Shown here: in pieces, positions 1 through 64,000 of the stretch
How the letters are laid out: each line of letters starts with the position of its first letter
Numbering within the stretch: position 1 is the first letter of the stretch
NCBI RefSeq assembly: GCF_015751905.1
Contig: NZ_JADOUF010000001.1
Location: 7,688,001 to 7,752,000, forward strand
Origin: Longispora fulva
Lineage (GTDB): Bacteria > Actinomycetota > Actinomycetes > Mycobacteriales > Micromonosporaceae
Direction of reading: 5' to 3'
Length of the DNA: 64,000 bases
The notes under the pieces: generated by a model
Told to the model about the DNA's origin: nothing
Databases searched by the model: none
The model's input: the letters and a program-made list of their open reading frames with translations, nothing else
Program-made: the position numbers and the translations under genes

Positions 1-88
1 ACGTCGGCGAGAACACCCGCACGAGCCGGTGCCGGGCGCGCAACGGCAGCCGGTAGAACATCCGGTAGGCGAACTGGCGCACACTCAC
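1..88 (-). CDS. NUDIX hydrolase, N-terminal fragment (runs off the window)
   Basis: Only the first 29 or so codons are present, beginning with GTG at 88. The peptide starts VSVRQFAYRMFYRLP and continues to RLVRVFSPT. This Arg/Tyr-rich N-terminus resembles that of actinobacterial NUDIX (MutT-like) pyrophosphohydrolases, which would run into the NUDIX fold next. The NUDIX box itself lies outside the window, so the assignment rests on the N-terminus only. It follows the RelA/SpoT-like gene on the same strand with a gap of about 28 nt, which suggests co-transcription. Confidence 0.5.
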   Translation of the reverse strand, partial: MSVRQFAYRMFYRLPLRARHRLVRVFSPT

Positions 89-116
89 GCCGCCGCCAGG
101 GTCAGGGGGGTGTCGG

Positions 117-1892
117 TCATCCGGCCAGCGTAGCCGCGTCCGGTCGGTCCACCGCGCGGATCAGCTTCTGGACGAGGTCGGCGGCGCCCTGCTTGCGTTC
201 CGCGACGGCGATCAGCAGCGCGTCGAGGTCCGGGTAGCCGAGGGAACGGGCCAGCTCCCGCAGGGGGTGGTCGCTGGCCAGGGCCCGGTTGTGCTGGCGC
301 AGGGCGAGGCCGATCGCCGACCGGCCGAGCCGGAGCTTGTTGCCGAGCGAGACGGGGGCTGCGGTCTGGGCGATGTCCTCGCCGTAGCCGTGCTCGGCGA
401 GCCACTGGGTCACCTGGATCCGCGCGTGCGGGCTGCGGATGAACTCCAGCCAGTCGGCGGACGGCCGGACCGGCTCGTCGCCGATCGTCGCGTGGATGAT
501 CTCCACCCGGTCCCCGTCGGACAGCGGCGCGGACAACGGCGACAACCGCCCGTTGATGTACGCGCCGATCATCCGGTCGCCGTCCCCGAGCGTGTACGCC
601 AGGTCCACCGGCGTCGCCTCCGCCGGCAGCGCCACCTGCGCCCCGCCCGTGGTGAACACCTGGATCTGGTCCTCGGAGAGGTCGCAGTGCAGGGCGTTGA
701 GGAAGTCGGCCGCGTCCACGGCGTCGCGCTGCCAGTCGAGGAGCCGGTGCAGCCACTGCAACTGTTCGGGGTTGCTGCGCTCGGGATTGGCCGTGCCGTC
801 GGAGATCCGGAACTGGGCCACGATGCCGTACTCGGCCGTCTCGTGCATGTCGCGCGTGCGGATCAGCAGCTCCACGGGCTGGTCGCCCGGGCCGAGGACC
901 GTGGTGTGCAGCGACTGATAGAGGTTGAACTTCGGACTGGCGATGAAATCCTTGAAGCGGCCCGGGAGGGGCCGCCACAGTCCGTGCACCGCGCCGAGGG
1001 CGGCGTAACAGTCGGTGTCCGGGCCGCTGACGATGATGGCGAGCCGGGGCGGGTCGTAGATCTGGCCGCGTTTCACCTTGTCACTGTGGATGGACCAGTG
1101 GTGCCGCTGCCGCTCGGCGATGTCGGCGTGCACCTTGACGGTGCGCAATTCGGCCAGGATCGTGCCGGCGACGGAGTTCAGATAGGGGGTGCGGTCCGGC
1201 TGGGCCCGGAAGTACTGGTCCACCTGGGCCCAACCGGACGGATCGAGATGGAAGAAGACGATGTCCTCCAGCTCGCGTTTGATCCGTTGGATGCCGAGCC
1301 GGTCGGCGAGCGGGATCAGCACCTCGCTGGTGGCCCTGGCGATCCGGGTCTTGGAGGCCGAGCCCCGGGCGCCGAGGGTGCGCATGTTGTGCACCCGGTC
1401 GGCCAACTTGATGATCAGGACCCGGATGTCGCGGCCCGCCGACAACATCATCTTCCGGTACGTCTCGGCTTCCGCCGCCGCCCCGTAGAAGGCCTTGTCA
1501 AACTTCGTGACCCCGTCGACCAGGTAGGACACCTCGGTGCCGAAGTCGGCGTTGAGCGCCTCGAGGGTGTAGTTCGTGTCCTCGACCGTGTCGTGCAGGA
1601 GCGCCGCGGCAAGCGTGATCGTGTCCATGCCGAGGTCGGCGAGCAGTTGGGCGACCGCGAGCGGATGGGTGATGTACTCCTCGCCGCTCTTGCGCATCTG
1701 GCCCTTGTGCGCGCGCTCGGCCACCTCATATGCCCTGCGGATGACAGCCGGATCAGCCCGCGGGTGCAGCTTCCGATGGGACTGGACCACGGGGTCGACC
1801 GGCGAGACCGGTTCGTGATTGCTGTTGCCCCAGGGCAGAACCGAACGGAGCCACTGTGCGGGTAGATGCGGCATGCTGGCGTCAAGCGCCAC
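117..1892 (-). CDS. RelA/SpoT homologue (RSH), short form with HD hydrolase, altered synthetase and TGS domains
   Basis: A 591-aa member of the (p)ppGpp synthetase/hydrolase family. The N-terminal hydrolase half is intact: the metal-binding HD motif is at residues 100-101 (HDTVEDT), followed by KLADRVHNMRTL. The synthetase half keeps the GRFKDFIASPKFNLYQSLHTT stretch and the IRTRDMH...AEYG region. However, the nucleotide-binding block usually read as RPKHYYSI is RQRHHWSI, and the usual YDLVGIR is YDPPRLA. A TGS domain lies around residues 405-470. The ACT/RIS C-terminus of full-length RSH enzymes (over 700 aa) is missing. The GTG start is supported by a GGGGAGGGGG Shine-Dalgarno just upstream. 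It is probably a ppGpp hydrolase or regulator; synthetase activity is doubtful. Confidence 0.85.
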   Translation of the reverse strand: MALDASMPHLPAQWLRSVLPWGNSNHEPVSPVDPVVQSHRKLHPRADPAVIRRAYEVAERAHKGQMRKSGEEYITHPLAVAQLLADLGMDTITLAAALLHDTVEDTNYTLEALNADFGTEVSYLVDGVTKFDKAFYGAAAEAETYRKMMLSAGRDIRVLIIKLADRVHNMRTLGARGSASKTRIARATSEVLIPLADRLGIQRIKRELEDIVFFHLDPSGWAQVDQYFRAQPDRTPYLNSVAGTILAELRTVKVHADIAERQRHHWSIHSDKVKRGQIYDPPRLAIIVSGPDTDCYAALGAVHGLWRPLPGRFKDFIASPKFNLYQSLHTTVLGPGDQPVELLIRTRDMHETAEYGIVAQFRISDGTANPERSNPEQLQWLHRLLDWQRDAVDAADFLNALHCDLSEDQIQVFTTGGAQVALPAEATPVDLAYTLGDGDRMIGAYINGRLSPLSAPLSDGDRVEIIHATIGDEPVRPSADWLEFIRSPHARIQVTQWLAEHGYGEDIAQTAAPVSLGNKLRLGRSAIGLALRQHNRALASDHPLRELARSLGYPDLDALLIAVAERKQGAADLVQKLIRAVDRPDAATLAG

Positions 1893-1937
1893 CTGACACC
1901 CCCTCCCCGACAGTCGGAATGGGACCTAATACAGATC

Positions 1938-3350
1938 CTAACGATCCAAACGCTCCGTGGTCGACCACTTGTTGGTATGTATTTCCGCCCTGGCGAGTAG
2001 ATCGGTCCACCGCAGAGCCCCGTCCGTGGGGGTCGACCACCCCGCTGTACTGGACACCAAGCGGGTTTCGGGCCGCTCCAGCCACGTGTGTAACAGATCG
2101 GTCTCTTCCAACGCCTCGGTCGGTCCGAGGACGGTCTCGGCGGTCCGCAACAGGAGATCGAGGGTCGGCCGGGGATGCTGGCGGGGCGGCGAGGTGCCCG
2201 CGGCCGCCAGCCGGCCGTGCCGGATCACGCTGATCTCCCAGCCGCCCGCCGACGTCGGCCGGGCCGCGACGAGCTCCCCGACGGCGGCGAGCGCGCCCAG
2301 CCGGGCCACCCGGATCGCGCCGCGCAGCGTCCGGGCGAGTTTGGTCCGCTCGAGGGCCGCCTCCTCGTACCGCTGGGCGGTGGAGAGCCGGTCGATCCGG
2401 CCGAGGTGCCGCTTGACGTGGGCGTCGAGATCCTTCACCGGCCGGGGCGGCCGGCGCGGGTACTTCGACCTCTTGTTGTACGGCGGCTGGTGCGCCACGA
2501 TCATGCGCAGCTCCCGGACCTCCGCCTCCAGGGCGTGCGCGCACTCCACGGCCTCGATCCGCTCGGCCAGCCTGATCATCGAGGTCATTCTCGCCCGGTT
2601 CTCCGACGCGGTGAAGTAGCTGTTCACCCGAGTGGCCAGGTCCGAGCTGGTCCCCACATACAGCGGGAGGTCGGCGGCGTCGCGGAACACGTAGACGCCG
2701 GGGGCGTGCGGGATGCCCCTGGCCAGGTGCTTCTTGCCCCGCCGTTCCGGGTCGGAGATCTTCATGTAGGCCGTCAGTTCGTCGAACGTGTCGACGTGCT
2801 TCAACCGGCCGAGCAGGCCGTGCAGCACGTCCACGGTCGCGCGGGCGTCGTCGAGCGCCCGGTGGATCGGCTCGGTGTCCGCGCGGAAGAACGCGGCCAG
2901 GGTGCCGAGCTTGCAGTTGGGCACCTCGTCGCGGGTCAGGGTCCTGCGCGCCAGCGGCACCGTGTCCAGGGTGCGCGCGCCGGGCCAGGCCCGCCCGGTC
3001 CGGGCGCACGCGGCCTTCAGGAAGCCGATGTCGAACGGCGCGTTGTGCGCGACGAGCACCGCGCCCTCGGCCCATGCCAGGAACTGCGGCAGCACCTCGG
3101 CGATCGGCGGCGCCTCGATCACCATCGCGTCGGTGATCCCGGTCAGCACCGAGATGTACGGCGGGATCGGGCCGCCCGGGTTGACCAGCGTCGAGAACTC
3201 CCCGAGCACCTCGCCGCCGCGCACCTTCACCGCGCCGATCTCGGTGATCTCCGAGCCCTGCGGCGAACCGCCGGTCGTCTCCAGGTCCACGACCACGAAG
3301 GTCACCTCGCGCAGCGGCTCGCCGAGGTCGTCGATGGTCGTCTGCAGCAC
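1938..3350 (-). CDS. DEDDh 3'-5' exonuclease fused to a UvrC/Cho-like GIY-YIG nuclease domain
   Basis: A 470-aa two-nuclease fusion. Residues about 16-190 form a DnaQ-like DEDDh exonuclease, with D22 and E24 in VVVDLETTGG, then HNAPFDIGFL and HRALDDARAT. Residues about 205-300 form a GIY-YIG domain (PGVYVFRD...LPLYVGTSSD), as at the N-terminus of UvrC/Cho, followed by a basic linker and a tail of unclear function. From memory, M. tuberculosis Rv2191 has this architecture; a DNA-repair role is inferred. The GTG at 3350 was chosen because homologues begin close to this point and the frame upstream loses family similarity. The Shine-Dalgarno is weak. It lies 45 nt upstream of the RSH gene and probably shares its transcript. 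Confidence 0.85.
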   Translation of the reverse strand: MLQTTIDDLGEPLREVTFVVVDLETTGGSPQGSEITEIGAVKVRGGEVLGEFSTLVNPGGPIPPYISVLTGITDAMVIEAPPIAEVLPQFLAWAEGAVLVAHNAPFDIGFLKAACARTGRAWPGARTLDTVPLARRTLTRDEVPNCKLGTLAAFFRADTEPIHRALDDARATVDVLHGLLGRLKHVDTFDELTAYMKISDPERRGKKHLARGIPHAPGVYVFRDAADLPLYVGTSSDLATRVNSYFTASENRARMTSMIRLAERIEAVECAHALEAEVRELRMIVAHQPPYNKRSKYPRRPPRPVKDLDAHVKRHLGRIDRLSTAQRYEEAALERTKLARTLRGAIRVARLGALAAVGELVAARPTSAGGWEISVIRHGRLAAAGTSPPRQHPRPTLDLLLRTAETVLGPTEALEETDLLHTWLERPETRLVSSTAGWSTPTDGALRWTDLLARAEIHTNKWSTTERLDR

Positions 3351-3500
3351 CGGGACACCGTACCCGTGGGGTCCGACACCGCCCGTCACGTGGCCGGCCG
3401 GACGTGGGCGGTGAGACACTACTGGGATGTACCGCCCCGCCGCGACCCCGACCGCGCCGTACGGCCTGCCAGGCCGCCCGTCGTGCGGTTCCGTGGCGCC

Positions 3501-4835
3501 ATGACGGGCGAGGAGTACACCCCGGACATTCCCGACGCCGAGCCGCAGTTGCCCGAGCCGGTCCGGCAGCGGGTCATCGCGCTGGTCGCCGGGGCTTTGT
3601 CGGGTTTGCCGTTCGACGAGGTGCCTGCCGCACTCAAGAAGATCGCCAGGTTCGCCCCGAATCGTCGGGCCCGGCTCGGCGGCCCGCTGCTCGCCGCGCA
3701 CGTCGCCGCCGACCCGCTGTTCCGGCAGCGGATCGGCAAGAAGGTGCTCGAAGAGGCCGGTGAGCTGGGCGAGGCGCTGCTGGAGGGCGCGTGCCCGGCG
3801 GCGGCCGACCCGGTCGAGGTCGCGGCGCTGGCGTACCTGACCCGGCCCGACGGGTGGATCGACCTCGTCGAGGCCACCGCCGTGGCCGTCCGCGCCGAGG
3901 CCGACAGCGCCGCCGTCGAGGAGCGGATCCACACCGCGGAGGCGCGGGCCAACCGGGCCGAGCACGAGCGCAACACCACCCGGGTCGAACTCGACCGGGC
4001 CCGCGACGAGCTGGCGAAGCTGCGCACCGAGGCCAACCAGCTCCGCGAGGAGACCCGGGCGCTGACCCGCGCGGCGCAGGAGGCGGAGCGCCGGGAGAAG
4101 AAGGCGACGGAGATCCTCGGTACCGAGAAGGGGCGTTGGACGAAGGCCGCCGCCGACCACGACGCCGAGTTGCGCCGGATGCGCGCCAAGGTGACCGACC
4201 TGGAGGGCGCGCTGGAGACCGCCCGGCACACCGGCCGCGACGCCCGGGCGCTCGGCGACGCGCGCACGTGGCTGCTGCTGGAGACGATCAGCCAGGCGGC
4301 CCAGGGCCTCCGCCGCGAGCTGTCCCTGGAGCCCACCACCCGGCTGCCCGCCGACTTCGTGGCCGAGGTGTCCGCCGACCTGCCCGACAAGCTCGCGTCC
4401 AGCGCCCGGGCACTGGAGGCCAACGACCCGGCCCGGCTCGACCAGCTGCTGTCGTTGCCGAGAGTTCACCTGGTCGTCGACGGGTACAACGTGACGAAGA
4501 CCGGCTTCGGTGAGTTGTCATTGGAGCAGCAACGGACCCGCCTGGTGACCGGCCTCGGCGGGATCGCCGCGCAGACCGGGGCGGAGGTGACCTGCGTGTT
4601 CGACGGAGCCGAGCGGATGCACGGGCTGCCGCCCACCCCGCGCGGCGTCCGGGTGCTGTTCAGCAAGAAGGGCGAGACGGCCGACGAGCTGATCCGCCGC
4701 CTGGTCCGCGCCGAGCCCTCCGGCCGCCCCGTGGTCGTGATCTCCACCGACCGCGAGGTCGCCGACGGGGTCCGCCGGCACGGGGCGTACCCGCTGAGCT
4801 CCGAGACCCTGCTGCGGAGGCTCAACCGGAAATGA
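3501..4835 (+). CDS. NYN-domain (YacP/Rae1-like) protein with a central coiled coil
   Basis: 444 aa. Residues 1-120 are helical. Residues about 125-245 are rich in Arg, Glu and Ala with heptad-like spacing, predicting a long coiled coil. The C-terminal 130 residues form a NYN/PIN-like RNase domain, with the first acidic residue in HLVVDGYNVTK (about residue 320), then CVFDGAE and VVVISTDREVADGVRRHGA. NYN/YacP proteins are ribosome- or RNA-associated endonucleases in other bacteria; the substrate here is unknown. The ATG at 3501 begins the first conserved stretch. Its stop overlaps the next start (ATGA), so it heads a translationally coupled run with the genes up to 8089. Confidence 0.8.
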   Translation: MTGEEYTPDIPDAEPQLPEPVRQRVIALVAGALSGLPFDEVPAALKKIARFAPNRRARLGGPLLAAHVAADPLFRQRIGKKVLEEAGELGEALLEGACPAAADPVEVAALAYLTRPDGWIDLVEATAVAVRAEADSAAVEERIHTAEARANRAEHERNTTRVELDRARDELAKLRTEANQLREETRALTRAAQEAERREKKATEILGTEKGRWTKAAADHDAELRRMRAKVTDLEGALETARHTGRDARALGDARTWLLLETISQAAQGLRRELSLEPTTRLPADFVAEVSADLPDKLASSARALEANDPARLDQLLSLPRVHLVVDGYNVTKTGFGELSLEQQRTRLVTGLGGIAAQTGAEVTCVFDGAERMHGLPPTPRGVRVLFSKKGETADELIRRLVRAEPSGRPVVVISTDREVADGVRRHGAYPLSSETLLRRLNRK

Positions 4836-5701
4836 GGCGCTGGGCAGCGGTCCACCGATCCGGTGCCGGGTCGGTCAGTCGGGCCGTCGGCATGGCGGTC
4901 CTCGTGCTCCTCGCGCTGTCGCTGACCGCCCCGCCGGGTTCCGCGCCCGTGGTGGCCCACAGACGCCTGGTCGGCGGTGCCGCCGGGCCGGCGCCCCGGC
5001 CGTGGATCGACCGCAGCTCCGACACCGTCCTGATCCTCGGGCACGCCGGCGGCGAACGGCTGATGAGCCGGATCCTGTGGCCGGCCACCGGGGCCGTGGA
5101 GGTCGTGACCGAGGTGTGGGGCTCCTGGGAGCGGCACGTCACCATCATCGTGCCGGCGGACGTGGACGAGCTGCGGGCGCTGATCGACGAGGACGGCGAC
5201 CTCACCCACGTCGCGGCGCTCACCGACCCGAGCGGCCGGGTCGTGGTGAACCCGGACGTGTTCGGGGCGCTGTCCCCGGCCGGCCGGCAGGTCGTGCTCA
5301 CCCACGAGATCACCCACGCCGCCGCTCGGGGCACGACGTCCGACCTGACGCCGTACTGGCTGGCCGAGGGCCTCGCGGAGTACGTGGCGCACCGCGACTC
5401 CCCGACCAGGGACCGCAGCATCGCGAAAGAGCTCGCCGACGAGGTGCGGGTGGGCCGGCTGCCGGTCCGGCTGCCGGCGCGGCACGAGTTCGCGGGCGAG
5501 CGGCAGGCCCAGGCGTACCAGGAGGCGTGGCTGATCTGCCGTTTCATGGTCGAACGGGCCGGCGAGGAGACCCTGCTGCGGGTCTACCGGCGGGTGTCGG
5601 CCGGCGCGGACTCCGACCGGGTGTTCCGCGAGGAGCTGGGCCTGACCGAGGAACACCTGGTCGAACACTGGCGGGAGTACGTGGAGAGGCGACTCGGATG
5701 A
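4832..5701 (+). CDS. Secreted zinc metallopeptidase-like protein (peptidase MA family)
   Basis: 289 aa. The N-terminus carries Arg residues followed by a hydrophobic segment (about residues 20-33, VLVLLALSLTAP), which looks like a signal peptide or anchor. The gluzincin signature HEITH is at residues 158-162, with the third ligand likely in the downstream AEGLAEYVA segment. This is the peptidase MA-like arrangement. It probably acts on the outer side of the membrane; no substrate can be predicted. The start ATG overlaps the previous stop, and its own stop overlaps the ATG of the following M48 protease gene. Two membrane-associated proteases are therefore translated as a pair. Confidence 0.8.
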   Translation: MRRWAAVHRSGAGSVSRAVGMAVLVLLALSLTAPPGSAPVVAHRRLVGGAAGPAPRPWIDRSSDTVLILGHAGGERLMSRILWPATGAVEVVTEVWGSWERHVTIIVPADVDELRALIDEDGDLTHVAALTDPSGRVVVNPDVFGALSPAGRQVVLTHEITHAAARGTTSDLTPYWLAEGLAEYVAHRDSPTRDRSIAKELADEVRVGRLPVRLPARHEFAGERQAQAYQEAWLICRFMVERAGEETLLRVYRRVSAGADSDRVFREELGLTEEHLVEHWREYVERRLG

Positions 5702-6930
5702 GAACCACCGCGTGGTGGGTGCTGGCCGCACTGGTCGTGGCCGTCGGCGTGATCCTGGTGTTCCTCGTGCCCTGGGCGGCCACCCCGCCGAGGTCCGAGC
5801 AGTTGGCGGCGCTCGGCACCCTGCCCGCCGACAAGGTGGCCAGGGCCCGGGAGTTCCACACCGCGCTGCGCCCCGGCAGCTACGGCGCCCTGCTGCTCGG
5901 CCTCGCGCTGTCCGTGGTTCTCGGCCTGACCCCGCTGGGGGCCAGACTGCTCGGGCTGCTGCCGGCGCACTGGCTGGCCAGGGGCGTGCTCGGCGGTCTG
6001 GTCCTGGTGACCCTCGGTCAACTGCTGACCCTGCCGGTGGCCGCCTGGCAGGAGACGATCCTGCGCAGGTACGGGCTGTCCACCCGCGACTGGGGCTCCT
6101 GGGCCCTGGACGTGCTCAAGGGGTACCTGCTGGGTGCCCTCCTCACCGCCGTCGCCCTGGCCGCGTTCTACGCCCTGGTCCGGTACGCGCCCCGGTGGTG
6201 GTGGGCGTTCGGTGCGGCCGGGGCGGCGCTCGTCGTCGTGGTGCTGTCCTTCGCGCTGCCGGTGCTCGTCGAGCCGGTGTTCAACACGTTCACCCCGATG
6301 CAGAAGTCGTCCCTGCGGGACTCACTGATGGCACTAGCGGAGCGCGACGGCGTACCCGTCAGGGACGTGCTCGTCGCCGACGCGTCCCGCCGGACCCGCG
6401 CTGTGAACGCCTACGTCTCCGGCCTCGGCCCGACCCGCCGGATCGTCGTGTACGACACCCTGCTCACCGAGGCCCCGCCCGAGGAGGTCGCGTCCGTCGT
6501 CGCGCACGAGCTGGGCCACGCCAAGGACAACGACGTGCTGCTCGGTACCGTCGTCGGCGCGCTCGGGGCCGCCGCCGGCGTTGTCGGCCTCTACCTGCTC
6601 GGCGGCTGGACCGGGCTGCTCCGCCGCGCCGGGGTCGAGTCGGTCACCGAGCCGAGGGCGCTGGCGCTGCTGTTCGCCGTCGCGGCGGTCGTCGGGCTCG
6701 TCTCCGGACCCTTCCAGAACCTGGTCTCCCGGCAGGTCGAGGCGCGGGCCGACCGGCACGCCCTGGCGCTGACCGGCGACCCCGCGACGTTCGAGGCGAT
6801 GCAGCGCCGGCTGGCACTGGTCAACCTCGGCGACCCGGACCCGCCTGTGGTGGAATACCTGCTGTTCGCCAGCCACCCGTCCGCCGTCGAGCGGATGGCC
6901 GTGGCCCGCACCTGGAAGAAGCGCCGATGA
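5698..6930 (+). CDS. M48 family (Ste24/HtpX-like) membrane zinc metalloprotease
   Basis: 410 aa integral membrane protein. There are hydrophobic segments near residues 5-28, 60-82, 95-115, 140-160 and 168-190. A cytosolic catalytic part follows, with HELGH at residues 270-274 and a downstream EARAD motif supplying the third ligand. Two more membrane segments lie around 280-330. This matches the Ste24/CAAX-protease-1 family, which cleaves membrane or lipidated peptides; bacterial members often work in membrane protein quality control. It overlaps the preceding peptidase gene by ATGA. The glycosyltransferase follows after a 34-nt gap that contains a 13-codon reading frame. Confidence 0.88.
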   Translation: MRTTAWWVLAALVVAVGVILVFLVPWAATPPRSEQLAALGTLPADKVARAREFHTALRPGSYGALLLGLALSVVLGLTPLGARLLGLLPAHWLARGVLGGLVLVTLGQLLTLPVAAWQETILRRYGLSTRDWGSWALDVLKGYLLGALLTAVALAAFYALVRYAPRWWWAFGAAGAALVVVVLSFALPVLVEPVFNTFTPMQKSSLRDSLMALAERDGVPVRDVLVADASRRTRAVNAYVSGLGPTRRIVVYDTLLTEAPPEEVASVVAHELGHAKDNDVLLGTVVGALGAAAGVVGLYLLGGWTGLLRRAGVESVTEPRALALLFAVAAVVGLVSGPFQNLVSRQVEARADRHALALTGDPATFEAMQRRLALVNLGDPDPPVVEYLLFASHPSAVERMAVARTWKKRR

Positions 6931-6964
6931 CGAGTAACCCCGCGCCGCCGAGGCGGCCCGCGCG

Positions 6965-8089
6965 GTGACCACCTTGCTGGTCACCAACGACTTCCCGCCC
7001 CGCCCCGGCGGCATCCAGTCGTTCGTGCACGCCCTCGCCGTCCGCCAGGAGTCCCTCGTCGTCTACTCCTCGACCTGGCGCGGCCCCGAGTCGACGGCCT
7101 TCGACCGGGCCCAGCCGTTCGAGGTGGTCCGCGAGGACACCGGGATGATGCTGCCCACCCGGGCCGTCGCCCGCCGGGCCGCCGAGATCGCCCGCGCGCA
7201 CGGCTGCGACACGGTGTGGTTCGGGGCCGCGGCCCCGCTCGGGCTCCTCGCCGAGGGCCTGCGCCGCCGGACCGGCATCGAGCGCGCCATCGGCCTGACC
7301 CACGGCCACGAGATCGGCTGGGCGAAGCTGCCCGGCGCCCGGGGCCTGCTGCGCAGGATCGCGCGGCACACCGACGTGCTCACCTACCTCACCGAATATC
7401 AGCGGGTACGCCTCGCGCCGGCGCTGGGCACCCTCACCACCCTGGAACGGCTCGCGCCCGGCGTGGAGGTCGACACGTTCCACCCGGGGGTCGACGGCTC
7501 GGACATCAGGGCCCGGCACGGCCTCGGCGACCGGCCGGTCATCGTGTGTGTGTCCCGCCTCGTGCCCCGCAAGGGCCAGGACACCCTGATCCGGGCCATG
7601 CCGGCCGTGCTCCGCAGGGTGCCCGACGCCAAGCTGCTGCTGGTCAGCGGCGGCCCGTACCGGAAGGCCCTCGTGAAGCTCGCCGCCCAGGTCGGCGTGA
7701 GCGACGCGGTGGTGTTCACCGGCTCCGTGCCGTACGCCGAGCTGCCCGCGCACTACGCGGCCGGCGACGTGTTCGCGATGCCGTGCCGGACCCGGGCCGC
7801 CGGCCTCGACGTCGAGGGGCTGGGCATCGTCTTCCTGGAGGCCAGCGCCGTCGGGCTGCCCGTGGTGGCCGGCAACTCGGGCGGCTCACCGGACGCGGTC
7901 CTGGAGGGGGAGACCGGCTACGTGGTCGACCACGACTCCCCGGCCCTGGTGGACCGGCTCGTGGACCTGCTCACCGACAGGGAGCTGGCGGCCCGGATGG
8001 GCAAAGCCGGGCGCGCGTGGGTGGAGAAGGAATGGAACTGGGACGCCCAGGCCGCCCGCATGCGCACTTTGCTTGTGCCGACCCGCTGA
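6965..8089 (+). CDS. GT4 glycosyltransferase, PimB'-like mannosyltransferase
   Basis: 374 aa GT-B fold enzyme. The N-terminal domain begins TTLLVTNDFPPRPGGIQSF, the glycine-rich acceptor-side motif of GT4 enzymes. The C-terminal nucleotide-sugar domain has VSRLVPRKGQDTLI and the EGLGIVFLEASAVGLPVVAG region with its donor-binding glutamates. The length and N-terminus match PimB' (Rv2188c), which adds the second mannose to phosphatidylinositol mannosides. The neighbours (FadD15-like ligase, SRPBCC protein, DEDDh nuclease) match the same mycobacterial locus, from memory. The acceptor here is inferred. GTG 6965 is the only usable start after an in-frame stop at 6935-6937. Confidence 0.82.
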   Translation: MTTLLVTNDFPPRPGGIQSFVHALAVRQESLVVYSSTWRGPESTAFDRAQPFEVVREDTGMMLPTRAVARRAAEIARAHGCDTVWFGAAAPLGLLAEGLRRRTGIERAIGLTHGHEIGWAKLPGARGLLRRIARHTDVLTYLTEYQRVRLAPALGTLTTLERLAPGVEVDTFHPGVDGSDIRARHGLGDRPVIVCVSRLVPRKGQDTLIRAMPAVLRRVPDAKLLLVSGGPYRKALVKLAAQVGVSDAVVFTGSVPYAELPAHYAAGDVFAMPCRTRAAGLDVEGLGIVFLEASAVGLPVVAGNSGGSPDAVLEGETGYVVDHDSPALVDRLVDLLTDRELAARMGKAGRAWVEKEWNWDAQAARMRTLLVPTR

Positions 8090-8210
8090 GGACGACGCTG
8101 GACGGCGCATCGCGCAAAGGCGCAGGGCGAGCCCTAGTGCCGTCACGCGATGCTTGCCAGTCCCGCCCTCAGCGGGCCACCTCGCCTTGGATCAAGAGCC
8201 AGAGCAACGG

Positions 8211-8720
8211 CTAGGACAGGGCTGACGTGCTCGTCGGCAGGGCATACGCCACTGCCATGAGGCGCTCCAGCTCGCGGGTGATTGCTTTGCGGAGGCCGTC
8301 GTGGTCGCTGCACAGCTGCCACTCCGGGTGCGTCCACCGGTCCCGCGTGTAGCGCCGGACCGGGCCCGAGCGCATCTCCGGCGGCTCCCACGCGTAGCGC
8401 GGGAAGACGTGCGCGTGCAGGTAGTGGTCGGTGTTGCCAAGGATCTCGTAGTTGATCCGGCGGAAGTGCGGGTCGTCGCCGTTGCACGCGTTGAACACGG
8501 CCTCGCCGAGCAGCGCCATGTCCGTGAGGAACTGGGTACGCTCCTCCAACGGCAGGTCCGACAGGTGCTCGGCGTCGTCGATGTCCGACAGCAGGACGCA
8601 ATATCCTGGCAGGAACTGGGTGTCGCCTATGACGGCGTAGCCACTCCGCATCTTCGCCAACACGGTCGGATTCTCACCGCGTCGGGCCGCTCCGATGCGG
8701 TCCTCCCGCCAGTCGCCCAT
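8211..8720 (-). CDS. HIT-family hydrolase
   Basis: 169 aa. The histidine-triad signature is present as HYLHAHVFPRY (about residue 100). The flanking segments (AVIGDTQFLPGYCVLL near the N-terminus, NYEILGNTDHY before the triad) fit HIT nucleotide hydrolases, which act on AMP-amide or dinucleoside polyphosphate substrates. The ATG at 8720 is chosen over GTG 8798 because GGAGGA stands a few bases upstream and the extra 26 residues resemble nothing in the family. It is convergent with the glycosyltransferase. The 121-nt gap between them holds only a weak 8-bp inverted repeat (8107-8114/8146-8153). Confidence 0.85.
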   Translation of the reverse strand: MGDWREDRIGAARRGENPTVLAKMRSGYAVIGDTQFLPGYCVLLSDIDDAEHLSDLPLEERTQFLTDMALLGEAVFNACNGDDPHFRRINYEILGNTDHYLHAHVFPRYAWEPPEMRSGPVRRYTRDRWTHPEWQLCSDHDGLRKAITRELERLMAVAYALPTSTSALS

Positions 8721-8794
8721 TGCTCCTCCAAATTGGTCGAACGGTCGGAGGTTACCCAGTTCCAGCGCCCGGCGCCATGGATGCATTTGTTTTG

Positions 8795-9259
8795 TCACCT
8801 TTTAAGCCATCCGAGGTACCAGTCGATGGTCTCGCGTAGTTCCGCCGCACCTGTCACGGAGCGCCGTTCGAGTGTGCGGGCGGCGGTGCGCATGCACTCG
8901 GGCGCCGCGAGCAGCACGATCTCGGGATCCACCCCGTACGCCTCGCACAGGCCCTCGATCCGGCGCAGTCGGTCCGGCTCGGCGCGGAACCCGAACTCGC
9001 TGAACGGGCGCAACGAGATGGGCGCGATGGCCCAGGTGAGCTGGCACAGGTCGATCAACGGGCTCCGGGCGCCGGACAGTTCCCAGTCGAGGTAGCCGGC
9101 GGGGCGGGGGGCCCGCGGGGCGCGGGCGTGGCGTTCGCGCAGCTGGCGGCCGAGTTGGCGCAGGCCCTGCTCGCCGCGGAGCACGGCTGGCCAGGGGCGG
9201 CGCGTGACGATATCGAGGAGGGGCGTGGCCTCCACGGATCCCCCTTGCGGTTGTGGCAC
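8795..9259 (-). pseudogene. Aminoglycoside-phosphotransferase (APH)-like remnant with two deletions
   Basis: The readable C-terminal part contains DWELSGARSPLIDLCQLTWA, the metal-binding and following segment of APH-type kinases, and continues to a normal-looking end. Upstream, RRPWPAVL...LRQLGRQLRERHA matches the segment that normally precedes the catalytic loop. In intact family members the HxD...N catalytic loop, roughly 35 or more residues, lies between these two. Here they are joined directly through an Arg/Pro/Ala stretch. The N-terminal ATP-binding half (about 100 residues) is also absent, the frame ending near a palindrome at 9247-9302. Loss of both the ATP lobe and the catalytic Asp makes activity very unlikely. 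Confidence 0.65.
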
Positions 9260-9302
9260 CTATTTTGTCCGAAATAGACGTGATAATAGGTACCACAACC
9301 GC
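9247..9302. terminator. Large inverted repeat downstream of the response regulator
   Basis: The 16-bp arms at 9247-9262 and 9287-9302 are complementary with one mismatch (core GCGGTTGTGG). Inside the AT-rich 24-nt spacer, CTATTT pairs with AAATAG. It lies 20 nt beyond the response-regulator stop, so it could end that minus-strand transcript, although there is no clear T-run. It could instead mark the break point of the neighbouring phosphotransferase remnant. Confidence 0.5.
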
Positions 9303-9321
9303 GAGAGTGGATATGTGCCGC

Positions 9322-9987
9322 CTAGAAGCGCTGCTTGTCCGGTGGCTCCAGGATGCCCAACCGCAGGGCCGTCATCAGCGCCTGCGCGCGGTTGGCGGCA
9401 CCCAGCTTCTCGTACAACTTGGAGATGTGGGTCTTCGCCGTCGACTCCGACACGTAGAGCTGCTTGGCGATCCCGGCGACGCTCATCCCGTCGGCGAGCA
9501 GCTTGAGCACCTGCCCCTCCCGGGGCGAGAGCTGCGGCCCGGACGGGGCCAACCGGCGCTTCATGGCCTCGGCCAGGTCGGCGGCCGTGAACGCGTTCGG
9601 CGTGGACGCGGCGTGCCGGGCTGCGGCCACCACGTCGTCGGCCGGCGAGCTCTTCGGCACGAAGGCGCTCGCGCCGGCCTCCAGTGCACCGAAGAGCTGG
9701 TCGTCGCCCGCGTACATCGTGAGCACGACGATGCCCATGGTCGGGTTGTTCTTCCGCAACTCGCGGGTCGCGTCGAGACCGCTGCCGTCGGGCAGCCGCA
9801 GATCCATGATCACCACCTCGGGCGACAGTGCGGCGCACAGCCGCAACGCCTCCGCCGTGGTGCCGGCCTCGCCGACCACCTCGAACTGCGGGTCGCGGTC
9901 GAACGCGTGCCTGAGACCCTTGCGGATCAGGTCATGGTCGTCGACCAACAGCACCCGGGTCGGTTCGCTGGACGTCGGGTCACTCAT
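9322..9987 (-). CDS. NarL/FixJ-type response regulator
   Basis: 221 aa. The receiver domain (residues about 10-125) has the acidic pair in LLVDDHD, the phospho-acceptor Asp in VVIMDLRLPDGSG, and the conserved Thr and Lys in VLTMY and FVPKS. The LuxR-type DNA-binding domain (about 150-215) reads LSPREGQVLKLLADGMSVAGIAKQL and ends with a typical recognition helix (STAKTHISKLYEKL). Its start overlaps the end of the histidine kinase gene by 8 nt, giving a coupled kinase-regulator pair. Target genes are unknown. Confidence 0.93.
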   Translation of the reverse strand: MSDPTSSEPTRVLLVDDHDLIRKGLRHAFDRDPQFEVVGEAGTTAEALRLCAALSPEVVIMDLRLPDGSGLDATRELRKNNPTMGIVVLTMYAGDDQLFGALEAGASAFVPKSSPADDVVAAARHAASTPNAFTAADLAEAMKRRLAPSGPQLSPREGQVLKLLADGMSVAGIAKQLYVSESTAKTHISKLYEKLGAANRAQALMTALRLGILEPPDKQRF

Positions 9988-11677
9988 CTTTGATGCCCAC
10001 CCCCTCTGATGCCGATACGCTACCGTGCCGGACGGCCGTGCCTAACACCATCACCACCGTGGTGCCTCGTGGGTCACGGGGGGCGATGGTCAGGTCACCC
10101 CGGATCCGCTCGGCGCGCTCGGCCATGATGGCCAGCCCGTAACTGCCGTCAGCGGGGCCGTCCCCGATGCCGGCGCCGTCATCGGAGACCTCGATTCGAG
10201 CGTACGGGGGATCAACTTCGCAAGTTACCCAGAGGTTCTCCGCCCGGGCGTGCTTCCTCGCGTTGGTGATGGCTTCCTGGGCGATTCTGAGCAATTCCCC
10301 CTCAATCGCCGCCGGAAGTCGGGAAGTCGACTCATCCAGGGACAGATGCACCCGCAACCCGGCCGACGAGCCGATCGTCCGGGCATAGTCGGAGATCGCC
10401 GCCGCCAGGCCGCCGTGCCGCTCGACCTCGCTGCGCAGCTCGAACAGGCTCAGCCGCAGCTCCGTGATGACCCGGGTCACCTCGGTGCGCAGTTCCTTGA
10501 GGTCGTTCTCGGCCCCCTCACTGCCCGGGGGCAGCTGGGCGAGGGCGTTGTCGATGCCGTAGCCGACCATGACCAGTTCCTGGGCGACCCCGTCGTGGAT
10601 CTCCCTGGCCAGCCGCTGGCGTTCCTCGCTGGTGGCCAGCGTGCGCACCTCGTCGAACAGGAGCGCCGCCTCCAGCCGCAGCGCCGCCGGGCCGGCCAGC
10701 TCGGCGACCCGGGCGACGACCTGCGCCGGGTACGCACCCGGCTTGTCGTTCTCCAACGCCATCAGGCCGATCGTCCGTACGCCGGCCATCAGCGGCACGA
10801 CCAGGGCCGACACCTCCTCGCGGGACCGCGACCGCGACAACGAGCGGGAAGAGGTCTGCGGCTGCTGGGTGGCCCAGGCGTCCGCCACGGCGCTCTCGGA
10901 GTCCACCGAGGTCTCCCAGTCGACCCGCTCCACGCCGAACTGGGCCAGCACCACGAGCCGGCCGCCGCCACTGGCCCCGAACACCGCGGCCCGGTCCAGG
11001 CCGGCCGCCTCGCGGACCTCGTCCAGCATGTGCGAGGCGATGCCGCCCGGGTCCAGGGTGCCGCCGGGCAGGTGCCGGGCGACCGTCCGCAGCTGGGTGA
11101 GCAGCCGGGTCGCCTCCGCGTACGGCTGGGGTCTGTTCCTCGTCGCCAACGCCCGGTGCAGCGCGCCCCCGAACGCCGCGGTGGCCGTGGAGATGGCCAG
11201 CCACTGCACGGCGGCCAGCAGGTTGTCCGAGCGGCTGAAGTTGCCGGTGAACGAGCCGAGGCCGAACAGCCCGATGCCGGCCATGGCGACCAGCAGGAAG
11301 GCCTCGGCGGCCCCCCGGTACAGAGCCGCGCCCATCACCGGGGCCAGCAGGTACGGCAGCAGGGTCCAGCCCTCGTCGGCCAGCGCCACCGCGCCGAGGA
11401 CGGTCACGATGGTCTCGGCGGCCCGGCCGGCCCTGCCGTACACCGGATGGGTCGGTCTCAGGGTCGCCGGCAGCGCGGCGATGGTCAGGAGCCCGACCCA
11501 CACCAGGGTTCTCAGGTCCTTCGTCGCCACCAGGCTGAGGATGGTGACGAGGACCAGGAGGCCGATCCGGACGGCGGTGGTGATGGTGCTCGGTCTGTAC
11601 CACGCGCCGCCCGACTCGGAGTCGGGGTCATGACCCGTAGATGGCTGCGATCTCGTCGGCGTACTCCTTGCAGACAA
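9980..11677 (-). CDS. Membrane histidine kinase with GAF domain, HisKA_3 (NarX-like) type
   Basis: About 565 aa from the TTG at 11677. There are several N-terminal membrane segments (roughly residues 35-165). A GAF-like region (about 200-340) follows, then the HisKA_3 dimerization box with the phospho-acceptor His in RQRLAREIHDGVAQEL. The HATPase_c domain has its N box (AQEAITNARKHA) and G box (VSDDGAGIG). It pairs with the overlapping NarL regulator. The start is uncertain: no ATG or GTG precedes the membrane segments, and the TTG lies inside the 3' end of the ligase gene, giving a 50-bp overlap. A later start would trim the first membrane helix. Confidence 0.88.
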   Translation of the reverse strand: MSARSTPTRSQPSTGHDPDSESGGAWYRPSTITTAVRIGLLVLVTILSLVATKDLRTLVWVGLLTIAALPATLRPTHPVYGRAGRAAETIVTVLGAVALADEGWTLLPYLLAPVMGAALYRGAAEAFLLVAMAGIGLFGLGSFTGNFSRSDNLLAAVQWLAISTATAAFGGALHRALATRNRPQPYAEATRLLTQLRTVARHLPGGTLDPGGIASHMLDEVREAAGLDRAAVFGASGGGRLVVLAQFGVERVDWETSVDSESAVADAWATQQPQTSSRSLSRSRSREEVSALVVPLMAGVRTIGLMALENDKPGAYPAQVVARVAELAGPAALRLEAALLFDEVRTLATSEERQRLAREIHDGVAQELVMVGYGIDNALAQLPPGSEGAENDLKELRTEVTRVITELRLSLFELRSEVERHGGLAAAISDYARTIGSSAGLRVHLSLDESTSRLPAAIEGELLRIAQEAITNARKHARAENLWVTCEVDPPYARIEVSDDGAGIGDGPADGSYGLAIMAERAERIRGDLTIAPRDPRGTTVVMVLGTAVRHGSVSASEGVGIKDE

Positions 11678-13397
11678 CGTTGCGCTTCACCTTCATCGAC
11701 GGGGTGAGCTCACCGGTGGCTTCGGTGAAGTCCCGGGGCAGAATCCGGAAGACCTTGATCGCCTCCGCGTGCGAGACGGCCTTGTTCGCGTCGTCGACCG
11801 CGGTCTGCACCTCGGCCCGCAGCGCCTCGTCGGCCCGCAACTCCGCGATCGTACCGGTCCGGCCGTTCGCCTCGAGCCAGCGCGGGAACGCCTCCTCGTC
11901 GATCGCGACCAGCGCGGCGATGAAGGGCTGCTGGTCGCCGATGACGACGCACTGGCTGATCAGCGGGTGGGCCCGGACCCGGTCCTCGAGTACGGCGGGG
12001 GCCACGTTCTTGCCGCCGGCCGTGACGATGAGCTCCTTCTTCCGGCCCGTGATGAACAGGAAGCCGGAGTCGTCCAACTCGCCGATGTCGCCGGAGTGGA
12101 ACCAGCCGTCGGAGTCGATCACCTCGGCCGTGGCGGCGGGGTTGTTCCAGTACCCCTTCATGACCTGCGGGCCCTTGACCAGGATCTCGCCGTCGTCGGC
12201 GATCGAGATCGTCGTGCCGGGGATCGGCCGGCCGACCGAGCCGATCCGCTGCAGGCCCGGCTCGTTGATGTTGGTCACCGGGGAGGTCTCCGTCAGGCCG
12301 TAGCCCTCCAGGACCGTGACGCCGATGCCGCGGAAGAAGTGGTTCAGCCGGTCGCCGAGCGGCGCGCCGCCGGACACGGCCCAGTTGCACATCCCGCCGA
12401 GGGCGACGCGCAGCTTGCTGTAGACCAGCTTGTCGAAGACCTTGTGCTGCAGGTTCAGCCCGAGTCCGGGGCCGCCGGTGTCCTGCGCCGTGCTCCACCG
12501 CACGGCGACGTCGGCCGCCCGGTCGAAGATCTTGCCCTTGCCGGCGGCGTGCGCCTTCTGCTTGGCCCCGTTGTAGACCTTCTCGAACACCCGGGGCACC
12601 GACAGGATGATCGTCGGGTGGAAGGACTTCAGGTCGTCGAGCAGGTTCTTCACGTCGGCCGTGTGCCCGATCGTGATCCGGCCGTGCACGAACGCGAGCT
12701 GGATCATCCGGGCCAGGGAGTGCGCCAGCGGCAGGAACAGCAGCGTCGCGCCGCCGTCGCCGAGGACCTCGCCGTAGTTGAAGAGGGCGTTCTCCGCGTT
12801 CGAGTACAGGTTGCGGTGGGTCAGCACGCAGCCCTTGGGCCGGCCGGTGGTGCCGGAGGTGTAGATGATCGTGGCCACGTCGGCGGCCTGGGTCGCGCCC
12901 CGGCGGGCCTCCACGGCGGCCAGGTCGGGCTCCGCCGGGGTCAGCTCGGCGAGCGCGCCGGCATCGATCTTCCACACGTTCTTCAGGGCGGGCAGCTCGG
13001 GGATCAGCGCCGCGTGCTCGTCGTGCTCGACGAAGCAGGCCACGGCCCCGGAGTCGGCCAGGATCCACTCGACCTGCTCGGCCGAGGACGTCTCGTAGAT
13101 CGGGACGGTGACGGCGCCGGCAGCCCAGATCGCGTAGTCGATCACGCCCCACTCGTAGCGGGTCTTGCTCATCAGGCCGACCCGGTCACCGCCGGAGATC
13201 CCTGCGGCGATCATGCCTGCGGCCAGCGCGGCGACCTCGTCCCGGAACTCGCGGCAGGTCACGTCCGCCCAGCCGTCCGGGCCCGGGCGGCGGAACTGCA
13301 CGACGTCACCGTGGTCCTGCGCGTTGGACCAGATCTTGTCCGTCAGCGTCAGGTCGTCGGGGACGGTCACGGCCGCTGGTACGGAGAATTCGCGCAC
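11628..13397 (-). CDS. Long-chain fatty-acid-CoA ligase (FadD15-like, AMP-binding)
   Basis: 589 aa adenylate-forming enzyme. The P-loop-like motif is IIYTSGTTGRPKGC, followed by GYGLTETSP, WFHSGDIGELD and GRKKELIVTAGGKN, in the order of the ANL superfamily. It activates fatty acids as acyl-AMP and transfers them to CoA. Length and internal layout match the long-chain ligases related to FadD15 (Rv2187). The GTG at 13397 has AAGGAG six bases upstream, so it is preferred to GTG candidates further upstream (13433). The region to the divergent SRPBCC gene (294 nt) would carry the promoter; it also contains an inverted repeat CTGATA-N11-TATCAG at 13496-13518. Confidence 0.9.
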   Translation of the reverse strand: MREFSVPAAVTVPDDLTLTDKIWSNAQDHGDVVQFRRPGPDGWADVTCREFRDEVAALAAGMIAAGISGGDRVGLMSKTRYEWGVIDYAIWAAGAVTVPIYETSSAEQVEWILADSGAVACFVEHDEHAALIPELPALKNVWKIDAGALAELTPAEPDLAAVEARRGATQAADVATIIYTSGTTGRPKGCVLTHRNLYSNAENALFNYGEVLGDGGATLLFLPLAHSLARMIQLAFVHGRITIGHTADVKNLLDDLKSFHPTIILSVPRVFEKVYNGAKQKAHAAGKGKIFDRAADVAVRWSTAQDTGGPGLGLNLQHKVFDKLVYSKLRVALGGMCNWAVSGGAPLGDRLNHFFRGIGVTVLEGYGLTETSPVTNINEPGLQRIGSVGRPIPGTTISIADDGEILVKGPQVMKGYWNNPAATAEVIDSDGWFHSGDIGELDDSGFLFITGRKKELIVTAGGKNVAPAVLEDRVRAHPLISQCVVIGDQQPFIAALVAIDEEAFPRWLEANGRTGTIAELRADEALRAEVQTAVDDANKAVSHAEAIKVFRILPRDFTEATGELTPSMKVKRNVVCKEYADEIAAIYGS

Positions 13398-13691
13398 TTC
13401 CGACTCCTTCACTAGCCCCCCGAGCAGCCCCACACGCGTGGGATCACCGCGAACTTACCCGCCAGTACGCTTGTGTGAACAGGCCCGTCACGGAGCTGAT
13501 ACTTTTCGAACCTATCAGGGCCGCCCGCGCGGTGGCGTCGGCGCGCCGCCCGTCCTCCCGGCCCGCCCCGTGGGAAATCGACGCGGCGCGCAGCGTCCCT
13601 GCGCCGTGCCGTCGGGTGCCTCGGCTCGCCCGCCGCGAAAAACCATGCGGCGCGCAGCGCCTCGGCACGCAGCCAGGTAGTCTTCGCTCTC

Positions 13692-14141
13692 ATGGCGGAC
13701 TCCTCGACCCAGTCGATCGTCGTCGCGGCCTCGCCCGCCGACATCGCTGCGGTGATCTGCGACTTCCCGCGCTACCCGGAATGGGCGGCGGCGGTGCGTT
13801 CGATCGAGGTGATCGAGGAGTACGAGGACGGCTACGCCAGCCAGGTCCGGTTCTCCCTCGACGCCGGCGTGGCGAAGGACGAGTACACGCTGCAGTACGA
13901 GTACGCGGACGACATCTCGCGGATCGAGTGGCGGCTGGTCGCCCCGTCGGCGCTGCAGAAGAGTCAGGTCGGCTCGTACGACCTGGTGGACAACGGGGAC
14001 GGCACGTCAACGGTGACGTACACCCTCGCGGTGGAGCTGGGCATGAGCATGCTGGGCATGTTCAAGCGCAAGGCCGAGAAAATGATCATGGACACGGCTC
14101 TCAAGGAGCTCAAGCGGCGGGTGGAGAGCTCGAAGAGCTAG
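13692..14141 (+). CDS. SRPBCC-family lipid-binding/cyclase-like protein (Rv2185c-like)
   Basis: 149 aa with the START/polyketide-cyclase (SRPBCC) layout. There is a short N-terminal strand (QSIVVAASPADI), the FPRYPEWAAAV helix characteristic of this subgroup, a run of beta strands forming the hydrophobic cradle, and the long C-terminal helix (ALKELKRRVESS). Such proteins bind lipids or other hydrophobic ligands. From memory, its position beside a FadD15-like ligase matches TB16.3 (Rv2185c) in mycobacteria, where the role is also undefined. It is followed after 38 nt by the glucokinase gene on the same strand. Confidence 0.8.
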   Translation: MADSSTQSIVVAASPADIAAVICDFPRYPEWAAAVRSIEVIEEYEDGYASQVRFSLDAGVAKDEYTLQYEYADDISRIEWRLVAPSALQKSQVGSYDLVDNGDGTSTVTYTLAVELGMSMLGMFKRKAEKMIMDTALKELKRRVESSKS

Positions 14142-14179
14142 CCCCCGGCGCGGTGTCGGTAGACAAACGAAGGAGTCGG

Positions 14180-15124
14180 GTGGGACTCACCATCGGGATC
14201 GACGTCGGCGGCACCAAGGTGCTGGCCGGGGTGGTCGACGCGGACGGCACAGTGATCGCCCAGGCCCGCCGGGAGACCCCGGCCGACGACGTCGGGCGGA
14301 CCCGCGAGCTGATCGTCGACGTGATCCGGGAACTGTCCGCCGCGCACCCGGTCGAGGCCGTGGGCATCGGCGCGGCCGGCTGGATCGACGCGGAGCGGTC
14401 CACGGTCCTCTACGCGCCCAACCTGGCCTGGCGGCACGAGCCGCTGCGCGACTCGATCGCCGCCGACATCGACCTGCCCGTGGTGGTCGAGAACGACGCC
14501 AACGCCGCGGCCTGGGCCGAGTTCCGGTTCGGAGCCGGGACGGGTACGAGGTCGCTCGTCCTGCTCACCGTCGGCACCGGCATCGGCGGCGGCATCGTGC
14601 TCGACGGCCACCTGATCCGGGGCGAGCACGGCATCGCCGCGGAGTTCGGGCACACCCTGGCCGTCGCCGACGGGCACCCCTGCGGGTGCGGGGCGCGCGG
14701 CTGCCTGGAGCAGTACACGTCGGGCACGGCCCTGGTCCGGTTCGCCCGCTCCGAGGCCCGGGACGGCGCCGGCGCCGCCGCCGAGCTGCTGGCGCTGGTC
14801 GGCGGGGACGTGGAGAAGATCGACGGGCCGACCGTCACCCGGGCGGCCCGCGACGGCGACCCGACGGCCCGCGCCGCGTTCGCCGAGATCGGCCGGTGGC
14901 TGGGCTACGGCATGGCCGACGCCGTGCAGGTGCTCGACCCGGCCGTCATCGTCGTCGGCGGCGGCGTCAGTGAGGCGGGGGAGTTGCTGCTCGACCCGGC
15001 GCGGCGCGCCTACGCCGATCGCCTGACCCAGCGCGGCAAGCTGCCGGTGGCGGAGATCCGCCAGGCCCGGCTGGGCAACCTCGCAGGACTGGTCGGCGCC
15101 TCGGACCTGGCCAGGCAACGCTAG
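14180..15124 (+). CDS. ROK-family glucokinase
   Basis: 314 aa. The N-terminal ATP-phosphate motif is LTIGIDVGGTKVLAGVVD. The sugar-binding and catalytic segment includes VENDANAAAWAE, with the catalytic Asp in NDAN. The ROK zinc-site signature is CGCGARGCLEQYTSG. The C-terminal adenosine-binding segment is AVIVVGGGVSEAGELL. This fits the actinobacterial GlkA-type glucokinase that phosphorylates glucose to glucose-6-phosphate. The GTG at 14180 is fixed by AAGGAG four bases upstream. The preceding SRPBCC gene is close enough to be in the same transcript. Confidence 0.9.
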   Translation: MGLTIGIDVGGTKVLAGVVDADGTVIAQARRETPADDVGRTRELIVDVIRELSAAHPVEAVGIGAAGWIDAERSTVLYAPNLAWRHEPLRDSIAADIDLPVVVENDANAAAWAEFRFGAGTGTRSLVLLTVGTGIGGGIVLDGHLIRGEHGIAAEFGHTLAVADGHPCGCGARGCLEQYTSGTALVRFARSEARDGAGAAAELLALVGGDVEKIDGPTVTRAARDGDPTARAAFAEIGRWLGYGMADAVQVLDPAVIVVGGGVSEAGELLLDPARRAYADRLTQRGKLPVAEIRQARLGNLAGLVGASDLARQR

Positions 15125-15173
15125 CGCACAGATCGGGCCAGGCACGTTTAGCTGCTCACGAGGGACTGACGGC

Positions 15174-15842
15174 ATGCCGAAGCTGCGGGTGGTCTCGTAC
15201 AACGTGCGGGGTCTCAAGGACGACCGTGCCGCCCTGGGCGAGGTGATCCGCGACCTCGCCCCGGACGTCCTGTTCGCCCAGGAGGCCCCGCGTCGTTTCC
15301 GCTGGCGCCACAAGTGCGCGGAACTGGCCCGCTCCGGCGGCATGCTCTACGCCTCCGGCGGCCTCCCGGGCCTGGGCAACGCCATCCTGGTCAGCATGCG
15401 CGTCACCGTCGAGGAGGCCTGGGGCCTGCGCTACCCGCTGACCCCGGGCCGCCACCTCCGCGGCGCGGCCTTCGCCCGCTGCTCCGTGGCCAAGGTGCCC
15501 TTCCTGGCCGTAGGCACCCACCTGGCCACCGACGACACCGAACGCCCGGCCCAGGCGGCACTCCTGGCGGCCACCATCCGCGAGGCGGGCGGCACCACCA
15601 TCTTCGGCGGCGACATCAACGAAACAGAGGGCGGCTCGGCCTGGCGCACCCTGGCCGACACCCGCACGGACGCCGGCGCCACCAACCAAACCCCGACCTT
15701 CAGCGTCACAAACCCCAGCCGCCGCATAGACGCCCTCTTCGCGGACAAGACCTGCACGGTCACGTCCTACAGCGTCATCGACACCCCAGCGGTCCGCCGA
15801 GCCAGCGACCACTTCCCCATCTACGCCGAAATAACCCTCTAA
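15174..15842 (+). CDS. Endonuclease/exonuclease/phosphatase (EEP)-family protein
   Basis: 222 aa. The order of motifs fits the EEP (DNase I/ExoIII-like) fold: LRVVSYNVRGL at the N-terminus, the metal-binding Glu in LFAQEAP, the GTHLAT His segment, FGGDINETEGG (catalytic Asp and Asn) and the C-terminal SDHFPI (Asp-His). All the usual catalytic residues are visible. EEP proteins cleave nucleic acids, phosphoinositides or other phosphodiesters, and the substrate cannot be told from sequence. There is no signal peptide, so it acts in the cytoplasm. Codon use near the 3' end is slightly richer in CCA/ACA/AAC than in neighbouring genes. Confidence 0.82.
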   Translation: MPKLRVVSYNVRGLKDDRAALGEVIRDLAPDVLFAQEAPRRFRWRHKCAELARSGGMLYASGGLPGLGNAILVSMRVTVEEAWGLRYPLTPGRHLRGAAFARCSVAKVPFLAVGTHLATDDTERPAQAALLAATIREAGGTTIFGGDINETEGGSAWRTLADTRTDAGATNQTPTFSVTNPSRRIDALFADKTCTVTSYSVIDTPAVRRASDHFPIYAEITL

Positions 15843-16153
15843 CCCCCGAGTGCCCGGCCTACCGCCCCCTCCCCGGGGCGCGGCCAACAGACCGCAGCAA
15901 CCCGGCAGCGGCAACCCTCACCCCTCAACAACCAGCCCCAAGGCGCAGACGAGGGGAGCACCTCTCCACCTTCCACGGGGGAAGAAGGTGGTGAGGTGCT
16001 CCGTGCGGAAAACACTACGCCGGTGCGCACGCGTCCGCTACCCCCCAACCGGCGGTCGACTCCCCGTCCCGCCCGCGACCCGGTCGCCTACGCTCGCGGT
16101 GAGCGTTGGATCGGCGCACGGTGGCTCGCGGGGGCTGACGGAGGAAGGCGTGG
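15843..16153. other. Intergenic region without a gene, carrying a long hairpin
   Basis: This 311-nt stretch lies between the EEP-family gene and the first AfsR-like gene. The first half is C/A-rich. The second half has the hairpin at 15955-16002. Near 16141, GAGGAAGG serves as the ribosome-binding site for the regulator ATG at 16154. No convincing coding frame was seen. Confidence 0.6.
15955..16002 (+). terminator. 18-bp stem hairpin after the EEP-family gene
   Basis: The arms at 15955-15972 and 15985-16002 pair over 18 bp with one mismatch (arm begins GGAGCACCTC), with a 12-nt loop. There is no long T-run, as is common for actinobacterial terminators. It would isolate the downstream regulator genes from read-through. 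Confidence 0.65.
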
Positions 16154-19072
16154 ATGAGGTTCGGCATCCTCGGCCCGGTGCGGGTCTGCGGCGCTGACGG
16201 GGACTGTCCGTCCATGCAGCCCAGACAGCGCGCCGTCCTGGCGTATCTGTTGCTGCACGCCGGGCGGCCGGTGTCGGCGGACCGGCTGGTGGCGGCGATC
16301 TGGGGCGACGCCCCGCCGGTGACGGCCAGGGCCCAGGTGCAGGTGGCCATCTCCACCCTGCGGGGCGTGCTGCGCCGGGCGGGTCTCGCCGACCTGTTGG
16401 AGACCCTGCCGGCCGGCTACGCGTTGACCCCCGGGCCGGACGACTTCGACCTGGACGCGTTCACGGCGCGGGTGTCGCCGGCGGACGCCGACGCGGGGGC
16501 GCTCCGGGCGGCTCTGGGGCTGTGGCGCGGGCCGGCGCTGGGCGACGTGGCGGCCCCGTACGCCGACGCGGTCCGGACCCGGTTGGAGGACCTGCGGCTG
16601 ACCACCCGCGAACGGCTGGCGGACCGCGAACTCGACCGGGGCCGGTACCGGGAACTGGTGGTGGAGTTGACGGAGCTGGTCGCGGCGTACCCGTCGCGTG
16701 AACGTTTTCGGGAGCAGCTGATGCTCGCCCTGCACGGCTGTGGCCGGACCCGGGACGCGCTGCGCGTGGCGGACGACTTCCGCCGGCTGCTCGCCGAGGA
16801 GCACGGCCTGGACCCGCGTCCCGGGTTCGCGGCGTTGGAGGAGTCGATCCGCCGGGCGGATCCGGCGCTCGCGCCCGGGGCCGCGACCCGACCCGCGCCG
16901 GCCGCCGCCCGGCCCGCGCCGGCCCCGGCGCAGCTCCCGCCGGACGTGCTGGACTTCACCGGCCGCGCCGACCAGCTCGAACTGCTCGACGGTCTGCTGC
17001 CGGACCACGGCCGGCCGGGCGCGACGGCCGTGGTGCTGACCACGATCGCCGGCGTCGGGGGCGTGGGGAAGACGGCGTTGGCCGTGCACTGGGCGCACCG
17101 GGTCCGGCACCGGTTCCCCGACGGCCAGCTGTACCTGAACCTGCACGGTTACTCGTCGTCGACAGGCCCGTTGCGGCCGCTGGAGGCGTTGACCCGGCTG
17201 CTGCGGGCGCTGGGCGTGCCGGGTGCCCGGATCCCGACGGAGCTGGACGCGGCGGCGGGGGCGTACCGCGACCTGGTGGCGTCCCGGCGGATCGTCGTGG
17301 TGCTGGACAACGCGAACAGCCCGGAGCAGGTCCGTCCACTGTTGCCGGTCGGGCCTGGCAACCTGGCCCTGGTGACGAGCCGCGACCGGCTGGCCGGCCT
17401 GGTGGCCAGGGACGGGGCCCGCCGGATCACGCTCACCCCGCTGGGGCCGGCGGAGGCGCTGGAGCTGTTGACCCGGATCGTCGGGGCCGACCGGGTGGCG
17501 GCCGAGCCGGTGGCGGCCGCCGAGCTGGCCGTCCTGTGTGGACGTCTGCCGCTGGCGTTGCGGATCACCGCGGCCTTCCTGGTGGACCGGCCGGACACCG
17601 GGCTCGCGGCGCACGCCGCGGCGCTGCGGGAGGGCAACCGGCTGCTCGCCCTGACCGTGGTCGGCGACGAGCAGTCGTCGGTCCGGGCGGCGTTCGACCA
17701 GTCGTACGCTGCCCTCGCCGCCGACGAGGCCCGGCTGTTCCGGCTCCTCGGGGTCACCCCCGGCGCGGACCTGACCGTCGACGCCGCCGCCGCGCTGGTC
17801 GGGGTGGCGGCGCACACGGCGGAGTACCTGCTGGACCGGCTGGCCGCCGCGCACCTGGTCGAGGAGCACGCCCCGGGCAGGTACACGATGCACGACCTGG
17901 TGCGGGAGTACGCGGCGCTCAGAGCGGCGGGGGAGGCGACGGCGGACGCCCTGGGCCGCCTCGTCGACTGGTACCTCGTCGTCCTGCACGCCGCCGGTGC
18001 CCTGATCGCCCCGCAGCGCGACCGGGTCACGCTGTCCGCGCGCCACGGGCCGGCCACGCTGCCCTTCCCGCCCGACGCGCACGACGCGATGGTGTTCCTC
18101 GACGCGGAGCGGGCCAACCTGGGGCCGGTGGTCCGGCTGGCCGTCGAGCGGGGCGACGACGCGGCGGCCTACGAGCTGGCGTACCGGCTGAGGGACTTCT
18201 TCGTGAACCGGGGGCACGGCCCGGAGGCGGTGGAGATCTTCCAGCAGGCCCTGGAGGTCGCCGAACGGCTCGGGGACCCGGCGGACCTGGCGAGCGCGCA
18301 CGTCGACCTCGCGACGGTGTACCGGCAGATCGGTCGGGCCGCCGACGCCCGCTCGCACCTGCGCGAGGCCATCGAACTGCACCGCTCGACGGGTGACACC
18401 GCCGGCCTGGCCGCAGCCAACAACCTGTTCGCCGGCCTGTGCGTCACCGAGGGCCGCTACGCCGAGGCCGTCGGCCCGCTGGAGGCGGCCCTGGGGCACT
18501 TCGAGGAGACCGGCGACCTGTTCCGCGTGTCGGTGGCCCTGATCAACCTGGGGATCTGCGCCGCGGAGGGCGACAGGTCCGCCGACGCCGTCGGGTACTT
18601 CCGCCGGGCCATCGTCCTGCAACGCCGCACCGGCGACAGGCGGGGCGAGGCCATGTCGCGCAACTGCCTGGGCATCGCGCACCAGAAGCGCGGCGAGTAC
18701 GCCGAGGCCGCCGACGCGTTCGCCGACGCCCTCACGATCTGCCGGGAACTCGGCGACCTGCGCGGCGAGGGCGACGTGCACAACAGCCTCGGCGACCTGC
18801 ACCGGGTCCGTGGCGGGTACGGGCCGGCCGTGGAGCACCTGCGCCTCTCGTTAGCGATCAAGCACCGGCTGGGCGACCTGCGCCGGGCGAAGGACGACCT
18901 GGCGCTCCTCGGCGAGGTGCTGCTCCTGCTGGGCCGGCGTACGGAGGCCCGCGAACACCTGGAACAGGCCAGGGCGCTGGACGTCGACCCGGCCGGCCCC
19001 GACACGGAGGCCCGGATCGCCGCCGGGCTCGCGGCTCTTACCCCGGTGACCGACGGGCCGACCATCACCTAG
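16154..19072 (+). CDS. AfsR/SARP-family regulator with BTAD, NB-ARC and TPR domains (first of two)
   Basis: 972 aa. Residues 1-95 form an OmpR-like winged helix (MRFGILGPVRV; QRAVLAYLLLHAGRPVSADRL). Residues about 95-245 form the bacterial transcriptional activation domain (BTAD). Residues about 270-560 form an NB-ARC ATPase with Walker A GVGGVGKTALAVHWAH and a Walker B-like RIVVVLDNA. The remaining 400 residues are helical repeats of TPR type. AfsR-type proteins activate secondary-metabolite genes and are often modulated by nucleotide binding or phosphorylation. ATG 16154 follows GAGGAAGG. A close relative follows 25 nt later, and this probably reflects a duplication. Confidence 0.92.
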   Translation: MRFGILGPVRVCGADGDCPSMQPRQRAVLAYLLLHAGRPVSADRLVAAIWGDAPPVTARAQVQVAISTLRGVLRRAGLADLLETLPAGYALTPGPDDFDLDAFTARVSPADADAGALRAALGLWRGPALGDVAAPYADAVRTRLEDLRLTTRERLADRELDRGRYRELVVELTELVAAYPSRERFREQLMLALHGCGRTRDALRVADDFRRLLAEEHGLDPRPGFAALEESIRRADPALAPGAATRPAPAAARPAPAPAQLPPDVLDFTGRADQLELLDGLLPDHGRPGATAVVLTTIAGVGGVGKTALAVHWAHRVRHRFPDGQLYLNLHGYSSSTGPLRPLEALTRLLRALGVPGARIPTELDAAAGAYRDLVASRRIVVVLDNANSPEQVRPLLPVGPGNLALVTSRDRLAGLVARDGARRITLTPLGPAEALELLTRIVGADRVAAEPVAAAELAVLCGRLPLALRITAAFLVDRPDTGLAAHAAALREGNRLLALTVVGDEQSSVRAAFDQSYAALAADEARLFRLLGVTPGADLTVDAAAALVGVAAHTAEYLLDRLAAAHLVEEHAPGRYTMHDLVREYAALRAAGEATADALGRLVDWYLVVLHAAGALIAPQRDRVTLSARHGPATLPFPPDAHDAMVFLDAERANLGPVVRLAVERGDDAAAYELAYRLRDFFVNRGHGPEAVEIFQQALEVAERLGDPADLASAHVDLATVYRQIGRAADARSHLREAIELHRSTGDTAGLAAANNLFAGLCVTEGRYAEAVGPLEAALGHFEETGDLFRVSVALINLGICAAEGDRSADAVGYFRRAIVLQRRTGDRRGEAMSRNCLGIAHQKRGEYAEAADAFADALTICRELGDLRGEGDVHNSLGDLHRVRGGYGPAVEHLRLSLAIKHRLGDLRRAKDDLALLGEVLLLLGRRTEAREHLEQARALDVDPAGPDTEARIAAGLAALTPVTDGPTIT

Positions 19073-19097
19073 TCTCCTGAGGTATGGGGGTGCGGCG

Positions 19098-22000
19098 GTG
19101 ACGGTGCGTTTCGGGCTGCTTGGTCCGGTCCAACTGGTGATCCACGGTCGTTCGGTGGTGTTCTCCGCCCCCCGGCACCGTGCCGTGCTCGGCTTCCTCC
19201 TCCTCAACGCCCGCCGTCCCGTCCCGCCCGAGCGGCTGATCGACGCTATCTGGGGCGAGATGCCACCCGACCGGGCCCGGGGCCAGATCCAGGTCGCGGT
19301 GTCCGCGCTGCGCCGCACCCTCCGCGACGCCGGCGCCGAACACGTCCTGGCGACGAGACCCGCCGGGTACGTGCTGGACGTCGCCCCCGACGAGCTCGAC
19401 CTGGACCTGTTCACCACCCTCGCCGGGTCGCCCGACGCCGCCCGGCTCCGCGAGGCGCTGGACCTGTGGCGCGGGCCGGCGCTCGCCGACGTGACGGCCC
19501 CGTACGTGGAGCCGGCCCGCTCCCGGCTCACCGACCAGCGGCTGACCGTGGTCGAACGGCTCGCCGAGCTGGACCTGGCCGCCGGCCGGCACGCGCTCAT
19601 CGTGGACGAGCTGGCCGCCTGGATCGCGGAGAGTCCGTTCCGCGAGCGGCTGCACAGGCACCTGATGCTCGCCCTGCACCGCCTCGACCGCCAGCCCGAC
19701 GCCCTCGCCGTGGCCAGGGACTACCGGCGGCTGCTCGCCGACGAGCACGGCCTGGACCCCGGCCAGGAGTTCACCGACCTGGAACGCGCCATCCTCGCCG
19801 ACGACCCGGCCCTGCGCCCGGTCCCTGGTCCCGTGGCGACCCGGCCGGCCGGCCCCGCCCAGCTCCCGTCCGACGTGCCGGACTTCGTCGGCCGAGCCGA
19901 GGAGCTCGCCCGGCTCGACGAGCTGTTCGACGGCGCGGGCGCCGTCGTGATCAGCACCATCGAGGGCACGGGCGGCGTCGGCAAGACCGCACTGGCACTG
20001 CACTGGGCGCACCGGGTCCGCGACCTCTACCCCGACGGCCAGCTGTACGTGAACCTGCACGGCTACTCCGCGACGGAACCCGTGCGGCCCCTCGACGCGA
20101 TGACCGGGTTCCTGCGGGCACTCGGCGTGCCCGGAGAGGAGATCCCCGTCGACCTGGCGGAGGCGGCGGCCCTGTACCGCACCCTCCTCGCTGACCGGCG
20201 GATTCTCGTCATCCTCGACAACGCCAGCGGCCCCGACCAGGTCCGGCCGCTGCTCCCGGGCAGCCGGGGCAGCCGGGTCGTCGTCACCAGCCGCGACCGG
20301 TTGGCCGGCCTCGTCGCCCGCGACGGTGCCCGCCTCCTGGAGTTGGGCGTCCTGCCCCCGGACAAGGCGGTGGAACTGCTCACCCGGGTGCTCGGCCGGC
20401 GGCGGGTGGCCGCGGAGCCGGACGCCGTCGCCGAGCTGGCCGGGCTGTGCGGCGGCCTGCCGCTGGCTCTGCGGATCGCCGCGGCGCACCTGGTCAGCCA
20501 GCCGCGACGCGACATCGCCGGTTACAACGCCGAACTCCGGGCCGGGGACCTCCTGGCCTCGCTGGAGGTCCCCGGTGACGAACTCGCGTCGATTCGGGGC
20601 GTCTTCGGGCACTCCTATCGGGCGCTCGCCCCCGAAACGGCGCGACTCTTCCGGCTCGTCGGACTGCTCCCGGGCGCGGATCTGACGGCGGGGGCCGCGG
20701 CGGCCATGGCGGGCGTCCCGGTGGACCGGGCCATGACCCTGCTGCGGGAACTCTCCGACGCCCATCTGCTGGAGTTCGACGGCGGTGACCGGTTCGCCCC
20801 GCACGACCTGATTCGGGTGTACGCCCGGCAGTTGGCCGAGGCGACCGACGCCGACGACGACCGGCGCGCGGCCGCCGAGGCGTTGTTGCACTGGTGTCTT
20901 GCCACCTCCGACGCCGCGGCCAGGCTGCTCTACCCGCAGTTCACCCGGCTCGATCCGCCGAAGTCCGGGCATCCGGGCTTCCCGGACTCGCAGGCGGCCC
21001 TGGCGTGGTTTGAGTCGGAGCGGGGCAACCTGGTGTCCACGGTGGAGTATTTCGCCGACCGGGCTCCGCAGCCGGCCGTATGGTTGCTCGCTGACGCCAT
21101 GCGCGGCTTCCTGGCCGTCGGACAGCACACCGCGGACTGCCTGACGGTCTGTCGCACCGGGATCCGGGTCGCGGCGGCGGCTGGCGACCAGCGCGGCCAG
21201 GCGGCGTTGGAACTCAGCCTGGGCAACACGGCCCGGCACCGGGATCTCGCCGCGGTGCACTACCAGCGGGCGCTCGAGGCGGCCCGGTCGGCGGGCTGGC
21301 TCGCGGTCGAGGCGGCGGCCGAGGGAAACCTGGCCATCGGCGACGTCAACGCCGGTCGGTTGGACGCCGCGATCGAGCGGATCACCCGGGCGATGGAGAT
21401 CGCCCGACGGACCGGCCAGGTGGCCGGATCGCCGACCGACCTCTGCAAGCTGGCCCACATCCACCTCATCCAGGGCCGGCTCGCCGACGCCGCGGACCAC
21501 AGCCTGCGGGCGCTCGCGCTGTTCCGCGAGATGGGCGCGGTGAGCGGCGAGGCGAACGCCCTGCATGGCACGGGCAACGCGTACCTCCGGCTGGGGCGGT
21601 ACGAGGAGGCGCTGGAGCTGCAGACCAGGGCGGTGGAGTTGTTCGGAGAGGTGGGCCACCACTTCACCTCGGTGGCGCTCGTCGAGGTGGCCGTCGCGTG
21701 CTGCGCGCTGGGCCGGCGGGACGAGGCGGTGGCCCACGTCGAGGCAGCCCTGGCCGGGGTGCGGACCGTCGGCAACGGGATGTTGGAGGCCGACGCGCTG
21801 ATCGCCGTCGGGGACCTGGCGCGGACGCCCGTCGACGCGATGGCGGCGTACGACGCCTCGCTGACCCTGGCCAGGAAGCTGGACCTGCCGGAGACCCGGG
21901 CCGCGGCGCTGCTGGGTCTCGCGGACTCCCACGCCGTGCTCGGGGACCCGGCCCGGGCCGAGGCCCTCGCGGGGGAGGGCCTGTCCGTGGCGGTCCGACA

Positions 22001-22178
22001 CGGCTTCCGGCTCCAGGAGTGCGAGGCGAACACCCGGCTGGCCGAGTTGCGGCTGCGCGCCGGCGACCGTGAGGCGGCCGTCCGGTACTCCCGGCGCGCC
22101 GTCGAGATCCGGGAGCAGACCGGCTACCGGTTCCGTGAGGCGCGGACCATAGCGGCACTGGCCGCCAGTACCGAATAG
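19098..22178 (+). CDS. AfsR/SARP-family regulator with BTAD, NB-ARC and TPR domains (second of two)
   Basis: 1026 aa, same domain order as the preceding gene. The winged helix starts VRFGLLGPVQLVIHGR, followed by the BTAD, then NB-ARC with GTGGVGKTALALHWAH and RILVILDNAS, and C-terminal TPR-like repeats with many GRxxEAxxxxxxALAL-type helices. Long stretches around the Walker A (HRVRD...DGQLYVNLHGYS) are nearly the same in both proteins, which supports tandem duplication. GTG 19098 is used; a second GTG lies two codons on. The gap to the preceding stop is 25 nt, so the two are probably co-transcribed. The monooxygenase gene follows after 40 nt and is a candidate target or operon partner. Confidence 0.92.
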   Translation: MTVRFGLLGPVQLVIHGRSVVFSAPRHRAVLGFLLLNARRPVPPERLIDAIWGEMPPDRARGQIQVAVSALRRTLRDAGAEHVLATRPAGYVLDVAPDELDLDLFTTLAGSPDAARLREALDLWRGPALADVTAPYVEPARSRLTDQRLTVVERLAELDLAAGRHALIVDELAAWIAESPFRERLHRHLMLALHRLDRQPDALAVARDYRRLLADEHGLDPGQEFTDLERAILADDPALRPVPGPVATRPAGPAQLPSDVPDFVGRAEELARLDELFDGAGAVVISTIEGTGGVGKTALALHWAHRVRDLYPDGQLYVNLHGYSATEPVRPLDAMTGFLRALGVPGEEIPVDLAEAAALYRTLLADRRILVILDNASGPDQVRPLLPGSRGSRVVVTSRDRLAGLVARDGARLLELGVLPPDKAVELLTRVLGRRRVAAEPDAVAELAGLCGGLPLALRIAAAHLVSQPRRDIAGYNAELRAGDLLASLEVPGDELASIRGVFGHSYRALAPETARLFRLVGLLPGADLTAGAAAAMAGVPVDRAMTLLRELSDAHLLEFDGGDRFAPHDLIRVYARQLAEATDADDDRRAAAEALLHWCLATSDAAARLLYPQFTRLDPPKSGHPGFPDSQAALAWFESERGNLVSTVEYFADRAPQPAVWLLADAMRGFLAVGQHTADCLTVCRTGIRVAAAAGDQRGQAALELSLGNTARHRDLAAVHYQRALEAARSAGWLAVEAAAEGNLAIGDVNAGRLDAAIERITRAMEIARRTGQVAGSPTDLCKLAHIHLIQGRLADAADHSLRALALFREMGAVSGEANALHGTGNAYLRLGRYEEALELQTRAVELFGEVGHHFTSVALVEVAVACCALGRRDEAVAHVEAALAGVRTVGNGMLEADALIAVGDLARTPVDAMAAYDASLTLARKLDLPETRAAALLGLADSHAVLGDPARAEALAGEGLSVAVRHGFRLQECEANTRLAELRLRAGDREAAVRYSRRAVEIREQTGYRFREARTIAALAASTE

Positions 22179-22218
22179 GGATCTTTGTATTGCCAACGCC
22201 CCCCGGCGGTGGCACTCT

Positions 22219-23538
22219 GTGCCGGTGGACGATCGGGGCAATGCCGTTTGTGTGATCGGTGCCGGGTCGAGCGGCCTGGCTGCGGTGAAGAATCTGCTGG
22301 AACACGGCTTCGCCGTCGACTGCTACGACCGGGAGACCGGCATCGGCGGCGCGTGGAACATCCGGCACGACCGAAGTCCGGTGTACTCCAGCACCCACCT
22401 GATCTCGTCGAAGCCGATGACCCAGTTTCCGGACTTCCCGCTGCCCGACCACTGGCCGGACTACCCGCACCACTCCCAGCTGCTCGCCTACTTCGAGCGC
22501 TACGCCGACCATTTCGGCCTCCGCGAGCACATCTGGTTCGGCACCGAGGTGGTCTCCGCCGACCCGATCGAGAACGACCGGTGGCGGGTCCGGGTCCGGC
22601 CCTCGCACGGCGGCGGCGCGGAACGCGAACTCAGCTACGCGGCCGTCGTCGTCGCCAACGGGCACAACTCGCACCCGCGGACCCCGGCGCTGCCCGGCAT
22701 CGAGGACTTCCGGGGCAAGGTCATCCACTCCTCGTCCTACAAGGACGCCGCCGTGTTGCGCGGCAAGAAGGTGCTGGTGATCGGCGGCGGGAACACCGGC
22801 TGCGACATCGCGGTCGAGGCCGCCCAGCAGGCGGCCGGGTGCTGGCACTCGACCCGGCGCGGCTACTGGTACGCGCCGAAGTACGTCTTCGGCCGCCCCG
22901 CCGACCAGGTCAACGACGCGACCCAGTGGCTGCCGCTGCGGCTGCGGCAGTGGGCGTTCCATCGGGTGCTCCGGCTGACCGTGGGCGACCTGACCCGCTT
23001 CGGCCTGCGCAAACCCGACCACAAGGTGTACGAGACGCACCCGATCGTCAACAGCCAGCTCGTCTACTACGTCGGCCACGGCGCGATCACCCCGGTGACG
23101 GACGTGAAGCGGTTCAACGCCCGCACCGTCGAGTTCGAGGACGGCACCGAGGCGGAGCCGGACCTGGTCGTCCTGGCCACCGGCTACGCGCCCCGGTTCG
23201 AGTTCCTCGACCCCGGCATCCTCGGCGCGAACCCGCCCCGGCTGTGGTTGCACATGTTCGCCCCCCGGCATCCGACCCTGGCCGTGGCCGGGCTCGTGCA
23301 GCCGGACTCCGGCCAGTTCCCGCTGGTGCACTGGCAGACCCAGGCCATCGCCCGCTGGTTGACGCTGCGCACCACGAACCCGGAGCGCGCGGCCCAGATC
23401 TGGGCCGGCGCGGCCGACCGTGCCGAGTGGCGGTGGACGAAGGCCAAGGTCAGTGCCACGGAACGGCACTGGTTCGAGGTGTCGCACGTGACGTACCTGA
23501 AGGCCGTCGAGAGTCTGCTGAAGGAGTTGACCGCGTGA
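22219..23538 (+). CDS. Flavin-containing monooxygenase (FMO/Baeyer-Villiger type)
   Basis: 439 aa. The FAD-binding motif is CVIGAGSSGLAAVKNLLEHG. The FMO identifying sequence FxGxxxHSxxY is present as FRGKVIHSSSY. The NADPH-binding motif is VLVIGGGNTGCDIA. The C-terminal ATG-type motif is VVLATGYAPRFEF. These mark a class B flavoprotein monooxygenase that uses NADPH and oxygen to oxygenate N, S or ketone substrates; the substrate is unknown. The GTG at 22219 is a best guess, with another GTG at 22225. It sits directly after two AfsR-type regulators and overlaps the next gene by GTGA, suggesting a small regulated oxidation unit. Confidence 0.9.
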   Translation: MPVDDRGNAVCVIGAGSSGLAAVKNLLEHGFAVDCYDRETGIGGAWNIRHDRSPVYSSTHLISSKPMTQFPDFPLPDHWPDYPHHSQLLAYFERYADHFGLREHIWFGTEVVSADPIENDRWRVRVRPSHGGGAERELSYAAVVVANGHNSHPRTPALPGIEDFRGKVIHSSSYKDAAVLRGKKVLVIGGGNTGCDIAVEAAQQAAGCWHSTRRGYWYAPKYVFGRPADQVNDATQWLPLRLRQWAFHRVLRLTVGDLTRFGLRKPDHKVYETHPIVNSQLVYYVGHGAITPVTDVKRFNARTVEFEDGTEAEPDLVVLATGYAPRFEFLDPGILGANPPRLWLHMFAPRHPTLAVAGLVQPDSGQFPLVHWQTQAIARWLTLRTTNPERAAQIWAGAADRAEWRWTKAKVSATERHWFEVSHVTYLKAVESLLKELTA

Positions 23539-24098
23539 TCAGGGTCCTGCGGCAGCGCGACTGGTCCAAGCCGGTGAAGCCCGTCGCCCGGGAGGTGCGC
23601 TCGGCGCTGCCCGGCGACGACAGGTACCCGCCGCTGCTGTTCGTGGGCCGGCCGGCCGAGTTCTTCGCCGAGCACTGGCTGGACCGGTGCGCCGAACGCG
23701 GCTGGTCCGCCTACACCGTCACCCCGCGCGCCGGCCGGCTGGTCGGCGTCCGCGAGCACTGCCACGACGTCGTGCAGGTCGCGGCGTCCCTGCCCCGGCA
23801 GGCGGTGCTCGTCGGCCACGGGCCGGGCGCGCGGTGGGCGGCGGCGGCGCTGACCCGGTACCCGGCGAGGGCCGCGGTCCTGATCGACCCGCCGGCGCGG
23901 CTGCCGGACGAGGACGTGGTCGGCCCGGCGCAGGTGCTCCTGGTCGGCGCGGCCGGCCGGGCCCTGACAAAGGCCGGCGAGCACTACAAGGTGACCCCGA
24001 CCCTGCTGTCGGACCCGCGCCGCCTGACGGACCCGTCCTGGCTCTACCCGCTCGAGGGCCTGCTGGACTGGTTGGAGCAGACGATCAAACCCCGTTAG
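23535..24098 (+). CDS. Alpha/beta-hydrolase-like protein lacking catalytic residues
   Basis: 187 aa. The fold is recognisable: PPLLFVGRPAEFF at the first strand (family HG oxyanion motif replaced by GR), ERGWSAYTVTPR at the second strand, then the nucleophile elbow AVLVGHGPGARWAAAAL. The usual GHSxG is here GHGPG, so the serine is glycine. The C-terminal region where the catalytic His should lie has no obvious His. The protein is also shorter than normal (usually 250-300 aa). It is translationally coupled to the monooxygenase, so a structural or partner role is more likely than hydrolysis. The GTG start overlaps the previous TGA. Confidence 0.7.
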   Translation: MIRVLRQRDWSKPVKPVAREVRSALPGDDRYPPLLFVGRPAEFFAEHWLDRCAERGWSAYTVTPRAGRLVGVREHCHDVVQVAASLPRQAVLVGHGPGARWAAAALTRYPARAAVLIDPPARLPDEDVVGPAQVLLVGAAGRALTKAGEHYKVTPTLLSDPRRLTDPSWLYPLEGLLDWLEQTIKPR

Positions 24099-24149
24099 AC
24101 GGTTACGCCGCGCCCCTCCACCGGCGCGCGGCGGCGCGTCGGTGGAGAC

Positions 24150-24623
24150 TCAGACCCTGGCGCCCTGGTCGGGGTCGTAGTCCTCGTCGTCCCCGGGCTT
24201 GAGCAGCATCACCAGCATCACGACCGCCGAGACGATCCCGATCAGCCCGGCGAACTGGACCAGCTGGTCGGAGATCGGCAGCAGCTCCGGCCAGAACAGC
24301 AGCAGCACGCCGACCGCGAACACCAGCACCGAGGTCACGACCCGCTTCGTGGGCCGGGGCAGCGGCGGGGGCGGGGGCGGCACGTAGTGCTCGTCCTCGT
24401 CGTCGAGGTCCTCGCCGAAGGTGTCCAGGCCGTCGAGGAGGCCCTGCCCGTCCGGCTCCGGCCCGCGCGGGCTGAGGCCCGACTGGGCGGTGAGGTCGGT
24501 GAGCTCGACGGACTCGATTTCCGGTCGTTCGGGAGCGTCGGTGTGATATCCGGCGACTATCCGGGCGAACTGGGCATCCACGTCGTCCGGGTCCGGCTCG
24601 GCCCGCTCGGCGTCAGCGTTCAC
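24150..24623 (-). CDS. Conserved actinobacterial membrane protein with acidic N-terminus
   Basis: 157 aa. The first 80 residues are acidic and disordered. They are followed by HYVPPPPPPLPRPTKR, a proline-rich linker typical of this uncharacterised actinobacterial family. Two membrane segments come next (TSVLVFAVGVLLLF and LIGIVSAVVMLVMLL) and then a short acidic tail. The N-terminus is probably cytoplasmic. Function is unknown; it may scaffold at the membrane. It is convergent with the hydrolase-like gene and divergent from the PlsC gene, sharing a 131-nt region with it. Confidence 0.75.
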   Translation of the reverse strand: MNADAERAEPDPDDVDAQFARIVAGYHTDAPERPEIESVELTDLTAQSGLSPRGPEPDGQGLLDGLDTFGEDLDDEDEHYVPPPPPPLPRPTKRVVTSVLVFAVGVLLLFWPELLPISDQLVQFAGLIGIVSAVVMLVMLLKPGDDEDYDPDQGARV

Positions 24624-24754
24624 CCGTGATCCTCCGCCCCTCTGAGATCATTCGTCCACAGCATCGTGACACGTTTCCACCCTCGGGTCACAACACCCGG
24701 GACGGTTCATACGGTTGAATGGTCACCAGCTCACCCGATCGTGCGGAGGATGAT

Positions 24755-25441
24755 GTGCTCTACTGGGTGCTCAAACACCTCGTGATCGGTCCCTGGCTCT
24801 GGCTGTTCTTCTGGCCCAAGGTCGAGGGGCTGGAGAACATTCCCGACGAGGGCCCCGCGATCCTGGCGAGCAACCACCTGTCCTTCTCCGACTCGATCTT
24901 CCTGCCCCTGGTCGTGCGCCGGCGGATCACGTTCGTCGCCAAGGCGGAGTACTTCAACGGTACGGGCGTCAAGGGCTGGATCAACCGGATCTTCTTCGGC
25001 GGCACCGGCCAGATCCCGGTCGACCGCAGCGGCGGCGGCGCGGGTGCCGGCGCCCTGGAGACCGGGGCCCGGGTGCTCCGCGACGGCCACCTGTTCGGCA
25101 TCTACCCCGAGGGCACCCGTTCCCCGGACGGCCGGCTGTACCGGGGGAAGACCGGCGTCGCCCGCCTCGCCCTGGAGACCGGCGCACCGGTCGTCCCGTG
25201 CGCCATGGTGAACACCCACCTCGTCCAGCCGCCCGGCCGGATCTGGCCCCGGATCATGCGGGTCCGGATCAGGATCGGCGCGCCGCTGGACTTCTCCCGC
25301 TACGACGGCTTCGTCGGCGACCGGTTCGTCGAGCGCTCGATCACCGACGAGGTGATGTACGAGCTGATGGAGCTGTCCGGCCAGGAGTACGTGGACGTCT
25401 ACGCCGCCAAGCTCAAGAACCAGCCACCCGTAACGGTGTGA
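24755..25441 (+). CDS. 1-acylglycerol-3-phosphate acyltransferase (PlsC-like)
   Basis: About 228 aa. The catalytic motif NHLSFSD (NHxxxxD) is followed by the glycerol-phosphate-binding GTGQIPVDRS and FGIYPEGTRSPDG blocks, then GAPVVPCAM. This enzyme acylates lysophosphatidic acid to phosphatidic acid at the membrane. GTG 24755 (MLYWVLKHLV) is preferred because GGAGGA stands four bases upstream and homologues begin with this sequence. ATG 24719 would add 12 residues with no similar support. The last 29 nt overlap the convergent cyclase gene. From memory, Rv2182c occupies a similar place in the mycobacterial cluster. Confidence 0.88.
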   Translation: MLYWVLKHLVIGPWLWLFFWPKVEGLENIPDEGPAILASNHLSFSDSIFLPLVVRRRITFVAKAEYFNGTGVKGWINRIFFGGTGQIPVDRSGGGAGAGALETGARVLRDGHLFGIYPEGTRSPDGRLYRGKTGVARLALETGAPVVPCAMVNTHLVQPPGRIWPRIMRVRIRIGAPLDFSRYDGFVGDRFVERSITDEVMYELMELSGQEYVDVYAAKLKNQPPVTV

Positions 25442-28400
25442 CCGTCGCGGTCAGCCCCAGGGTGGCCAGCCCCGGTGCGGCGTTGCGGGTCGCGAACGTC
25501 CGGGTGTCGGCCACCAGCGCCGGCGCCGCCGGGTCGCCGGCCGCCTCGTAGGCCCGGGCGGCCAGGGCCACCGCGATCGCCTGGTCGGTGAGGTCCCCGA
25601 TCTGCTGGTAGAGCTCGGCCGCCCGGACGAACAGCGCGCCGGCCTGGCGCTGGTCCCCGCCGACCATCGCCGCGGACGTGACGGCCAGGGCCGCCTCGAC
25701 CCACGGGGTGCGTCGGGGCGAGTCCTCCAGGACCTTGTGCAGCCGGTCGGCGGTCGCGGGCCCCGCGAGGGCGGCGGCGAACGCCGCGGCCGCCACCCAC
25801 TCCCGGCTGGCGATGATCCGGGTCGGCAGCCAGTCGTCGATCAGCTCGCCGAGCAGGACGGCGGTCTCGTCGAACCGGCCCTGCAACGCCCGCAGGAACG
25901 CCCCGTGCCCGACCGTGGACCACAGTGGCCGGTGGAAGCCGGTCCGCCGCGCCATCGCGATCGCCCGGGACACCTCGTCCTCGACAGGGGCCTCGCCGTC
26001 CTCTGCACCGGCCGGCGCGGGCGTCCTGCGGGTCTCTCCGGGGATGCCGCACAGTTCGCGGACCCAGGCCCGGATCACCCGGTTCTGCAGGTCCCACTCG
26101 CCGCTGGGGGTCTCCAGGAACGCGTCGGCGGCGGCGAGCAGGCGCGGCCAGTCCCCGGCGAAGAAGCTCCACATCGCGTCCTCGGCGAACGAGGTGACCG
26201 TGCCGTGCCGACTCGTGACGTCGGAGTTGAGGTACTGGTCGATCAGGAGTCGGGAGCCGGCCATGTCGCCGTCCTCCTGCATGGCCCACGAGATGTTGAT
26301 CGCGACCCGGTTGACGGCCGGCAACTCCCGTCCCCGGCAGTACGCGAGGGCGTCGTCGAGGTCCTGGCGGCCGGTCGGGTCGCCGGCGAGCACCCGGGCC
26401 GTACCCATCGTGATCATCGCGGACGCGCGGATCTCCACCAGGTTCAGCCGGTCGGCGATGTCGAGCGCGGCGGCCGCGGCGTTGGCCGCCGGGTCGTGCT
26501 CGTAGTTGAGCATGTGCATCCGGGACAGCTCGGTGAACGCCGTGGCCTTCTCGACGGAGTCCGGGAGCTGGGTGAACAGCTCCACGGCCCGCTCCAGCCA
26601 GCCGACGGCCGTCTCCCGGTCCGCGGTCATCGTCGCCACGCTGCCCGACAGGGTGGCGGCCTGGGCGGCCCCCGCGAGGTCCCCGATCGCGTGCAGGCGT
26701 TCGCCGAGCGCGCCGAGCTGCTCGACCCCGCCGCTGCGCAGGAACGAGTCCCGGTCGCGGTAGTAGGCCAGCTCGGTGACGAGGAGTTCGAGCTGCAGGC
26801 GGCCGGTGGCCAGGTCGGGCTCGTCGTCGGGGCACAGCTGCATGGCCCGCTCGGCGTAGGTCGCGGCCCGGTCGAGGCCGTACAGCCGGTAGGCGCGGCG
26901 GGCCGCGGCGTGCAGGGCCACCCGGGCCGCGCGGGCGTAGCGCTCCGGCTCCAGGCCCAGGGACAGGGCGATCTCGTAGGCGGCGGCCCGGTGCCGGGCG
27001 GTCACCTCGGCCAGGTCGTCGGCGCGGCTCGCTGACACCCCGGTCAGCCAGGTGGCGGTGCGTTCGTGGCGCGCGATCCGCTCGGTGCGAGGGAGGCGCT
27101 GGTAGCAGACCTCGCGGACCAGGACGTGCCGGAACCGGTACTCGGCCTGACCGGCCATCGTGGACTCGTGCTGCTCGCTGATCAGGTCGCGCTGCTCCAA
27201 CCGGCGCAGGGCCTTCTCCACGGTCTCCACGGAGCGCCCGACGGCCGCGGCCACCGCCCCCGGCCAGAACGTCGCGCCCACCACCGCCGCGGCCTGCAGC
27301 ACCGTGCGGTCGGCTGCGTCGAGCAGGTCGATCCGGTTGGCGATCACCGCGTGCACGCTGTCGGGCATCGGCAGGTCGTCGTCGCCCCGCAGCGACCAGC
27401 TGCGCTCGCCCCGGCGCAGGGTGCCCCGCTCGATCAGCATCCGGGCGTACTCGTGCGCGTACAACGGATTGCCGCCGGCGAACTCCACGAGCGGCGCGAG
27501 CATCTCGGCCGGGAACGCCGCCTGGCCGAACATCTGCGCGTACATCGTGGCGATGTCGGTGTCCCGCATCGGCGGCAGCGCGATCGTCAGCGAGCCCGCG
27601 ACGGCCCCGGCCCAGGACGGCTCGCGTTCGAGCAGCTCCTGGCGGGCCGTGCACAGCACCATCAGCGGCAGGTCCCGCGCGCCGCCGACCAGCAGCTCGA
27701 TGAAGTTCAACAGCGCCGGATCGGCCAGATGGATGTCCTCGAACAGCAGCACGGTGGGCCGCTGCGACGCCATCGACCGCAGATAGCGCCGCCACAGCGA
27801 GCTCGCGTCCTCCGCCGACAGCTTCGTGCCGGACAGCCCGACGAGGGGGGCCAGCGCGTCGGCGAGCCGACCGTCGCTCTCCGCCCCCGACTCGCGCAGG
27901 GCGATGGTCAACCGGTGCCGGGCCGTCTCGGCCCCGTCGGTGTCCAGGATGCCCGCGTGCGCCTTGACGATGTCGGCGAGTGCCATGAACGTGACGTCCT
28001 CGCCGAACGGCGGGCAGTACCCGGTCCGCCAGGCCACCGGCGCGTCCAGCATCCGCTGGGTGTGCGTGTACAGCTCCCGGACGAGCCGGCTCTTGCCGAT
28101 CCCGGCCCGCCCCAGCACCGTGACGAGCTGCGGGGTCCGCTCGGTGACGGCGCGTTGCAGGGCGTTGGTCAGCAGGCTCAGCTCGTGCTCGCGGTCGATC
28201 AGCGGGGTGTGGTCGACCTCCTCGGGCGGCCGGCGGCGGACCGGCGCCTCGGCCAACCACACCTCGGTCGCCGCGGACCGGCCGCGCAGGGTGAGCGGGG
28301 CCTGCTCGGCGTAGCGCACCGCGTCGCGGGTCGCCGCGTAGGTCGTCCCGCACACCAGGACCCCGCCGGGCGGCGCGGACTGCTGCAACCGGGACGCGGT

Positions 28401-28973
28401 GTTCACGACGTCACCGGCCACGATGGCCTGACCGCCGTCCCTGGCCGCCGCGACGTCGACGAGGGCCTCGCCGGTCACGATGCCGACCCGGAACTTCAGC
28501 CCGGCGTCCGGCGCCTCCCGGATCAGGGCGCGTTGCAGCTCCAGGCCCGCGCGCACGCAGCGCAGCGGGTCGGTCTCGGTGGCCACGGGCGCGCCGAACA
28601 GCGCCATCACCGCGTCCCCGATGTACTTCTCCACCACGCCGCCGTGCTGGCGGATCACCCGGCGCGCGGTACCGAAGAATTTGTGTTGCATGGCTCTGAC
28701 CTGCTCGGGGTCGACCCGCTCGCCATAGGACGTGGAGTCGATCAGGTCCACGAACAAGACGCTCACCCGACGGCGGTCCTCGTGGCTGGCCGGCTGGTTG
28801 GTGGCGTCCCCGCCCCCGGCGGCGGCACCGCAGCCGGTGCAGAACTGCGCGTCAGCCTTGAGCGTGCGACCACAATTGGCACAGTCCAGGGACAGTGACT
28901 TGCCGCAACCGCCGCAGAACCGGTCGTCGTCCGCGCCCGGGCGGCCACAGTGTGTGCAGCTTCGACTGGAGAT
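25413..28973 (-). CDS. Class III adenylate cyclase fused to AAA ATPase and TPR-like region, with N-terminal double zinc ribbon
   Basis: About 1186 aa if translation begins at an ATC codon at 28973. Residues 1-50 hold two CxxC pairs (CTHC...CGGC, CANC...CTGC), a double zinc ribbon. The cyclase domain (about 70-245) keeps both metal Asp residues (VLFVDLIDS and KYIGDAVMALFG) and the transition-state Asn/Arg (VVNTASR). An AAA_16-type ATPase follows, with Walker A LGRAGIGKSRLV. The rest is helical-repeat. The first conventional start, GTG 28766, would delete the whole zinc ribbon. An AGGGGG ribosome-binding site lies seven bases before the ATC, and an in-frame stop lies further upstream. Downstream it overlaps plsC tail to tail. 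It probably makes cAMP in response to an unknown cue. Confidence 0.82.
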   Translation of the reverse strand: MSSRSCTHCGRPGADDDRFCGGCGKSLSLDCANCGRTLKADAQFCTGCGAAAGGGDATNQPASHEDRRRVSVLFVDLIDSTSYGERVDPEQVRAMQHKFFGTARRVIRQHGGVVEKYIGDAVMALFGAPVATETDPLRCVRAGLELQRALIREAPDAGLKFRVGIVTGEALVDVAAARDGGQAIVAGDVVNTASRLQQSAPPGGVLVCGTTYAATRDAVRYAEQAPLTLRGRSAATEVWLAEAPVRRRPPEEVDHTPLIDREHELSLLTNALQRAVTERTPQLVTVLGRAGIGKSRLVRELYTHTQRMLDAPVAWRTGYCPPFGEDVTFMALADIVKAHAGILDTDGAETARHRLTIALRESGAESDGRLADALAPLVGLSGTKLSAEDASSLWRRYLRSMASQRPTVLLFEDIHLADPALLNFIELLVGGARDLPLMVLCTARQELLEREPSWAGAVAGSLTIALPPMRDTDIATMYAQMFGQAAFPAEMLAPLVEFAGGNPLYAHEYARMLIERGTLRRGERSWSLRGDDDLPMPDSVHAVIANRIDLLDAADRTVLQAAAVVGATFWPGAVAAAVGRSVETVEKALRRLEQRDLISEQHESTMAGQAEYRFRHVLVREVCYQRLPRTERIARHERTATWLTGVSASRADDLAEVTARHRAAAYEIALSLGLEPERYARAARVALHAAARRAYRLYGLDRAATYAERAMQLCPDDEPDLATGRLQLELLVTELAYYRDRDSFLRSGGVEQLGALGERLHAIGDLAGAAQAATLSGSVATMTADRETAVGWLERAVELFTQLPDSVEKATAFTELSRMHMLNYEHDPAANAAAAALDIADRLNLVEIRASAMITMGTARVLAGDPTGRQDLDDALAYCRGRELPAVNRVAINISWAMQEDGDMAGSRLLIDQYLNSDVTSRHGTVTSFAEDAMWSFFAGDWPRLLAAADAFLETPSGEWDLQNRVIRAWVRELCGIPGETRRTPAPAGAEDGEAPVEDEVSRAIAMARRTGFHRPLWSTVGHGAFLRALQGRFDETAVLLGELIDDWLPTRIIASREWVAAAAFAAALAGPATADRLHKVLEDSPRRTPWVEAALAVTSAAMVGGDQRQAGALFVRAAELYQQIGDLTDQAIAVALAARAYEAAGDPAAPALVADTRTFATRNAAPGLATLGLTATVTPLRVAGS

Positions 28974-28980
28974 GCCCCTA

Positions 28981-28986
28981 CCCCCT
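28981..28986 (-). promoter_or_regulatory. Ribosome-binding site for the apparent ATC start at 28973
   Basis: AGGGGG on the minus strand lies seven bases upstream of ATC 28973-28971. No ATG, GTG or TTG occurs in frame between an upstream stop and GTG 28766, while the intervening codons encode an intact zinc ribbon. Confidence 0.5.
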
Positions 28987-29128
28987 GTAGATCATCGGCC
29001 GACGCCGAGTATGCCGGGAAGTCTCCCATGAACGGAATGGGCTGTTCGGATGCCGACAGTGGGCATGCGCTTGTCAAGAGTTTGTGTCTACAGTCAGCGC
29101 GGCTATTTCTTATAGGAGGGGGAGGGGC

Positions 29129-29308
29129 ATGGCTCAGGTAACGCTGACCAAGGACTGGACGGACCCGAAGGGGCAGGTGCACCACGCTGGCGAGGTGCTC
29201 GCTGTGGACGACCTCACGGCCGGCCAGCTCGCCGCGCAGGGCGTCTGCGACTGGGTGGGCCCGAGCGCCAAGGACCCGAAGACCGATGGCTGGGTCGGCC
29301 CGAGCTGA
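29129..29308 (+). CDS. Small acidic hypothetical protein (59 aa)
   Basis: The start ATG at 29129 follows an exceptionally strong ribosome-binding tract (AGGAGGGGGAGGGG). The product begins MAQVTLTKDWTDPKGQ, is rich in Asp, Gly and Val, and ends with the short repeat DWVGPS / GWVGPS. It is followed by a clear terminator hairpin, so it looks like a monocistronic, well-translated gene. No family was recognised. The N-terminal half suggests a small beta-sheet domain. It lies between the divergent cyclase gene and the convergent CRP-family gene; no function can be inferred. Confidence 0.7.
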   Translation: MAQVTLTKDWTDPKGQVHHAGEVLAVDDLTAGQLAAQGVCDWVGPSAKDPKTDGWVGPS

Positions 29309-29337
29309 CCGCGGGCACGGCGCGCACGACACACGAC

Positions 29338-29371
29338 AATGGCGGGACCCGGTGACCCGGGCCCCGCCATT
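29338..29371 (+). terminator. Intrinsic terminator after the small 59-aa gene
   Basis: The 9-bp arms AATGGCGGG (29338-29346) and CCCGCCATT (29363-29371) enclose a GC-rich loop, and TTT follows. It ends the small gene and could also serve the convergent CRP-family gene. Confidence 0.75.
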
Positions 29372-29420
29372 TCGCTGCGGGAAAATGTGCACCATCTGAA
29401 AAGGACCGCTGACTGGCGGT

Positions 29421-30113
29421 CTACCGGTCCGGCATGCCCGCCCGCCGCCGCAGCGACAGGATGTCGGTCAGCACGATCCTGCGGCCCTCGGTGCGCAGCC
29501 AGCCCCGGTTCGCGAAGGAACCGATCGCCTGGTTGACGCTCTGCCGCGAACCGCCGGCCATCTCGGCGAGCTGGCTCTGGTTGAGCTCGATGGTGACCAT
29601 CGTCGCCGGCGTCTCCCCGGCCAGCCGGACCAGCGTCTTGGCGACCCGGCCCGGCAGGTCGAGGAACACGTGGTCGGCGTTCTGCTCGGTGAGCCGGCGG
29701 ATGTAGCCGCCCAGTGCGCGCAGTACGGGGTCGAGGATCCGCGGGTTGGCGTGCACCAGCTCCAGGAACGCTCCCCGGGACAGTGCCAACGCGACGCAGT
29801 CCTCGATCGCCTCGGCGGACGCCGAGCGCGCGGCGCCGTCGAGCAGCGCGATCTCACCGATGACGCCCGGTGGGCGGGCCACGTGCAGCACCGCGCGTTC
29901 GCCGGTCGGCGCCGTGCGGAAGACCGCCACCGCACCGCGCTTGAGCACGATCAGGGACTCGCCGGGATCGTTCTCGACGAAGAGCAACTGCCCCTTGCGG
30001 TACGTGCGGGGCACGGCGGCGGCGAGCACACGCTCCCGCGCCTCTGGCTCCAGCCCAGCGAACAACTCCACGCCGGTGAGCGCGTCGGTGGGATCCGGAA
30101 GGCGAGCCTCCAC
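29421..30113 (-). CDS. CRP/FNR-family transcriptional regulator (GlxR-like)
   Basis: 230 aa. The cyclic-nucleotide-binding domain (about residues 10-125) contains GEIALLDGAARSAS, with the Glu and Arg-Ser pair that hold cAMP in CRP. The dimerization helix is followed by a winged helix-turn-helix (QSQLAEMAGGSRQSVNQAIGSF). These fit the actinobacterial CRP/GlxR group. GTG 30113 is preferred because GGGGAGGAG precedes it by seven bases; ATG 30158 and later alternatives lack such support. A putative adenylate cyclase gene lies 0.4 kb away, so cAMP is a plausible ligand. Target sites were not identified. Confidence 0.88.
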   Translation of the reverse strand: MEARLPDPTDALTGVELFAGLEPEARERVLAAAVPRTYRKGQLLFVENDPGESLIVLKRGAVAVFRTAPTGERAVLHVARPPGVIGEIALLDGAARSASAEAIEDCVALALSRGAFLELVHANPRILDPVLRALGGYIRRLTEQNADHVFLDLPGRVAKTLVRLAGETPATMVTIELNQSQLAEMAGGSRQSVNQAIGSFANRGWLRTEGRRIVLTDILSLRRRAGMPDR

Positions 30114-30317
30114 GGTAGTACTCCTCCCCGGTTTACTTCTCATGCAACCGAACACCACAGATCATGCACGGTTGTCGCGCTATGTACATCCCCCATATCG
30201 GTCTCCCGACAGGGCACCGTTCGGGTACAAAACCGATTCGGCGGTGCAAGTGAGCGTTCCAGAGTACGCGGAGCGGGGCGTCCGCCCAGGTCACCGGGGG
30301 GTGCGTACCCTGTCTGG

Positions 30318-30806
30318 GTGATCTACCGTTATTTCTACGACTGCGAATTCATTGAGGACGGCCGGATCGTCGACCTCGTTTCCATCGGGGTGGTGGACGA
30401 ACACGGCCGCGAGTTCTACGCCGTGTCGACCCAGTTCGACGACTCCAAGGCCGTGCCGTGGGTCCGCCGCAACGTCCTGGACAAGCTGCCGTCGCCCTCG
30501 GACAAGGCGTGGCGCAGCCGGGACCGGATCCGCGACGACCTGCTGGCGTTTCTCACCGAGCCCCTGGAGCCGGGCGACGAACTGGAGCTGTGGGCCTGGT
30601 ACGCCGCCTACGACCACGTCGTCCTCGCCCAGCTCTGGGGGGCCATGCCCGCCCTGCCGAGGATCATCCCCCGGTTCACCAAGGAGCTGCGCCAGGCGTG
30701 GGACGACGCCGACCGCCCGCACCTGCCGGCCGCGCCCCCTGACCAGCACGACGCGCTCGCCGACGCCCGGCACAACCTGGCGCGGTGGAACGCCATCCGT
30801 CACTGA
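30318..30806 (+). CDS. DEDD-type 3'-5' exoribonuclease (RNase AS-like)
   Basis: 162 aa. The acidic exonuclease residues are visible: FYDCEFIEDG (DxE), WAWYAAYDHVVLAQL (third Asp) and HDALADARHN (His and last Asp). Length and motif spacing match RNase AS (Rv2179c), a polyadenylate-specific 3'-exoribonuclease. From memory, that gene neighbours aroG in M. tuberculosis; here aroG lies 5.7 kb further on. GTG 30318 starts directly at the first strand. The stop sits inside the left arm of the terminator at 30805-30882. Confidence 0.85.
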   Translation: MIYRYFYDCEFIEDGRIVDLVSIGVVDEHGREFYAVSTQFDDSKAVPWVRRNVLDKLPSPSDKAWRSRDRIRDDLLAFLTEPLEPGDELELWAWYAAYDHVVLAQLWGAMPALPRIIPRFTKELRQAWDDADRPHLPAAPPDQHDALADARHNLARWNAIRH

Positions 30807-30882
30807 GTGCGACTACAGTGGGAACCGCGGCCCCGGGGCCGGCAACGGCGCCGCTCGTTCCTAGGTGGTTCGCACTCTTTTT
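30805..30882 (+). terminator. Branched terminator with T-run after the exoribonuclease
   Basis: GAGTGCGA (30805-30812) pairs with TCGCACTC (30870-30877), and TTTTT follows at once. Inside, GGAAC pairs with GTTCC around a 14-bp palindrome CGGCCCCGGGGCCG. The outer arm begins within the gene's stop codon. Confidence 0.65.
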
Positions 30883-30909
30883 CGCGATCCAACGAAGGGA
30901 TCCACAGCT

Positions 30910-31935
30910 ATGCGTATCGGTGTGCTGACCGGCGGCGGGGACTGCCCGGGTCTGAACGCGGTGATCCGTGCCGTGGTGCGCAAGGGCGTCACGGACTACG
31001 GCCACGAGTTCGTGGGCTTCCGGGACGGCTGGCGCGGCCCGTTGGAGGGCGACACCAAGCCGCTGGGCATCCCCGAGGTCCGGGGCATCCTGCCGCGCGG
31101 CGGCACGGTCCTCGGCTCCTCGCGGACCAACCCGTTCAAGATCGAGGGCGGCGTCGAGCGGATCAAGGCGAACCTGGCTGACCTGGGCATCGACGCGCTG
31201 ATCGCGATCGGCGGCGAGGACACCCTTGGCGTCGCGGCGAAGCTGACCGAGCTGGGCGTGCCCGTCGTCGGGGTGCCCAAGACGATCGACAACGACCTGG
31301 GCGCGACCGACTACACGTTCGGCTTCGACACGGCCGTGAACATCGCGATGGAGGCCATCGACCGGCTGCACACGACGGCGGAGAGCCACCACCGCACGGT
31401 CGTCGTCGAGGTGATGGGCCGGCACGCCGGCTGGATAGCCCTGCACTCGGGCCTCGCCGGCGGCGCGAACGTGATCCTGCTGCCGGAGCAGAGGTTCGAC
31501 CTGGACAAGGTCGTCGAGTACATCGAGACCCGGTTCCAGACCCGGTACAGCCCGATCGTGGTGGTCTCCGAGGGCGCGATGCCGTCCGACGGGGACATGG
31601 TCACCCAGGGTGGTCAGCTCGACGCCTTCGGCCACGTCCGGCTCGGCGGCGTCGGCCAGTGGCTCGCCGACCAGATCGAGAAGCGCACCGGCAAGGAGGC
31701 CAGGGCCGTCGTCCTCGGCCACATCCAGCGGGGCGGCACGCCGACGGCGTTCGACCGAGTGCTGGCGACCCGGTTCGGGCTGCACGCGATCGACGCGGTG
31801 CACGAGGGGGACTTCGGGAAGATGGTCGCGCTGCGCGGCACCGACATCGTCCGGGTGCCGCTCGAGGAGGCGACCCGCGAGTTGAAGACCGTGCCGGCCG
31901 CGCGCCTGGCCGAGGCCGAGGTCTTCTTCGGGTAG
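30910..31935 (+). CDS. 6-phosphofructokinase, group with PPi-type active-site signature
   Basis: 341 aa. Family motifs: RIGVLTGGGDCPGLNAV (phosphate loop), IDALIAIGGEDTLGVA, GVPKTIDNDLGATDYTFGFDTA (catalytic Asp in TIDND), VEVMGRHAGWIALH and LGHIQRGGTPTAFDR. ATP-dependent enzymes have Gly at the position after the acidic residue in GGDG and Gly in PGTIDND. Here they are Asp (GGED) and Lys (PKTIDND), the pair associated with pyrophosphate-dependent PFK such as that of Amycolatopsis methanolica. It phosphorylates fructose-6-phosphate; PPi use is inferred. ATG 30910 begins the conserved strand. Confidence 0.9.
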   Translation: MRIGVLTGGGDCPGLNAVIRAVVRKGVTDYGHEFVGFRDGWRGPLEGDTKPLGIPEVRGILPRGGTVLGSSRTNPFKIEGGVERIKANLADLGIDALIAIGGEDTLGVAAKLTELGVPVVGVPKTIDNDLGATDYTFGFDTAVNIAMEAIDRLHTTAESHHRTVVVEVMGRHAGWIALHSGLAGGANVILLPEQRFDLDKVVEYIETRFQTRYSPIVVVSEGAMPSDGDMVTQGGQLDAFGHVRLGGVGQWLADQIEKRTGKEARAVVLGHIQRGGTPTAFDRVLATRFGLHAIDAVHEGDFGKMVALRGTDIVRVPLEEATRELKTVPAARLAEAEVFFG

Positions 31936-32057
31936 GAATCGTCGGTGTCCGGGCCGGGCCTGCCGGCCCGGCCCGGACGCGCCAGTGGTCCGGGCTCGGG
32001 CCCGGGCATCGCCGGTCCCGTCGCGGCCCGGCCGTCAGGACAGAGAGGAATACGCGC

Positions 32058-32870
32058 GTGGACACCGTTGCCGTCATCGGAGCGGGCAAGATCGGCGAGG
32101 TGCTGCTGACCGGCCTGGTCAAGGCCGGCTGGCCGGCCGGCAGGCTGATCGCCACCGCCCGCCGCCCGGAACGCGCCCAGGACCTGCGCGACCGGCTCGG
32201 CATCCGGGTGCTCGACAACCTCGGCGCCGTCGGCGAGGCGGAGGTCGTGGCGATCGCGGTCAAACCCCAGGACGCGGGGGTGCTCCTCGAGGAGCTCGGC
32301 GGCAAGATCCCCGCCGACAAGCTGGTCATCTCCCTGTGCGCCGGCCTGCCGACCACGTTCTTCGAGCGCCGGCTCCAGCCCGGCACCCCGGTGATCCGGG
32401 TCATGACCAACACGCCGGCCCTGGTGGACGAGGCGATGACGGCCATCTCCGCCGGCGCGCACGCGTTGCCGGCGCACATGGCGCTCGCCGAGGAGCTGTT
32501 CAAACCGCTGGGCAAGACGATCCGGGTACCGGAGTCCCAGCAGGACGCCGTGACGGCCCTGTCCGGCTCCGGCCCGGCCTACTTCTACTTCCTCGTCGAG
32601 GCCATGATCGACGCGGGCATCCTCCTCGGCCTGCCCCGCCAGGTGGCCAGGGACCTGATCGTGCAGACGGCCATCGGCTCGGCCGTGATGCTCCGGGACT
32701 CCGGCGAGCACCCGGTGACGCTGCGCGAGGCGGTGACGTCCCCGGCCGGTACCACGATCAGCGCGATCCGGGAACTGGAGAACCACGGGGTGCGGGCGGC
32801 GCTGCTGGCGGCCCTGGAAGCCGCCCGAGACCGAGCCCGCGAAATCGCTCAGCAGAGTGAGGCCCTCTGA
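32058..32870 (+). CDS. proC: Pyrroline-5-carboxylate reductase
   Basis: 270 aa. The N-terminal Rossmann motif is VAVIGAGKIGEVLL. VKPQDAGVLLEELGG and VIRVMTNTPALVDEAMTAI follow. The C-terminal signature is ALSGSGPAYFYFLVEAM with TSPAGTTISAIRELE, which is diagnostic of ProC. It reduces pyrroline-5-carboxylate to proline using NAD(P)H. GTG 32058 is spaced for the upstream AGAGAGGAA. It stands 122 nt after the phosphofructokinase gene and is followed by a strong hairpin, so it is probably the end of a transcript. Confidence 0.95.
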   Translation: MDTVAVIGAGKIGEVLLTGLVKAGWPAGRLIATARRPERAQDLRDRLGIRVLDNLGAVGEAEVVAIAVKPQDAGVLLEELGGKIPADKLVISLCAGLPTTFFERRLQPGTPVIRVMTNTPALVDEAMTAISAGAHALPAHMALAEELFKPLGKTIRVPESQQDAVTALSGSGPAYFYFLVEAMIDAGILLGLPRQVARDLIVQTAIGSAVMLRDSGEHPVTLREAVTSPAGTTISAIRELENHGVRAALLAALEAARDRAREIAQQSEAL

Positions 32871-32889
32871 GGGCGACGATGCGTGCGTT

Positions 32890-32932
32890 GGGTGGCCGCC
32901 TGCATACAACACCGGTATGCAGGCGGCCACCC
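32890..32932 (+). terminator. 18-bp perfect hairpin after proC, flanked by paired near-palindromes
   Basis: The arms at 32890-32907 and 32915-32932 are perfectly complementary over 18 bp (arm begins GGGTGGCCGCC) with a 7-nt loop. The 14-bp near-palindromes GGCCCTCTGAGGGC (32861-32874) and GCCCTCAGAGGGCC (32947-32960) flank it and can pair with each other. The left one overlaps the end of proC. Confidence 0.8.
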
Positions 32933-33099
32933 GCCTTCGCCTCCCCGCCCTCAGAGGGCCGATCAGGTTAGATCAAAACCCACAGGTCAAGTGCCTAAAA
33001 GATCAAGTGCCGTGGATATTCACTCACGTGCGCACGGGTTCCACGCGACTACGCAACGCCGTAGGGTGATCACAACTCGTAGTCGAAAGGGGGCTACCC

Positions 33100-33465
33100 A
33101 TGCGGCGAGTACTCCTGGCCCTGGGCACCACCATCGGGGTCCTGCTGATCTCCACTCCGGCGTCGGCGTTCGCTCACGACCGGGTGCACAACGTCTACCT
33201 GCACGCCCTGCTGGATGTCCTCACCCTGGCGGTGGTCTCCGCGCCACTGTGGACCGCGTACCTCTGGGGCGGCAACCGTAAGGCCTTGCTCATCGCGCTC
33301 GTCGCGGTGGTCCAGATCCCGGTCGGGGTCGTGGCGTTCGTGCCCATCCTCAACCCGTGGTTGCACGGCGTCGCCCTGGTCGGCGCGCTCGTGCTCACCG
33401 GGTCGGCGCTCTGGTCCACCCGGCGGCTCGGCCGGGCGGAGCAGCACGCGCCCGTCACCGAGTGA
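33100..33465 (+). CDS. Small membrane protein with N-terminal signal segment
   Basis: 121 aa. The first 25 residues (MRRVLLALGTTIGVLLISTPASAFA) form a signal peptide or first membrane helix with an A-x-A-like cleavage site. Two or three further hydrophobic segments follow (LLDVLTLAVVSAPLWTAYLW, LLIALVAVVQIPVGVVAFV, GVALVGALVLTGSALW). It ends with a short charged tail. No domain was recognised. The start ATG follows AAAGGGGG. It is an orphan gene between the proC terminator and a 315-nt noncoding stretch. A direct repeat of TCAAGTGCC (32987 and 33003) lies upstream. Confidence 0.65.
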   Translation: MRRVLLALGTTIGVLLISTPASAFAHDRVHNVYLHALLDVLTLAVVSAPLWTAYLWGGNRKALLIALVAVVQIPVGVVAFVPILNPWLHGVALVGALVLTGSALWSTRRLGRAEQHAPVTE

Positions 33466-33523
33466 TCTGACCTGCTGTCGGTCGGTCTGCGAGAGCGCGG
33501 CCGGCCGGCGGCACCTCACGTCC

Positions 33524-33591
33524 ACGGCCCGGAAGGCCACGGCGGTCCCGCTGGGCCCGCCGGCACGGCCCGAACGGCCACGGCGGTCCCG
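33524..33591. repeat. Two 27-bp direct repeats, 41 bp apart
   Basis: Copies at 33524-33550 and 33565-33591 share ACGGCCCG and GGCCACGGCGGTCCCG with two mismatches between these blocks. A partial third copy (CCCGAACGGCC) follows. Replication slippage is the simplest origin. Confidence 0.6.
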
Positions 33592-33726
33592 GACGGCGGC
33601 GGCCCGCCCGAACGGCCTGCTCCCACCGCGCGAATGAGGCACCGCCCCCTGGCGCCCTGCGGGCCCACCCGCGCGGCACACCTGTCGGCCGGACAGCGCA
33701 ACAGCGCTCCGACCTGCGGAAATGAA

Positions 33727-33766
33727 CCGGCCGGCGGCACCCCCACAACAGGGTGCCGCCGGCCGG
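33727..33766. terminator. 16-bp perfect hairpin between convergent genes
   Basis: The arms at 33727-33742 and 33751-33766 (CCGGCCGGCGGCACCC and its complement) with an 8-nt loop lie just beyond the methyltransferase stop. It can act on both strands. Confidence 0.78.
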
Positions 33767-33780
33767 TGACGTCGGGGGTG

Positions 33781-34497
33781 CTACTTCTTCGGGGTACGCG
33801 CCACGCAGATCACGGACTGGCCGAACGGCGCGCCGAACACGCTCTCCCACGCCCGGGTGACCGGGAGGACGAACTTGTCGTAGATCCGGACGACCGGGCC
33901 GGGCTTGGGGGCCTGGCCGAGGAGCTTGGCGGAGACGAAGTACCCGAAGAAGCCGAGGATGTTGGCGTACTTCAACACCTCGATCTCCAGGCCGGCCTCC
34001 AGCATGGCGGCGCGCATGGTCTTCTTCGTGTACCGCCGGACGTGGCCGGTCGCGATGTCCACCTTGCTCATCGCGATCATGAACGCCGGCACGACGACCA
34101 CGATCGCGGAACCCGGCTGGAGCAGCCCGGACATGCTGCGCAGGGCACCGACGTGGTCCTCGATGTGCTCGAGCACGTTGTAGGTGACCAGGCCGGTGTG
34201 GTGGCCGATCTCGTCGGTGGGGAGGAGAAGCTGGCGGACCTCGACGTTCGGGGCCTCGACGGCCATCCGCTCGGCGAGCTCGCGGAGTCGGGTCGGCTCC
34301 GCCTCGGTGCAGGTGAAGCGGCGGACGCGCGGTGCCCACTCGAGCGCGTAGTCGCCGAAACCGCTACCGACCTCGATCGGGTCGTCGCCCAGGTAGGGGA
34401 ACGCCATGGAGGAGAACCATTTGCGGTGGTTGACAGCCTCGGCGAGGCCTTCGAGGACCTCTTCCTGGACCTGCTGGTCTCCACCAAGATCGGTCAT
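33781..34497 (-). CDS. SAM-dependent methyltransferase
   Basis: 238 aa. The class I methyltransferase core is visible: IEVGSGFGDYALEWA (SAM-binding glycine loop), TCTEAEPTRLRELAERM (acidic second strand) and VTYNVLEHIEDHVGALR (motif with the usual NVLEH). A helical and hydrophobic insertion in the C-terminal third (ILGFFGYFVSAKLLG) suggests membrane contact. Such proteins often lie in sugar or cell-envelope clusters. Here the divergent neighbour is a membrane glycosyltransferase, so an envelope-glycan or lipid-linked substrate is plausible but unproven. ATG 34497 starts MTDLGGDQQVQ. Confidence 0.82.
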   Translation of the reverse strand: MTDLGGDQQVQEEVLEGLAEAVNHRKWFSSMAFPYLGDDPIEVGSGFGDYALEWAPRVRRFTCTEAEPTRLRELAERMAVEAPNVEVRQLLLPTDEIGHHTGLVTYNVLEHIEDHVGALRSMSGLLQPGSAIVVVVPAFMIAMSKVDIATGHVRRYTKKTMRAAMLEAGLEIEVLKYANILGFFGYFVSAKLLGQAPKPGPVVRIYDKFVLPVTRAWESVFGAPFGQSVICVARTPKK

Positions 34498-34643
34498 TTC
34501 AGTACTTCCCTCACTTGTTTGCCCGATTTTGTGCGGTCAAAATGTGGGGACCGCTCCGGGCACCTTACCCGATGCTACCGAGCAACCTGTGAGCCGTGTG
34601 ACATGCACGGCAAGGTGGTGATGGGCACCGTCCCCGAGCGCAA

Positions 34644-36110
34644 ATGGTTTACTGGCTCGTGCTTGCTACCTCGCGTCTCCGGGTTCCCGTGTGGTCGGCC
34701 CCGGCCCTGGTGATGTTCGCACTGGGCCTGTGGCGGCTGGGTCGGCCGGGCATGTGGGCCGACGAGTTGGCCACCTGGGGCGCGGCCCGGATGCCGGTGG
34801 GGAACATGCTCCGGATGCTCGGCGAGGTCGATGCCGTCGACGGGCTGTACTACCTGGTCATGAACCTGTGGGTCCACGTGGCGGGTTCCTCGGAGTGGGC
34901 GCTGCGGTTCCCCTCGGTGCTGGCGATGACGGCGGCGGCCGGCCTGCTCGCCGTGCTGGGGCGCCGGCTGGTGTCCTACCGGGCCGGGCTGGTCGCCGGG
35001 GTGGCGTTCGCGCTGGTCCCGGCCGCGTCGCGGTACGCGCAGGAGGCCAGGGTCTACCCGTTCGTCATGCTCGGCGCGATCGTGGCGACGCTGCTGATGG
35101 ACCGGATCCTGCGCCGGCCGTCGAGGCGGCTCCTGGTCGGGTACGCCGTCACGGTCGCCCTGATGGGCCTGCTGCACATCCTGGCCATCCTGATCGTGGC
35201 CGCGCACGGCGTGGTGGCGCTGCTGTCCCTGTGGCGGTCGCGGCGGCCGGTGTTCTGGCGCTGGTTCCTGGCCGCCTCGCTCGGGGTGCTGCCGGTGCTG
35301 CCGCTCGTCTGGCTGTCGACGGAGCAGACCAGGCAGGTGAGCTGGATCCCCGAGTCGAGCGTGCGCACCGTGATCGCGCTGCCGGAGAAGTTGACCTCGG
35401 TGGCCGCGGTGGGTGGTTTCCTGCTCGCGCTGGCGGTGCTCGCGTACTCGCGCCGCCGGTCCTCGATCCTCGTGCTGTCCTGGTTCGTGGTGCCGCCGGT
35501 GGTGCTGTTCGCCGCGGCCCAGGTCCACGAGCTGTTCTGGTACCGCTATCTCCTCTTCACCCTCCCGGCCCTGGTTCTGGCGGCGGGCATCACGCTCGCC
35601 CGGGCCAGGCTCGTGCCGGTCGTCGCCGGGCTCGTGGCGCTCGCCGCGCTCGGGGCGAACATCAACCTGTTCTACCGCTGGCCGGACGGCCACGAGCACG
35701 ACACCCGGGGCGTGGGCGCGCTGATCGCCGCGGAGTTCCGCCCGGGCGACGCCGTCGCGTACGCGTTGCACGAGCCGGTGGTGCCGTGGGAGGCCCGGGA
35801 CGTGGTCGCCCGGTACGTCCCCGCCGACAAGCGGCCCAGGGACGCGTTCGCGCTGGTCGGGCAGCGGGCCGGCGACAACTTCCTCGCGAAGGAGTGCCCG
35901 GACGACCAGCTCGTGCGGTGCCTCGCGGACGCGCCGCGGGTCTGGGTGATCCGGTTCGAGGACAAGAAGCTGGCCGACCCGCTGAAGGATCTCACCGACC
36001 CGAAGTGGGAGTCCGGGGCCAAGGAACGGCTGCTCAGGGACGACTACCGGCTCGAGCACGCCTGGGCGAAGCGCGCCTTCACGGTCGCCCTGTACGTCCG
36101 CAGCTCCTGA
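34644..36110 (+). CDS. Polytopic membrane glycosyltransferase (GT-C, GT39/PMT-like)
   Basis: 488 aa with about 8-11 hydrophobic segments over the first 340 residues, followed by a soluble C-terminal part of about 140 residues. The first loop has GMWADELATWG, carrying the Asp-Glu pair that is the catalytic hallmark of GT-C mannosyl/arabinosyltransferases using lipid-linked sugars. The next loop has PLYYL-like VDGLYYLVMNLWVH, and RYAQEARVYPF is another typical loop motif. The probable substrate is a polyprenyl-phosphate sugar; the acceptor is unknown. It is divergent from the methyltransferase, sharing a 146-nt region. The last 32 nt overlap the convergent hypothetical gene. ATG 34644 has no good ribosome-binding site, so the start may be later. 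Confidence 0.82.
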   Translation: MVYWLVLATSRLRVPVWSAPALVMFALGLWRLGRPGMWADELATWGAARMPVGNMLRMLGEVDAVDGLYYLVMNLWVHVAGSSEWALRFPSVLAMTAAAGLLAVLGRRLVSYRAGLVAGVAFALVPAASRYAQEARVYPFVMLGAIVATLLMDRILRRPSRRLLVGYAVTVALMGLLHILAILIVAAHGVVALLSLWRSRRPVFWRWFLAASLGVLPVLPLVWLSTEQTRQVSWIPESSVRTVIALPEKLTSVAAVGGFLLALAVLAYSRRRSSILVLSWFVVPPVVLFAAAQVHELFWYRYLLFTLPALVLAAGITLARARLVPVVAGLVALAALGANINLFYRWPDGHEHDTRGVGALIAAEFRPGDAVAYALHEPVVPWEARDVVARYVPADKRPRDAFALVGQRAGDNFLAKECPDDQLVRCLADAPRVWVIRFEDKKLADPLKDLTDPKWESGAKERLLRDDYRLEHAWAKRAFTVALYVRSS

Positions 36111-36429
36111 CGCCCCCGTCGGCGAGCCCCACCGCGAGTCCGGTCACCTCGTCGCCGGTCCGCAGCACCCGCACGTCGGGGCAGCCGCCGCGGACGGCGT
36201 CCCACGCGCCGTCGGGCCTGCGGGCGGCGGCGGCCCGGCAGTGTTCCTCGCCGACGTACCCCCAGGCCATGAACACCTCGTCGTCGGCGTAGCTGTACAC
36301 GCCGACCGACTCCGTGCGGTCCCCGGCCGGGCGGCGGTAGAAGGCACCGCGGAGACCGGGGACGGGCGTACCCTCGAAATCCACGTCCTCGATGATCTTG
36401 TGCACCTGGTACTGGGTGATATCGGGCAT
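36079..36429 (-). CDS. Hypothetical protein of about 116 aa
   Basis: Begins MPDITQYQVHKIIEDVDFEG. The middle is rich in aromatic and charged residues (YSYADDEVFMAWGYVGEEHC), ending near GGVRSCGRTGRP. It is probably a small cytosolic protein with a mixed alpha/beta fold; no family was recognised. Three in-frame ATGs (36444, 36435, 36429) are possible. 36429 is given because a GGAG in the preceding codons is suitably spaced. The 3' end overlaps the glycosyltransferase gene by 32 nt. It is divergent from aroG, so the region from 36430 to 36540 contains both promoters. Confidence 0.55.
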   Translation of the reverse strand: MPDITQYQVHKIIEDVDFEGTPVPGLRGAFYRRPAGDRTESVGVYSYADDEVFMAWGYVGEEHCRAAAARRPDGAWDAVRGGCPDVRVLRTGDEVTGLAVGLADGGVRSCGRTGRP

Positions 36430-36507
36430 ATCCATCGTCTCCATGATCGGTAAACGATAGTGCGTCCGGTACGGCTCCCGACGAGTGGGACTAGCCACCT
36501 CGGCGAT

Positions 36508-36528
36508 GTGCGACCCCGACCGTCGCAC
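36508..36528. promoter_or_regulatory. Small perfect hairpin just before aroG
   Basis: GTGCGAC (36508-36514) and GTCGCAC (36522-36528) can pair around a 7-nt loop. It ends 12 nt before the aroG GTG, so it abuts the ribosome-binding region. It may be an operator or may affect translation initiation. Confidence 0.35.
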
Positions 36529-36537
36529 TAAGGTTGA

Positions 36538-37929
<1,392 letters not shown>

Positions 37930-37942
37930 CCCCTTGTCAGGC

Positions 37943-37989
37943 GGGGTGTCGCCTTCCTTCCGGGGAAGAGCGACACCCCCTTTTTTTTT
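37943..37989 (+). terminator. Intrinsic terminator of aroG
   Basis: GGGGTGTCGC (37943-37952) pairs with GCGACACCCC (37970-37979), with an inner CTTCC/GGAAG stem, followed by nine T residues (37981-37989). It is the clearest Rho-independent terminator in the window. Confidence 0.95.
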
Positions 37990-38058
37990 GGTTACGAGTG
38001 GTCCCTGCCCCGGTGGTGTCGGCCGGAGCCCAGCGTGCCGGGGCGGTGGCCGGTCAGG

Positions 38059-39084
38059 CTAGGGCGCGCCGTTGATCGGGACCGGGAGGAAGCGCAGGCC
38101 GTCCTGCTCGCGGTGGCAGACGCCGCTGGTCGGCTGGGACCAGTAGCCGGCGAGGCACTGGCCGAGCATCGCGTGGCCGAGCTCGTTCGGGTGCAGGGAC
38201 TCCCGGGAGATCACCCCTTCGGGGCTCCGGCCGGGGCCGGCCTCAGGGGTGCCGTCCGCCTTCAGGCGGAGGCTGATCCCGCGGGTCCACTTCGGCTCGT
38301 CGCCCGGCGAGCACACCTCCCTGTCGTCCATCGCCGCGGTCAGGTCGAGGAAGTCCACGGCGGCGGCCTGCGCGGCGTCCCGCATGGTGGCCGCGAGCAG
38401 CGGGACGAACGTGCCCCGCGCCCATGCCGCGTCGTCGTCGTGGAACGGGCAGCCGTGCAGCACCCGGGAGAACCTGCTGTCCCACCGGTTGTGCACGGGC
38501 AGCGGCGACGGGTAGGACTGCAGCACGATCCGCGCGTCGCCCTGCCCGGTGTCGGCGAGCACCCCGCGCACCTGGGCCAGCACCGAGTCGAGCCGGGGCC
38601 GGAGTGCCGTGAGTCGGTCGGCCACCTTGGGCGCCCAGTCGTCCTTGCAGCTGGCGGTGGTCAGCGCGTACCCGACGGCGCAGTCGGTGACGATCTCCGT
38701 GAAGCCCGCGTCGTTGGCGCCGACGGTGATCAGGACGAGCCTGATCCGGTACTGCTCCGCGGCCTCCCGCAGCGCCTGTACCTGCGGCTTCTCCCCGCCC
38801 TGGCCCCGGACCAGCACGTCGGCGGTCTCCGCGCCCGAGCAGGCGAGGTTGACCACGTTCGCGCCCGGGATCCCGGCCGCGGCGAGCTGGGCGTGGTTCG
38901 AGCGGTGGCAGTCGGCGTTCGCCCCGTCGTGGTAGTCGCCGGCCCCCTCGCCGGAGGCGATGCTGTCGCCGAGCGCCACGACGGCGTCCAGCGGTGGCGG
39001 CGCGGCGGGCGGAGGGACGGCCAGCGCGACCCCGGGCGTCAGGAGCAGTGCGGCGAGCGGCAGGAGGGCTAACCGGGTTCTCAA
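38059..39084 (-). CDS. Secreted SGNH/GDSL hydrolase
   Basis: 341 aa. The signal peptide is at residues 1-22 (MRTRLALLPLAALLLTPGVALA). Block I has the nucleophile Ser in VVALGDSIASGEGA. Block III is VGANDAGF, and block V is SLHPNELGH with the catalytic His. Several Cys pairs fit disulfides of exported actinobacterial lipase/esterases such as those related to Streptomyces lipase. Substrate is probably an ester outside the cell. The TTG at 39084 is used because GGAAGGGG precedes it by about seven bases and no ATG or GTG is in frame nearby. It is divergent from the MFS gene across 199 nt. Confidence 0.87.
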   Translation of the reverse strand: MRTRLALLPLAALLLTPGVALAVPPPAAPPPLDAVVALGDSIASGEGAGDYHDGANADCHRSNHAQLAAAGIPGANVVNLACSGAETADVLVRGQGGEKPQVQALREAAEQYRIRLVLITVGANDAGFTEIVTDCAVGYALTTASCKDDWAPKVADRLTALRPRLDSVLAQVRGVLADTGQGDARIVLQSYPSPLPVHNRWDSRFSRVLHGCPFHDDDAAWARGTFVPLLAATMRDAAQAAAVDFLDLTAAMDDREVCSPGDEPKWTRGISLRLKADGTPEAGPGRSPEGVISRESLHPNELGHAMLGQCLAGYWSQPTSGVCHREQDGLRFLPVPINGAP

Positions 39085-39283
39085 TGTGTACCCCTTCCAT
39101 TGTTATATGACCGCTTTCTACGGTATTGAGGCCTTGATCACCACCTGTTCCGGAGATCCCGGCCACTAGTCCGTGACCGCCCCCGACGAGTCGATCTACG
39201 ATGGCTGGGCTAAGGGCTCACCATGAGCACGCGCTGGGGGTGGGGCTGCGCGTCTCTTTCGGCACACTCGAAAGGGATGTCCC

Positions 39284-40591
39284 TTGGCTGCCCTGGCCTC
39301 GTACCGGGGGCTGTGGTCCGTGACCGGACCTGGTTTCCTCCTGCTCGCCTTCCTCGCCCGCCTGCCCGCAGCGATGGGCGTCGTCGGCGCGCTCACCCTC
39401 GTCGTCACCACCACCGACAGCCTCACCGCCGCGGGGATCGCCGCCGGCGCGCTCGGCGTCGGCTCCGCGCTCGGCGGGCCGGTGGTGGGCTCCCTCGCCG
39501 ACCGGTACGGTCAGCGCCTCGTCGGCGTCGCCGCGGCCCTGATCGACGCGCTCGCCTACGCCGCACTGCTCTACTCGGCCCTCAGCCACGCCCCGCTCGC
39601 CGTCACGGCCGGCGCGGCGGCGCTCGCCGGGTTCGCCACCCCGCAGGTCGGGCCGCTGGTCCGGGTGCGCTGGGCGGCCCTGCTCGGCGATCTGCCACCC
39701 GGGCCGAACGGCCGGACCGCGCGGCCCGGCGCGCGCACCGTCGCCGAGCGGCAACGGCTCATGCCGACCGCGATGTCGTACGAGGGCACGGCCGATGAGA
39801 CGGCCTACATCACCGGCCCCGCGCTGGTCGGCGTCCTCGCCCTCACCGGGCACCCGACCCTGCCGCTGATCGGCGCGATCGCGCTGCTCGTGGTCGCCGG
39901 CACCCTGTTCGCCGTGCACCCGACGGCGCCGCCGGTGCTCCGGGTGCCGTCCGACGCGCCGCGCGACCGGTTGACCCCGGACCTCTGGGGCCTGGTCGCG
40001 GCCATGGTGTTCATCGGCGTCGTCTTCGGCGCGACCCAGACGGGCATCACGGCCCTGGCCAGGGATATCGGCGAGACCGGGGCCGGGGGCCTGGTGTACG
40101 CGGTGATGGGCGTCGGCAGCATCGTCGCCGGCCTGCTCACGGCCGCCCTGCCGACCCGGTTCCGGGTCTCGCTGCGCTATGTCGTGTTCGCCGTCGCGCT
40201 GTTCGTCGGGGCGGCCCCGCTGCTGCTGGTCGACTCGCTCGGCTCGGCGATGGCCGCGCTGGCGTTCCTCGGGGTGGCGGTCGCCCCGTACCTGATCACG
40301 GGGTACGTCCTGGCCGAGAGGATCACCGTGGCCCGGCGGGCCGGCGCGGCCATGACGCTGATGGCCAGCGGCGCGGTCGCCGGCAACGCCGTCGGCTCGG
40401 CGCTCTCCGGCGTCCTCGCCGACCGGTACGGCTACCAGGGCGCCTTCACCGTGCCCGTCGTCGCCGGCCTGCTCGCCGTCCTCCTCGCGGCGACCACGGC
40501 CCCACGCCTGCGCCGGGTACTCGCGACCCTGCCCCCGTCGCCCACGCCGGCCACCGCGCTACCGACAGCGGTGCCCGCGGCCAGGCGGTAG
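39284..40591 (+). CDS. MFS transporter
   Basis: 435 aa with about 12 hydrophobic segments. The loop-2 motif of the major facilitator superfamily is present as GSLADRYGQRLVG, and the related repeat in the second half is SGVLADRYGYQGAF. It is probably a proton-coupled exporter; no substrate can be inferred. Translation probably starts at TTG 39284 after AAAGGGATG, since there is no ATG or GTG at the beginning of the first membrane helix. The C-terminal tail is Pro/Thr/Ala-rich. Its neighbours (SGNH hydrolase, secreted protein) do not suggest a pathway. Confidence 0.85.
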   Translation: MAALASYRGLWSVTGPGFLLLAFLARLPAAMGVVGALTLVVTTTDSLTAAGIAAGALGVGSALGGPVVGSLADRYGQRLVGVAAALIDALAYAALLYSALSHAPLAVTAGAAALAGFATPQVGPLVRVRWAALLGDLPPGPNGRTARPGARTVAERQRLMPTAMSYEGTADETAYITGPALVGVLALTGHPTLPLIGAIALLVVAGTLFAVHPTAPPVLRVPSDAPRDRLTPDLWGLVAAMVFIGVVFGATQTGITALARDIGETGAGGLVYAVMGVGSIVAGLLTAALPTRFRVSLRYVVFAVALFVGAAPLLLVDSLGSAMAALAFLGVAVAPYLITGYVLAERITVARRAGAAMTLMASGAVAGNAVGSALSGVLADRYGYQGAFTVPVVAGLLAVLLAATTAPRLRRVLATLPPSPTPATALPTAVPAARR

Positions 40592-40653
40592 AACCGGGAT
40601 GGGCGGTAGGCCGGGACGCCCGCGGCCCGGTGGCCGGTGAGCGACGGCTCCGG

Positions 40654-41367
40654 TCAACAGCCGCCGGTCACGGTCACCGCCGAGGACAGCATCCGCCCGT
40701 CGGACAGCTTCACGGACACGTACCACGCGATGGCGTTGAAGGACGGCTCCGTGTACGTGCTGCCGTTGAACGTCTTCGGCCCGCCGGACATCCGGCCGAA
40801 CTGCCAGCTGCCGCCGAGGTCGTCGCGGCGCGCGTACACGCTGGCCTCGGTCGCGGTGCCGCCCACCACTGTCGCGCTGACGGCGACGTTCCACGACGAG
40901 GCGCCGCACTCCGGGGTGCCGGACGCGTTCACCGTCACCCCGCCGCCGCCGCTGGTCGGCACGCTGGTCGGCGGCTTGGACACCGGTGGGGGACCGACGG
41001 GGGTGCCGCGGGTCGACGCCGAGGCCGACGTGCTGGCCGACGGGCCGGCGCTGCGGGTGGCGGTCGCCCGGGCCCGCAGCGCGGCGGTCTGCGAGTCCAG
41101 CGCGCCGGAGCCGGGCGGCGCCAACACGCCCGGGGCGCCGGCCGGAGCCGGGCCGGAACCGGCCGGTTCGGCGAGCAGCTCGCCCGTGGACGACGCGACG
41201 AGGAACAGCATCAGCGCGCAGAACAGGAACCAGGCCAGCTCGGATCTGCGGGACAGCACGGTCCGGGGCGGCTGGCGGCGGTGCAGGCCGATCCAGCTGC
41301 CGCCCGGCGCGGCGTCGACCACCGCGGCCAGTTCTCCCGTAGCAAATGGGTGTTCCGTCGGCGTCAC
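40654..41367 (-). CDS. Membrane-anchored protein with extracellular beta-domain
   Basis: 237 aa. A cytoplasmic N-terminus of about 40 residues is followed by one membrane segment (LAWFLFCALMLFLVASS). Next comes a Pro/Ser/Thr/Ala-rich linker (about residues 65-140), and then a C-terminal domain of about 95 residues, with Cys near its start and end, that looks like a beta-sandwich. The domain lies outside the cell. No family was recognised. It is convergent with the MFS gene. The ahpD end lies 150 nt upstream on the same strand, with a hairpin between them, so it is separately transcribed. Confidence 0.65.
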   Translation of the reverse strand: MTPTEHPFATGELAAVVDAAPGGSWIGLHRRQPPRTVLSRRSELAWFLFCALMLFLVASSTGELLAEPAGSGPAPAGAPGVLAPPGSGALDSQTAALRARATATRSAGPSASTSASASTRGTPVGPPPVSKPPTSVPTSGGGGVTVNASGTPECGASSWNVAVSATVVGGTATEASVYARRDDLGGSWQFGRMSGGPKTFNGSTYTEPSFNAIAWYVSVKLSDGRMLSSAVTVTGGC

Positions 41368-41464
41368 GCCGCCCTACTTCCCCGCGCCCCCAGTCGATCA
41401 TGCAGTGACGTGCATCGATTCGACAATGTCGCGCGGGGTCACCCCGTGTCAAGGAACGGAAACG

Positions 41465-41506
41465 GAGAAGTTGCCGTCATCCGGGTCGAGATGACGACAA
41501 CTTCTC
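41465..41506 (-). terminator. Terminator hairpin of the ahpC-ahpD operon
   Basis: The 17-bp arms 41465-41481 and 41490-41506 (begin GAGAAGTTG) pair with one mismatch and an 8-nt loop. It lies 12 nt beyond the ahpD stop. Confidence 0.75.
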
Positions 41507-41517
41507 GTGTGGAGTCG

Positions 41518-42048
41518 TTATGCCAGCGCGGCTTCCGCGTCCAGGGTGACCGACGCGGCGTGCACGACGGCGGCGATCCGCAGCGCGTCGTGGATCGCGT
41601 CCCGGCCGAGCCCGGCCTTGATCAGCGCCTTCTCGTGCGACTCGAGGCACACCCCGCAGCCGGTGATGGCGGAGACCGCGAGGCACCACAGCTCGAAGTC
41701 CACCTTGTCCACGCCGGGCTGGCCGATGACGGACATCCGCAGCCGGGCGGGCAGGGTCTGGTACGCCTCGTCGCCGATCAGGTGCTTGGCGCGGTAGTAC
41801 ACATTGTTCATGGCCATGATGGACGCCGCGGCCTTGGCGGCCTCGACGGCCTCGGGCTTGAGCCGGTCGGCGGCCTCTGCGGCGATCTCGCGGATCACCT
41901 GCGGGCTGCGGGCCGCGATCGCGCAGGCCAGCGCGGCGCCCCAGGCCTGCTGCTCGGGCAGCGTGGCGTTGCCGAGCACGGAACCCAGGTTGAGCTTGGT
42001 GTCCTTCGCGTACGCCGGCAGGGCGTCCTTCAGGGTGTCGAGACCCAC
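41518..42048 (-). CDS. ahpD: Alkyl hydroperoxide reductase AhpD-like (carboxymuconolactone decarboxylase family)
   Basis: 176 aa, all helical. The redox pair is in ITGCGVCLESHEKAL (CxxC followed by the conserved His), and the N-terminal helices match mycobacterial AhpD. AhpD acts as the thiol reductant of AhpC, using electrons from lipoamide. The gene lies 63 nt after ahpC on the same strand and ends with TAA and a strong hairpin. Co-transcription with ahpC matches the usual mycobacterial arrangement. Confidence 0.93.
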   Translation of the reverse strand: MGLDTLKDALPAYAKDTKLNLGSVLGNATLPEQQAWGAALACAIAARSPQVIREIAAEAADRLKPEAVEAAKAAASIMAMNNVYYRAKHLIGDEAYQTLPARLRMSVIGQPGVDKVDFELWCLAVSAITGCGVCLESHEKALIKAGLGRDAIHDALRIAAVVHAASVTLDAEAALA

Positions 42049-42111
42049 GGGGTGGTTCCTTTCGCGCGAACGAGGAAGGAGGGGGCCGTCAGGCCCCCTC
42101 CCCAGGGAGAA

Positions 42112-42663
42112 CTAGCTGGCCATCAGGGACTTGACGTCGAGGGTGTCGCCGCCCTTGTTCCAGTTGCACGGGCACAGCTCGTCGGTCTGCAGCGCGTCGA
42201 GGACCCGCAGGACCTCGGCGACGTTGCGGCCCACGGAGCCGGCCGTGACCATGGCGAACTGGATCTCGTTGTTCGGGTCGACGATGAAGGTGGCGCGCTG
42301 GGCGACGCCGTCCTCGCCGAGGATGCCGCAGGCCTCGGACAGCTCGCGCTTGATGTCCGACAGCATCGGGAAGGGCAGATCGCGCAGGTCCGGGTGGTCC
42401 TTGCGCCACGCGAAGTGCACGAACTCGTTGTCCACGGAGGCGCCCAGCACCTGCGCGTCACGGTCGGCGAACTCGCCGTTCAGCCGGCCGAACTCGGCGA
42501 TCTCGGTCGGACAGATGAAGGTGAAGTCCTTCGGCCAGAAGAAGACGACGCGCCACTTGCCCTCGTGGGACTTGTTCGTGATGGTCTCGAAGGCGTTGTC
42601 GGCGTCGAGCGACACGCAGGCGGTCAGCTCGTAGGCCGGGAAGTGGTCACCAACGGTAAGCAC
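42112..42663 (-). CDS. ahpC: Alkyl hydroperoxide reductase subunit C (peroxiredoxin)
   Basis: 183 aa. The peroxidatic Cys is in DFTFICPTEIAEF and the resolving Cys is in ELCPCNWNKGG, both typical of AhpC. It reduces peroxides and peroxynitrite. A third Cys next to the resolving Cys (CPC) matches the mycobacterial three-cysteine type reduced by AhpD. Divergent from the cimA leader; the shared 160-nt region carries a 7-bp inverted repeat (42775-42797). No oxyR gene is present in the window. Confidence 0.95.
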   Translation of the reverse strand: MLTVGDHFPAYELTACVSLDADNAFETITNKSHEGKWRVVFFWPKDFTFICPTEIAEFGRLNGEFADRDAQVLGASVDNEFVHFAWRKDHPDLRDLPFPMLSDIKRELSEACGILGEDGVAQRATFIVDPNNEIQFAMVTAGSVGRNVAEVLRVLDALQTDELCPCNWNKGGDTLDVKSLMAS

Positions 42664-42774
42664 AGAGGTTCTCCTGTAGGGCGGTTGATTGGAGTCATTC
42701 CAGATTGTGCCCTACGGGAGCGAAAATCGCCCACGAGGGCGACACTAGTATGAAGTAGCTCACATCAGTCCCGT

Positions 42775-42797
42775 TATCTGGGAGTGATTTCCAGATA
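42775..42797. promoter_or_regulatory. Candidate operator between ahpC and cimA
   Basis: TATCTGG (42775-42781) and CCAGATA (42791-42797) are separated by 9 nt. The AT-rich centre and spacing fit a LysR-type dimer site, but no regulator can be assigned. Confidence 0.35.
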
Positions 42798-42824
42798 GCC
42801 GGACGTTCTGGGAAGGTTGCCCAT

Positions 42825-42860
42825 GTGACCAGCCTGCTCATTATTGGCCCGGCGCGCTGA
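42825..42860 (+). CDS. Leader peptide of cimA (MTSLLIIGPAR)
   Basis: An 11-codon frame starting with GTG, with GGAAGG eight bases upstream. Codons 4-7 are Leu-Leu-Ile-Ile (CTG CTC ATT ATT); ATT is rare in this GC-rich genome. The stop TGA lies inside the first of two hairpins that precede cimA. The arrangement is that of ribosome-mediated attenuation of branched-chain amino acid operons. Confidence 0.75.
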   Translation: MTSLLIIGPAR

Positions 42861-42917
42861 CTTCGAGACCTACCTCGTCAGCGCGCAGACCTTCCGCACC
42901 CGCGGAGGGTCTTTTTT
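42852..42917 (+). promoter_or_regulatory. Transcription attenuator upstream of cimA
   Basis: Hairpin 1: GCGCGCTGAC (42852-42861) pairs with GTCAGCGCGC (42877-42886). Terminator: 42887-42897 pairs with 42902-42912 (11 bp, one G-U) and six T follow (42912-42917). The loop of hairpin 1 (42866-42876) can alternatively pair with GAGGGTCT (42905-42912) with a 3-nt bulge. A ribosome paused at the Ile codons would cover the left arm of hairpin 1 and could favour this alternative, allowing read-through into cimA. Confidence 0.75.
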
Positions 42918-42943
42918 GTTGCAGGAATTAACTGGAGTGAACG

Positions 42944-44542
42944 ATGGATTTCCAGGTCTTTGACACGACATTGCGTGACGGCGCCCAGCGCGAGGGCATC
43001 ACCTACTCGGTGGTGGACAAACTCGCCGTGGCCCGACTGCTCGACGAGTTCGGCGTGGGATTCATCGAGGGCGGCTGGCCGGGGGCGATGCCCAAGGACA
43101 CCGAGTTCTTCCGCCGGGCCCGCAACGAACTCCAGCTGAAACACGCGCTCATGGTCGCCTTCGGGGCCACCCGCAAGGCCGGCACCACGGCCGCCGACGA
43201 CCCGCAGGTCCGGGCCCTGCTGGACGCGGAGACCCCGGCCATCGCCCTCGTCGCGAAGGCAGACCTGCGCCACGTCGAGCGCGCGCTGCGCACCACCCCG
43301 GAAGAAAACCTCGCCATGGTGTACGACACGGTCACGCACCTCGTCGCCGAGGGCCGCCGCGTCTTCGTGGACTGCGAGCACTTCTACGACGGGTTCCGCT
43401 TCGACGCGGAGTACACGAAAAGGGTCGTGGAGAAGGCTCTCGAAGCCGGCGCCGAACGCGTCGTGCTGTGCGACACCAACGGCGGCTCCCTGCCGTCCGG
43501 CATCACCCGGGCCATCGCCGACCTGGGCGTCGACCCGGCGCTGCTCGGCATGCACGCCCAGAACGACACCTCCTGCGCGGTGGCCAACACCATCGCGGCC
43601 GTGGAGGCCGGCGTCCGGCACGTCCAGGGCACGGCCAACGGCTACGGCGAGCGACCCGGCAACGCGGACCTGTTCTCCGTCGTCGGCAACCTCGCCCTCA
43701 AACTCGGGCTCCCCGTGCTACCGCCGGGGTGCCTCGAGCAGATGGCGCGCGTCTCGCACGCCATCGCGGAGATCGCCAACATCGCACCCGACACCCACCA
43801 GGCCTATGTCGGGCACGCGGCCTTCGCTCACAAGGCGGGGCTGCACGCGAGCGCGATCAAGGTCGATCCGGAGCTGTACAACCATGTGGATCCGACCACC
43901 GTCGGCAATGACATGCGCATCCTGATCACCGAGATGGCCGGCCGGGCCAGCATCGAGCTCAAATCCCGTGAGCTCGGGCTGGACCTGGCCGGCCAACCCA
44001 CTGTACTCACCGCCGTCGCCGAGCGGGTCAAGTCCCTGGAGGCCCAGGGCTGGTCGTTCGAGGCCGCGGACGCGTCGTTCGCGCTGCTGGTGCGGTCCGC
44101 GCTCGGCGAGGTCAAAGCCCCGTTCGACCTGGAGTCCTACCGGGTGATCGTCGAGCACCGCCCCGACGGGGCCGTGGTCTCCGAGGCCACCGTGAAGATC
44201 GTGGTGGGCGGGGAGCGGACCATCGCCACGGCCGAGGGCAACGGGCCGGTCAACGCCCTCGACCAGGCGCTCCGCCTCGCGTTGGTGGAGTTCTACCCGG
44301 CGCTGTCGTCGCTGGAACTCGTCGACTACAAGGTCCGGATCCTGGCCGGCTCGCATGGCACCGACGCGGTCACCCGGGTGCTGGTGGAGTCCACCCACCG
44401 GGACGCCGAGCTGACCACGGTCGGGGTGCACGGCAACATCGTGGAGGCCAGCTGGCTGGCCCTGGTCGACGCGCTGACCCACGCGCTGCAGAAGGGCGGG
44501 GACCAGGCCCAGCACCGGGGCGGCGGCCAGAACCGGCCCTAA
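42944..44542 (+). CDS. cimA: Citramalate synthase (isopropylmalate synthase family)
   Basis: 532 aa. The catalytic HMGL-like barrel begins FQVFDTTLRDGAQREG, with metal-binding Asp and Arg. LLGMHAQNDTSCAVANT and HVQGTANGYGERPGNADL complete the active site. A linker leads to the LeuA dimer/regulatory domain (about residues 395-515). The sequence is of the CimA type that makes (R)-citramalate from pyruvate and acetyl-CoA, giving 2-oxobutyrate for isoleucine. A LeuA-like role cannot be excluded, but the Ile-rich leader peptide supports isoleucine synthesis. ATG 42944 is preceded by ACTGGAGTGAACG. It ends 19 nt before a convergent gene. Confidence 0.9.
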   Translation: MDFQVFDTTLRDGAQREGITYSVVDKLAVARLLDEFGVGFIEGGWPGAMPKDTEFFRRARNELQLKHALMVAFGATRKAGTTAADDPQVRALLDAETPAIALVAKADLRHVERALRTTPEENLAMVYDTVTHLVAEGRRVFVDCEHFYDGFRFDAEYTKRVVEKALEAGAERVVLCDTNGGSLPSGITRAIADLGVDPALLGMHAQNDTSCAVANTIAAVEAGVRHVQGTANGYGERPGNADLFSVVGNLALKLGLPVLPPGCLEQMARVSHAIAEIANIAPDTHQAYVGHAAFAHKAGLHASAIKVDPELYNHVDPTTVGNDMRILITEMAGRASIELKSRELGLDLAGQPTVLTAVAERVKSLEAQGWSFEAADASFALLVRSALGEVKAPFDLESYRVIVEHRPDGAVVSEATVKIVVGGERTIATAEGNGPVNALDQALRLALVEFYPALSSLELVDYKVRILAGSHGTDAVTRVLVESTHRDAELTTVGVHGNIVEASWLALVDALTHALQKGGDQAQHRGGGQNRP

Positions 44543-44561
44543 CCTGCGGTCGGGCCCGGGC

Positions 44562-45329
44562 TCAGACGGTGCCCGGGCTCGGCGCCGGGGCGAGCAGCCG
44601 GTCGCAGGCCTCGACGAGGCGGTCGCGGAGCGGGGCGGCCCGTTCGGCGAACGCCCGCTGGTGGGTCACGTACTCGGCCCGCCCGTTGGGGGTCTCGATC
44701 CGCACGGGCGGGTAGCCGAGGTCCGCCAGGTCGTACGGGCTGGCCCGCATGTCCAGCGTCCGGACGTCGCGGGCCAGCTCGAAACAGTCCACGACCAGCT
44801 CGGCCGGCACGAGCGGGGCCAGCTTGTACGCCCACTTGTACAGGTCCATGTTCGCGTGCAGGCACCCCGGCTGCTCGTTGTCGCGCTGCGTCTCCCGGCT
44901 CGGCTGGAGCAGGTTCAGGCTCCGGGCCGGCGGCGTGAAGAACCGGAACGCGTCGAAGTGCGAGCACCGGACGTTCTGCGCGTCGACGAAGGCGGCGAGC
45001 TTGTCGGGTGCCATCCGCAGCGGTACCGGATGCCGGGTTTCGGTGTCCTGGTAGACCATCGCCCACTCGTGCAGGCCGAAACAGCCCAGGTGCGGGGCCC
45101 GGTCGCGGGTGGCGGCGAGCAGGTCGCGGATCCACCCGATCCGGGCGCGCTCCTTGTCGGTGGGCGGCCGGTCGAAGCCGGGGAACCAGGTGCGCAGCTG
45201 GTTGGGCCGGTAGTTGTAGTAGGTGAACAGGAAGTCCTCGACCGGGTGTTTCAGGCCCTGGCCACGGCGCTCCAGGTGCGCGGCGACCAGCGCGTCAACC
45301 CGCGCCTCGTGCGCCACCCGCCTGTCCAC
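44562..45329 (-). CDS. Conserved actinobacterial protein annotated as 3-methyladenine DNA glycosylase
   Basis: About 255 aa. Recognised from the conserved actinobacterial family with FLFTYYNYRPNQLRTWFPG near the N-terminus, HEWAMVYQ, LNLLQPSRETQRDNEQPGCLHANMDLYKWA and a C-terminal helix. It is usually annotated as 3-methyladenine glycosylase, though the helix-hairpin-helix glycosylase motif is not visible, so the biochemical role is doubtful. GTG 45329 has GGGAG upstream. A TTG at 45359 lies within the palindrome 45349-45420 and is a less likely start. Confidence 0.65.
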   Translation of the reverse strand: MDRRVAHEARVDALVAAHLERRGQGLKHPVEDFLFTYYNYRPNQLRTWFPGFDRPPTDKERARIGWIRDLLAATRDRAPHLGCFGLHEWAMVYQDTETRHPVPLRMAPDKLAAFVDAQNVRCSHFDAFRFFTPPARSLNLLQPSRETQRDNEQPGCLHANMDLYKWAYKLAPLVPAELVVDCFELARDVRTLDMRASPYDLADLGYPPVRIETPNGRAEYVTHQRAFAERAAPLRDRLVEACDRLLAPAPSPGTV

Positions 45330-45348
45330 GCGCCCCGACTCCCGACCC

Positions 45349-45420
45349 CCGGTGATCAACTACACGGTGTTGCTGGTTTCCCAGCCTCGAAACCTACAAC
45401 ACCGTGTAGTTGATCACCGG
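45349..45420. repeat. Long perfect palindrome (24-bp arms) downstream of the DUF559 gene
   Basis: The arms at 45349-45372 and 45397-45420 are perfectly complementary (begin CCGGTGATCAACTACACG). Inside, GGTTTC (45375-45380) pairs with GAAACC (45389-45394), giving about 30 paired bases. The right arm overlaps the stop codon of the DUF559 gene. It shares its arm core with the element at 46329-46392. It may act as terminator, cruciform or recognition site. Confidence 0.85.
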
Positions 45421-46286
45421 AGTTTGGAGGGGAGGCGGTGGGAGTGGGTGGCGAGGATCTCTGTGCGGACCATGCCGGGGCGGGCGAGCAGGTCGCGGCC
45501 GGTGTAGCGGAGCAGCACCCAGCCGGCCCGGTGCAGTGCGTTCTGCCGGCGAAGGTCCGGGATGGTCTGGCCCGCGTGCACCCGGCCGTCGAACTCGACG
45601 CCCACCCGGGACTCGAGGAGCGCCAGATCGAGGAGGTAGCGCGCGCCGTCGACCCGGACCTCGTGCTGGGCGACCGGCCGCAGCCCGGCGTCGATCATGA
45701 TCAACCGGGTGTAACTCTCGAAGGGGGACTGTGCGAGCGGGTCTGCGAGGGCCAGAGACGTGCGGGCGGTCAGCACGCCCCGGCGGCCGGCCGATCTTTC
45801 GAGCAGCTCTGCCAGCTCCTCGTGCGTGACCTCCCGGCTGGCCAGCAGCGCGTCCGTGAGCGCCAGGTGGTCGCGCGGGCTCTGGAGGCCGGCCAGGTCC
45901 AGCCAGGTCCGGGCCGGTGAGGTGACCGGCAGCCCGACCCTTTCGTGTACTTCATCCGCCAAGAGGACAGCCGTGTGCACGATGAGCTTTACTCGGCTGC
46001 GAGCCCGGCCCTGCCGCAGGGTGACGTGCACCGGGGCGACAGGGTCGACCCCGAACGCGTTCGGGAGCAGGTGCACGAGGGCTGCGGTCTCATGGCTGAG
46101 CACCGTTCGGGCCGGCAGAACCCGCAGCGCCGCCCTGATCTGCCGCATCTGCCCGACCCGCCCGACCCGGGCGGGCTCCGTCGGCCGGTACAGATTCCGG
46201 AAGGGCCGCTCCCACCGCCGACCTCGCAACCGACCGGCGCTCACCCCGCGTGCCAATGCCCCCCGCCGCGTCACCCATTCGTCCAC
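45414..46286 (-). CDS. DUF559 (VSR/restriction-like fold) protein with AbiEi-like N-terminal winged helix
   Basis: About 290 aa. The first 60 residues (WVTRRGALARGVSAGRLRGR...FRNLYRP) look like the winged-helix DNA-binding domain of AbiEi-type antitoxins. The middle has the ARTWLDLA segment typical of this group. The C-terminus is a DUF559 domain (LLDLALLESRVGVEFDGRVHAG...RRQNALHRAGWVLLRYTGRDLL), related to Vsr/PD-(D/E)XK nucleases. Function is unknown; DNA binding or cutting is plausible. GTG 46286 and TTG 46295 are both possible starts. The gene is bracketed by two palindromes with related arms, one overlapping its stop. Confidence 0.75.
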   Translation of the reverse strand: MDEWVTRRGALARGVSAGRLRGRRWERPFRNLYRPTEPARVGRVGQMRQIRAALRVLPARTVLSHETAALVHLLPNAFGVDPVAPVHVTLRQGRARSRVKLIVHTAVLLADEVHERVGLPVTSPARTWLDLAGLQSPRDHLALTDALLASREVTHEELAELLERSAGRRGVLTARTSLALADPLAQSPFESYTRLIMIDAGLRPVAQHEVRVDGARYLLDLALLESRVGVEFDGRVHAGQTIPDLRRQNALHRAGWVLLRYTGRDLLARPGMVRTEILATHSHRLPSKLR

Positions 46287-46328
46287 ACAAGACAAGCTAC
46301 TTCCCCCGGTCCATCCCTCTGGTCTGGT

Positions 46329-46392
46329 TGATCAACTACACGTACTTGCGGGAAATACGGCCGTCCGGGGTGCAAGAGCGTGTAGTTGATCA
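46329..46392. repeat. Second palindrome, upstream of the DUF559 gene
   Basis: TGATCAACTACACG (46329-46342) pairs perfectly with 46379-46392. After a 2-nt mismatch, CTTGC pairs with GCAAG (46372-46376). The right arm read on the other strand begins CCGGTGATCAACTACACG, the same 18 bases as both arms of the element at 45349-45420. It lies in the divergent promoter region of the DUF559 and FAH genes. Confidence 0.8.
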
Positions 46393-46489
46393 CCGGAAGG
46401 GGAGGTGGGGAGGGGAGAAGGGAGGGGGTGTGGGCAGGAGAGATAGATTCTGGGGTACCGAATCTGCTCTGGCCAAGGGACTTATCACA

Positions 46490-47263
46490 GTGCGTATTGC
46501 CCGGTTTGCCCATGCGGGTGGCATGTCGTTCGGGGTGGTGGAAGGCGACCAGTCGCCCACCATCGCCGAGCTGGACGGGCACCCGTTCGGTCGGCTCACG
46601 TTCACCGGTCAGCGGTGGGCGCTCGCCGACGTGCGACTGCTCGCCCCGATGCTGCCCAGCAAGATCGTGTGCGTGGGCCGCAACTATGCCGACCACGCCA
46701 AGGAGATGGGCGGCGAGGTGCCGGCGGAGCCGTTGCTGTTCCTCAAGCCGTCGACCACGATCATCGGCCCGAACGACGCGATCTCCCTGCCGCCGCAGTC
46801 CCAGCAGGTGGAGCACGAGGCCGAGCTGGCGATCGTGATCGGGCTGCCCGGCGCGCGCCGGGTCGACCGGGCGGAAGCGGAAAAGGCCATTTTCGGGTAC
46901 TCGATCGCCAACGACGTCACCGCCCGTGACCTGCAGAAGAAGGACGTCCAGTTCACGAGGGCCAAGGGGTTCGACTCGTTCTGCCCGTTCGGGCCGTGGA
47001 TCGAGACGGAACTGGACTGGCGCGACCTCGAGGTGCGCTGCGAGGTCAACGAGGAGGTCCGCCAGCTGGGCCGGACAAAAGACATGGTGTTCGACGTGCC
47101 GACTCTGGTCTCCTATGTCTCACACGTGATGACCCTGCTGCCCGGTGACGTGATCCTCACCGGTACCCCCGCCGGGGTGAGCGAGCTCAACGCCGGCGAC
47201 TCCGTGACTGTCTCCATCGAGGGCCTGGGCGCCCTCACGAACAAGGTTGTGGAACTTGTCTGA
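46490..47263 (+). CDS. Fumarylacetoacetate hydrolase (FAH)-family protein
   Basis: 257 aa. The FAH fold is recognised by [47 protein letters not shown] (metal-binding Glu pair), [21 protein letters not shown] and [11 protein letters not shown]. Such enzymes hydrolyse or decarboxylate oxo-acids using a divalent metal; the exact substrate is not predictable. From memory, Rv2993c lies next to gltX in M. tuberculosis, and here the stop overlaps the 5' end of gltX. GTG 46490 begins the first strand. Confidence 0.9.
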
Positions 47264-48686
47264 TCTCCGGCTCCGGTTCAGTCCCTCGCCGACGGGCACC
47301 CCGCACGTGGGGCTCATGCGCACCGCCCTCTACAACTGGGCGCACGCCCGGCACCACGGCGGCAAGCTCGTCTTCCGGATCGAGGACACCGACGCTGCGC
47401 GCGACTCCGACGAGTCGTACCAGATGCTGCTCGACGCGATGAGCTGGCTCGGTCTGGACTACGACGAGGGCCCGGACCTGGGCGGCCCCTACGGCCCGTA
47501 CCGGCAGTCGGAGCGCTCCGAGATCTACCGCGACGTCGCGGCCAAGCTCTTCGAGGCCGGCTACGCCTACGAGTCGTACTCCACCCCCGAGGAGATCGAG
47601 GCCCGCCACAAGGCGCTGGGCCGCGACCCGAAGCTCGGCTACGACGGCTTCGACCGGAACCTGACGGCCGAGCAGGTCGCGGCGTTCAAGGCGGAGGGCC
47701 GCGAGGCCGTGCTGCGGATCCGGATGCCCGACGAGGACGTCACCTGGGTGGACGCCGTGCGCGGCGAGGTCACCTTCAAGGCCGGCAGCGTGCCCGACTA
47801 CGTGATCGTCCGGGGCAACGGCCAGCCGCTGTACACCCTGACCAACCCGGTCGACGACGCCATGATGCGGATCACCATGATCTCCCGGGGCGAGGACCTG
47901 CTGTCGTCCACGCCGCGCCAGATCGTGCTGTTCAAGGCGATGATGGCGCTGGGCATCGCGGAGCAGGTGCCGGAGTACGCGCACCTGCCGCTGGTCACCG
48001 GCGAGGGCAACAAGAAGCTGTCCAAGCGCGACCCCCGGTCGAACTTCTTCGCCTACCGCGACGCCGGCTACCTGCCCGAGGGCCTGGCCAACTACCTGGC
48101 CCTGCTGGGCTGGGCGATCGCCCCGGACCGTGACATCTTCACGATGGCCGAGCTGATCAGCGCGTTCGACCTGCACAACGTGAACTCCAGCGCGGCCCGG
48201 TTCGACGAGAAGAAGTGCGAGGCCATCAACGCCGAGCACGTGCGCCGGCTCGACCCGGCGGACTTCGCGGACCGGATCCGGGCGTTCCTGCCGGAGTCGG
48301 CGGACCCGGACCTCGTGGCGGCGGCGGCCCCGCTGATCCAGACCCGGATCACCACCCTGGCCCAGGCCCGGGACATGCTCGGCTTCCTGTTCTCCGGCGA
48401 CGACTTCGCCCCGGACGAGGCGCACGCGGCCAAGGTGCTCACCGAGGCGGCCCGGCCGGTGCTGGAGGCCTCCATCGGCGTACTCGAAAAGGTCGACTGG
48501 ACCACGGCGGCGCTCGAGGAGGCCCTCAAGGCCGCGCTGATCGACGGCCTGGGCCTGAAGCCGAAGGTGGCGTTCGCGCCGCTGAGGGTCGCCGTGACGG
48601 GCCGCACCGTCTCCCCGCCCCTCTACGAGTCGATGGAGCTGCTGGGCCGCGAGACGACCCTGGAGAGGCTCCGGAAGGCACTGTGA
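47256..48686 (+). CDS. gltX: Glutamyl-tRNA synthetase
   Basis: 476 aa class I synthetase. The HIGH-like motif is [20 protein letters not shown], GluRS-type [11 protein letters not shown] follows, and the KMSKS-like motif is [12 protein letters not shown]. The C-terminal helical anticodon-binding part is complete. It charges tRNA-Glu and, in bacteria without GlnRS, also tRNA-Gln for later amidation. The tRNA-Gln and two tRNA-Glu genes lie 0.8 kb downstream. TTG 47256 is preferred (AAGG nine bases upstream); TTG 47247 adds three residues. Both overlap the FAH gene end. Confidence 0.95.
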
Positions 48687-49447
48687 GTTCGCGTGCGACC
48701 CCGCTGGCCGGTGGCGTCACCGGCCGGCGCGTCTCGGCCGTCCTCTTTGACGTCGACCAGACGCTGACGGACTACGAGAGCTCGGCGCGGGCGGGCATCA
48801 TCGCCCACTGCGCCGAGCTCGGTGTCCCGTCGCCCCGCCTGCCCGCTGCGGCCGGGTTGTGGTTCCGGCTCGAACAGGAACACTTTCCCCGGTACCTCGC
48901 GGGCGAGCTCACCTTCGCCGACCAGCGCCGGCACCGCGCCCTCGGCATGCGCCGCGCCCTCGGTGGCCGGGGCCCCGGCGACCCGGACGCCTGGTTCGCC
49001 GCCTACCTCGTGCACTACGAGGCCAACCTGGCCCTGTTCGACGACGTCCCGGGCTGCCTGGACGCGCTGTCCGGGCTGACCCTGGGTGTGATCAGCAACA
49101 ACGACGTGGACTACACCCGGACCAAACTGGCCCTGACCGGCATCGCCGACCGGTTCGCGATCGCTGTGGGCCGCGACACATACGGCGCCGCGAAGCCCTC
49201 GCCCGTCATCTTCGGCTCCACATGCGCGGCGCTCGGCGTTTCCGCTGCTGAGACCGTGTACGTGGGCGACAGCCTGCCCTTCGACGCGCAGGGGGCGACC
49301 GATGCCGGGCTGACCGGGGTGTGGCTGGACCGTTCCTGCGGTTTGCCCCGGTTCGCACGGCAGATCTCCACTCTGGCGGAGCTGCCCGGCCTGCTCGGTC
49401 TGACCGACCCGGGATCCGATTTGAAGCTGGCGGAGGGCGTCGGGTAG
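48683..49447 (+). CDS. HAD-superfamily hydrolase (phosphatase)
   Basis: 254 aa. Motif I is [16 protein letters not shown] with the nucleophilic Asp. Motif II is LGVISNND, motif III is the AAKPSP Lys, and motif IV is [15 protein letters not shown] helical cap lies between motifs I and II. This is the subfamily I HAD layout shared by small-molecule phosphatases and dehalogenases; substrate is unknown. GTG 48683 overlaps the gltX stop (GTGA), indicating translational coupling with gltX. Confidence 0.9.
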
Positions 49448-49474
49448 AGTTCATCTCCGGTGCGAGGGCACCGA

Positions 49475-49546
49475 TGGGGTATGGGGTAATTGGCAGCCCG
49501 ATGGTTTCTGGTTCCATTAGTCTAGGTTCGAGTCCTGGTACCCCAG
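49475..49546 (+). tRNA. tRNA-Gln (CTG)
   Basis: 72 nt. The acceptor stem TGGGGTA pairs with TACCCCA, the discriminator is G, the D-arm is GGGT/GCCC and the T-arm has TTCGAGT. The anticodon loop TTCTGGT gives CTG, decoding CAG. The lowest anticodon-stem pair is T-T rather than a Watson-Crick pair. CCA is not encoded. It lies 27 nt after the HAD gene. Confidence 0.95.
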
Positions 49547-49567
49547 CAAAATGTCCTCGCACCACCT

Positions 49568-49640
49568 GGCCCCGTCGTCTAGCGGCCCAGGACGCCGCCC
49601 TCTCAAGGCGGTAGCGGGGGTTCGAATCCCCTCGGGGCTA
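49568..49640 (+). tRNA. tRNA-Glu (CTC), copy 1
   Basis: 73 nt. The acceptor GGCCCCG pairs with CGGGGCT, the discriminator is A, the anticodon loop is CTCTCAA (anticodon CTC) and the T-loop is TTCGAAT. It lies 21 nt after tRNA-Gln. The body is identical to copy 2 except for one acceptor pair. Confidence 0.96.
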
Positions 49641-49668
49641 CGCACGAAAGTTCGAAAGCACTAACTGG

Positions 49669-49741
49669 GGTCCCGTCGTCTAGCGGCCCAGGACGCCGCC
49701 CTCTCAAGGCGGTAGCGGGGGTTCGAATCCCCTCGGGACTA
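49669..49741 (+). tRNA. tRNA-Glu (CTC), copy 2
   Basis: 73 nt. The acceptor GGTCCCG pairs with CGGGACT. It differs from copy 1 only by a compensated third acceptor pair (C-G to T-A). The anticodon is CTC. It lies 28 nt after copy 1 and is followed by a strong terminator. Confidence 0.96.
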
Positions 49742-49750
49742 CGTCGCATT

Positions 49751-49789
49751 GGAGCCCCCTATTCGCGGATTGCGCGAATAGGGGGCTCC
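49751..49789 (+). terminator. Terminator of the tRNA cluster
   Basis: The 17-bp arms 49751-49767 and 49773-49789 (GGAGCCCCCTATTCGCG and complement) with a 5-nt loop follow directly after the second tRNA-Glu. Confidence 0.9.
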
Positions 49790-49949
49790 TTCGTTGTGTC
49801 TGCGCCCCTGCGGGGCGCGAGGTGGGGGAGCTTCGCTCCACCCACACCCCTCCGGGCCGGTGAGTGGTCGCCCACCGTTGGGCTGGCCTGGTTGTGCGGG
49901 TGGTCACATTCCTGCCTCACCGGTTCATTCCCCGGTTACTGATGGCCGC

Positions 49950-51080
49950 TCAGGGTTTTTCCTCGGGGACGCAGATTGTCTTTGTGAGGTGGATCGCGTT
50001 GTTGGCGAAGCCGCCGCGGTTCCAGGACTGGGTCGTGGGCTGGGTCGCGCCGGACTCGTCGGTGGCGTGCGCCGCGAGGAGATATTCGCCCGGGGTGGCC
50101 CGCCAGGCGAAGGAGAAGCCGCGCCAGGCCCACGGGTGGCCGTCCGGGTCGTCGAGGATGGCCGGGGCCCAGCGGGTGCCGCCGTCGGTGCTGACCGCGA
50201 CGCCCTTGACCGGGGCGCCGCCCGACCACGCGCGGCCGCGTAGCAGGACCGGGCCCGGGTGCACGATTCTGGCGCGGGACAGGAAGTCCGGGAAGCCCGG
50301 CGGGATGAGCATGGCGCGGGGACGGATCCGGGTGACCGGTTCGCCCGGGTCGTCGGGCTGCTGGCGGAGGTTGTAGGCCGTCTGCTGCTGGTAGCCGGTG
50401 AACGGCTCGGCGGTCACCGTGATGCCCTTGAGCCATTTCACGTGCGCCATTCCGTACCAGCCGGGGACGATCAGGCGGACCGGGGCACCGTGCTGGGGCG
50501 GGAGCGGGGCGCCGTTCATCGCGTAGGCCAACAGGACGTCCCTGCCGAGGGCCTCGGCGATCGGCAGGCTGCGCTGGTAGTCCTGTTCGACGCCGCGTTC
50601 CACCCCGTGGTCGGCGCCCGTGAACACGATCTCCACGGCGTCCTCCGCGAGGCCCGTGACGGCCAGCAGGTCGCGGAGCGGCGCGCCGGTCCAGTCCGCC
50701 GTGCCGACCGCGTCCACCAACCACGGCTGGCTCACCGGGCGGGGGTCGAGGCGGGCCCGGCCGTTGCCGGCGCACTCCATCGTCACCCGGACCGTGCGCG
50801 CGGGTAGGGCGCGCAGCGAGTGCAGGTCCAGGGTCAGCGGGCGGTGCACCCCGCCGGAGACCGCCAGCCGCCAGGCGGCCGGGTCGATGGCGGGGATGTC
50901 GTAGTGGGTCAGGAGGTAGTGCAGGCCGACCGGGGTGACGTCGTAGCGCAGCGCCTCCTGGGGCATGCCGTGGTTGCGGGCGGCGAGGGCCAGCTCCTCC
51001 GCTGAGATGCCCTCGCCGGGCCCTGCCAGGCGGGCGGGGGCGCTCACCTGGGCGTAGGCCGTCCGCTCGTCGAGTTTCAT
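49950..51080 (-). CDS. Molybdopterin-dependent sulfite oxidase-family enzyme
   Basis: 376 aa. The sulfite oxidase molybdopterin domain is recognised by RVTMECAGNGRARL (the Cys that ligates Mo), the LLAVTG and VFTGADHGVE segments, PPQHGAPVRLIVPGWYGMAHVKWL and a C-terminal dimerization domain (SFAWRATPGEYLLAAHATDESG). No signal peptide or Tat motif is visible, so it is probably cytoplasmic or lacks its export signal. The natural substrate may not be sulfite. ATG 51080 is used; the upstream frame has no start signal. It follows the nickel-binding protein gene by 4 nt, in an apparent operon with the MarR gene. Confidence 0.88.
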   Translation of the reverse strand: MKLDERTAYAQVSAPARLAGPGEGISAEELALAARNHGMPQEALRYDVTPVGLHYLLTHYDIPAIDPAAWRLAVSGGVHRPLTLDLHSLRALPARTVRVTMECAGNGRARLDPRPVSQPWLVDAVGTADWTGAPLRDLLAVTGLAEDAVEIVFTGADHGVERGVEQDYQRSLPIAEALGRDVLLAYAMNGAPLPPQHGAPVRLIVPGWYGMAHVKWLKGITVTAEPFTGYQQQTAYNLRQQPDDPGEPVTRIRPRAMLIPPGFPDFLSRARIVHPGPVLLRGRAWSGGAPVKGVAVSTDGGTRWAPAILDDPDGHPWAWRGFSFAWRATPGEYLLAAHATDESGATQPTTQSWNRGGFANNAIHLTKTICVPEEKP

Positions 51081-51084
51081 GCCG

Positions 51085-51333
51085 TCAGACCATGAGGGGG
51101 ACGGGGTGGATCTCGTTCGCCGGGTGTCCGGTGCGTTCATGGATCCGCCGGACCGCGTCGGCGCTGGGAGCCTCGGACAGACAGAACACGTGGCCGGATT
51201 CCGGGTCGGCCCACGCCTGCTCGAAGACGACGCCCTCCTCAGCCTGGATGGCCAGGTCCGCCGCGTGCGCCTCGCGCAGGGCCTCGGCGGTGATGCCCTT
51301 CATCTCGGTGTGAACATCCATGAACTTGGACAT
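51085..51333 (-). CDS. SCO4226-like nickel-binding protein (DUF4242)
   Basis: 82 aa, MSKFMDVHTEMKGITAEALREAHAADLAIQ onward, with C-terminal EAPSADAVRRIHERTGHPANEI. This is the ferredoxin-like DUF4242 fold; a Streptomyces homologue (SCO4226) binds nickel. The role is unknown. The start ATG has GAGGAGG eight bases upstream, so upstream in-frame codons are not used. It sits between the MarR and sulfite oxidase genes with short gaps, which suggests one transcript. Confidence 0.8.
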   Translation of the reverse strand: MSKFMDVHTEMKGITAEALREAHAADLAIQAEEGVVFEQAWADPESGHVFCLSEAPSADAVRRIHERTGHPANEIHPVPLMV

Positions 51334-51368
51334 GGCCCAGCCTCCTCGGAGAGAGGGGTCCGCGACCC

Positions 51369-51800
51369 TCATTTTAGGCCGGCGAAGACCTTGCGGAGGA
51401 GGTTGACCAGCACGTCCCGCTCGTCCGGTTCCAGCGGGGCGAGCAGGTCGGCCGTGACCGCGTCGGCGTGGCGGGTGGCGGCCCGCAGCGCGGCGCGGCC
51501 GGCCGGGGTGAGGGTGACCAGGTACCGGCGGCGGTCCGCCGGGTCCCTGCGGCGCTCCACCCGGCCGGCCGCCTCCAGGGCGTCGACCGCGCCGACCATG
51601 TCGCTGGGGTCGACGGCCAGCCGGGTGCCTAGGTCGCGCTGCGAGGACGGCCCGAGGTCGGCGACCGCCGCGAGCACGGCCACCTGGCGCAGGTCGAGGC
51701 CGTGGTCGACGAGCCGCGCGGCGAGGTCCCGGCGGCCGGCCTTGCCCACCTTCGACAGCAGGTACGGGGCGAGGGCCAACAGGCGGGAGGTGCTATCCAT
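51369..51800 (-). CDS. MarR-family transcriptional regulator
   Basis: 143 aa. The winged helix carries the core LRQVAVLAAVADLGPSSQRDLGTRLAVDPSDMVGAVDALEAAGRVERRRDPADRRRYLVTL, with the DRR wing tip diagnostic of MarR. Flanking helices form the dimer. It is divergent from the glyoxalase gene over only 31 nt of AT-rich sequence (51801-51831), which must hold both promoters and probably the operator, so it likely autoregulates and controls the glyoxalase gene. Confidence 0.9.
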   Translation of the reverse strand: MDSTSRLLALAPYLLSKVGKAGRRDLAARLVDHGLDLRQVAVLAAVADLGPSSQRDLGTRLAVDPSDMVGAVDALEAAGRVERRRDPADRRRYLVTLTPAGRAALRAATRHADAVTADLLAPLEPDERDVLVNLLRKVFAGLK

Positions 51801-51831
51801 GGGAACATTAAATCATTGGTACCCTCCAACG

Positions 51832-52197
51832 ATGTACCCACGACTGCTGGTGAACCGTTTCGACGAGTGCCTGTCCTTCTACACCGAGAGCCTGGGGCTC
51901 CCGGCCGCCCGGCTGGTCCCGGGCCAGTACGCGAGTTTCGACATCGGCGACGACACCGGGCTGGCGCTGCTCAGCCGCGCGGCGCTGGCCGGGATGGTCG
52001 AGTCCGCCGAGCCGCCGGCCGGCACCGACCGGATGATGCTGGTGCTGCGCGTCGACGACGTGGACGCCCGGGTCGAGGAGTTGGCCGGGCACGGCGCGAC
52101 CGTGGTGGCCCCGGCGGCCGACCGGCCCGGCTGGGGCATCCGGTCGGCGTGCCTGCGCGACCCGGACGGCAACCTGGTGGAGCTCCAGTCCTACTGA
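51832..52197 (+). CDS. Glyoxalase/VOC-superfamily protein
   Basis: 121 aa. A single VOC module: MYPRLLVNRFDECLSFYTESLG, then LVLRVDDVDARVEELAGHGATVV and a C-terminal CLRDPDGNLVELQSY with the metal-binding Glu. Such proteins are dioxygenases, lyases or resistance proteins. Its divergent MarR neighbour suggests inducible handling of a small hydrophobic or electrophilic compound. ATG 51832 is used; there is little room for another start. Confidence 0.85.
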   Translation: MYPRLLVNRFDECLSFYTESLGLPAARLVPGQYASFDIGDDTGLALLSRAALAGMVESAEPPAGTDRMMLVLRVDDVDARVEELAGHGATVVAPAADRPGWGIRSACLRDPDGNLVELQSY

Positions 52198-52210
52198 CAG
52201 ACTGCGGTGC

Positions 52211-52681
52211 GTGAGACGCGTCGTCTTCTTCGAGCCCCCGTACGGGATCGGGCTGGCCGTGGCCGCCGGCAGCGGGCGCAGCTGGATGGAGCAGCCGGGC
52301 GGCGACCCGGTGCACGCGCACCTGCACGTCGACGTCGAAGGCCCGGCCACGGTGCCCGAGGTCCGGCTGCGGTCGGGCACGGGTTTCGTCCGCTGGCCCG
52401 ATCTGAACCGGTTCGCCGCCGCGCTGGAGAAGCTGGCCCGCGCGGAGCAGGGCTCGGTCGAGCTCGCGGCCGGCCCGGGATTCTCGCTCACGGTGCTGCT
52501 GCGTGCGGACGGCCGGCTGCGCGCGGAGACCACCTTCGGGATCGGCCACCACGTCCAGGTCGACGTGGCGGCCGGTACCCGATGGGACTGGCATTTCGGC
52601 ACGCGGGAGGCTCTTCCCGACCTGGCGGCCGGAATCCGGGCCGCGGTGCGGGAGCACAGACCCGGGCGGCTACAGCCCTGA
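52211..52681 (+). CDS. Hypothetical protein (156 aa)
   Basis: No family was recognised. It begins VRRVVFFEPPYGIGLAVAAGSGRSW, and the middle alternates strands and Arg-rich helices (LNRFAAALEKLARAEQG), ending near [10 protein letters not shown]. Probably cytoplasmic. It lies 13 nt after the glyoxalase gene and overlaps the IclR gene end by 12 nt. Its coding bias is like its neighbours, and the frame is uninterrupted. Confidence 0.6.
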   Translation: MRRVVFFEPPYGIGLAVAAGSGRSWMEQPGGDPVHAHLHVDVEGPATVPEVRLRSGTGFVRWPDLNRFAAALEKLARAEQGSVELAAGPGFSLTVLLRADGRLRAETTFGIGHHVQVDVAAGTRWDWHFGTREALPDLAAGIRAAVREHRPGRLQP

Positions 52682-53368
52682 CAGCCGCTGGCCCGCGCGG
52701 ACCACGGCCATCGCGTGCCGCTCGCCCGGCCGGCGGGTCAACCGCTCGATCGGCCCGGACACGCTGACCGCCGCGATCACCCGGCCGGTGCGGTCCCGGA
52801 CCGGCGAGGACACCGACGCGACCCCGGCCTCGCGCTCGGCGACGCTGGACGCCCAGCCCCGTTTGCGCACCTCCGCGAGGATCCGGGCCGTGAACTTGGC
52901 CCGGGGCAGCAGCGGCAGCACGGCCTCCGGCGGCTCCCAGGCCAGCAGGATCTGGGCCGCGGACCCGGCGGTCATCGGCAGCACCGCGCCGATCGGCACG
53001 GTGTCCCGCAGCCCGCTGGACCGCTCGGCGGCGGCCACGCAGATCCGGTCGTCGGCCCGGCGCAGGTAGAGCTGGGCGCTCTCCCCGGTCTGGTCGCGGA
53101 GCATCGCCAGGATCGGCTCGGCCGCCGTGAGCAGAACGTCGGGCGCCTCGTTGGCCAGCTCGCCGAGCCGGGGGCCCGGTCGCCACCGGCCCTGGGCGTC
53201 GCGCACCAGGAGGCGGTGCTGTTCGAGCGCCTGCGCGAGGCGGTGCGCCGTGGCCCGGGGCAGCTGCGTGCGCTCGACCAACTCGGCCAGGCTCGCGCCG
53301 TCCACGGACGTCTCAAGGATTAGGACGGCTTTATCGAGAACGCCGACCCCGCTGATACTGTGTCCCAC
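52670..53368 (-). CDS. IclR-family regulator, NdgR/LtbR-like
   Basis: 232 aa. The N-terminal winged helix starts [21 protein letters not shown], with the recognition region [23 protein letters not shown]. The C-terminal IclR effector domain (about 85-230) ends [13 protein letters not shown]. The start GVGVLDKA and genomic position divergent from leuCD match NdgR of Streptomyces and LtbR of Corynebacterium, which control leucine biosynthesis. GTG 53368 fits homologue starts; ATG 53380 is too close to its ribosome-binding tract. It probably represses or activates leuCD through the palindrome at 53384-53398. Confidence 0.88.
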
Positions 53369-53383
53369 GAGACGAAACATACC

Positions 53384-53398
53384 TCCCAATCCTTGGGA
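53384..53398. promoter_or_regulatory. Candidate IclR/NdgR operator between the regulator and leuC
   Basis: TCCCAA-TCC-TTGGGA is a perfect inverted repeat at 53384-53398. Further half-sites TCCCA (53363-53367) and TGGGA (53410-53414) flank it in the 52-nt divergent region. Confidence 0.5.
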
Positions 53399-53420
53399 AG
53401 TCCAGATCGTGGGAGCCAAC

Positions 53421-54806
53421 ATGGGGCGCACGCTCGCGGAGAAGGTATGGGGCGCGCATGTCGTACACAGCGCCCCGGATGAGCCCGATCTGCTGTATAT
53501 CGACCTGCACCTGCTGCACGAGGTGACCAGTCCGCAGGCGTTCGACGGGCTCCGGCTCGCCGGCCGTCCGGTCCGCCGTCCCGACCTCACGATCGCGACG
53601 GAGGACCACAACACCCCGACCGACAACCTCGTCGAGATCAGCGACCCGGTGTCGCGGACCCAGATCGAGACCCTGCGGAAGAACTGCGCGGAGTTCGGGG
53701 TCCGGCTGCACCCGCTGGGCGACGCCGAACAGGGCATCGTGCACGTGATCGGTCCCCAGTTGGGGCTCACCCAACCGGGCATGACGATCGTGTGCGGCGA
53801 CTCGCACACCGCCACGCACGGCGCGTTCGGGGCCCTGGCGTTCGGGATCGGCACCAGCGAGGTCGAGCACGTGATGGCGACCCAGACCCTGCAGCAGTCC
53901 ACGCCGCGCACCATGGCGGTCAACGTGACCGGTTCGTTGCGCCCCGGCGTCACGGCCAAGGACCTGATCCTGGCCCTGATCGCCCAGGAGGGCACGGGCG
54001 GCGGGCGCGGCCACATCGTGGAGTACCGGGGCCCGGCCATCGAGGCGCTCTCCATGGAGGGCCGGATGACCGTGTGCAACATGTCCATCGAGTGGGGCGC
54101 GAAGGCCGGCATGATCGCGCCGGACGACGTGACGTTCGACTACCTGCGGGGTAAGGCCCACGCGCCCGCCGACTTCGACGCCGCCGTCGCGTACTGGCGC
54201 ACCCTGCCGACCGACGCCGACGCCGTTTTCGACACGGTTGTAACGATCGACGCCTCCTCCGTGACCCCGTTCGTCACCTGGGGCACCAATCCGGGGCAGG
54301 GCGCGCCGCTCGGCTCGGTCGTGCCCGCGCCCGCCGACACCGACGACCCGGTCGCGGCGGCCAAGGCGCTGGAGTACATGGGGCTGACGGCCGGTACCCC
54401 GCTGCGGGACATCGCCGTGGACGTCGTGTTCGTCGGCTCCTGCACCAACGGCAGGCTCGAGGACCTGCGCGCCGCCGCCGATGTGCTGCGCGGCCACAAG
54501 GTCGCCGACGGGGTGCGGATGCTCGTCGTGCCCGGCTCGGCGCGGGTGCGCCTGGAGGCCGAGGCCGAGGGCCTGCACGAGGTGTTCACGGCCGCCGGGG
54601 CCGAGTGGCGGTTCGCCGGCTGCTCCATGTGCCTGGGCATGAACCCGGACACCCTGAAGCCGGGCGAGCGCGCGGCCAGCACCTCCAACCGCAACTTCGA
54701 GGGCCGGCAGGGCAAGGGCGGGCGTACCCATCTGGTGTCCCCGCAGGTCGCCGCCGCCACCGCCATCGTCGGCCGCCTGGCCGCCCCAGTGGATGTGAGC
54801 CGTTGA
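53421..54806 (+). CDS. leuC: 3-isopropylmalate dehydratase large subunit
   Basis: 461 aa. The aconitase-type N-terminus [15 protein letters not shown] leads to the [4Fe-4S] cysteines in [14 protein letters not shown] and [12 protein letters not shown], and [14 protein letters not shown] closes the active site. It isomerises isopropylmalate in leucine synthesis together with LeuD. ATG 53421 follows GGGAG seven bases upstream and matches the family start. The stop overlaps the leuD start (TGATG). Confidence 0.96.
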
Positions 54807-55396
54807 TGGACAAGTTCACCGAGCACACCGGTACCGCCGTCCCGCTGCGCCGTTCCAACGTGGATACGGACCAGATCATCCCGGCGGTGTACCTCAAGCG
54901 GGTCACCCGCACCGGCTTCGAGGACGGCCTGTTCTCCGCCTGGCGGGCCGCCGACCCGGACTTCGTGCTGAACCAGCCGCGCTACCAGGCGGCCAGCGTG
55001 CTGGTCGCCGGGCCGGAGTTCGGCACCGGTTCCTCGCGGGAGCACGCGGTCTGGGCCCTGTTGGACTACGGCTTCAAGGCCGTGCTGTCGCCCCGGTTCG
55101 GGGACATCTTCCGGGGCAACGCGCTCAAGGGCGGGCTGCTGCCGGTCGAGTTGAGCCAGCCGGTCATCGACGACCTGTGGCAGCTGGTCGAGGAGGACTC
55201 GACGCTGGAGGTGACCGTCGACGTCGTCGCCCGCGAGGTGCGCTACGCAGACCGGGTCCGGCCGTTCCCGCTCGATGAGTTCAGCCGATGGCGGTTGCTG
55301 GAGGGTTTGGACGACATCGGACTGACCCTCCGCAACGTCGACGCGATCGGCGCGTACGAGGCAACGAGGGCCGCCTGGCTGCCTTCCACCAGGTAG
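54806..55396 (+). CDS. leuD: 3-isopropylmalate dehydratase small subunit
   Basis: 196 aa. The swivel domain has [53 protein letters not shown] and the C-terminal [22 protein letters not shown], which are diagnostic of LeuD. It pairs with LeuC. The start ATG overlaps the leuC stop. A 244-nt region follows before hup; no gene is visible there, only possible promoter elements (TTGCGA near 55528 and TACGAT near 55549, spaced too closely to be convincing). Confidence 0.95.
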
Positions 55397-55640
55397 AAGA
55401 GGGTGAGGTCCGCCACGCGGACGGGGCCGGCCGATGCGAGGCGTCGACCGGCTCCTTTATGCTCGGGATTCCTTATGTGCCAACGGTTTCCGCGTCCACT
55501 ACCACTATCGGGGGGCGTTGGAAATCCTTGCGACACAACAATTCTCTTACGATCGGTATTTGTATCTAGCCTCAAACCGGCCTAACGTGCGCGCAGAATG
55601 ACAACAGTGTGAACCACACTGCAACTTCTGAGGGGGATAC

Positions 55641-56255
55641 GTGAACAAGGCGGAGCTCATCGAGGCACTGGCCGTTCGGCTGGGGGACAAGAAGTCGGCG
55701 ACTGCGGCACTCGACGCGGTGCTGGCTGAGATCCAGAACGCGGTGACCAAGGGCGACAAGGTTTCGCTCACCGGCTTCGGGGTCTTCGAGAAGCGGACCC
55801 GGGGCGCGCGCACCGCGCGGAACCCGCGGACCGGCGAGGCCGTGAAGGTGAAGAAGACCAACGTGCCGGCGTTCCGGGCCGGCGCCAGCTTCAAGGAGCT
55901 GGTGGCCGCGGGCAAGGCGCCGAAGGCGACCCCGGCCAAGGCCGCCGCCAAGGCCGCTCCGGCGAAGAAGGCCGCCACCACCACGGCGGCCAAGGCGGCC
56001 CCGGCGAAGAAGGCCGCTGTCACCAAGGCCGCGCCGGCCAAGAAGGCGGCTGTCACCAAGGCGGCTCCGGCGAAGAAGGCCGCCGCGGCGAAGACCGCCC
56101 CGGCCAAGAAGGCCGCGACCAAGACCGCGCCGGCCAAGAAGACCGTCGCCGCCAAGGCCGCGCCGGCCAAGAAGGCGGCTGTCACCAAGGCGGCTCCGGC
56201 GAAGAAGGCCGCCGTCGCGAAGAAGGCCCCGGCCAAGAAGGCCGCCAAGAAGTAG
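55641..56255 (+). CDS. HU-family DNA-binding protein with long Lys/Ala-rich tail (HupB/HupS-like)
   Basis: 204 aa. Residues 1-90 are a standard HU domain ([46 protein letters not shown]). Residues about 91-204 are Lys/Ala/Pro-rich, with nine copies of APAKK, like the histone H1-type tails of mycobacterial HupB and Streptomyces HupS. It compacts the nucleoid, and the tail probably adds non-specific DNA binding. The GTG start follows GAGGGGG. Downstream is a bidirectional terminator shared with ppk. Confidence 0.95.
55925..56250 (+). repeat. Degenerate tandem repeat encoding the HU tail
   Basis: Repeating units of about 24-36 bp encode (A/T)APAKKA followed by AVTKA, AAAKT or similar. Unit order and spelling vary, but pairs of units are nearly identical in DNA (for example the units at about 56011-56046 and 56164-56190), so the region is likely prone to length change. 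Confidence 0.7.
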
Positions 56256-56284
56256 TACGACAGCGCCCCGCACGAACGCTGATA

Positions 56285-56319
56285 AGGGCACCCGCCTGGG
56301 GGATGGAGGCGGGTGCCCT
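56285..56319. terminator. 13-bp hairpin between hup and ppk
   Basis: AGGGCACCCGCCT (56285-56297) pairs with AGGCGGGTGCCCT (56307-56319). It sits between convergent genes and can terminate both. Confidence 0.85.
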
Positions 56320-56328
56320 GTCGTGTGT

Positions 56329-58362
56329 CTAGGCGTTCATCCGGCGGAGAAGTTCCTCCTGCGGGTTCGGGCCCTCGGCGGCCCGGCGGCTCCACATCCC
56401 CTTGCCGTCCAGCTCGAACGTCGACACGTCGTCGGCCATCGACAGGTCCAGCGCCAGCTCCAGGGCCTGCTTCGAGGCGTCCCCGGTGACCCGGACCAGG
56501 GCCTCCACCCGGCGGTCGAGGTTGCGGTGCATCAGGTCGGCCGAGCCGATCCAGTACTCCGGGTCCGTGCGGCCGAACCGGTACACCCGCGAGTGTTCCA
56601 GGAACCGGCCCAGCAGCGAGCGCACCCGGATGGTCTCGGACAGCCCCGGCACCCCGGGCCGCAGCGCGCAGATGCCCCGGATGATGAGGTCGATGGTGAC
56701 CCCCGCCTGGCTGGCCCGGTAGAGCGCGTCGATGATCTGCTCGTCCACGATCGAGTTCGTCTTGAACTGGATCAGGCCCTCGGAGCCCAGCGCCGCCTGC
56801 GCCTCGATCCGTTCGAGGATGCCGGGGCGCATCCGGACCGGGGCGACGAGGAGGCGGCGGTAGCCGGTCTGCCGGGAGTAGCCGGTGAGCTGGTTGAACA
56901 GGTCCGTCAGGTCGGCGCCGACCTCGGGATCGGCGGTGAACAGGCCGAAGTCCTCGTACAGGCGCGCGGTCTTCGGGTGGTAGTTGCCGGTGCCCACGTG
57001 GCAGTACCGGCGCAGGACCGCGCCCTCCTGGCGGACCACGAGGGCCGTCTTGCAGTGCGTCTTCAGCCCGACCAGGCCGTAGACGACGTGGCAGCCGGCG
57101 CGCTCCAGGGTGCGGGCCCAGCCGATGTTGGCCTGCTCGTCGAACCGGGCCTTGATCTCGACGAGCACCACGACCTGCTTGCCGGCCTGGGCCGCCGCCA
57201 CGAGGGCGTCCACGATGGGGGAGTCGCCCGAGGTGCGGTACAGCGTCTGCTTGATGGCCAGCACGCCCGGGTCCGCCGCCGCCTGCTCGATGAACCGTTG
57301 CACACTGGTGGAGAACGAGTGGTACGGGTGGTGCACCAGGATGTCGCCCTCACGCAGCTGCGCGAACACGCTCTTGGGCGTCTCGCCCTCGGCGAACTGC
57401 GGATGCGTGGCCGGCACGAACGGCCGGTCCTTCAGATCCGGCCGGTCGGTGGCGTTGTAGACCTGCCACAGCCCCGACAGGTCCAGCAGGCCCGGCACCC
57501 GCAGCACGTCGTGCGCGTCCATGTCGAGCTCGCGGATCAGCAGCTCCAGCACGTGGTCGGACACGCCGGCGGCGATCTCCAGGCGGACCGGGGGCCCGAA
57601 CCGGCGGCGGGCCAGCTCGCGTTCCAGGGCCTGGAGCAGGTCCTCGTCGCGGTCCTCGTCGACGTCGAGGTCGGCGTTGCGGGTCACCCGGAACACCACC
57701 TGCTCGACGACCGTCATGCCGTCGAAGAGCTGGTCGAGGTGCGCGCCGATCAGCTCCTCGACCGGCAGGTACCGCCCAGGGCCGACCGTGACGAACCGGG
57801 GCACGTTGTTGGGCACCTTCACCCGGGCGAACCGTTCCGGGCCGTCACCGGGGGCTTGGACCAGTACCGCGAGGTTCAAGGACAGCCCGGAGATGTACGG
57901 GAACGGGTGCGCAGGGTCCACGGCCAGCGGGGTCAGCACCGGGAACACCTGGTCCCGGAAATAGGCCCGCAGCCGCTCCTGGTCGGCCTTGCCGAGCGCG
58001 GACCAGGTCACGATGTGGATGTCCTCGGCGGCCAGCGCCGGCAGCACGTCCTCGGCGAGGCACCTGCCCTGCCGTGCGACGAGGCTGCCGCCCCGGGCGG
58101 CGACCTGTTCGAGCTGCTCGCGATGCGTCATGCCGTCGGGGCTGTGCATGGTCAGGCCCATGGTGAGCCGCCGCTTCAGGCCGGCCACCCGGACCATGTA
58201 GAACTCGTCGAGGTTGCTGGCGAAGATAGCCAGGAACTTGACGCGTTCGAGCAGGGGCAGCCGGGGGTCCTCGGCCAGGGTGAGGACCCGGGCGTTGAAG
58301 TCGAGCCAGGAGAGCTCGCGGTTGAGGAACCGGTCAGCGGGCAGATCGGGTGATGCGTTCAC
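56329..58362 (-). CDS. ppk: Polyphosphate kinase
   Basis: 677 aa PPK1. The N-terminal domain starts [16 protein letters not shown] and [14 protein letters not shown]. The catalytic PLD-like domains contain [31 protein letters not shown] (the phospho-His) and a second half ending FELDGKGMW. It makes polyphosphate reversibly from ATP. ATG 58362 is used. It is followed on the minus strand by hup's shared terminator. Upstream lies the cold-shock-like gene, on the same strand with an 18-nt gap, so the two may be co-transcribed. Confidence 0.95.
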
Positions 58363-58380
58363 ACGATCATCATGGCCGGA

Positions 58381-58578
58381 TCAAGGCATCGTGGGGATGG
58401 CCAACCGGTAAACACGACCTTGCTCGTCGGTGTCCAGTCGGATCCGCTGGCCCAATCGGAGAAGCCGCAGGCCGGAGGCGGCGAAGGCCTCCGCCGGAAA
58501 GTCCAGCTCCTGGCCGTTGTCGAGCAGCACCGTGCCCGAGTGGTCTTCAGCGTTCCACGTGGCGACTGTCCCCTGCAT
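58381..58578 (-). CDS. Small OB-fold protein, cold-shock-like
   Basis: 65 aa. MQGTVATWNAEDHSGTVLLDNGQELDFPAEAFAASGLRLLRLGQRIRL has the beta-barrel rhythm of cold-shock-type OB folds and is a conserved actinobacterial family beside ppk and cofC, but the RNP1/RNP2 aromatic motifs of true CspA are not preserved. It probably binds nucleic acid or protein weakly; the role is unknown. Confidence 0.75.
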   Translation of the reverse strand: MQGTVATWNAEDHSGTVLLDNGQELDFPAEAFAASGLRLLRLGQRIRLDTDEQGRVYRLAIPTMP

Positions 58579-58618
58579 AGGGCAACCCTAGCGGTACCAG
58601 ATCACGACCATTCGATGG

Positions 58619-59263
58619 TTACGGCGACACCTGCTCCGCGCGACGGCGGCCGATCGCGTCGCTGGTGTGCCGGCCCAGCCCGAGCGCCACGGCGGCCACC
58701 AGATCGGCCGGGGTGTCCACGTCCAGGCGCAGTGACGGCCACTCCCCGGCCAGCGCCACTGCCCCGGACCGGGCGTGCGCGGCCGCCGAACCGGGACCGA
58801 ACGCCGGCCTCAGGTCCCCGGCGGAGGCCAGCAGGGTCGTCCCGGTCCCGGCCGCGTCGGGCACGTGGCAGCGGTGGTGCCACCGCGCGGCGGCGAGCGC
58901 GGCGGTCAGGTCGGCGGGCCGGAGCGCGGGCAGGTCGGCGGTCAGCGCGACGATCCGCCCGGTTTCGTGGGCGCGCAGCACCGCCTGGCCGTGCCGGATC
59001 GCGGCGTTCAGGCCGTCCCGGCCGGCGGCCGTGGCGGGGTCCGCCGTCACGAGCACCCCGGCCGGCAGCGCCGCGCGCAGCTCCTCGTCGTCGGTGACCA
59101 CGAGGACCCGCCGGACGGCCGGACAGGCGAAGGCGGCGGCGACGGTGTCGAGGGCCAGGGCCCGGGCCAGGCGTTCGTGCTGCGCTCCCGGGGTCGCGCC
59201 GCGCAGCCGGGACTTCCCGAGCACGGCCCGCTTCACCGGAATGATCAACGACCACGGGGACAC
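58619..59263 (-). CDS. cofC: 2-phospho-L-lactate/phosphoenolpyruvate guanylyltransferase (CofC/FbiD)
   Basis: 214 aa MobA-like nucleotidyltransferase. WSLIIPVKRAVLGKSRL starts the GTP-binding loop with Lys, VLVVTDDEELR follows, and ALTADLPALRPADLTAAL holds a metal Asp. GTGTTLL and LRLDVDTPADL complete the family pattern. It makes the guanylylated precursor of coenzyme F420 side chains, so the organism makes F420. GTG 59263 is used. It is divergent from the PlsC gene by 82 nt. Confidence 0.9.
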   Translation of the reverse strand: MSPWSLIIPVKRAVLGKSRLRGATPGAQHERLARALALDTVAAAFACPAVRRVLVVTDDEELRAALPAGVLVTADPATAAGRDGLNAAIRHGQAVLRAHETGRIVALTADLPALRPADLTAALAAARWHHRCHVPDAAGTGTTLLASAGDLRPAFGPGSAAAHARSGAVALAGEWPSLRLDVDTPADLVAAVALGLGRHTSDAIGRRRAEQVSP

Positions 59264-59345
59264 TCCGGCAGGCTACCCCGAGATGGACAGCTGACCGGTG
59301 ATGGCGGACGATCAGCAGGCAGACAGGGAAACGAGGAGGTTGCGG

Positions 59346-60056
59346 ATGGGCCGCAGGCTGGGGTTCTGGCGACGGTTCGCTGTGAGTGTGGTCAAGCCGT
59401 CGGTGCTCGCGCTCACCCGGCGGGACTACCGGGGGATGGGACACATCCCGGCGTCCGGCCCGGCGATCCTCGCGGCGAACCACATCTCGCACGCCGACCC
59501 GTTCGCCCTCGCCCAGTACGTCTACGACGCCGGCCGTTGGCCCCAGTTCCTGGGTAAGGCCAGCCTGTTCAAGCTTCCCGTCGTCGGCCCCTGGATCCGG
59601 GCGGTCGGCCAGATCCCCGTCTACCGGGGCACGGTCGACGCCGCCAAGGCCCTCTCCGCGGCGGAGGCGGCCCTCGACCGGGGTGAGATCGTCATCTTCT
59701 ACCCGGAAGGGACGGTCACCCGGCAACCGGAGCACTGGCCGATGCGGGGCAAGACGGGCTGTGCCCGGCTGGCCCTGACCACGGGCGCGCCGGTGATCCC
59801 GATGGCGCAGTGGGGGCCGGAGAAGATGTTCGACCCGATCACGAAGAAGGTGGGTCTGCGGCTCCGCAACGACGTGGCGATCGTGGCCGGCCCGCCGGTG
59901 GACCTGAGCCGGTGGAAGGACTCCCCGCTGACGACGACCGTGCTCCAGGAGGTCACGGACGAGATCATGTACGCGATCCGGGATCTGCTGCAGGACATCC
60001 GTGGCGGACGCGCCCCGGAGTTGTACACCCCTCAGAGCAAGGGCGGCCACGCGTGA
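59346..60056 (+). CDS. 1-acylglycerol-3-phosphate acyltransferase (PlsC-like), second copy
   Basis: 236 aa. The acyltransferase motif is [13 protein letters not shown] (NHxxxxD), then [12 protein letters not shown] and [12 protein letters not shown] and [11 protein letters not shown]. It acylates lysophosphatidate or a related acceptor. ATG 59346 is preferred because GAGGAGG lies six bases upstream; GTG 59298 and ATG 59301 would add poorly conserved residues. The stop overlaps the gpsA start (GTGA), which links glycerol-3-phosphate supply to acylation. Confidence 0.9.
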
Positions 60057-61045
60057 AGACTGTTGTCATGACTGCCGGTTCGTTCGGCACGACGTTCGCC
60101 AAGGTCCTGGCCGACGCCGGCAGCGACGTGACCCTGTGGCACCGCCGGCCCGAACTCGTCGCCCGGATCAACGAGTTCCATGACAATCCCGACTATCTTC
60201 CCGGTATCGCGCTGCCGCACGCCATCACGGCCACCGCTGACGCCGCGGCCGCCCTGGCCGGTGCGGAGATCGTCGTCCTCGCGACCCCGGCCCAGGCCCT
60301 GCGGGAGAACCTGGTCGCGTGGCGGGACCTGATCCCGCCGACCGCCACGATCGTCAGCCTGGCCAAGGGCATCGAGCTGGGCACCGGGCTGCGGATGAGC
60401 GAGGTGATCGCCGAGGCCGGTGCCGTGTCCCCGGACCGGATCTGTGTGCTCACCGGCCCCAACCTGGCCCCGGAGATCGCCGCCGAGCAGCCGACCGCCT
60501 CGGTGATCGCGTGCACCGACCCGGCCCGGGCCGAGCTGGTCCAGGACGCGGTCGCCAACGGGTACTTCCGGCCGTACACCAGCACGGATGTGATCGGGTG
60601 CGAGCTGGGCGGGGCGGTGAAGAACGTGATCGCGCTGGCGTACGGCATCGCTACCGGCATGGGGCTCGGCCACAACACCAAGGCCACGCTGATCACCCGG
60701 GGGCTGGCCGAGACCGCCCGGCTGGGCGCCAAGCTCGGCGCTGACCCGATGACGTTCGCCGGCCTGGCCGGGCTCGGGGACCTGTTCGCCAGCTGCTCGT
60801 CGCCGCAGGCCCGCAACCGGGCGTTCGGCGAGGTGCTGGGGCGGGGCGCGACGCTGGCGGAGGCCCAGGCCGGTACCCGTCAGACCGTCGAGGGTGTGAA
60901 GAGCTGCCTGGCGATCCGGGATCTGGCGCGCGGCTGCGGGGTCGAGATGCCCATCACGGAACAGGTGGAGCAGGTCTGCCACGAGGGCGTCGACCCGCGC
61001 AAGGCCCTGGCGGCCCTGATGGGCCGGGAAACCAAGCCGGAGTAG
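60053..61045 (+). CDS. gpsA: Glycerol-3-phosphate dehydrogenase [NAD(P)+]
   Basis: 330 aa. The Rossmann segment is [32 protein letters not shown] follows, SLAKGIELG and [18 protein letters not shown] come next, and the catalytic Lys is in [24 protein letters not shown]. It reduces dihydroxyacetone phosphate to glycerol-3-phosphate for phospholipids. The first Gly of the usual GxGxWG dinucleotide motif is Thr here (TAGSFG), which is unusual. GTG 60053 overlaps the acyltransferase stop. The PLP-enzyme gene follows after 8 nt. Confidence 0.94.
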
Positions 61046-61053
61046 GGGACATC

Positions 61054-62151
61054 GTGGACTATCACGACGGGACCCGCGCGGTCCGCGCCGGCCTGCCAGA
61101 GCCAGTGCCCGGCCAGCCCTTCCTGCCGGGCCCGGTGTTCGCGGGGCCCTACCACCTCGACCCGGTCGCCGGCCCGAACGCCGCCCCCGACGCCTACGGC
61201 CGGGAGAGCAACCCGACCCTGGGCCGGCTGGAGGCGGCGATCGCGGAGCTGGAGGGCGCGGCCGGCTGCCTGGTGTTCGCCAACGGGATGGCCGCCGTGT
61301 CCGCGGCGATGCTCGCCCTGACCCGGCCCGGCGACGCGGTCACGGTGCCCGCCGACGGCTACTTCGGGGTCCGGCTCTTCGCCGACGGGGACCTGGTGCC
61401 GCGCGGTATCGCGGTCCGGGCGATCCTGACCGACGCCGACCACGACTTCACCGGCGTCCGGCTCGCAGTGCTGGAGACCCCGGCGAACCCGAGCATGGCC
61501 GTCTGCGACATCGCGGCCCTGTCCGCGCGGGCGCACGCCGCCGGCGCGCTGGTCGCCGTCGACAACACGATGGCCACCCCGCTCGGCCAGCGCCCGCTGG
61601 ACCTAGGCGCGGACCTGGTCGTGGCGTCCGGCACCAAGGCGCTGACCGGCCACTCGGACCTGCTGCTCGGCTACCTGGCCAGCAACGACCCCGACCTGCT
61701 GGCCACCCTGCGGTCCTGGCGCAGCCACACCGGCGGCCTGCCCGGGCCGTTCGAGGCCTGGCTCGCGCACCGGTCGCTGGGCACCCTGGACCTGCGGCTG
61801 GGCCGGCAGAGCGCCAATGCCGCGGCGGTACACGGGATGCTGGCGAAGCGGCCGGAGGTGACGAACCTGCGGTGGCCCGGCACGGACCCGGTCGCGCTGC
61901 GCCAGATGCGGCGGATCCCGGGGGTGCTGGCCTTCGAACTGCCCTCGGCCGACCATGTGGGCGCTTTCCTGACCCACTCGGCGCTCGTGCACCCGGCCAC
62001 CAGCTTCGGCGGGCTGCACACCACGGCCGACCGGCGGGCCCAGTGGGGCGAGAACGTGCCGGAGGGGCTCGTGCGGCTGTCGTGCGGGTGTGAGGATGTC
62101 GACGATCTTCTCGCGGACCTCGCGGCTGCTCTGGACCGCGCTGCCGGGTAG
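61054..62151 (+). CDS. Cystathionine gamma-lyase/synthase-family PLP enzyme
   Basis: 365 aa. Cys/Met-metabolism PLP family: YGRESNPTLGRLEAAIAELEGA, AGCLVFANGMAAVSAAMLAL, ETPANPSMAVCDI and VVASGTKALTGHSDLLLGYL with the PLP-binding Lys, then a C-terminal segment VRLSCGCEDVDDLLADL. It probably acts in transsulfuration (lyase or synthase not decided by sequence). GTG 61054 with AGTAGGGG upstream. It lies between gpsA and ddl with short gaps. Confidence 0.9.
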   Translation: MDYHDGTRAVRAGLPEPVPGQPFLPGPVFAGPYHLDPVAGPNAAPDAYGRESNPTLGRLEAAIAELEGAAGCLVFANGMAAVSAAMLALTRPGDAVTVPADGYFGVRLFADGDLVPRGIAVRAILTDADHDFTGVRLAVLETPANPSMAVCDIAALSARAHAAGALVAVDNTMATPLGQRPLDLGADLVVASGTKALTGHSDLLLGYLASNDPDLLATLRSWRSHTGGLPGPFEAWLAHRSLGTLDLRLGRQSANAAAVHGMLAKRPEVTNLRWPGTDPVALRQMRRIPGVLAFELPSADHVGAFLTHSALVHPATSFGGLHTTADRRAQWGENVPEGLVRLSCGCEDVDDLLADLAAALDRAAG

Positions 62152-62162
62152 ATTGACTCTCC

Positions 62163-63257
62163 GTGAACAGCGCGCGGAAGATCAGGGTCGCGGTCGTCTT
62201 CGGCGGTCGGAGCACGGAACACGCCATCTCGGCGGTCAGCGCAGGCAGTGTGTTCGCCGCGCTCGACCCCGACGAGTTCGAGGTCGTGCCGATCGGCATC
62301 ACCCGCGAGGGGCACTGGGTGCTCACTTCCGGTGATCCCGCGGGCCTGGCGCTGGAGGGCCGCACGCTTCCCGAGGTCACCGAGGGCTCCGGCTCCGCCG
62401 TGGCGCTGTGGGGCGGCGGCACCGTCGTCGCGCTGGACGCGACCGCCGGCATGCCGGGCCTCGGGGACGTGGACGTGGTCCTCCCCCTCCTGCACGGCCC
62501 GTACGGCGAGGACGGCACCATCCAGGGCCTGCTGGAGATGGCCGGCGTGCCGTACGTGGGCGCGGGCGTCTTCGCCTCCGCCGCCGGGATGGACAAGGAG
62601 TTCACCCGCAAACTGCTGGCCGCGGCCGGCCTTCCGATCGGCCCGTGGACCGTGCTGAGGCCGGGCCAGGAGTTCGACGAGGCCGACAAGGAGCGCCTGG
62701 GCCTGCCGGTGTTCGTGAAGCCGGCCCGGGGCGGCTCCAGCATCGGCATCTCGAAGGTCACCGACTGGGCCGACCTGGACGCCGCGATCGCGCACGCCCG
62801 CGCCGCCGACCCGAAGGTGGTCATCGAGGCCGCGATCGTGGGCCGTGAGGTCGAGTGCGGCGTGCTGGAGGGCGAGCACGGCGGGGCGCCCGAGGCCAGC
62901 CTGTGCTCGGAGATCCGGATGGTGCGCAGCGCGTCGGGCTGGTACGACTTCGACACGAAGTACCTCGACGACGCCTGCGAGTACGACCTCCCGGCGCACC
63001 TGCCCGCCGAGGTCACCGCGAAGCTGCAGGACTACGCCGTGCGGGCCTTCACCGCGCTGGACTGCGCCGGCCTCGCCCGGGTCGACTTCTTCGTCACCCC
63101 TGAGCTCGACGTCTACATCAACGAGATCAACACGATGCCGGGCTTCACGCCGATCTCGCAGTTCCCGCAGATGTGGGCGGCGTCGGGGCTGCCGTACCCG
63201 AAGCTGGTGTCCCGGCTGATCCGCACGGCGCTGCGGAAGGGCACCGGGCTCCGTTAG
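62163..63257 (+). CDS. ddl: D-alanine-D-alanine ligase
   Basis: 364 aa ATP-grasp enzyme. [22 protein letters not shown] starts the N-lobe. [53 protein letters not shown] and [31 protein letters not shown] hold the ATP, metal and D-Ala sites. It supplies D-Ala-D-Ala for peptidoglycan. Glu in GSSIG- and Tyr/Phe-type omega loop residues were not analysed for D-lactate selectivity. GTG 62163 is used, 11 nt after the PLP-enzyme gene stop. It overlaps the convergent DUF3515 gene by 4 nt. Confidence 0.95.
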
Positions 63258-63802
63258 TTCTTGCAGGCCGCCGGCGGTTCCGCGACGGCGGGCACGGCGG
63301 CGGCCACCGAGGAGGAGAACCCGGCGATGAGCTGCCCCTGGTACGACGTCGGGATGCTCACCCGCACCGGCGTCACCCGGTCCACGGTCCGGAACACGTT
63401 GGTGTCGGCCGCCTGCTCCCCGTACCAGCACACGCCGTTGATCGGGAACAACGTGCCGGTCGGCGGGAATGTCGTCGCAGGCCCGCCGCAGGTCATGGTG
63501 ATGGCCGGCGAGCCGTACGCCGCCGTCTGCTCCGTGTTGCCCACCACGGCCCGCCGGGGCAGCTCGCCGAGCACGTCCGGCAGGCCCGCGACCAGCGCCC
63601 GGCAGCGCGGCACGTCGGCCTCGGCCAGCGCCGCGCCGGGCACGGTGACGCCCGAGCTGGGCATGACCGTGGACGTCGGCGTCGGCTCGGGCGCGGCCTT
63701 CGTGTTCACGAACCACAGCGCGGCGACGCCCAGGACCAGGGTCACGGGGACTGCGACGAAGGTGGCGGTCCGCGCGGCGGCCCGCCGATCGGGATCGGAC
63801 AG
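63254..63802 (-). CDS. DUF3515 membrane-anchored/secreted protein, apparent CTG start
   Basis: About 182 aa from CTG 63802. The N-terminus ([32 protein letters not shown]) is an Arg-rich cytoplasmic stub followed by one membrane helix. The outer domain has four Cys and ends [13 protein letters not shown], as in DUF3515 proteins. GTG 63745 lies inside the membrane helix and has no ribosome-binding site. CTG 63802 has GAGGAG exactly six bases upstream, and the extra 19 codons read like the family N-terminus. From memory, Rv2980 is in the same position beside ddl. Function is unknown, possibly cell wall related. Confidence 0.75.
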
Positions 63803-63808
63803 GGCAGG

Positions 63809-63814
63809 CTCCTC
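63809..63814 (-). promoter_or_regulatory. Ribosome-binding site for the apparent CTG start at 63802
   Basis: GAGGAG on the minus strand ends six bases before CTG 63802-63800. No ATG, GTG or TTG is available in frame before the membrane helix. Confidence 0.5.
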
Positions 63815-63833
63815 GGGGGCGGCCGGCGGAGAC

Positions 63834-64000
63834 CTACAGGTGCACCACCGAACAGGTGAGTGTCCGGGTGATCCCGGGGACCGCCTGCACCTTACTCACC
63901 ACCATCTTGCCCAACTCGTCCACGGTCTGGGCCTCTGTGAGGACCACCACGTCATACGGGCCGGTGACGGCGTCCACCTTCGCGACGCCGGGGACGTCCA
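63834..64000 (-). CDS. AsnC/Lrp-type (RAM domain) protein, C-terminal fragment (runs off the window)
   Basis: About 54 codons before the TAG at 63834-63836 encode DVPGVAKVDAVTGPYDVVV...LGKMVVSKVQAVPGITRTLTCSVVHL, the RAM (Lrp/AsnC ligand-binding) fold. The start and any helix-turn-helix lie outside the window, so it could be a full Lrp regulator or a stand-alone RAM protein of about 75-80 residues. Confidence 0.7.
   Translation of the reverse strand, partial: DVPGVAKVDAVTGPYDVVVLTEAQTVDELGKMVVSKVQAVPGITRTLTCSVVHL

Follow-up and report, generated by a model that had tools for sequence, protein, structure and literature searches.

A conserved leader with tandem isoleucine codons upstream of cimA in Longispora fulva, probably a ribosome-mediated transcription attenuator

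The cimA locus

The window, i.e., the whole stretch of 64,000 nucleotides of Longispora fulva DNA that was analysed, contains a gene for (R)-citramalate synthase, cimA, that starts at 42944 and is identified by TIGR00977 (595.8 bits, E 5.4e-179, for a cut-off of 450). The enzyme makes a precursor of isoleucine and opens the threonine-independent route to this amino acid. On the other side, a divergent gene for an AhpC/TSA peroxiredoxin leaves a gap of 280 nt. Given this divergent arrangement, the transcript that enters cimA most likely begins within the gap, which holds a leader, a first hairpin (hairpin 1), and an intrinsic terminator, all located directly 5' of cimA. The features are as follows:

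42112-42663, minus strand: gene for an AhpC/TSA peroxiredoxin, divergent from cimA
42809-42817, plus strand: probable extended -10 promoter element (TGG GAAGGT), from alignment by eye and column frequencies
42825-42860, plus strand: leader upstream open reading frame (uORF) with a GTG start, encoding MTSLLIIGPAR and a stop, from translation; probably leaderless
42840-42845, plus strand: tandem isoleucine codons ATT ATT, putatively regulatory, from codon conservation
42852-42886, plus strand: hairpin 1, proposed ribosome-position sensor and antitermination hairpin, from its inverted repeat, folding, and covariation
42887-42917, plus strand: intrinsic terminator, with the stem-loop at 42887-42912 and the U tract running to 42917, from folding and covariation
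42944-44542, plus strand: cimA, the proposed regulated gene, from TIGR00977

The terminator could have marked the end of an upstream gene, a reading that was ruled out because the neighbour with Pfam support is divergent. A search of 42600-43000 against a phage collection returned no near match, and a phage origin was rejected. The peroxiredoxin gene forms an oxidative-stress pair with a carboxymuconolactone decarboxylase/AhpD-like gene, and this pair (together 41518-42663, minus strand) has one intergenic region in common with cimA. An inverted repeat, GTCCCGTTATCTGG / CCAGATAGCCGGAC, is found at 42768-42804, 5' of the leader promoter, with 14-nt arms that are 86% complementary and a 9-nt spacer. 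In many relatives, a motif resembling TGTGGGA...TTCCA can be seen by eye around the same place. From its sequence, this repeat may be a transcription factor site that adds a second layer of control.

Conservation and distribution at cimA

The element was compared in several sets of loci. The protein-selected set comprises the best 30 cimA loci among 61 relatives, that of the window included, and spans 29 genera. In all 30, three features precede cimA: a short ORF whose end reads LII-x-x-stop or similar, a hairpin with GCGCGC, and a terminator resembling AGACCTCCC...GGGAGGTCT. The element is likewise present in 80 of 80 named loci fetched by the cimA protein, on the same strand and at most ~230 nt before the cimA match; part of their genomes also figure among the 30. 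These belong to Micromonospora, Catellatospora, a Dactylosporangium bin, Actinocatenispora, Glycomyces, Amycolatopsis, and others. A covariance model, R1, was built from the 30 protein-selected loci, and the sets fetched with it are biased to its sequence. One such set combines the 30 loci with 145 elements found with R1; the counts over these 175 elements lean towards the model, and a position before cimA was confirmed for part of the 145.

R1 matches 199 of 200 genomes of the family at E 0.01, a set that overlaps in part with the 30-locus and 80-locus ones. The sole genome devoid of a match (G031) has no cimA ortholog (best 7.2e-7) and no ilvB match at E 1e-200. The genome of L. fulva itself contains one strong match (E 6.2e-17), the next best being at E 0.013. 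At a threshold of E 0.001, R1 matches 153 of 249 genomes in a sample of the order and 170 of 296 in a sample of the class. cimA is present in 236 of these 296 at E 1e-60, and at least 66 of the 236 give no R1 match at E 0.001. Among the matches listed, the element adjoins cimA in 111 of the 113 class genomes that have both; in these 111, it lies on the same strand and its end is 28-233 nt (median 78) from the cimA match. On these comparative grounds, the cimA leader element is a real, well-conserved regulatory element.

A few genomes depart from this scheme. One (G015) has an R1 match and only a partial cimA match. Family f40, with small genomes of 1.2-2.2 Mb, has cimA but no R1 match among the matches listed (e.g., G430, G448, and G465), G622 being the exception. 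In another genome, a second element (G640:C3:146-222, locus L110) precedes the apparent start of a second cimA copy that is truncated by the contig end.

The leader peptide and its isoleucine codons

The leader sequence, GTG ACC AGC CTG CTC ATT ATT GGC CCG GCG CGC TGA, was read at 42825-42860 as the 11-codon peptide MTSLLIIGPAR that the initial annotation had described, with tandem ATT isoleucine codons. The rarity ascribed to these codons was confirmed, as ATT accounts for 0 of the 18 isoleucine codons of the window's own cimA. All 175 of 175 elements contain an in-frame uORF with isoleucine, counting for each element the best of the three frames, and leader peptides are present before cimA in relatives at 30 of 30 and 80 of 80 protein-fetched loci. 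The tandem isoleucine codons are kept in 29 of the 30 protein-selected loci and in 79 of the 80 named ones; lack of conservation of the leader codons, which the initial annotation had named as evidence against its reading, is thus not what was found. At least two isoleucine codons in a row occur in 158 of 175 elements, and a single one in the other 17. The leader had also been characterised as Leu-Leu-Ile-Ile: the isoleucine half of this motif is conserved, but the leucine half is not, the preceding codon being one for leucine in 80 of 175 elements.

The choice of codon is strongly biased. Over the 30 loci, ATT makes up 54 of 60 leader isoleucine codons against 11 of 480 in the cimA coding sequences (binomial 1e-81, a figure that ignores the kinship of the loci). 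The bias is weaker in the wider 175-element set, with 231 ATT and 144 ATC. The stop codon of the window's leader lies in hairpin 1, within its 5' arm, as initially stated. This placement is unusual, however, since the stop is at the hairpin base in 25 of 30 loci and inside the hairpin in 5.

The start of the leader

A GGGAAGG string at 42810-42816 had been taken as the leader's own ribosome-binding site, a view that the comparison does not favour: the string overlaps a -10-like box. By eye, positions 42809-42817 line up with TGGCA-AGCT / TGGCAGAGT in relatives, at an equal distance to the start codon. Statistics of the start region were gathered from 151 leaders having one candidate start codon. 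Shine-Dalgarno (SD)-like 4-mers were found in 6 of them versus 16.2 in shuffles, i.e., they are rarer than expected by chance. The column frequencies before the start (A at -11 in 60%, T at -8 in 40%, T at -7 in 49%, and C at -1 in 72%) display a conserved pattern, a -10-like box located 7-8 nt 5' of the start codon. A sigma-70 scan found no promoter at the leader. From the aligned sequences, the string is probably the -10 region of a promoter rather than a ribosome-binding site. This -10-like box, together with the absence of an SD sequence, suggests that the leader is probably leaderless, with a transcript beginning at its start codon.

Structure and spacing of the two hairpins

The stem of hairpin 1 is formed by 42852-42861 and 42877-42886, a perfect 10/10 bp helix of -21.2 kcal/mol when folded alone. 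It is followed by the terminator, with 11 bp, a 4-nt loop, and a stability of -19.6 kcal/mol; its six T are made of the last stem base and a T5 tail. The canonical terminator with six T that the initial annotation placed before the citramalate synthase gene is therefore found, at 42887-42912 plus the tail, with cimA starting at 42944. Folding of the region 42800-42943, proposed there as a check, gave z = -3.75, and none of 200 shuffles was equally good.

Both helices are supported by covariation. In 101 wider sequences, 209 double-change cells were counted versus 36.8 in shuffles, and 16 of 21 pairs are changed on both sides (6 of 10 in hairpin 1 and 10 of 11 in the terminator); these loci were fetched with R1 and aligned to the R1 structure, which favours covariation, and they include one weak opposite-strand match (L203). 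Structures slid along the same 101 sequences yield at most 32 double-change cells, against the 209 of the unslid one. In the 30 near sequences alone, 8 pairs display double changes versus 3.2 in shuffles; here, sliding by one column gave 31 double-change cells versus 12, and the slid structure was higher on two of five measures.

The spacing of the element is tightly kept. The distance from the first isoleucine codon to the 5' arm of hairpin 1 is 10-14 nt in 171 of 175 elements. Hairpin 1 is followed by the terminator at 0 nt in 159 elements, 1 nt in 14, and 2 nt in 2; the corresponding figures for the 30 protein-selected loci are 0 nt in 26 and 1 nt in 4. When folded without pseudoknots, the terminator of the window forms at >0.999 whether the leader is free, Ile-occupied, or stop-occupied, and no simple thermodynamic switch is thus visible.

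Two further pairings were considered and rejected. That of GGAAGGT (42811-42817) with ACCTTCC (42889-42895) is absent, by eye, in L002 and other relatives, and its position 5' of the inferred transcript start also counts against it. An extension of the base of hairpin 1 into the terminator arm varies by family, again by eye, and no consistent pairing was found when the terminator 3' arm was left out.

The same layout at other genes

The arrangement is not restricted to cimA. In the L. fulva genome, ilvB (L126; G000:C1, 5' of 5328505) is preceded by a leader encoding MLQTQRIVVLS and a stop, followed by a hairpin and a terminator. Among 31 ilvB loci of relatives, 23 were parsed into the same layout, with a gap between hairpin 1 and the terminator of 0-1 nt in 21 of the 23. 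The other eight were dropped in parsing, five since the terminator was not found and three since the leader was not found, and at least one of them (L242) visibly has both. R1 itself gives matches before ilvB-like genes in five genomes (G244, G352, G047, G415, and G455), two of which (G415 and G455) have no cimA match at E 1e-60.

In the other two of the 113 class genomes with both element and cimA listed (G500 and G529, family f32), the element is found before an ilvA-like gene, not cimA (L106 2056-2137; L107 2052-2132), with leaders ending in GIT and a stop; among the matches listed, this family has no element next to cimA. The gene behind the f32 element belongs to the PALP family (Pfam, L107) and looks like threonine dehydratase, ilvA. 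For L106, L109, and L113-L115, the ilvB and ilvA labels come from likeness of sequence; for L107 (PALP) and L108 (TPP enzyme), they were checked with Pfam. Threonine dehydratase, the ilvA product, is the other entry step to isoleucine. From this distribution, the element may be placed at whichever isoleucine entry step is in use.

Second copies also occur in G575 (L111 2036-2115) and G502 (L112 2036-2120), before an ORF of ~105 residues. Their leaders encode MFALVIIM and MFTPRIII, respectively, each followed by a stop. The ORF behind L112 gave no Pfam match; its product may serve the pathway as a regulatory subunit.

Relation to known attenuators

In the trp-, his-, and ilv-type attenuators of E. 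coli, what becomes of a downstream terminator depends on where the ribosome stands on the control codons. The 2:3 antiterminator of the trp/his type, which acts on the left terminator arm, was not found in the cimA elements, in which the fixed trait is instead a pair of abutting hairpins. Searched against Rfam, T-box and riboswitch families included, the window gives three tRNAs only at the gathering threshold, and eight element loci yielded no match at E up to 0.1.

The closest likeness is to the actinobacterial ilvB (ilvBNC) attenuators. As far as described in the portions of the four reports drawn on here (PMC1262725; PMC11857589 on C. glutamicum; PMC13236596 on M. tuberculosis ilvB1; PMC8079986 on S. 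lividans ilvL), these resemble the cimA element in having a small uORF, frequently leaderless, with codons for branched-chain amino acids. At the stop of this uORF stands a first hairpin, with an intrinsic terminator directly after it and a biosynthetic gene downstream. The conserved sensor differs, being tandem isoleucine codons at cimA versus mixtures of valine, leucine, and isoleucine codons in the ilvB leaders. Furthermore, the C. glutamicum ilvB antiterminator is described, in the part of the source used, as sharing a trinucleotide with the terminator base (PMC11857589), a feature not consistently found in the cimA elements. According to the same excerpts, terminator mutations raise ilvB expression in C. 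glutamicum and a Val-to-Ala change in the leader abolishes valine control (PMC11857589), while in M. tuberculosis ilvB1, induction requires the LVVI codons, and the defect is relieved by a leader that lacks the terminator (PMC13236596). Leader-codon mutations of S. coelicolor ilvB are reported, in the section of Seliverstov 2005 (PMC1262725) concerned, to be without effect, which counts against codon sensing.

Two other systems come close. In Corynebacterium ilvB-II (Narunsky et al. 2023, PMC10272879), as depicted in the part of the paper considered, a uORF overlaps P1, which is followed by a terminator P2 and a U run, as in the cimA element. Its proposed antiterminator would form between the loop of P1 and the right side of P2; such a pairing is possible in many cimA elements, without a species match. 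In that same part, ilvB-II concerns ilvB only and is described in the genus Corynebacterium, so that the cimA element differs by its gene. The LEU element of leuA (Seliverstov et al. 2005, PMC1262725) also has a run of codons for the end product before a related synthase gene. As described there, however, the LEU element forms a pseudoknot in which the leucine codons and the SD box of leuA together make up the base stem, whereas the cimA element has an intrinsic terminator.

No report of a cimA attenuator was found by title or abstract among the best matches in the open-licence PubMed Central literature; the one paper there that came up for citramalate synthase together with a leader peptide deals with an archaeon. 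In the portion of Seliverstov et al. 2005 used here (PMC1262725), elements are given for trp, cys, ilvB, leuS, leuA, and ileS, cimA being absent from them. The accessible part of an S. lividans reannotation describes eight leader peptides, none at cimA, and makes no mention there of cimA or citramalate. By its layout, the cimA element appears to be kin to the actinobacterial ilvB attenuators, and it appears new in its gene, its tandem-isoleucine sensor, and its distribution.

Proposed mechanism of attenuation

The element is very probably an isoleucine-specific, ribosome-mediated transcription attenuator of cimA. The initial annotation had proposed a leader-peptide attenuator keyed to isoleucine before this gene, and the conservation of the element (tandem isoleucine codons in 29/30 and 79/80 loci, R1 matches in 199/200 genomes) upholds this proposal. 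The uORF, its tandem isoleucine codons, the hairpins, their spacing, the link to cimA, and the distribution are shown by comparison between genomes; the leaderless start, the ribosome stalling, the direction of the switch, and the way in which termination is averted, as set out below, are inferred.

A bacterial ribosome covers the mRNA for ~15 nt past the first base of the P-site codon. With an isoleucine codon in the A site, its edge would stand at the foot of hairpin 1, versus over the 5' arm when it is at the stop codon, so that the position of the ribosome would decide whether hairpin 1 folds. The placement of the 5' arm (171/175) and the gap of 0-2 nt to the terminator yield a geometry that fits a ribosome sensor.

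In the model, RNA polymerase would start at the leader GTG or within 1-2 bases of it, and the ribosome would load directly on the 5' end. When Ile-tRNA is sufficient, the ribosome would reach the stop codon and cover the 5' arm of hairpin 1, leaving the 3' arm single-stranded. The terminator could then close, and transcription would stop before cimA. Under isoleucine shortage, the ribosome would wait on the ATT codons with its front edge at the foot of hairpin 1, which could fold. The folded hairpin 1 would run right up to where the terminator stem starts, most likely hindering the closure of the stem's base in the polymerase exit channel; in some species, pairing between the hairpin 1 loop and the terminator's right side perhaps helps. 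With the terminator hindered, transcription would continue into cimA. This sign is expected since cimA is biosynthetic and hairpin 1 would fold when isoleucine is missing, and its folding should thus favour read-through. The published actinobacterial ilvB leaders act in the same direction (PMC13236596, PMC11857589).

The antitermination step and alternative explanations

During termination, the RNA exit channel holds the foot of the terminator stem. The RNA just 5' of this foot must run alongside, which a rigid duplex could not do, and steric antitermination is proposed on this basis: a hairpin ending where the terminator begins would block the closure of its base in the channel. The same module, equipped with different sensor codons, would then operate at cimA (Ile), at ilvB (Val/Leu/Ile), and, in one family, at ilvA. 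This model is put forward tentatively, with odds that stay well below even. The left terminator arm has no consistent upstream pairing partner over the 175 sequences and five ribosome positions: with a mask of 0, 9, 12, 13, and 15 nt from the isoleucine codon, 0 nt of this arm are paired in 29, 82, 120, 98, and 64 of the 175 sequences, respectively. A base-sharing antiterminator might instead arise if the loop region of hairpin 1 (42866-42876) paired with the right shoulder of the terminator (42905-42912). The initial annotation had suggested this pairing, with which the control by isoleucine would be the same. In the window, this pairing is indeed possible, at -8.0 kcal/mol, or -12.5 for the whole stretch between the arms. 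Over 167 unique sequences, the whole stretch between the 10-nt arms pairs at -8.24 versus -7.64 kcal/mol for shuffled loops (p = 0.003), and pairings of -8 kcal/mol or better occur in 93 of the 167 and in 24 of 30 near ones. However, loops swapped across species pair equally well (-8.19, sd 0.12), so that no species-specific match is present. The excess over shuffles is also gone overall with wider loop definitions (p = 0.30 and 0.36), and the terminal loop alone gives -4.82 versus -4.60 kcal/mol when shuffled (p = 0.08, 164 unique sequences). Moreover, the left arm of the terminator lies nearer, its stem being worth -19.6 kcal/mol. A similar pairing has been proposed for Corynebacterium ilvB-II, in the part of the study drawn on here (Narunsky et al., PMC10272879). 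The loop-terminator antiterminator is therefore possible and mildly favoured by the pairing energies, but somewhat doubtful as the operating mode; the steric mode appears about as likely, or somewhat likelier.

Hairpin 1 could also be mainly a polymerase pause hairpin that couples the ribosome and RNA polymerase, read-through being set by the speed of pause release. It is very stable and lies just 5' of the terminator, whose formation in every folded state leaves room for kinetics, and a transcriptional pause belongs to the model published for C. glutamicum ilvBNC, in the part of it considered here (PMC11857589). A pause alone leaves unexplained, however, why the 5' arm stands at the front edge of an Ile-stalled ribosome (171/175) and why hairpin 1 lies within 0-2 nt of the terminator (175/175), and pausing as the main role is accordingly an unlikely candidate. 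A very improbable alternative is a terminator that acts as a constitutive filter, or that forms the 3' end of a short RNA, in which case the uORF would be incidental and cimA controlled at its promoter, e.g., via the 42768-42804 repeat. The 14-nt, 86% complementary arms of this repeat, and the TGTGGGA...TTCCA-like motif seen by eye in many relatives, would suit such a promoter control. Were the uORF incidental, however, one would not expect tandem isoleucine codons to be in frame and strongly biased to ATT in 29 genera, nor to stand at a fixed distance from hairpin 1, nor the same arrangement to recur before ilvB and an ilvA-like gene.

Biological significance

As a system, the cimA element offers a compact natural case in which to study how a hairpin that touches a terminator affects termination. 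The control of cimA would be separate from that of ilvB, whose leaders also carry valine and leucine codons. A switch on cimA keyed to a single amino acid, if true, would explain how the threonine-independent route is tied, class-wide, to the isoleucine supply.
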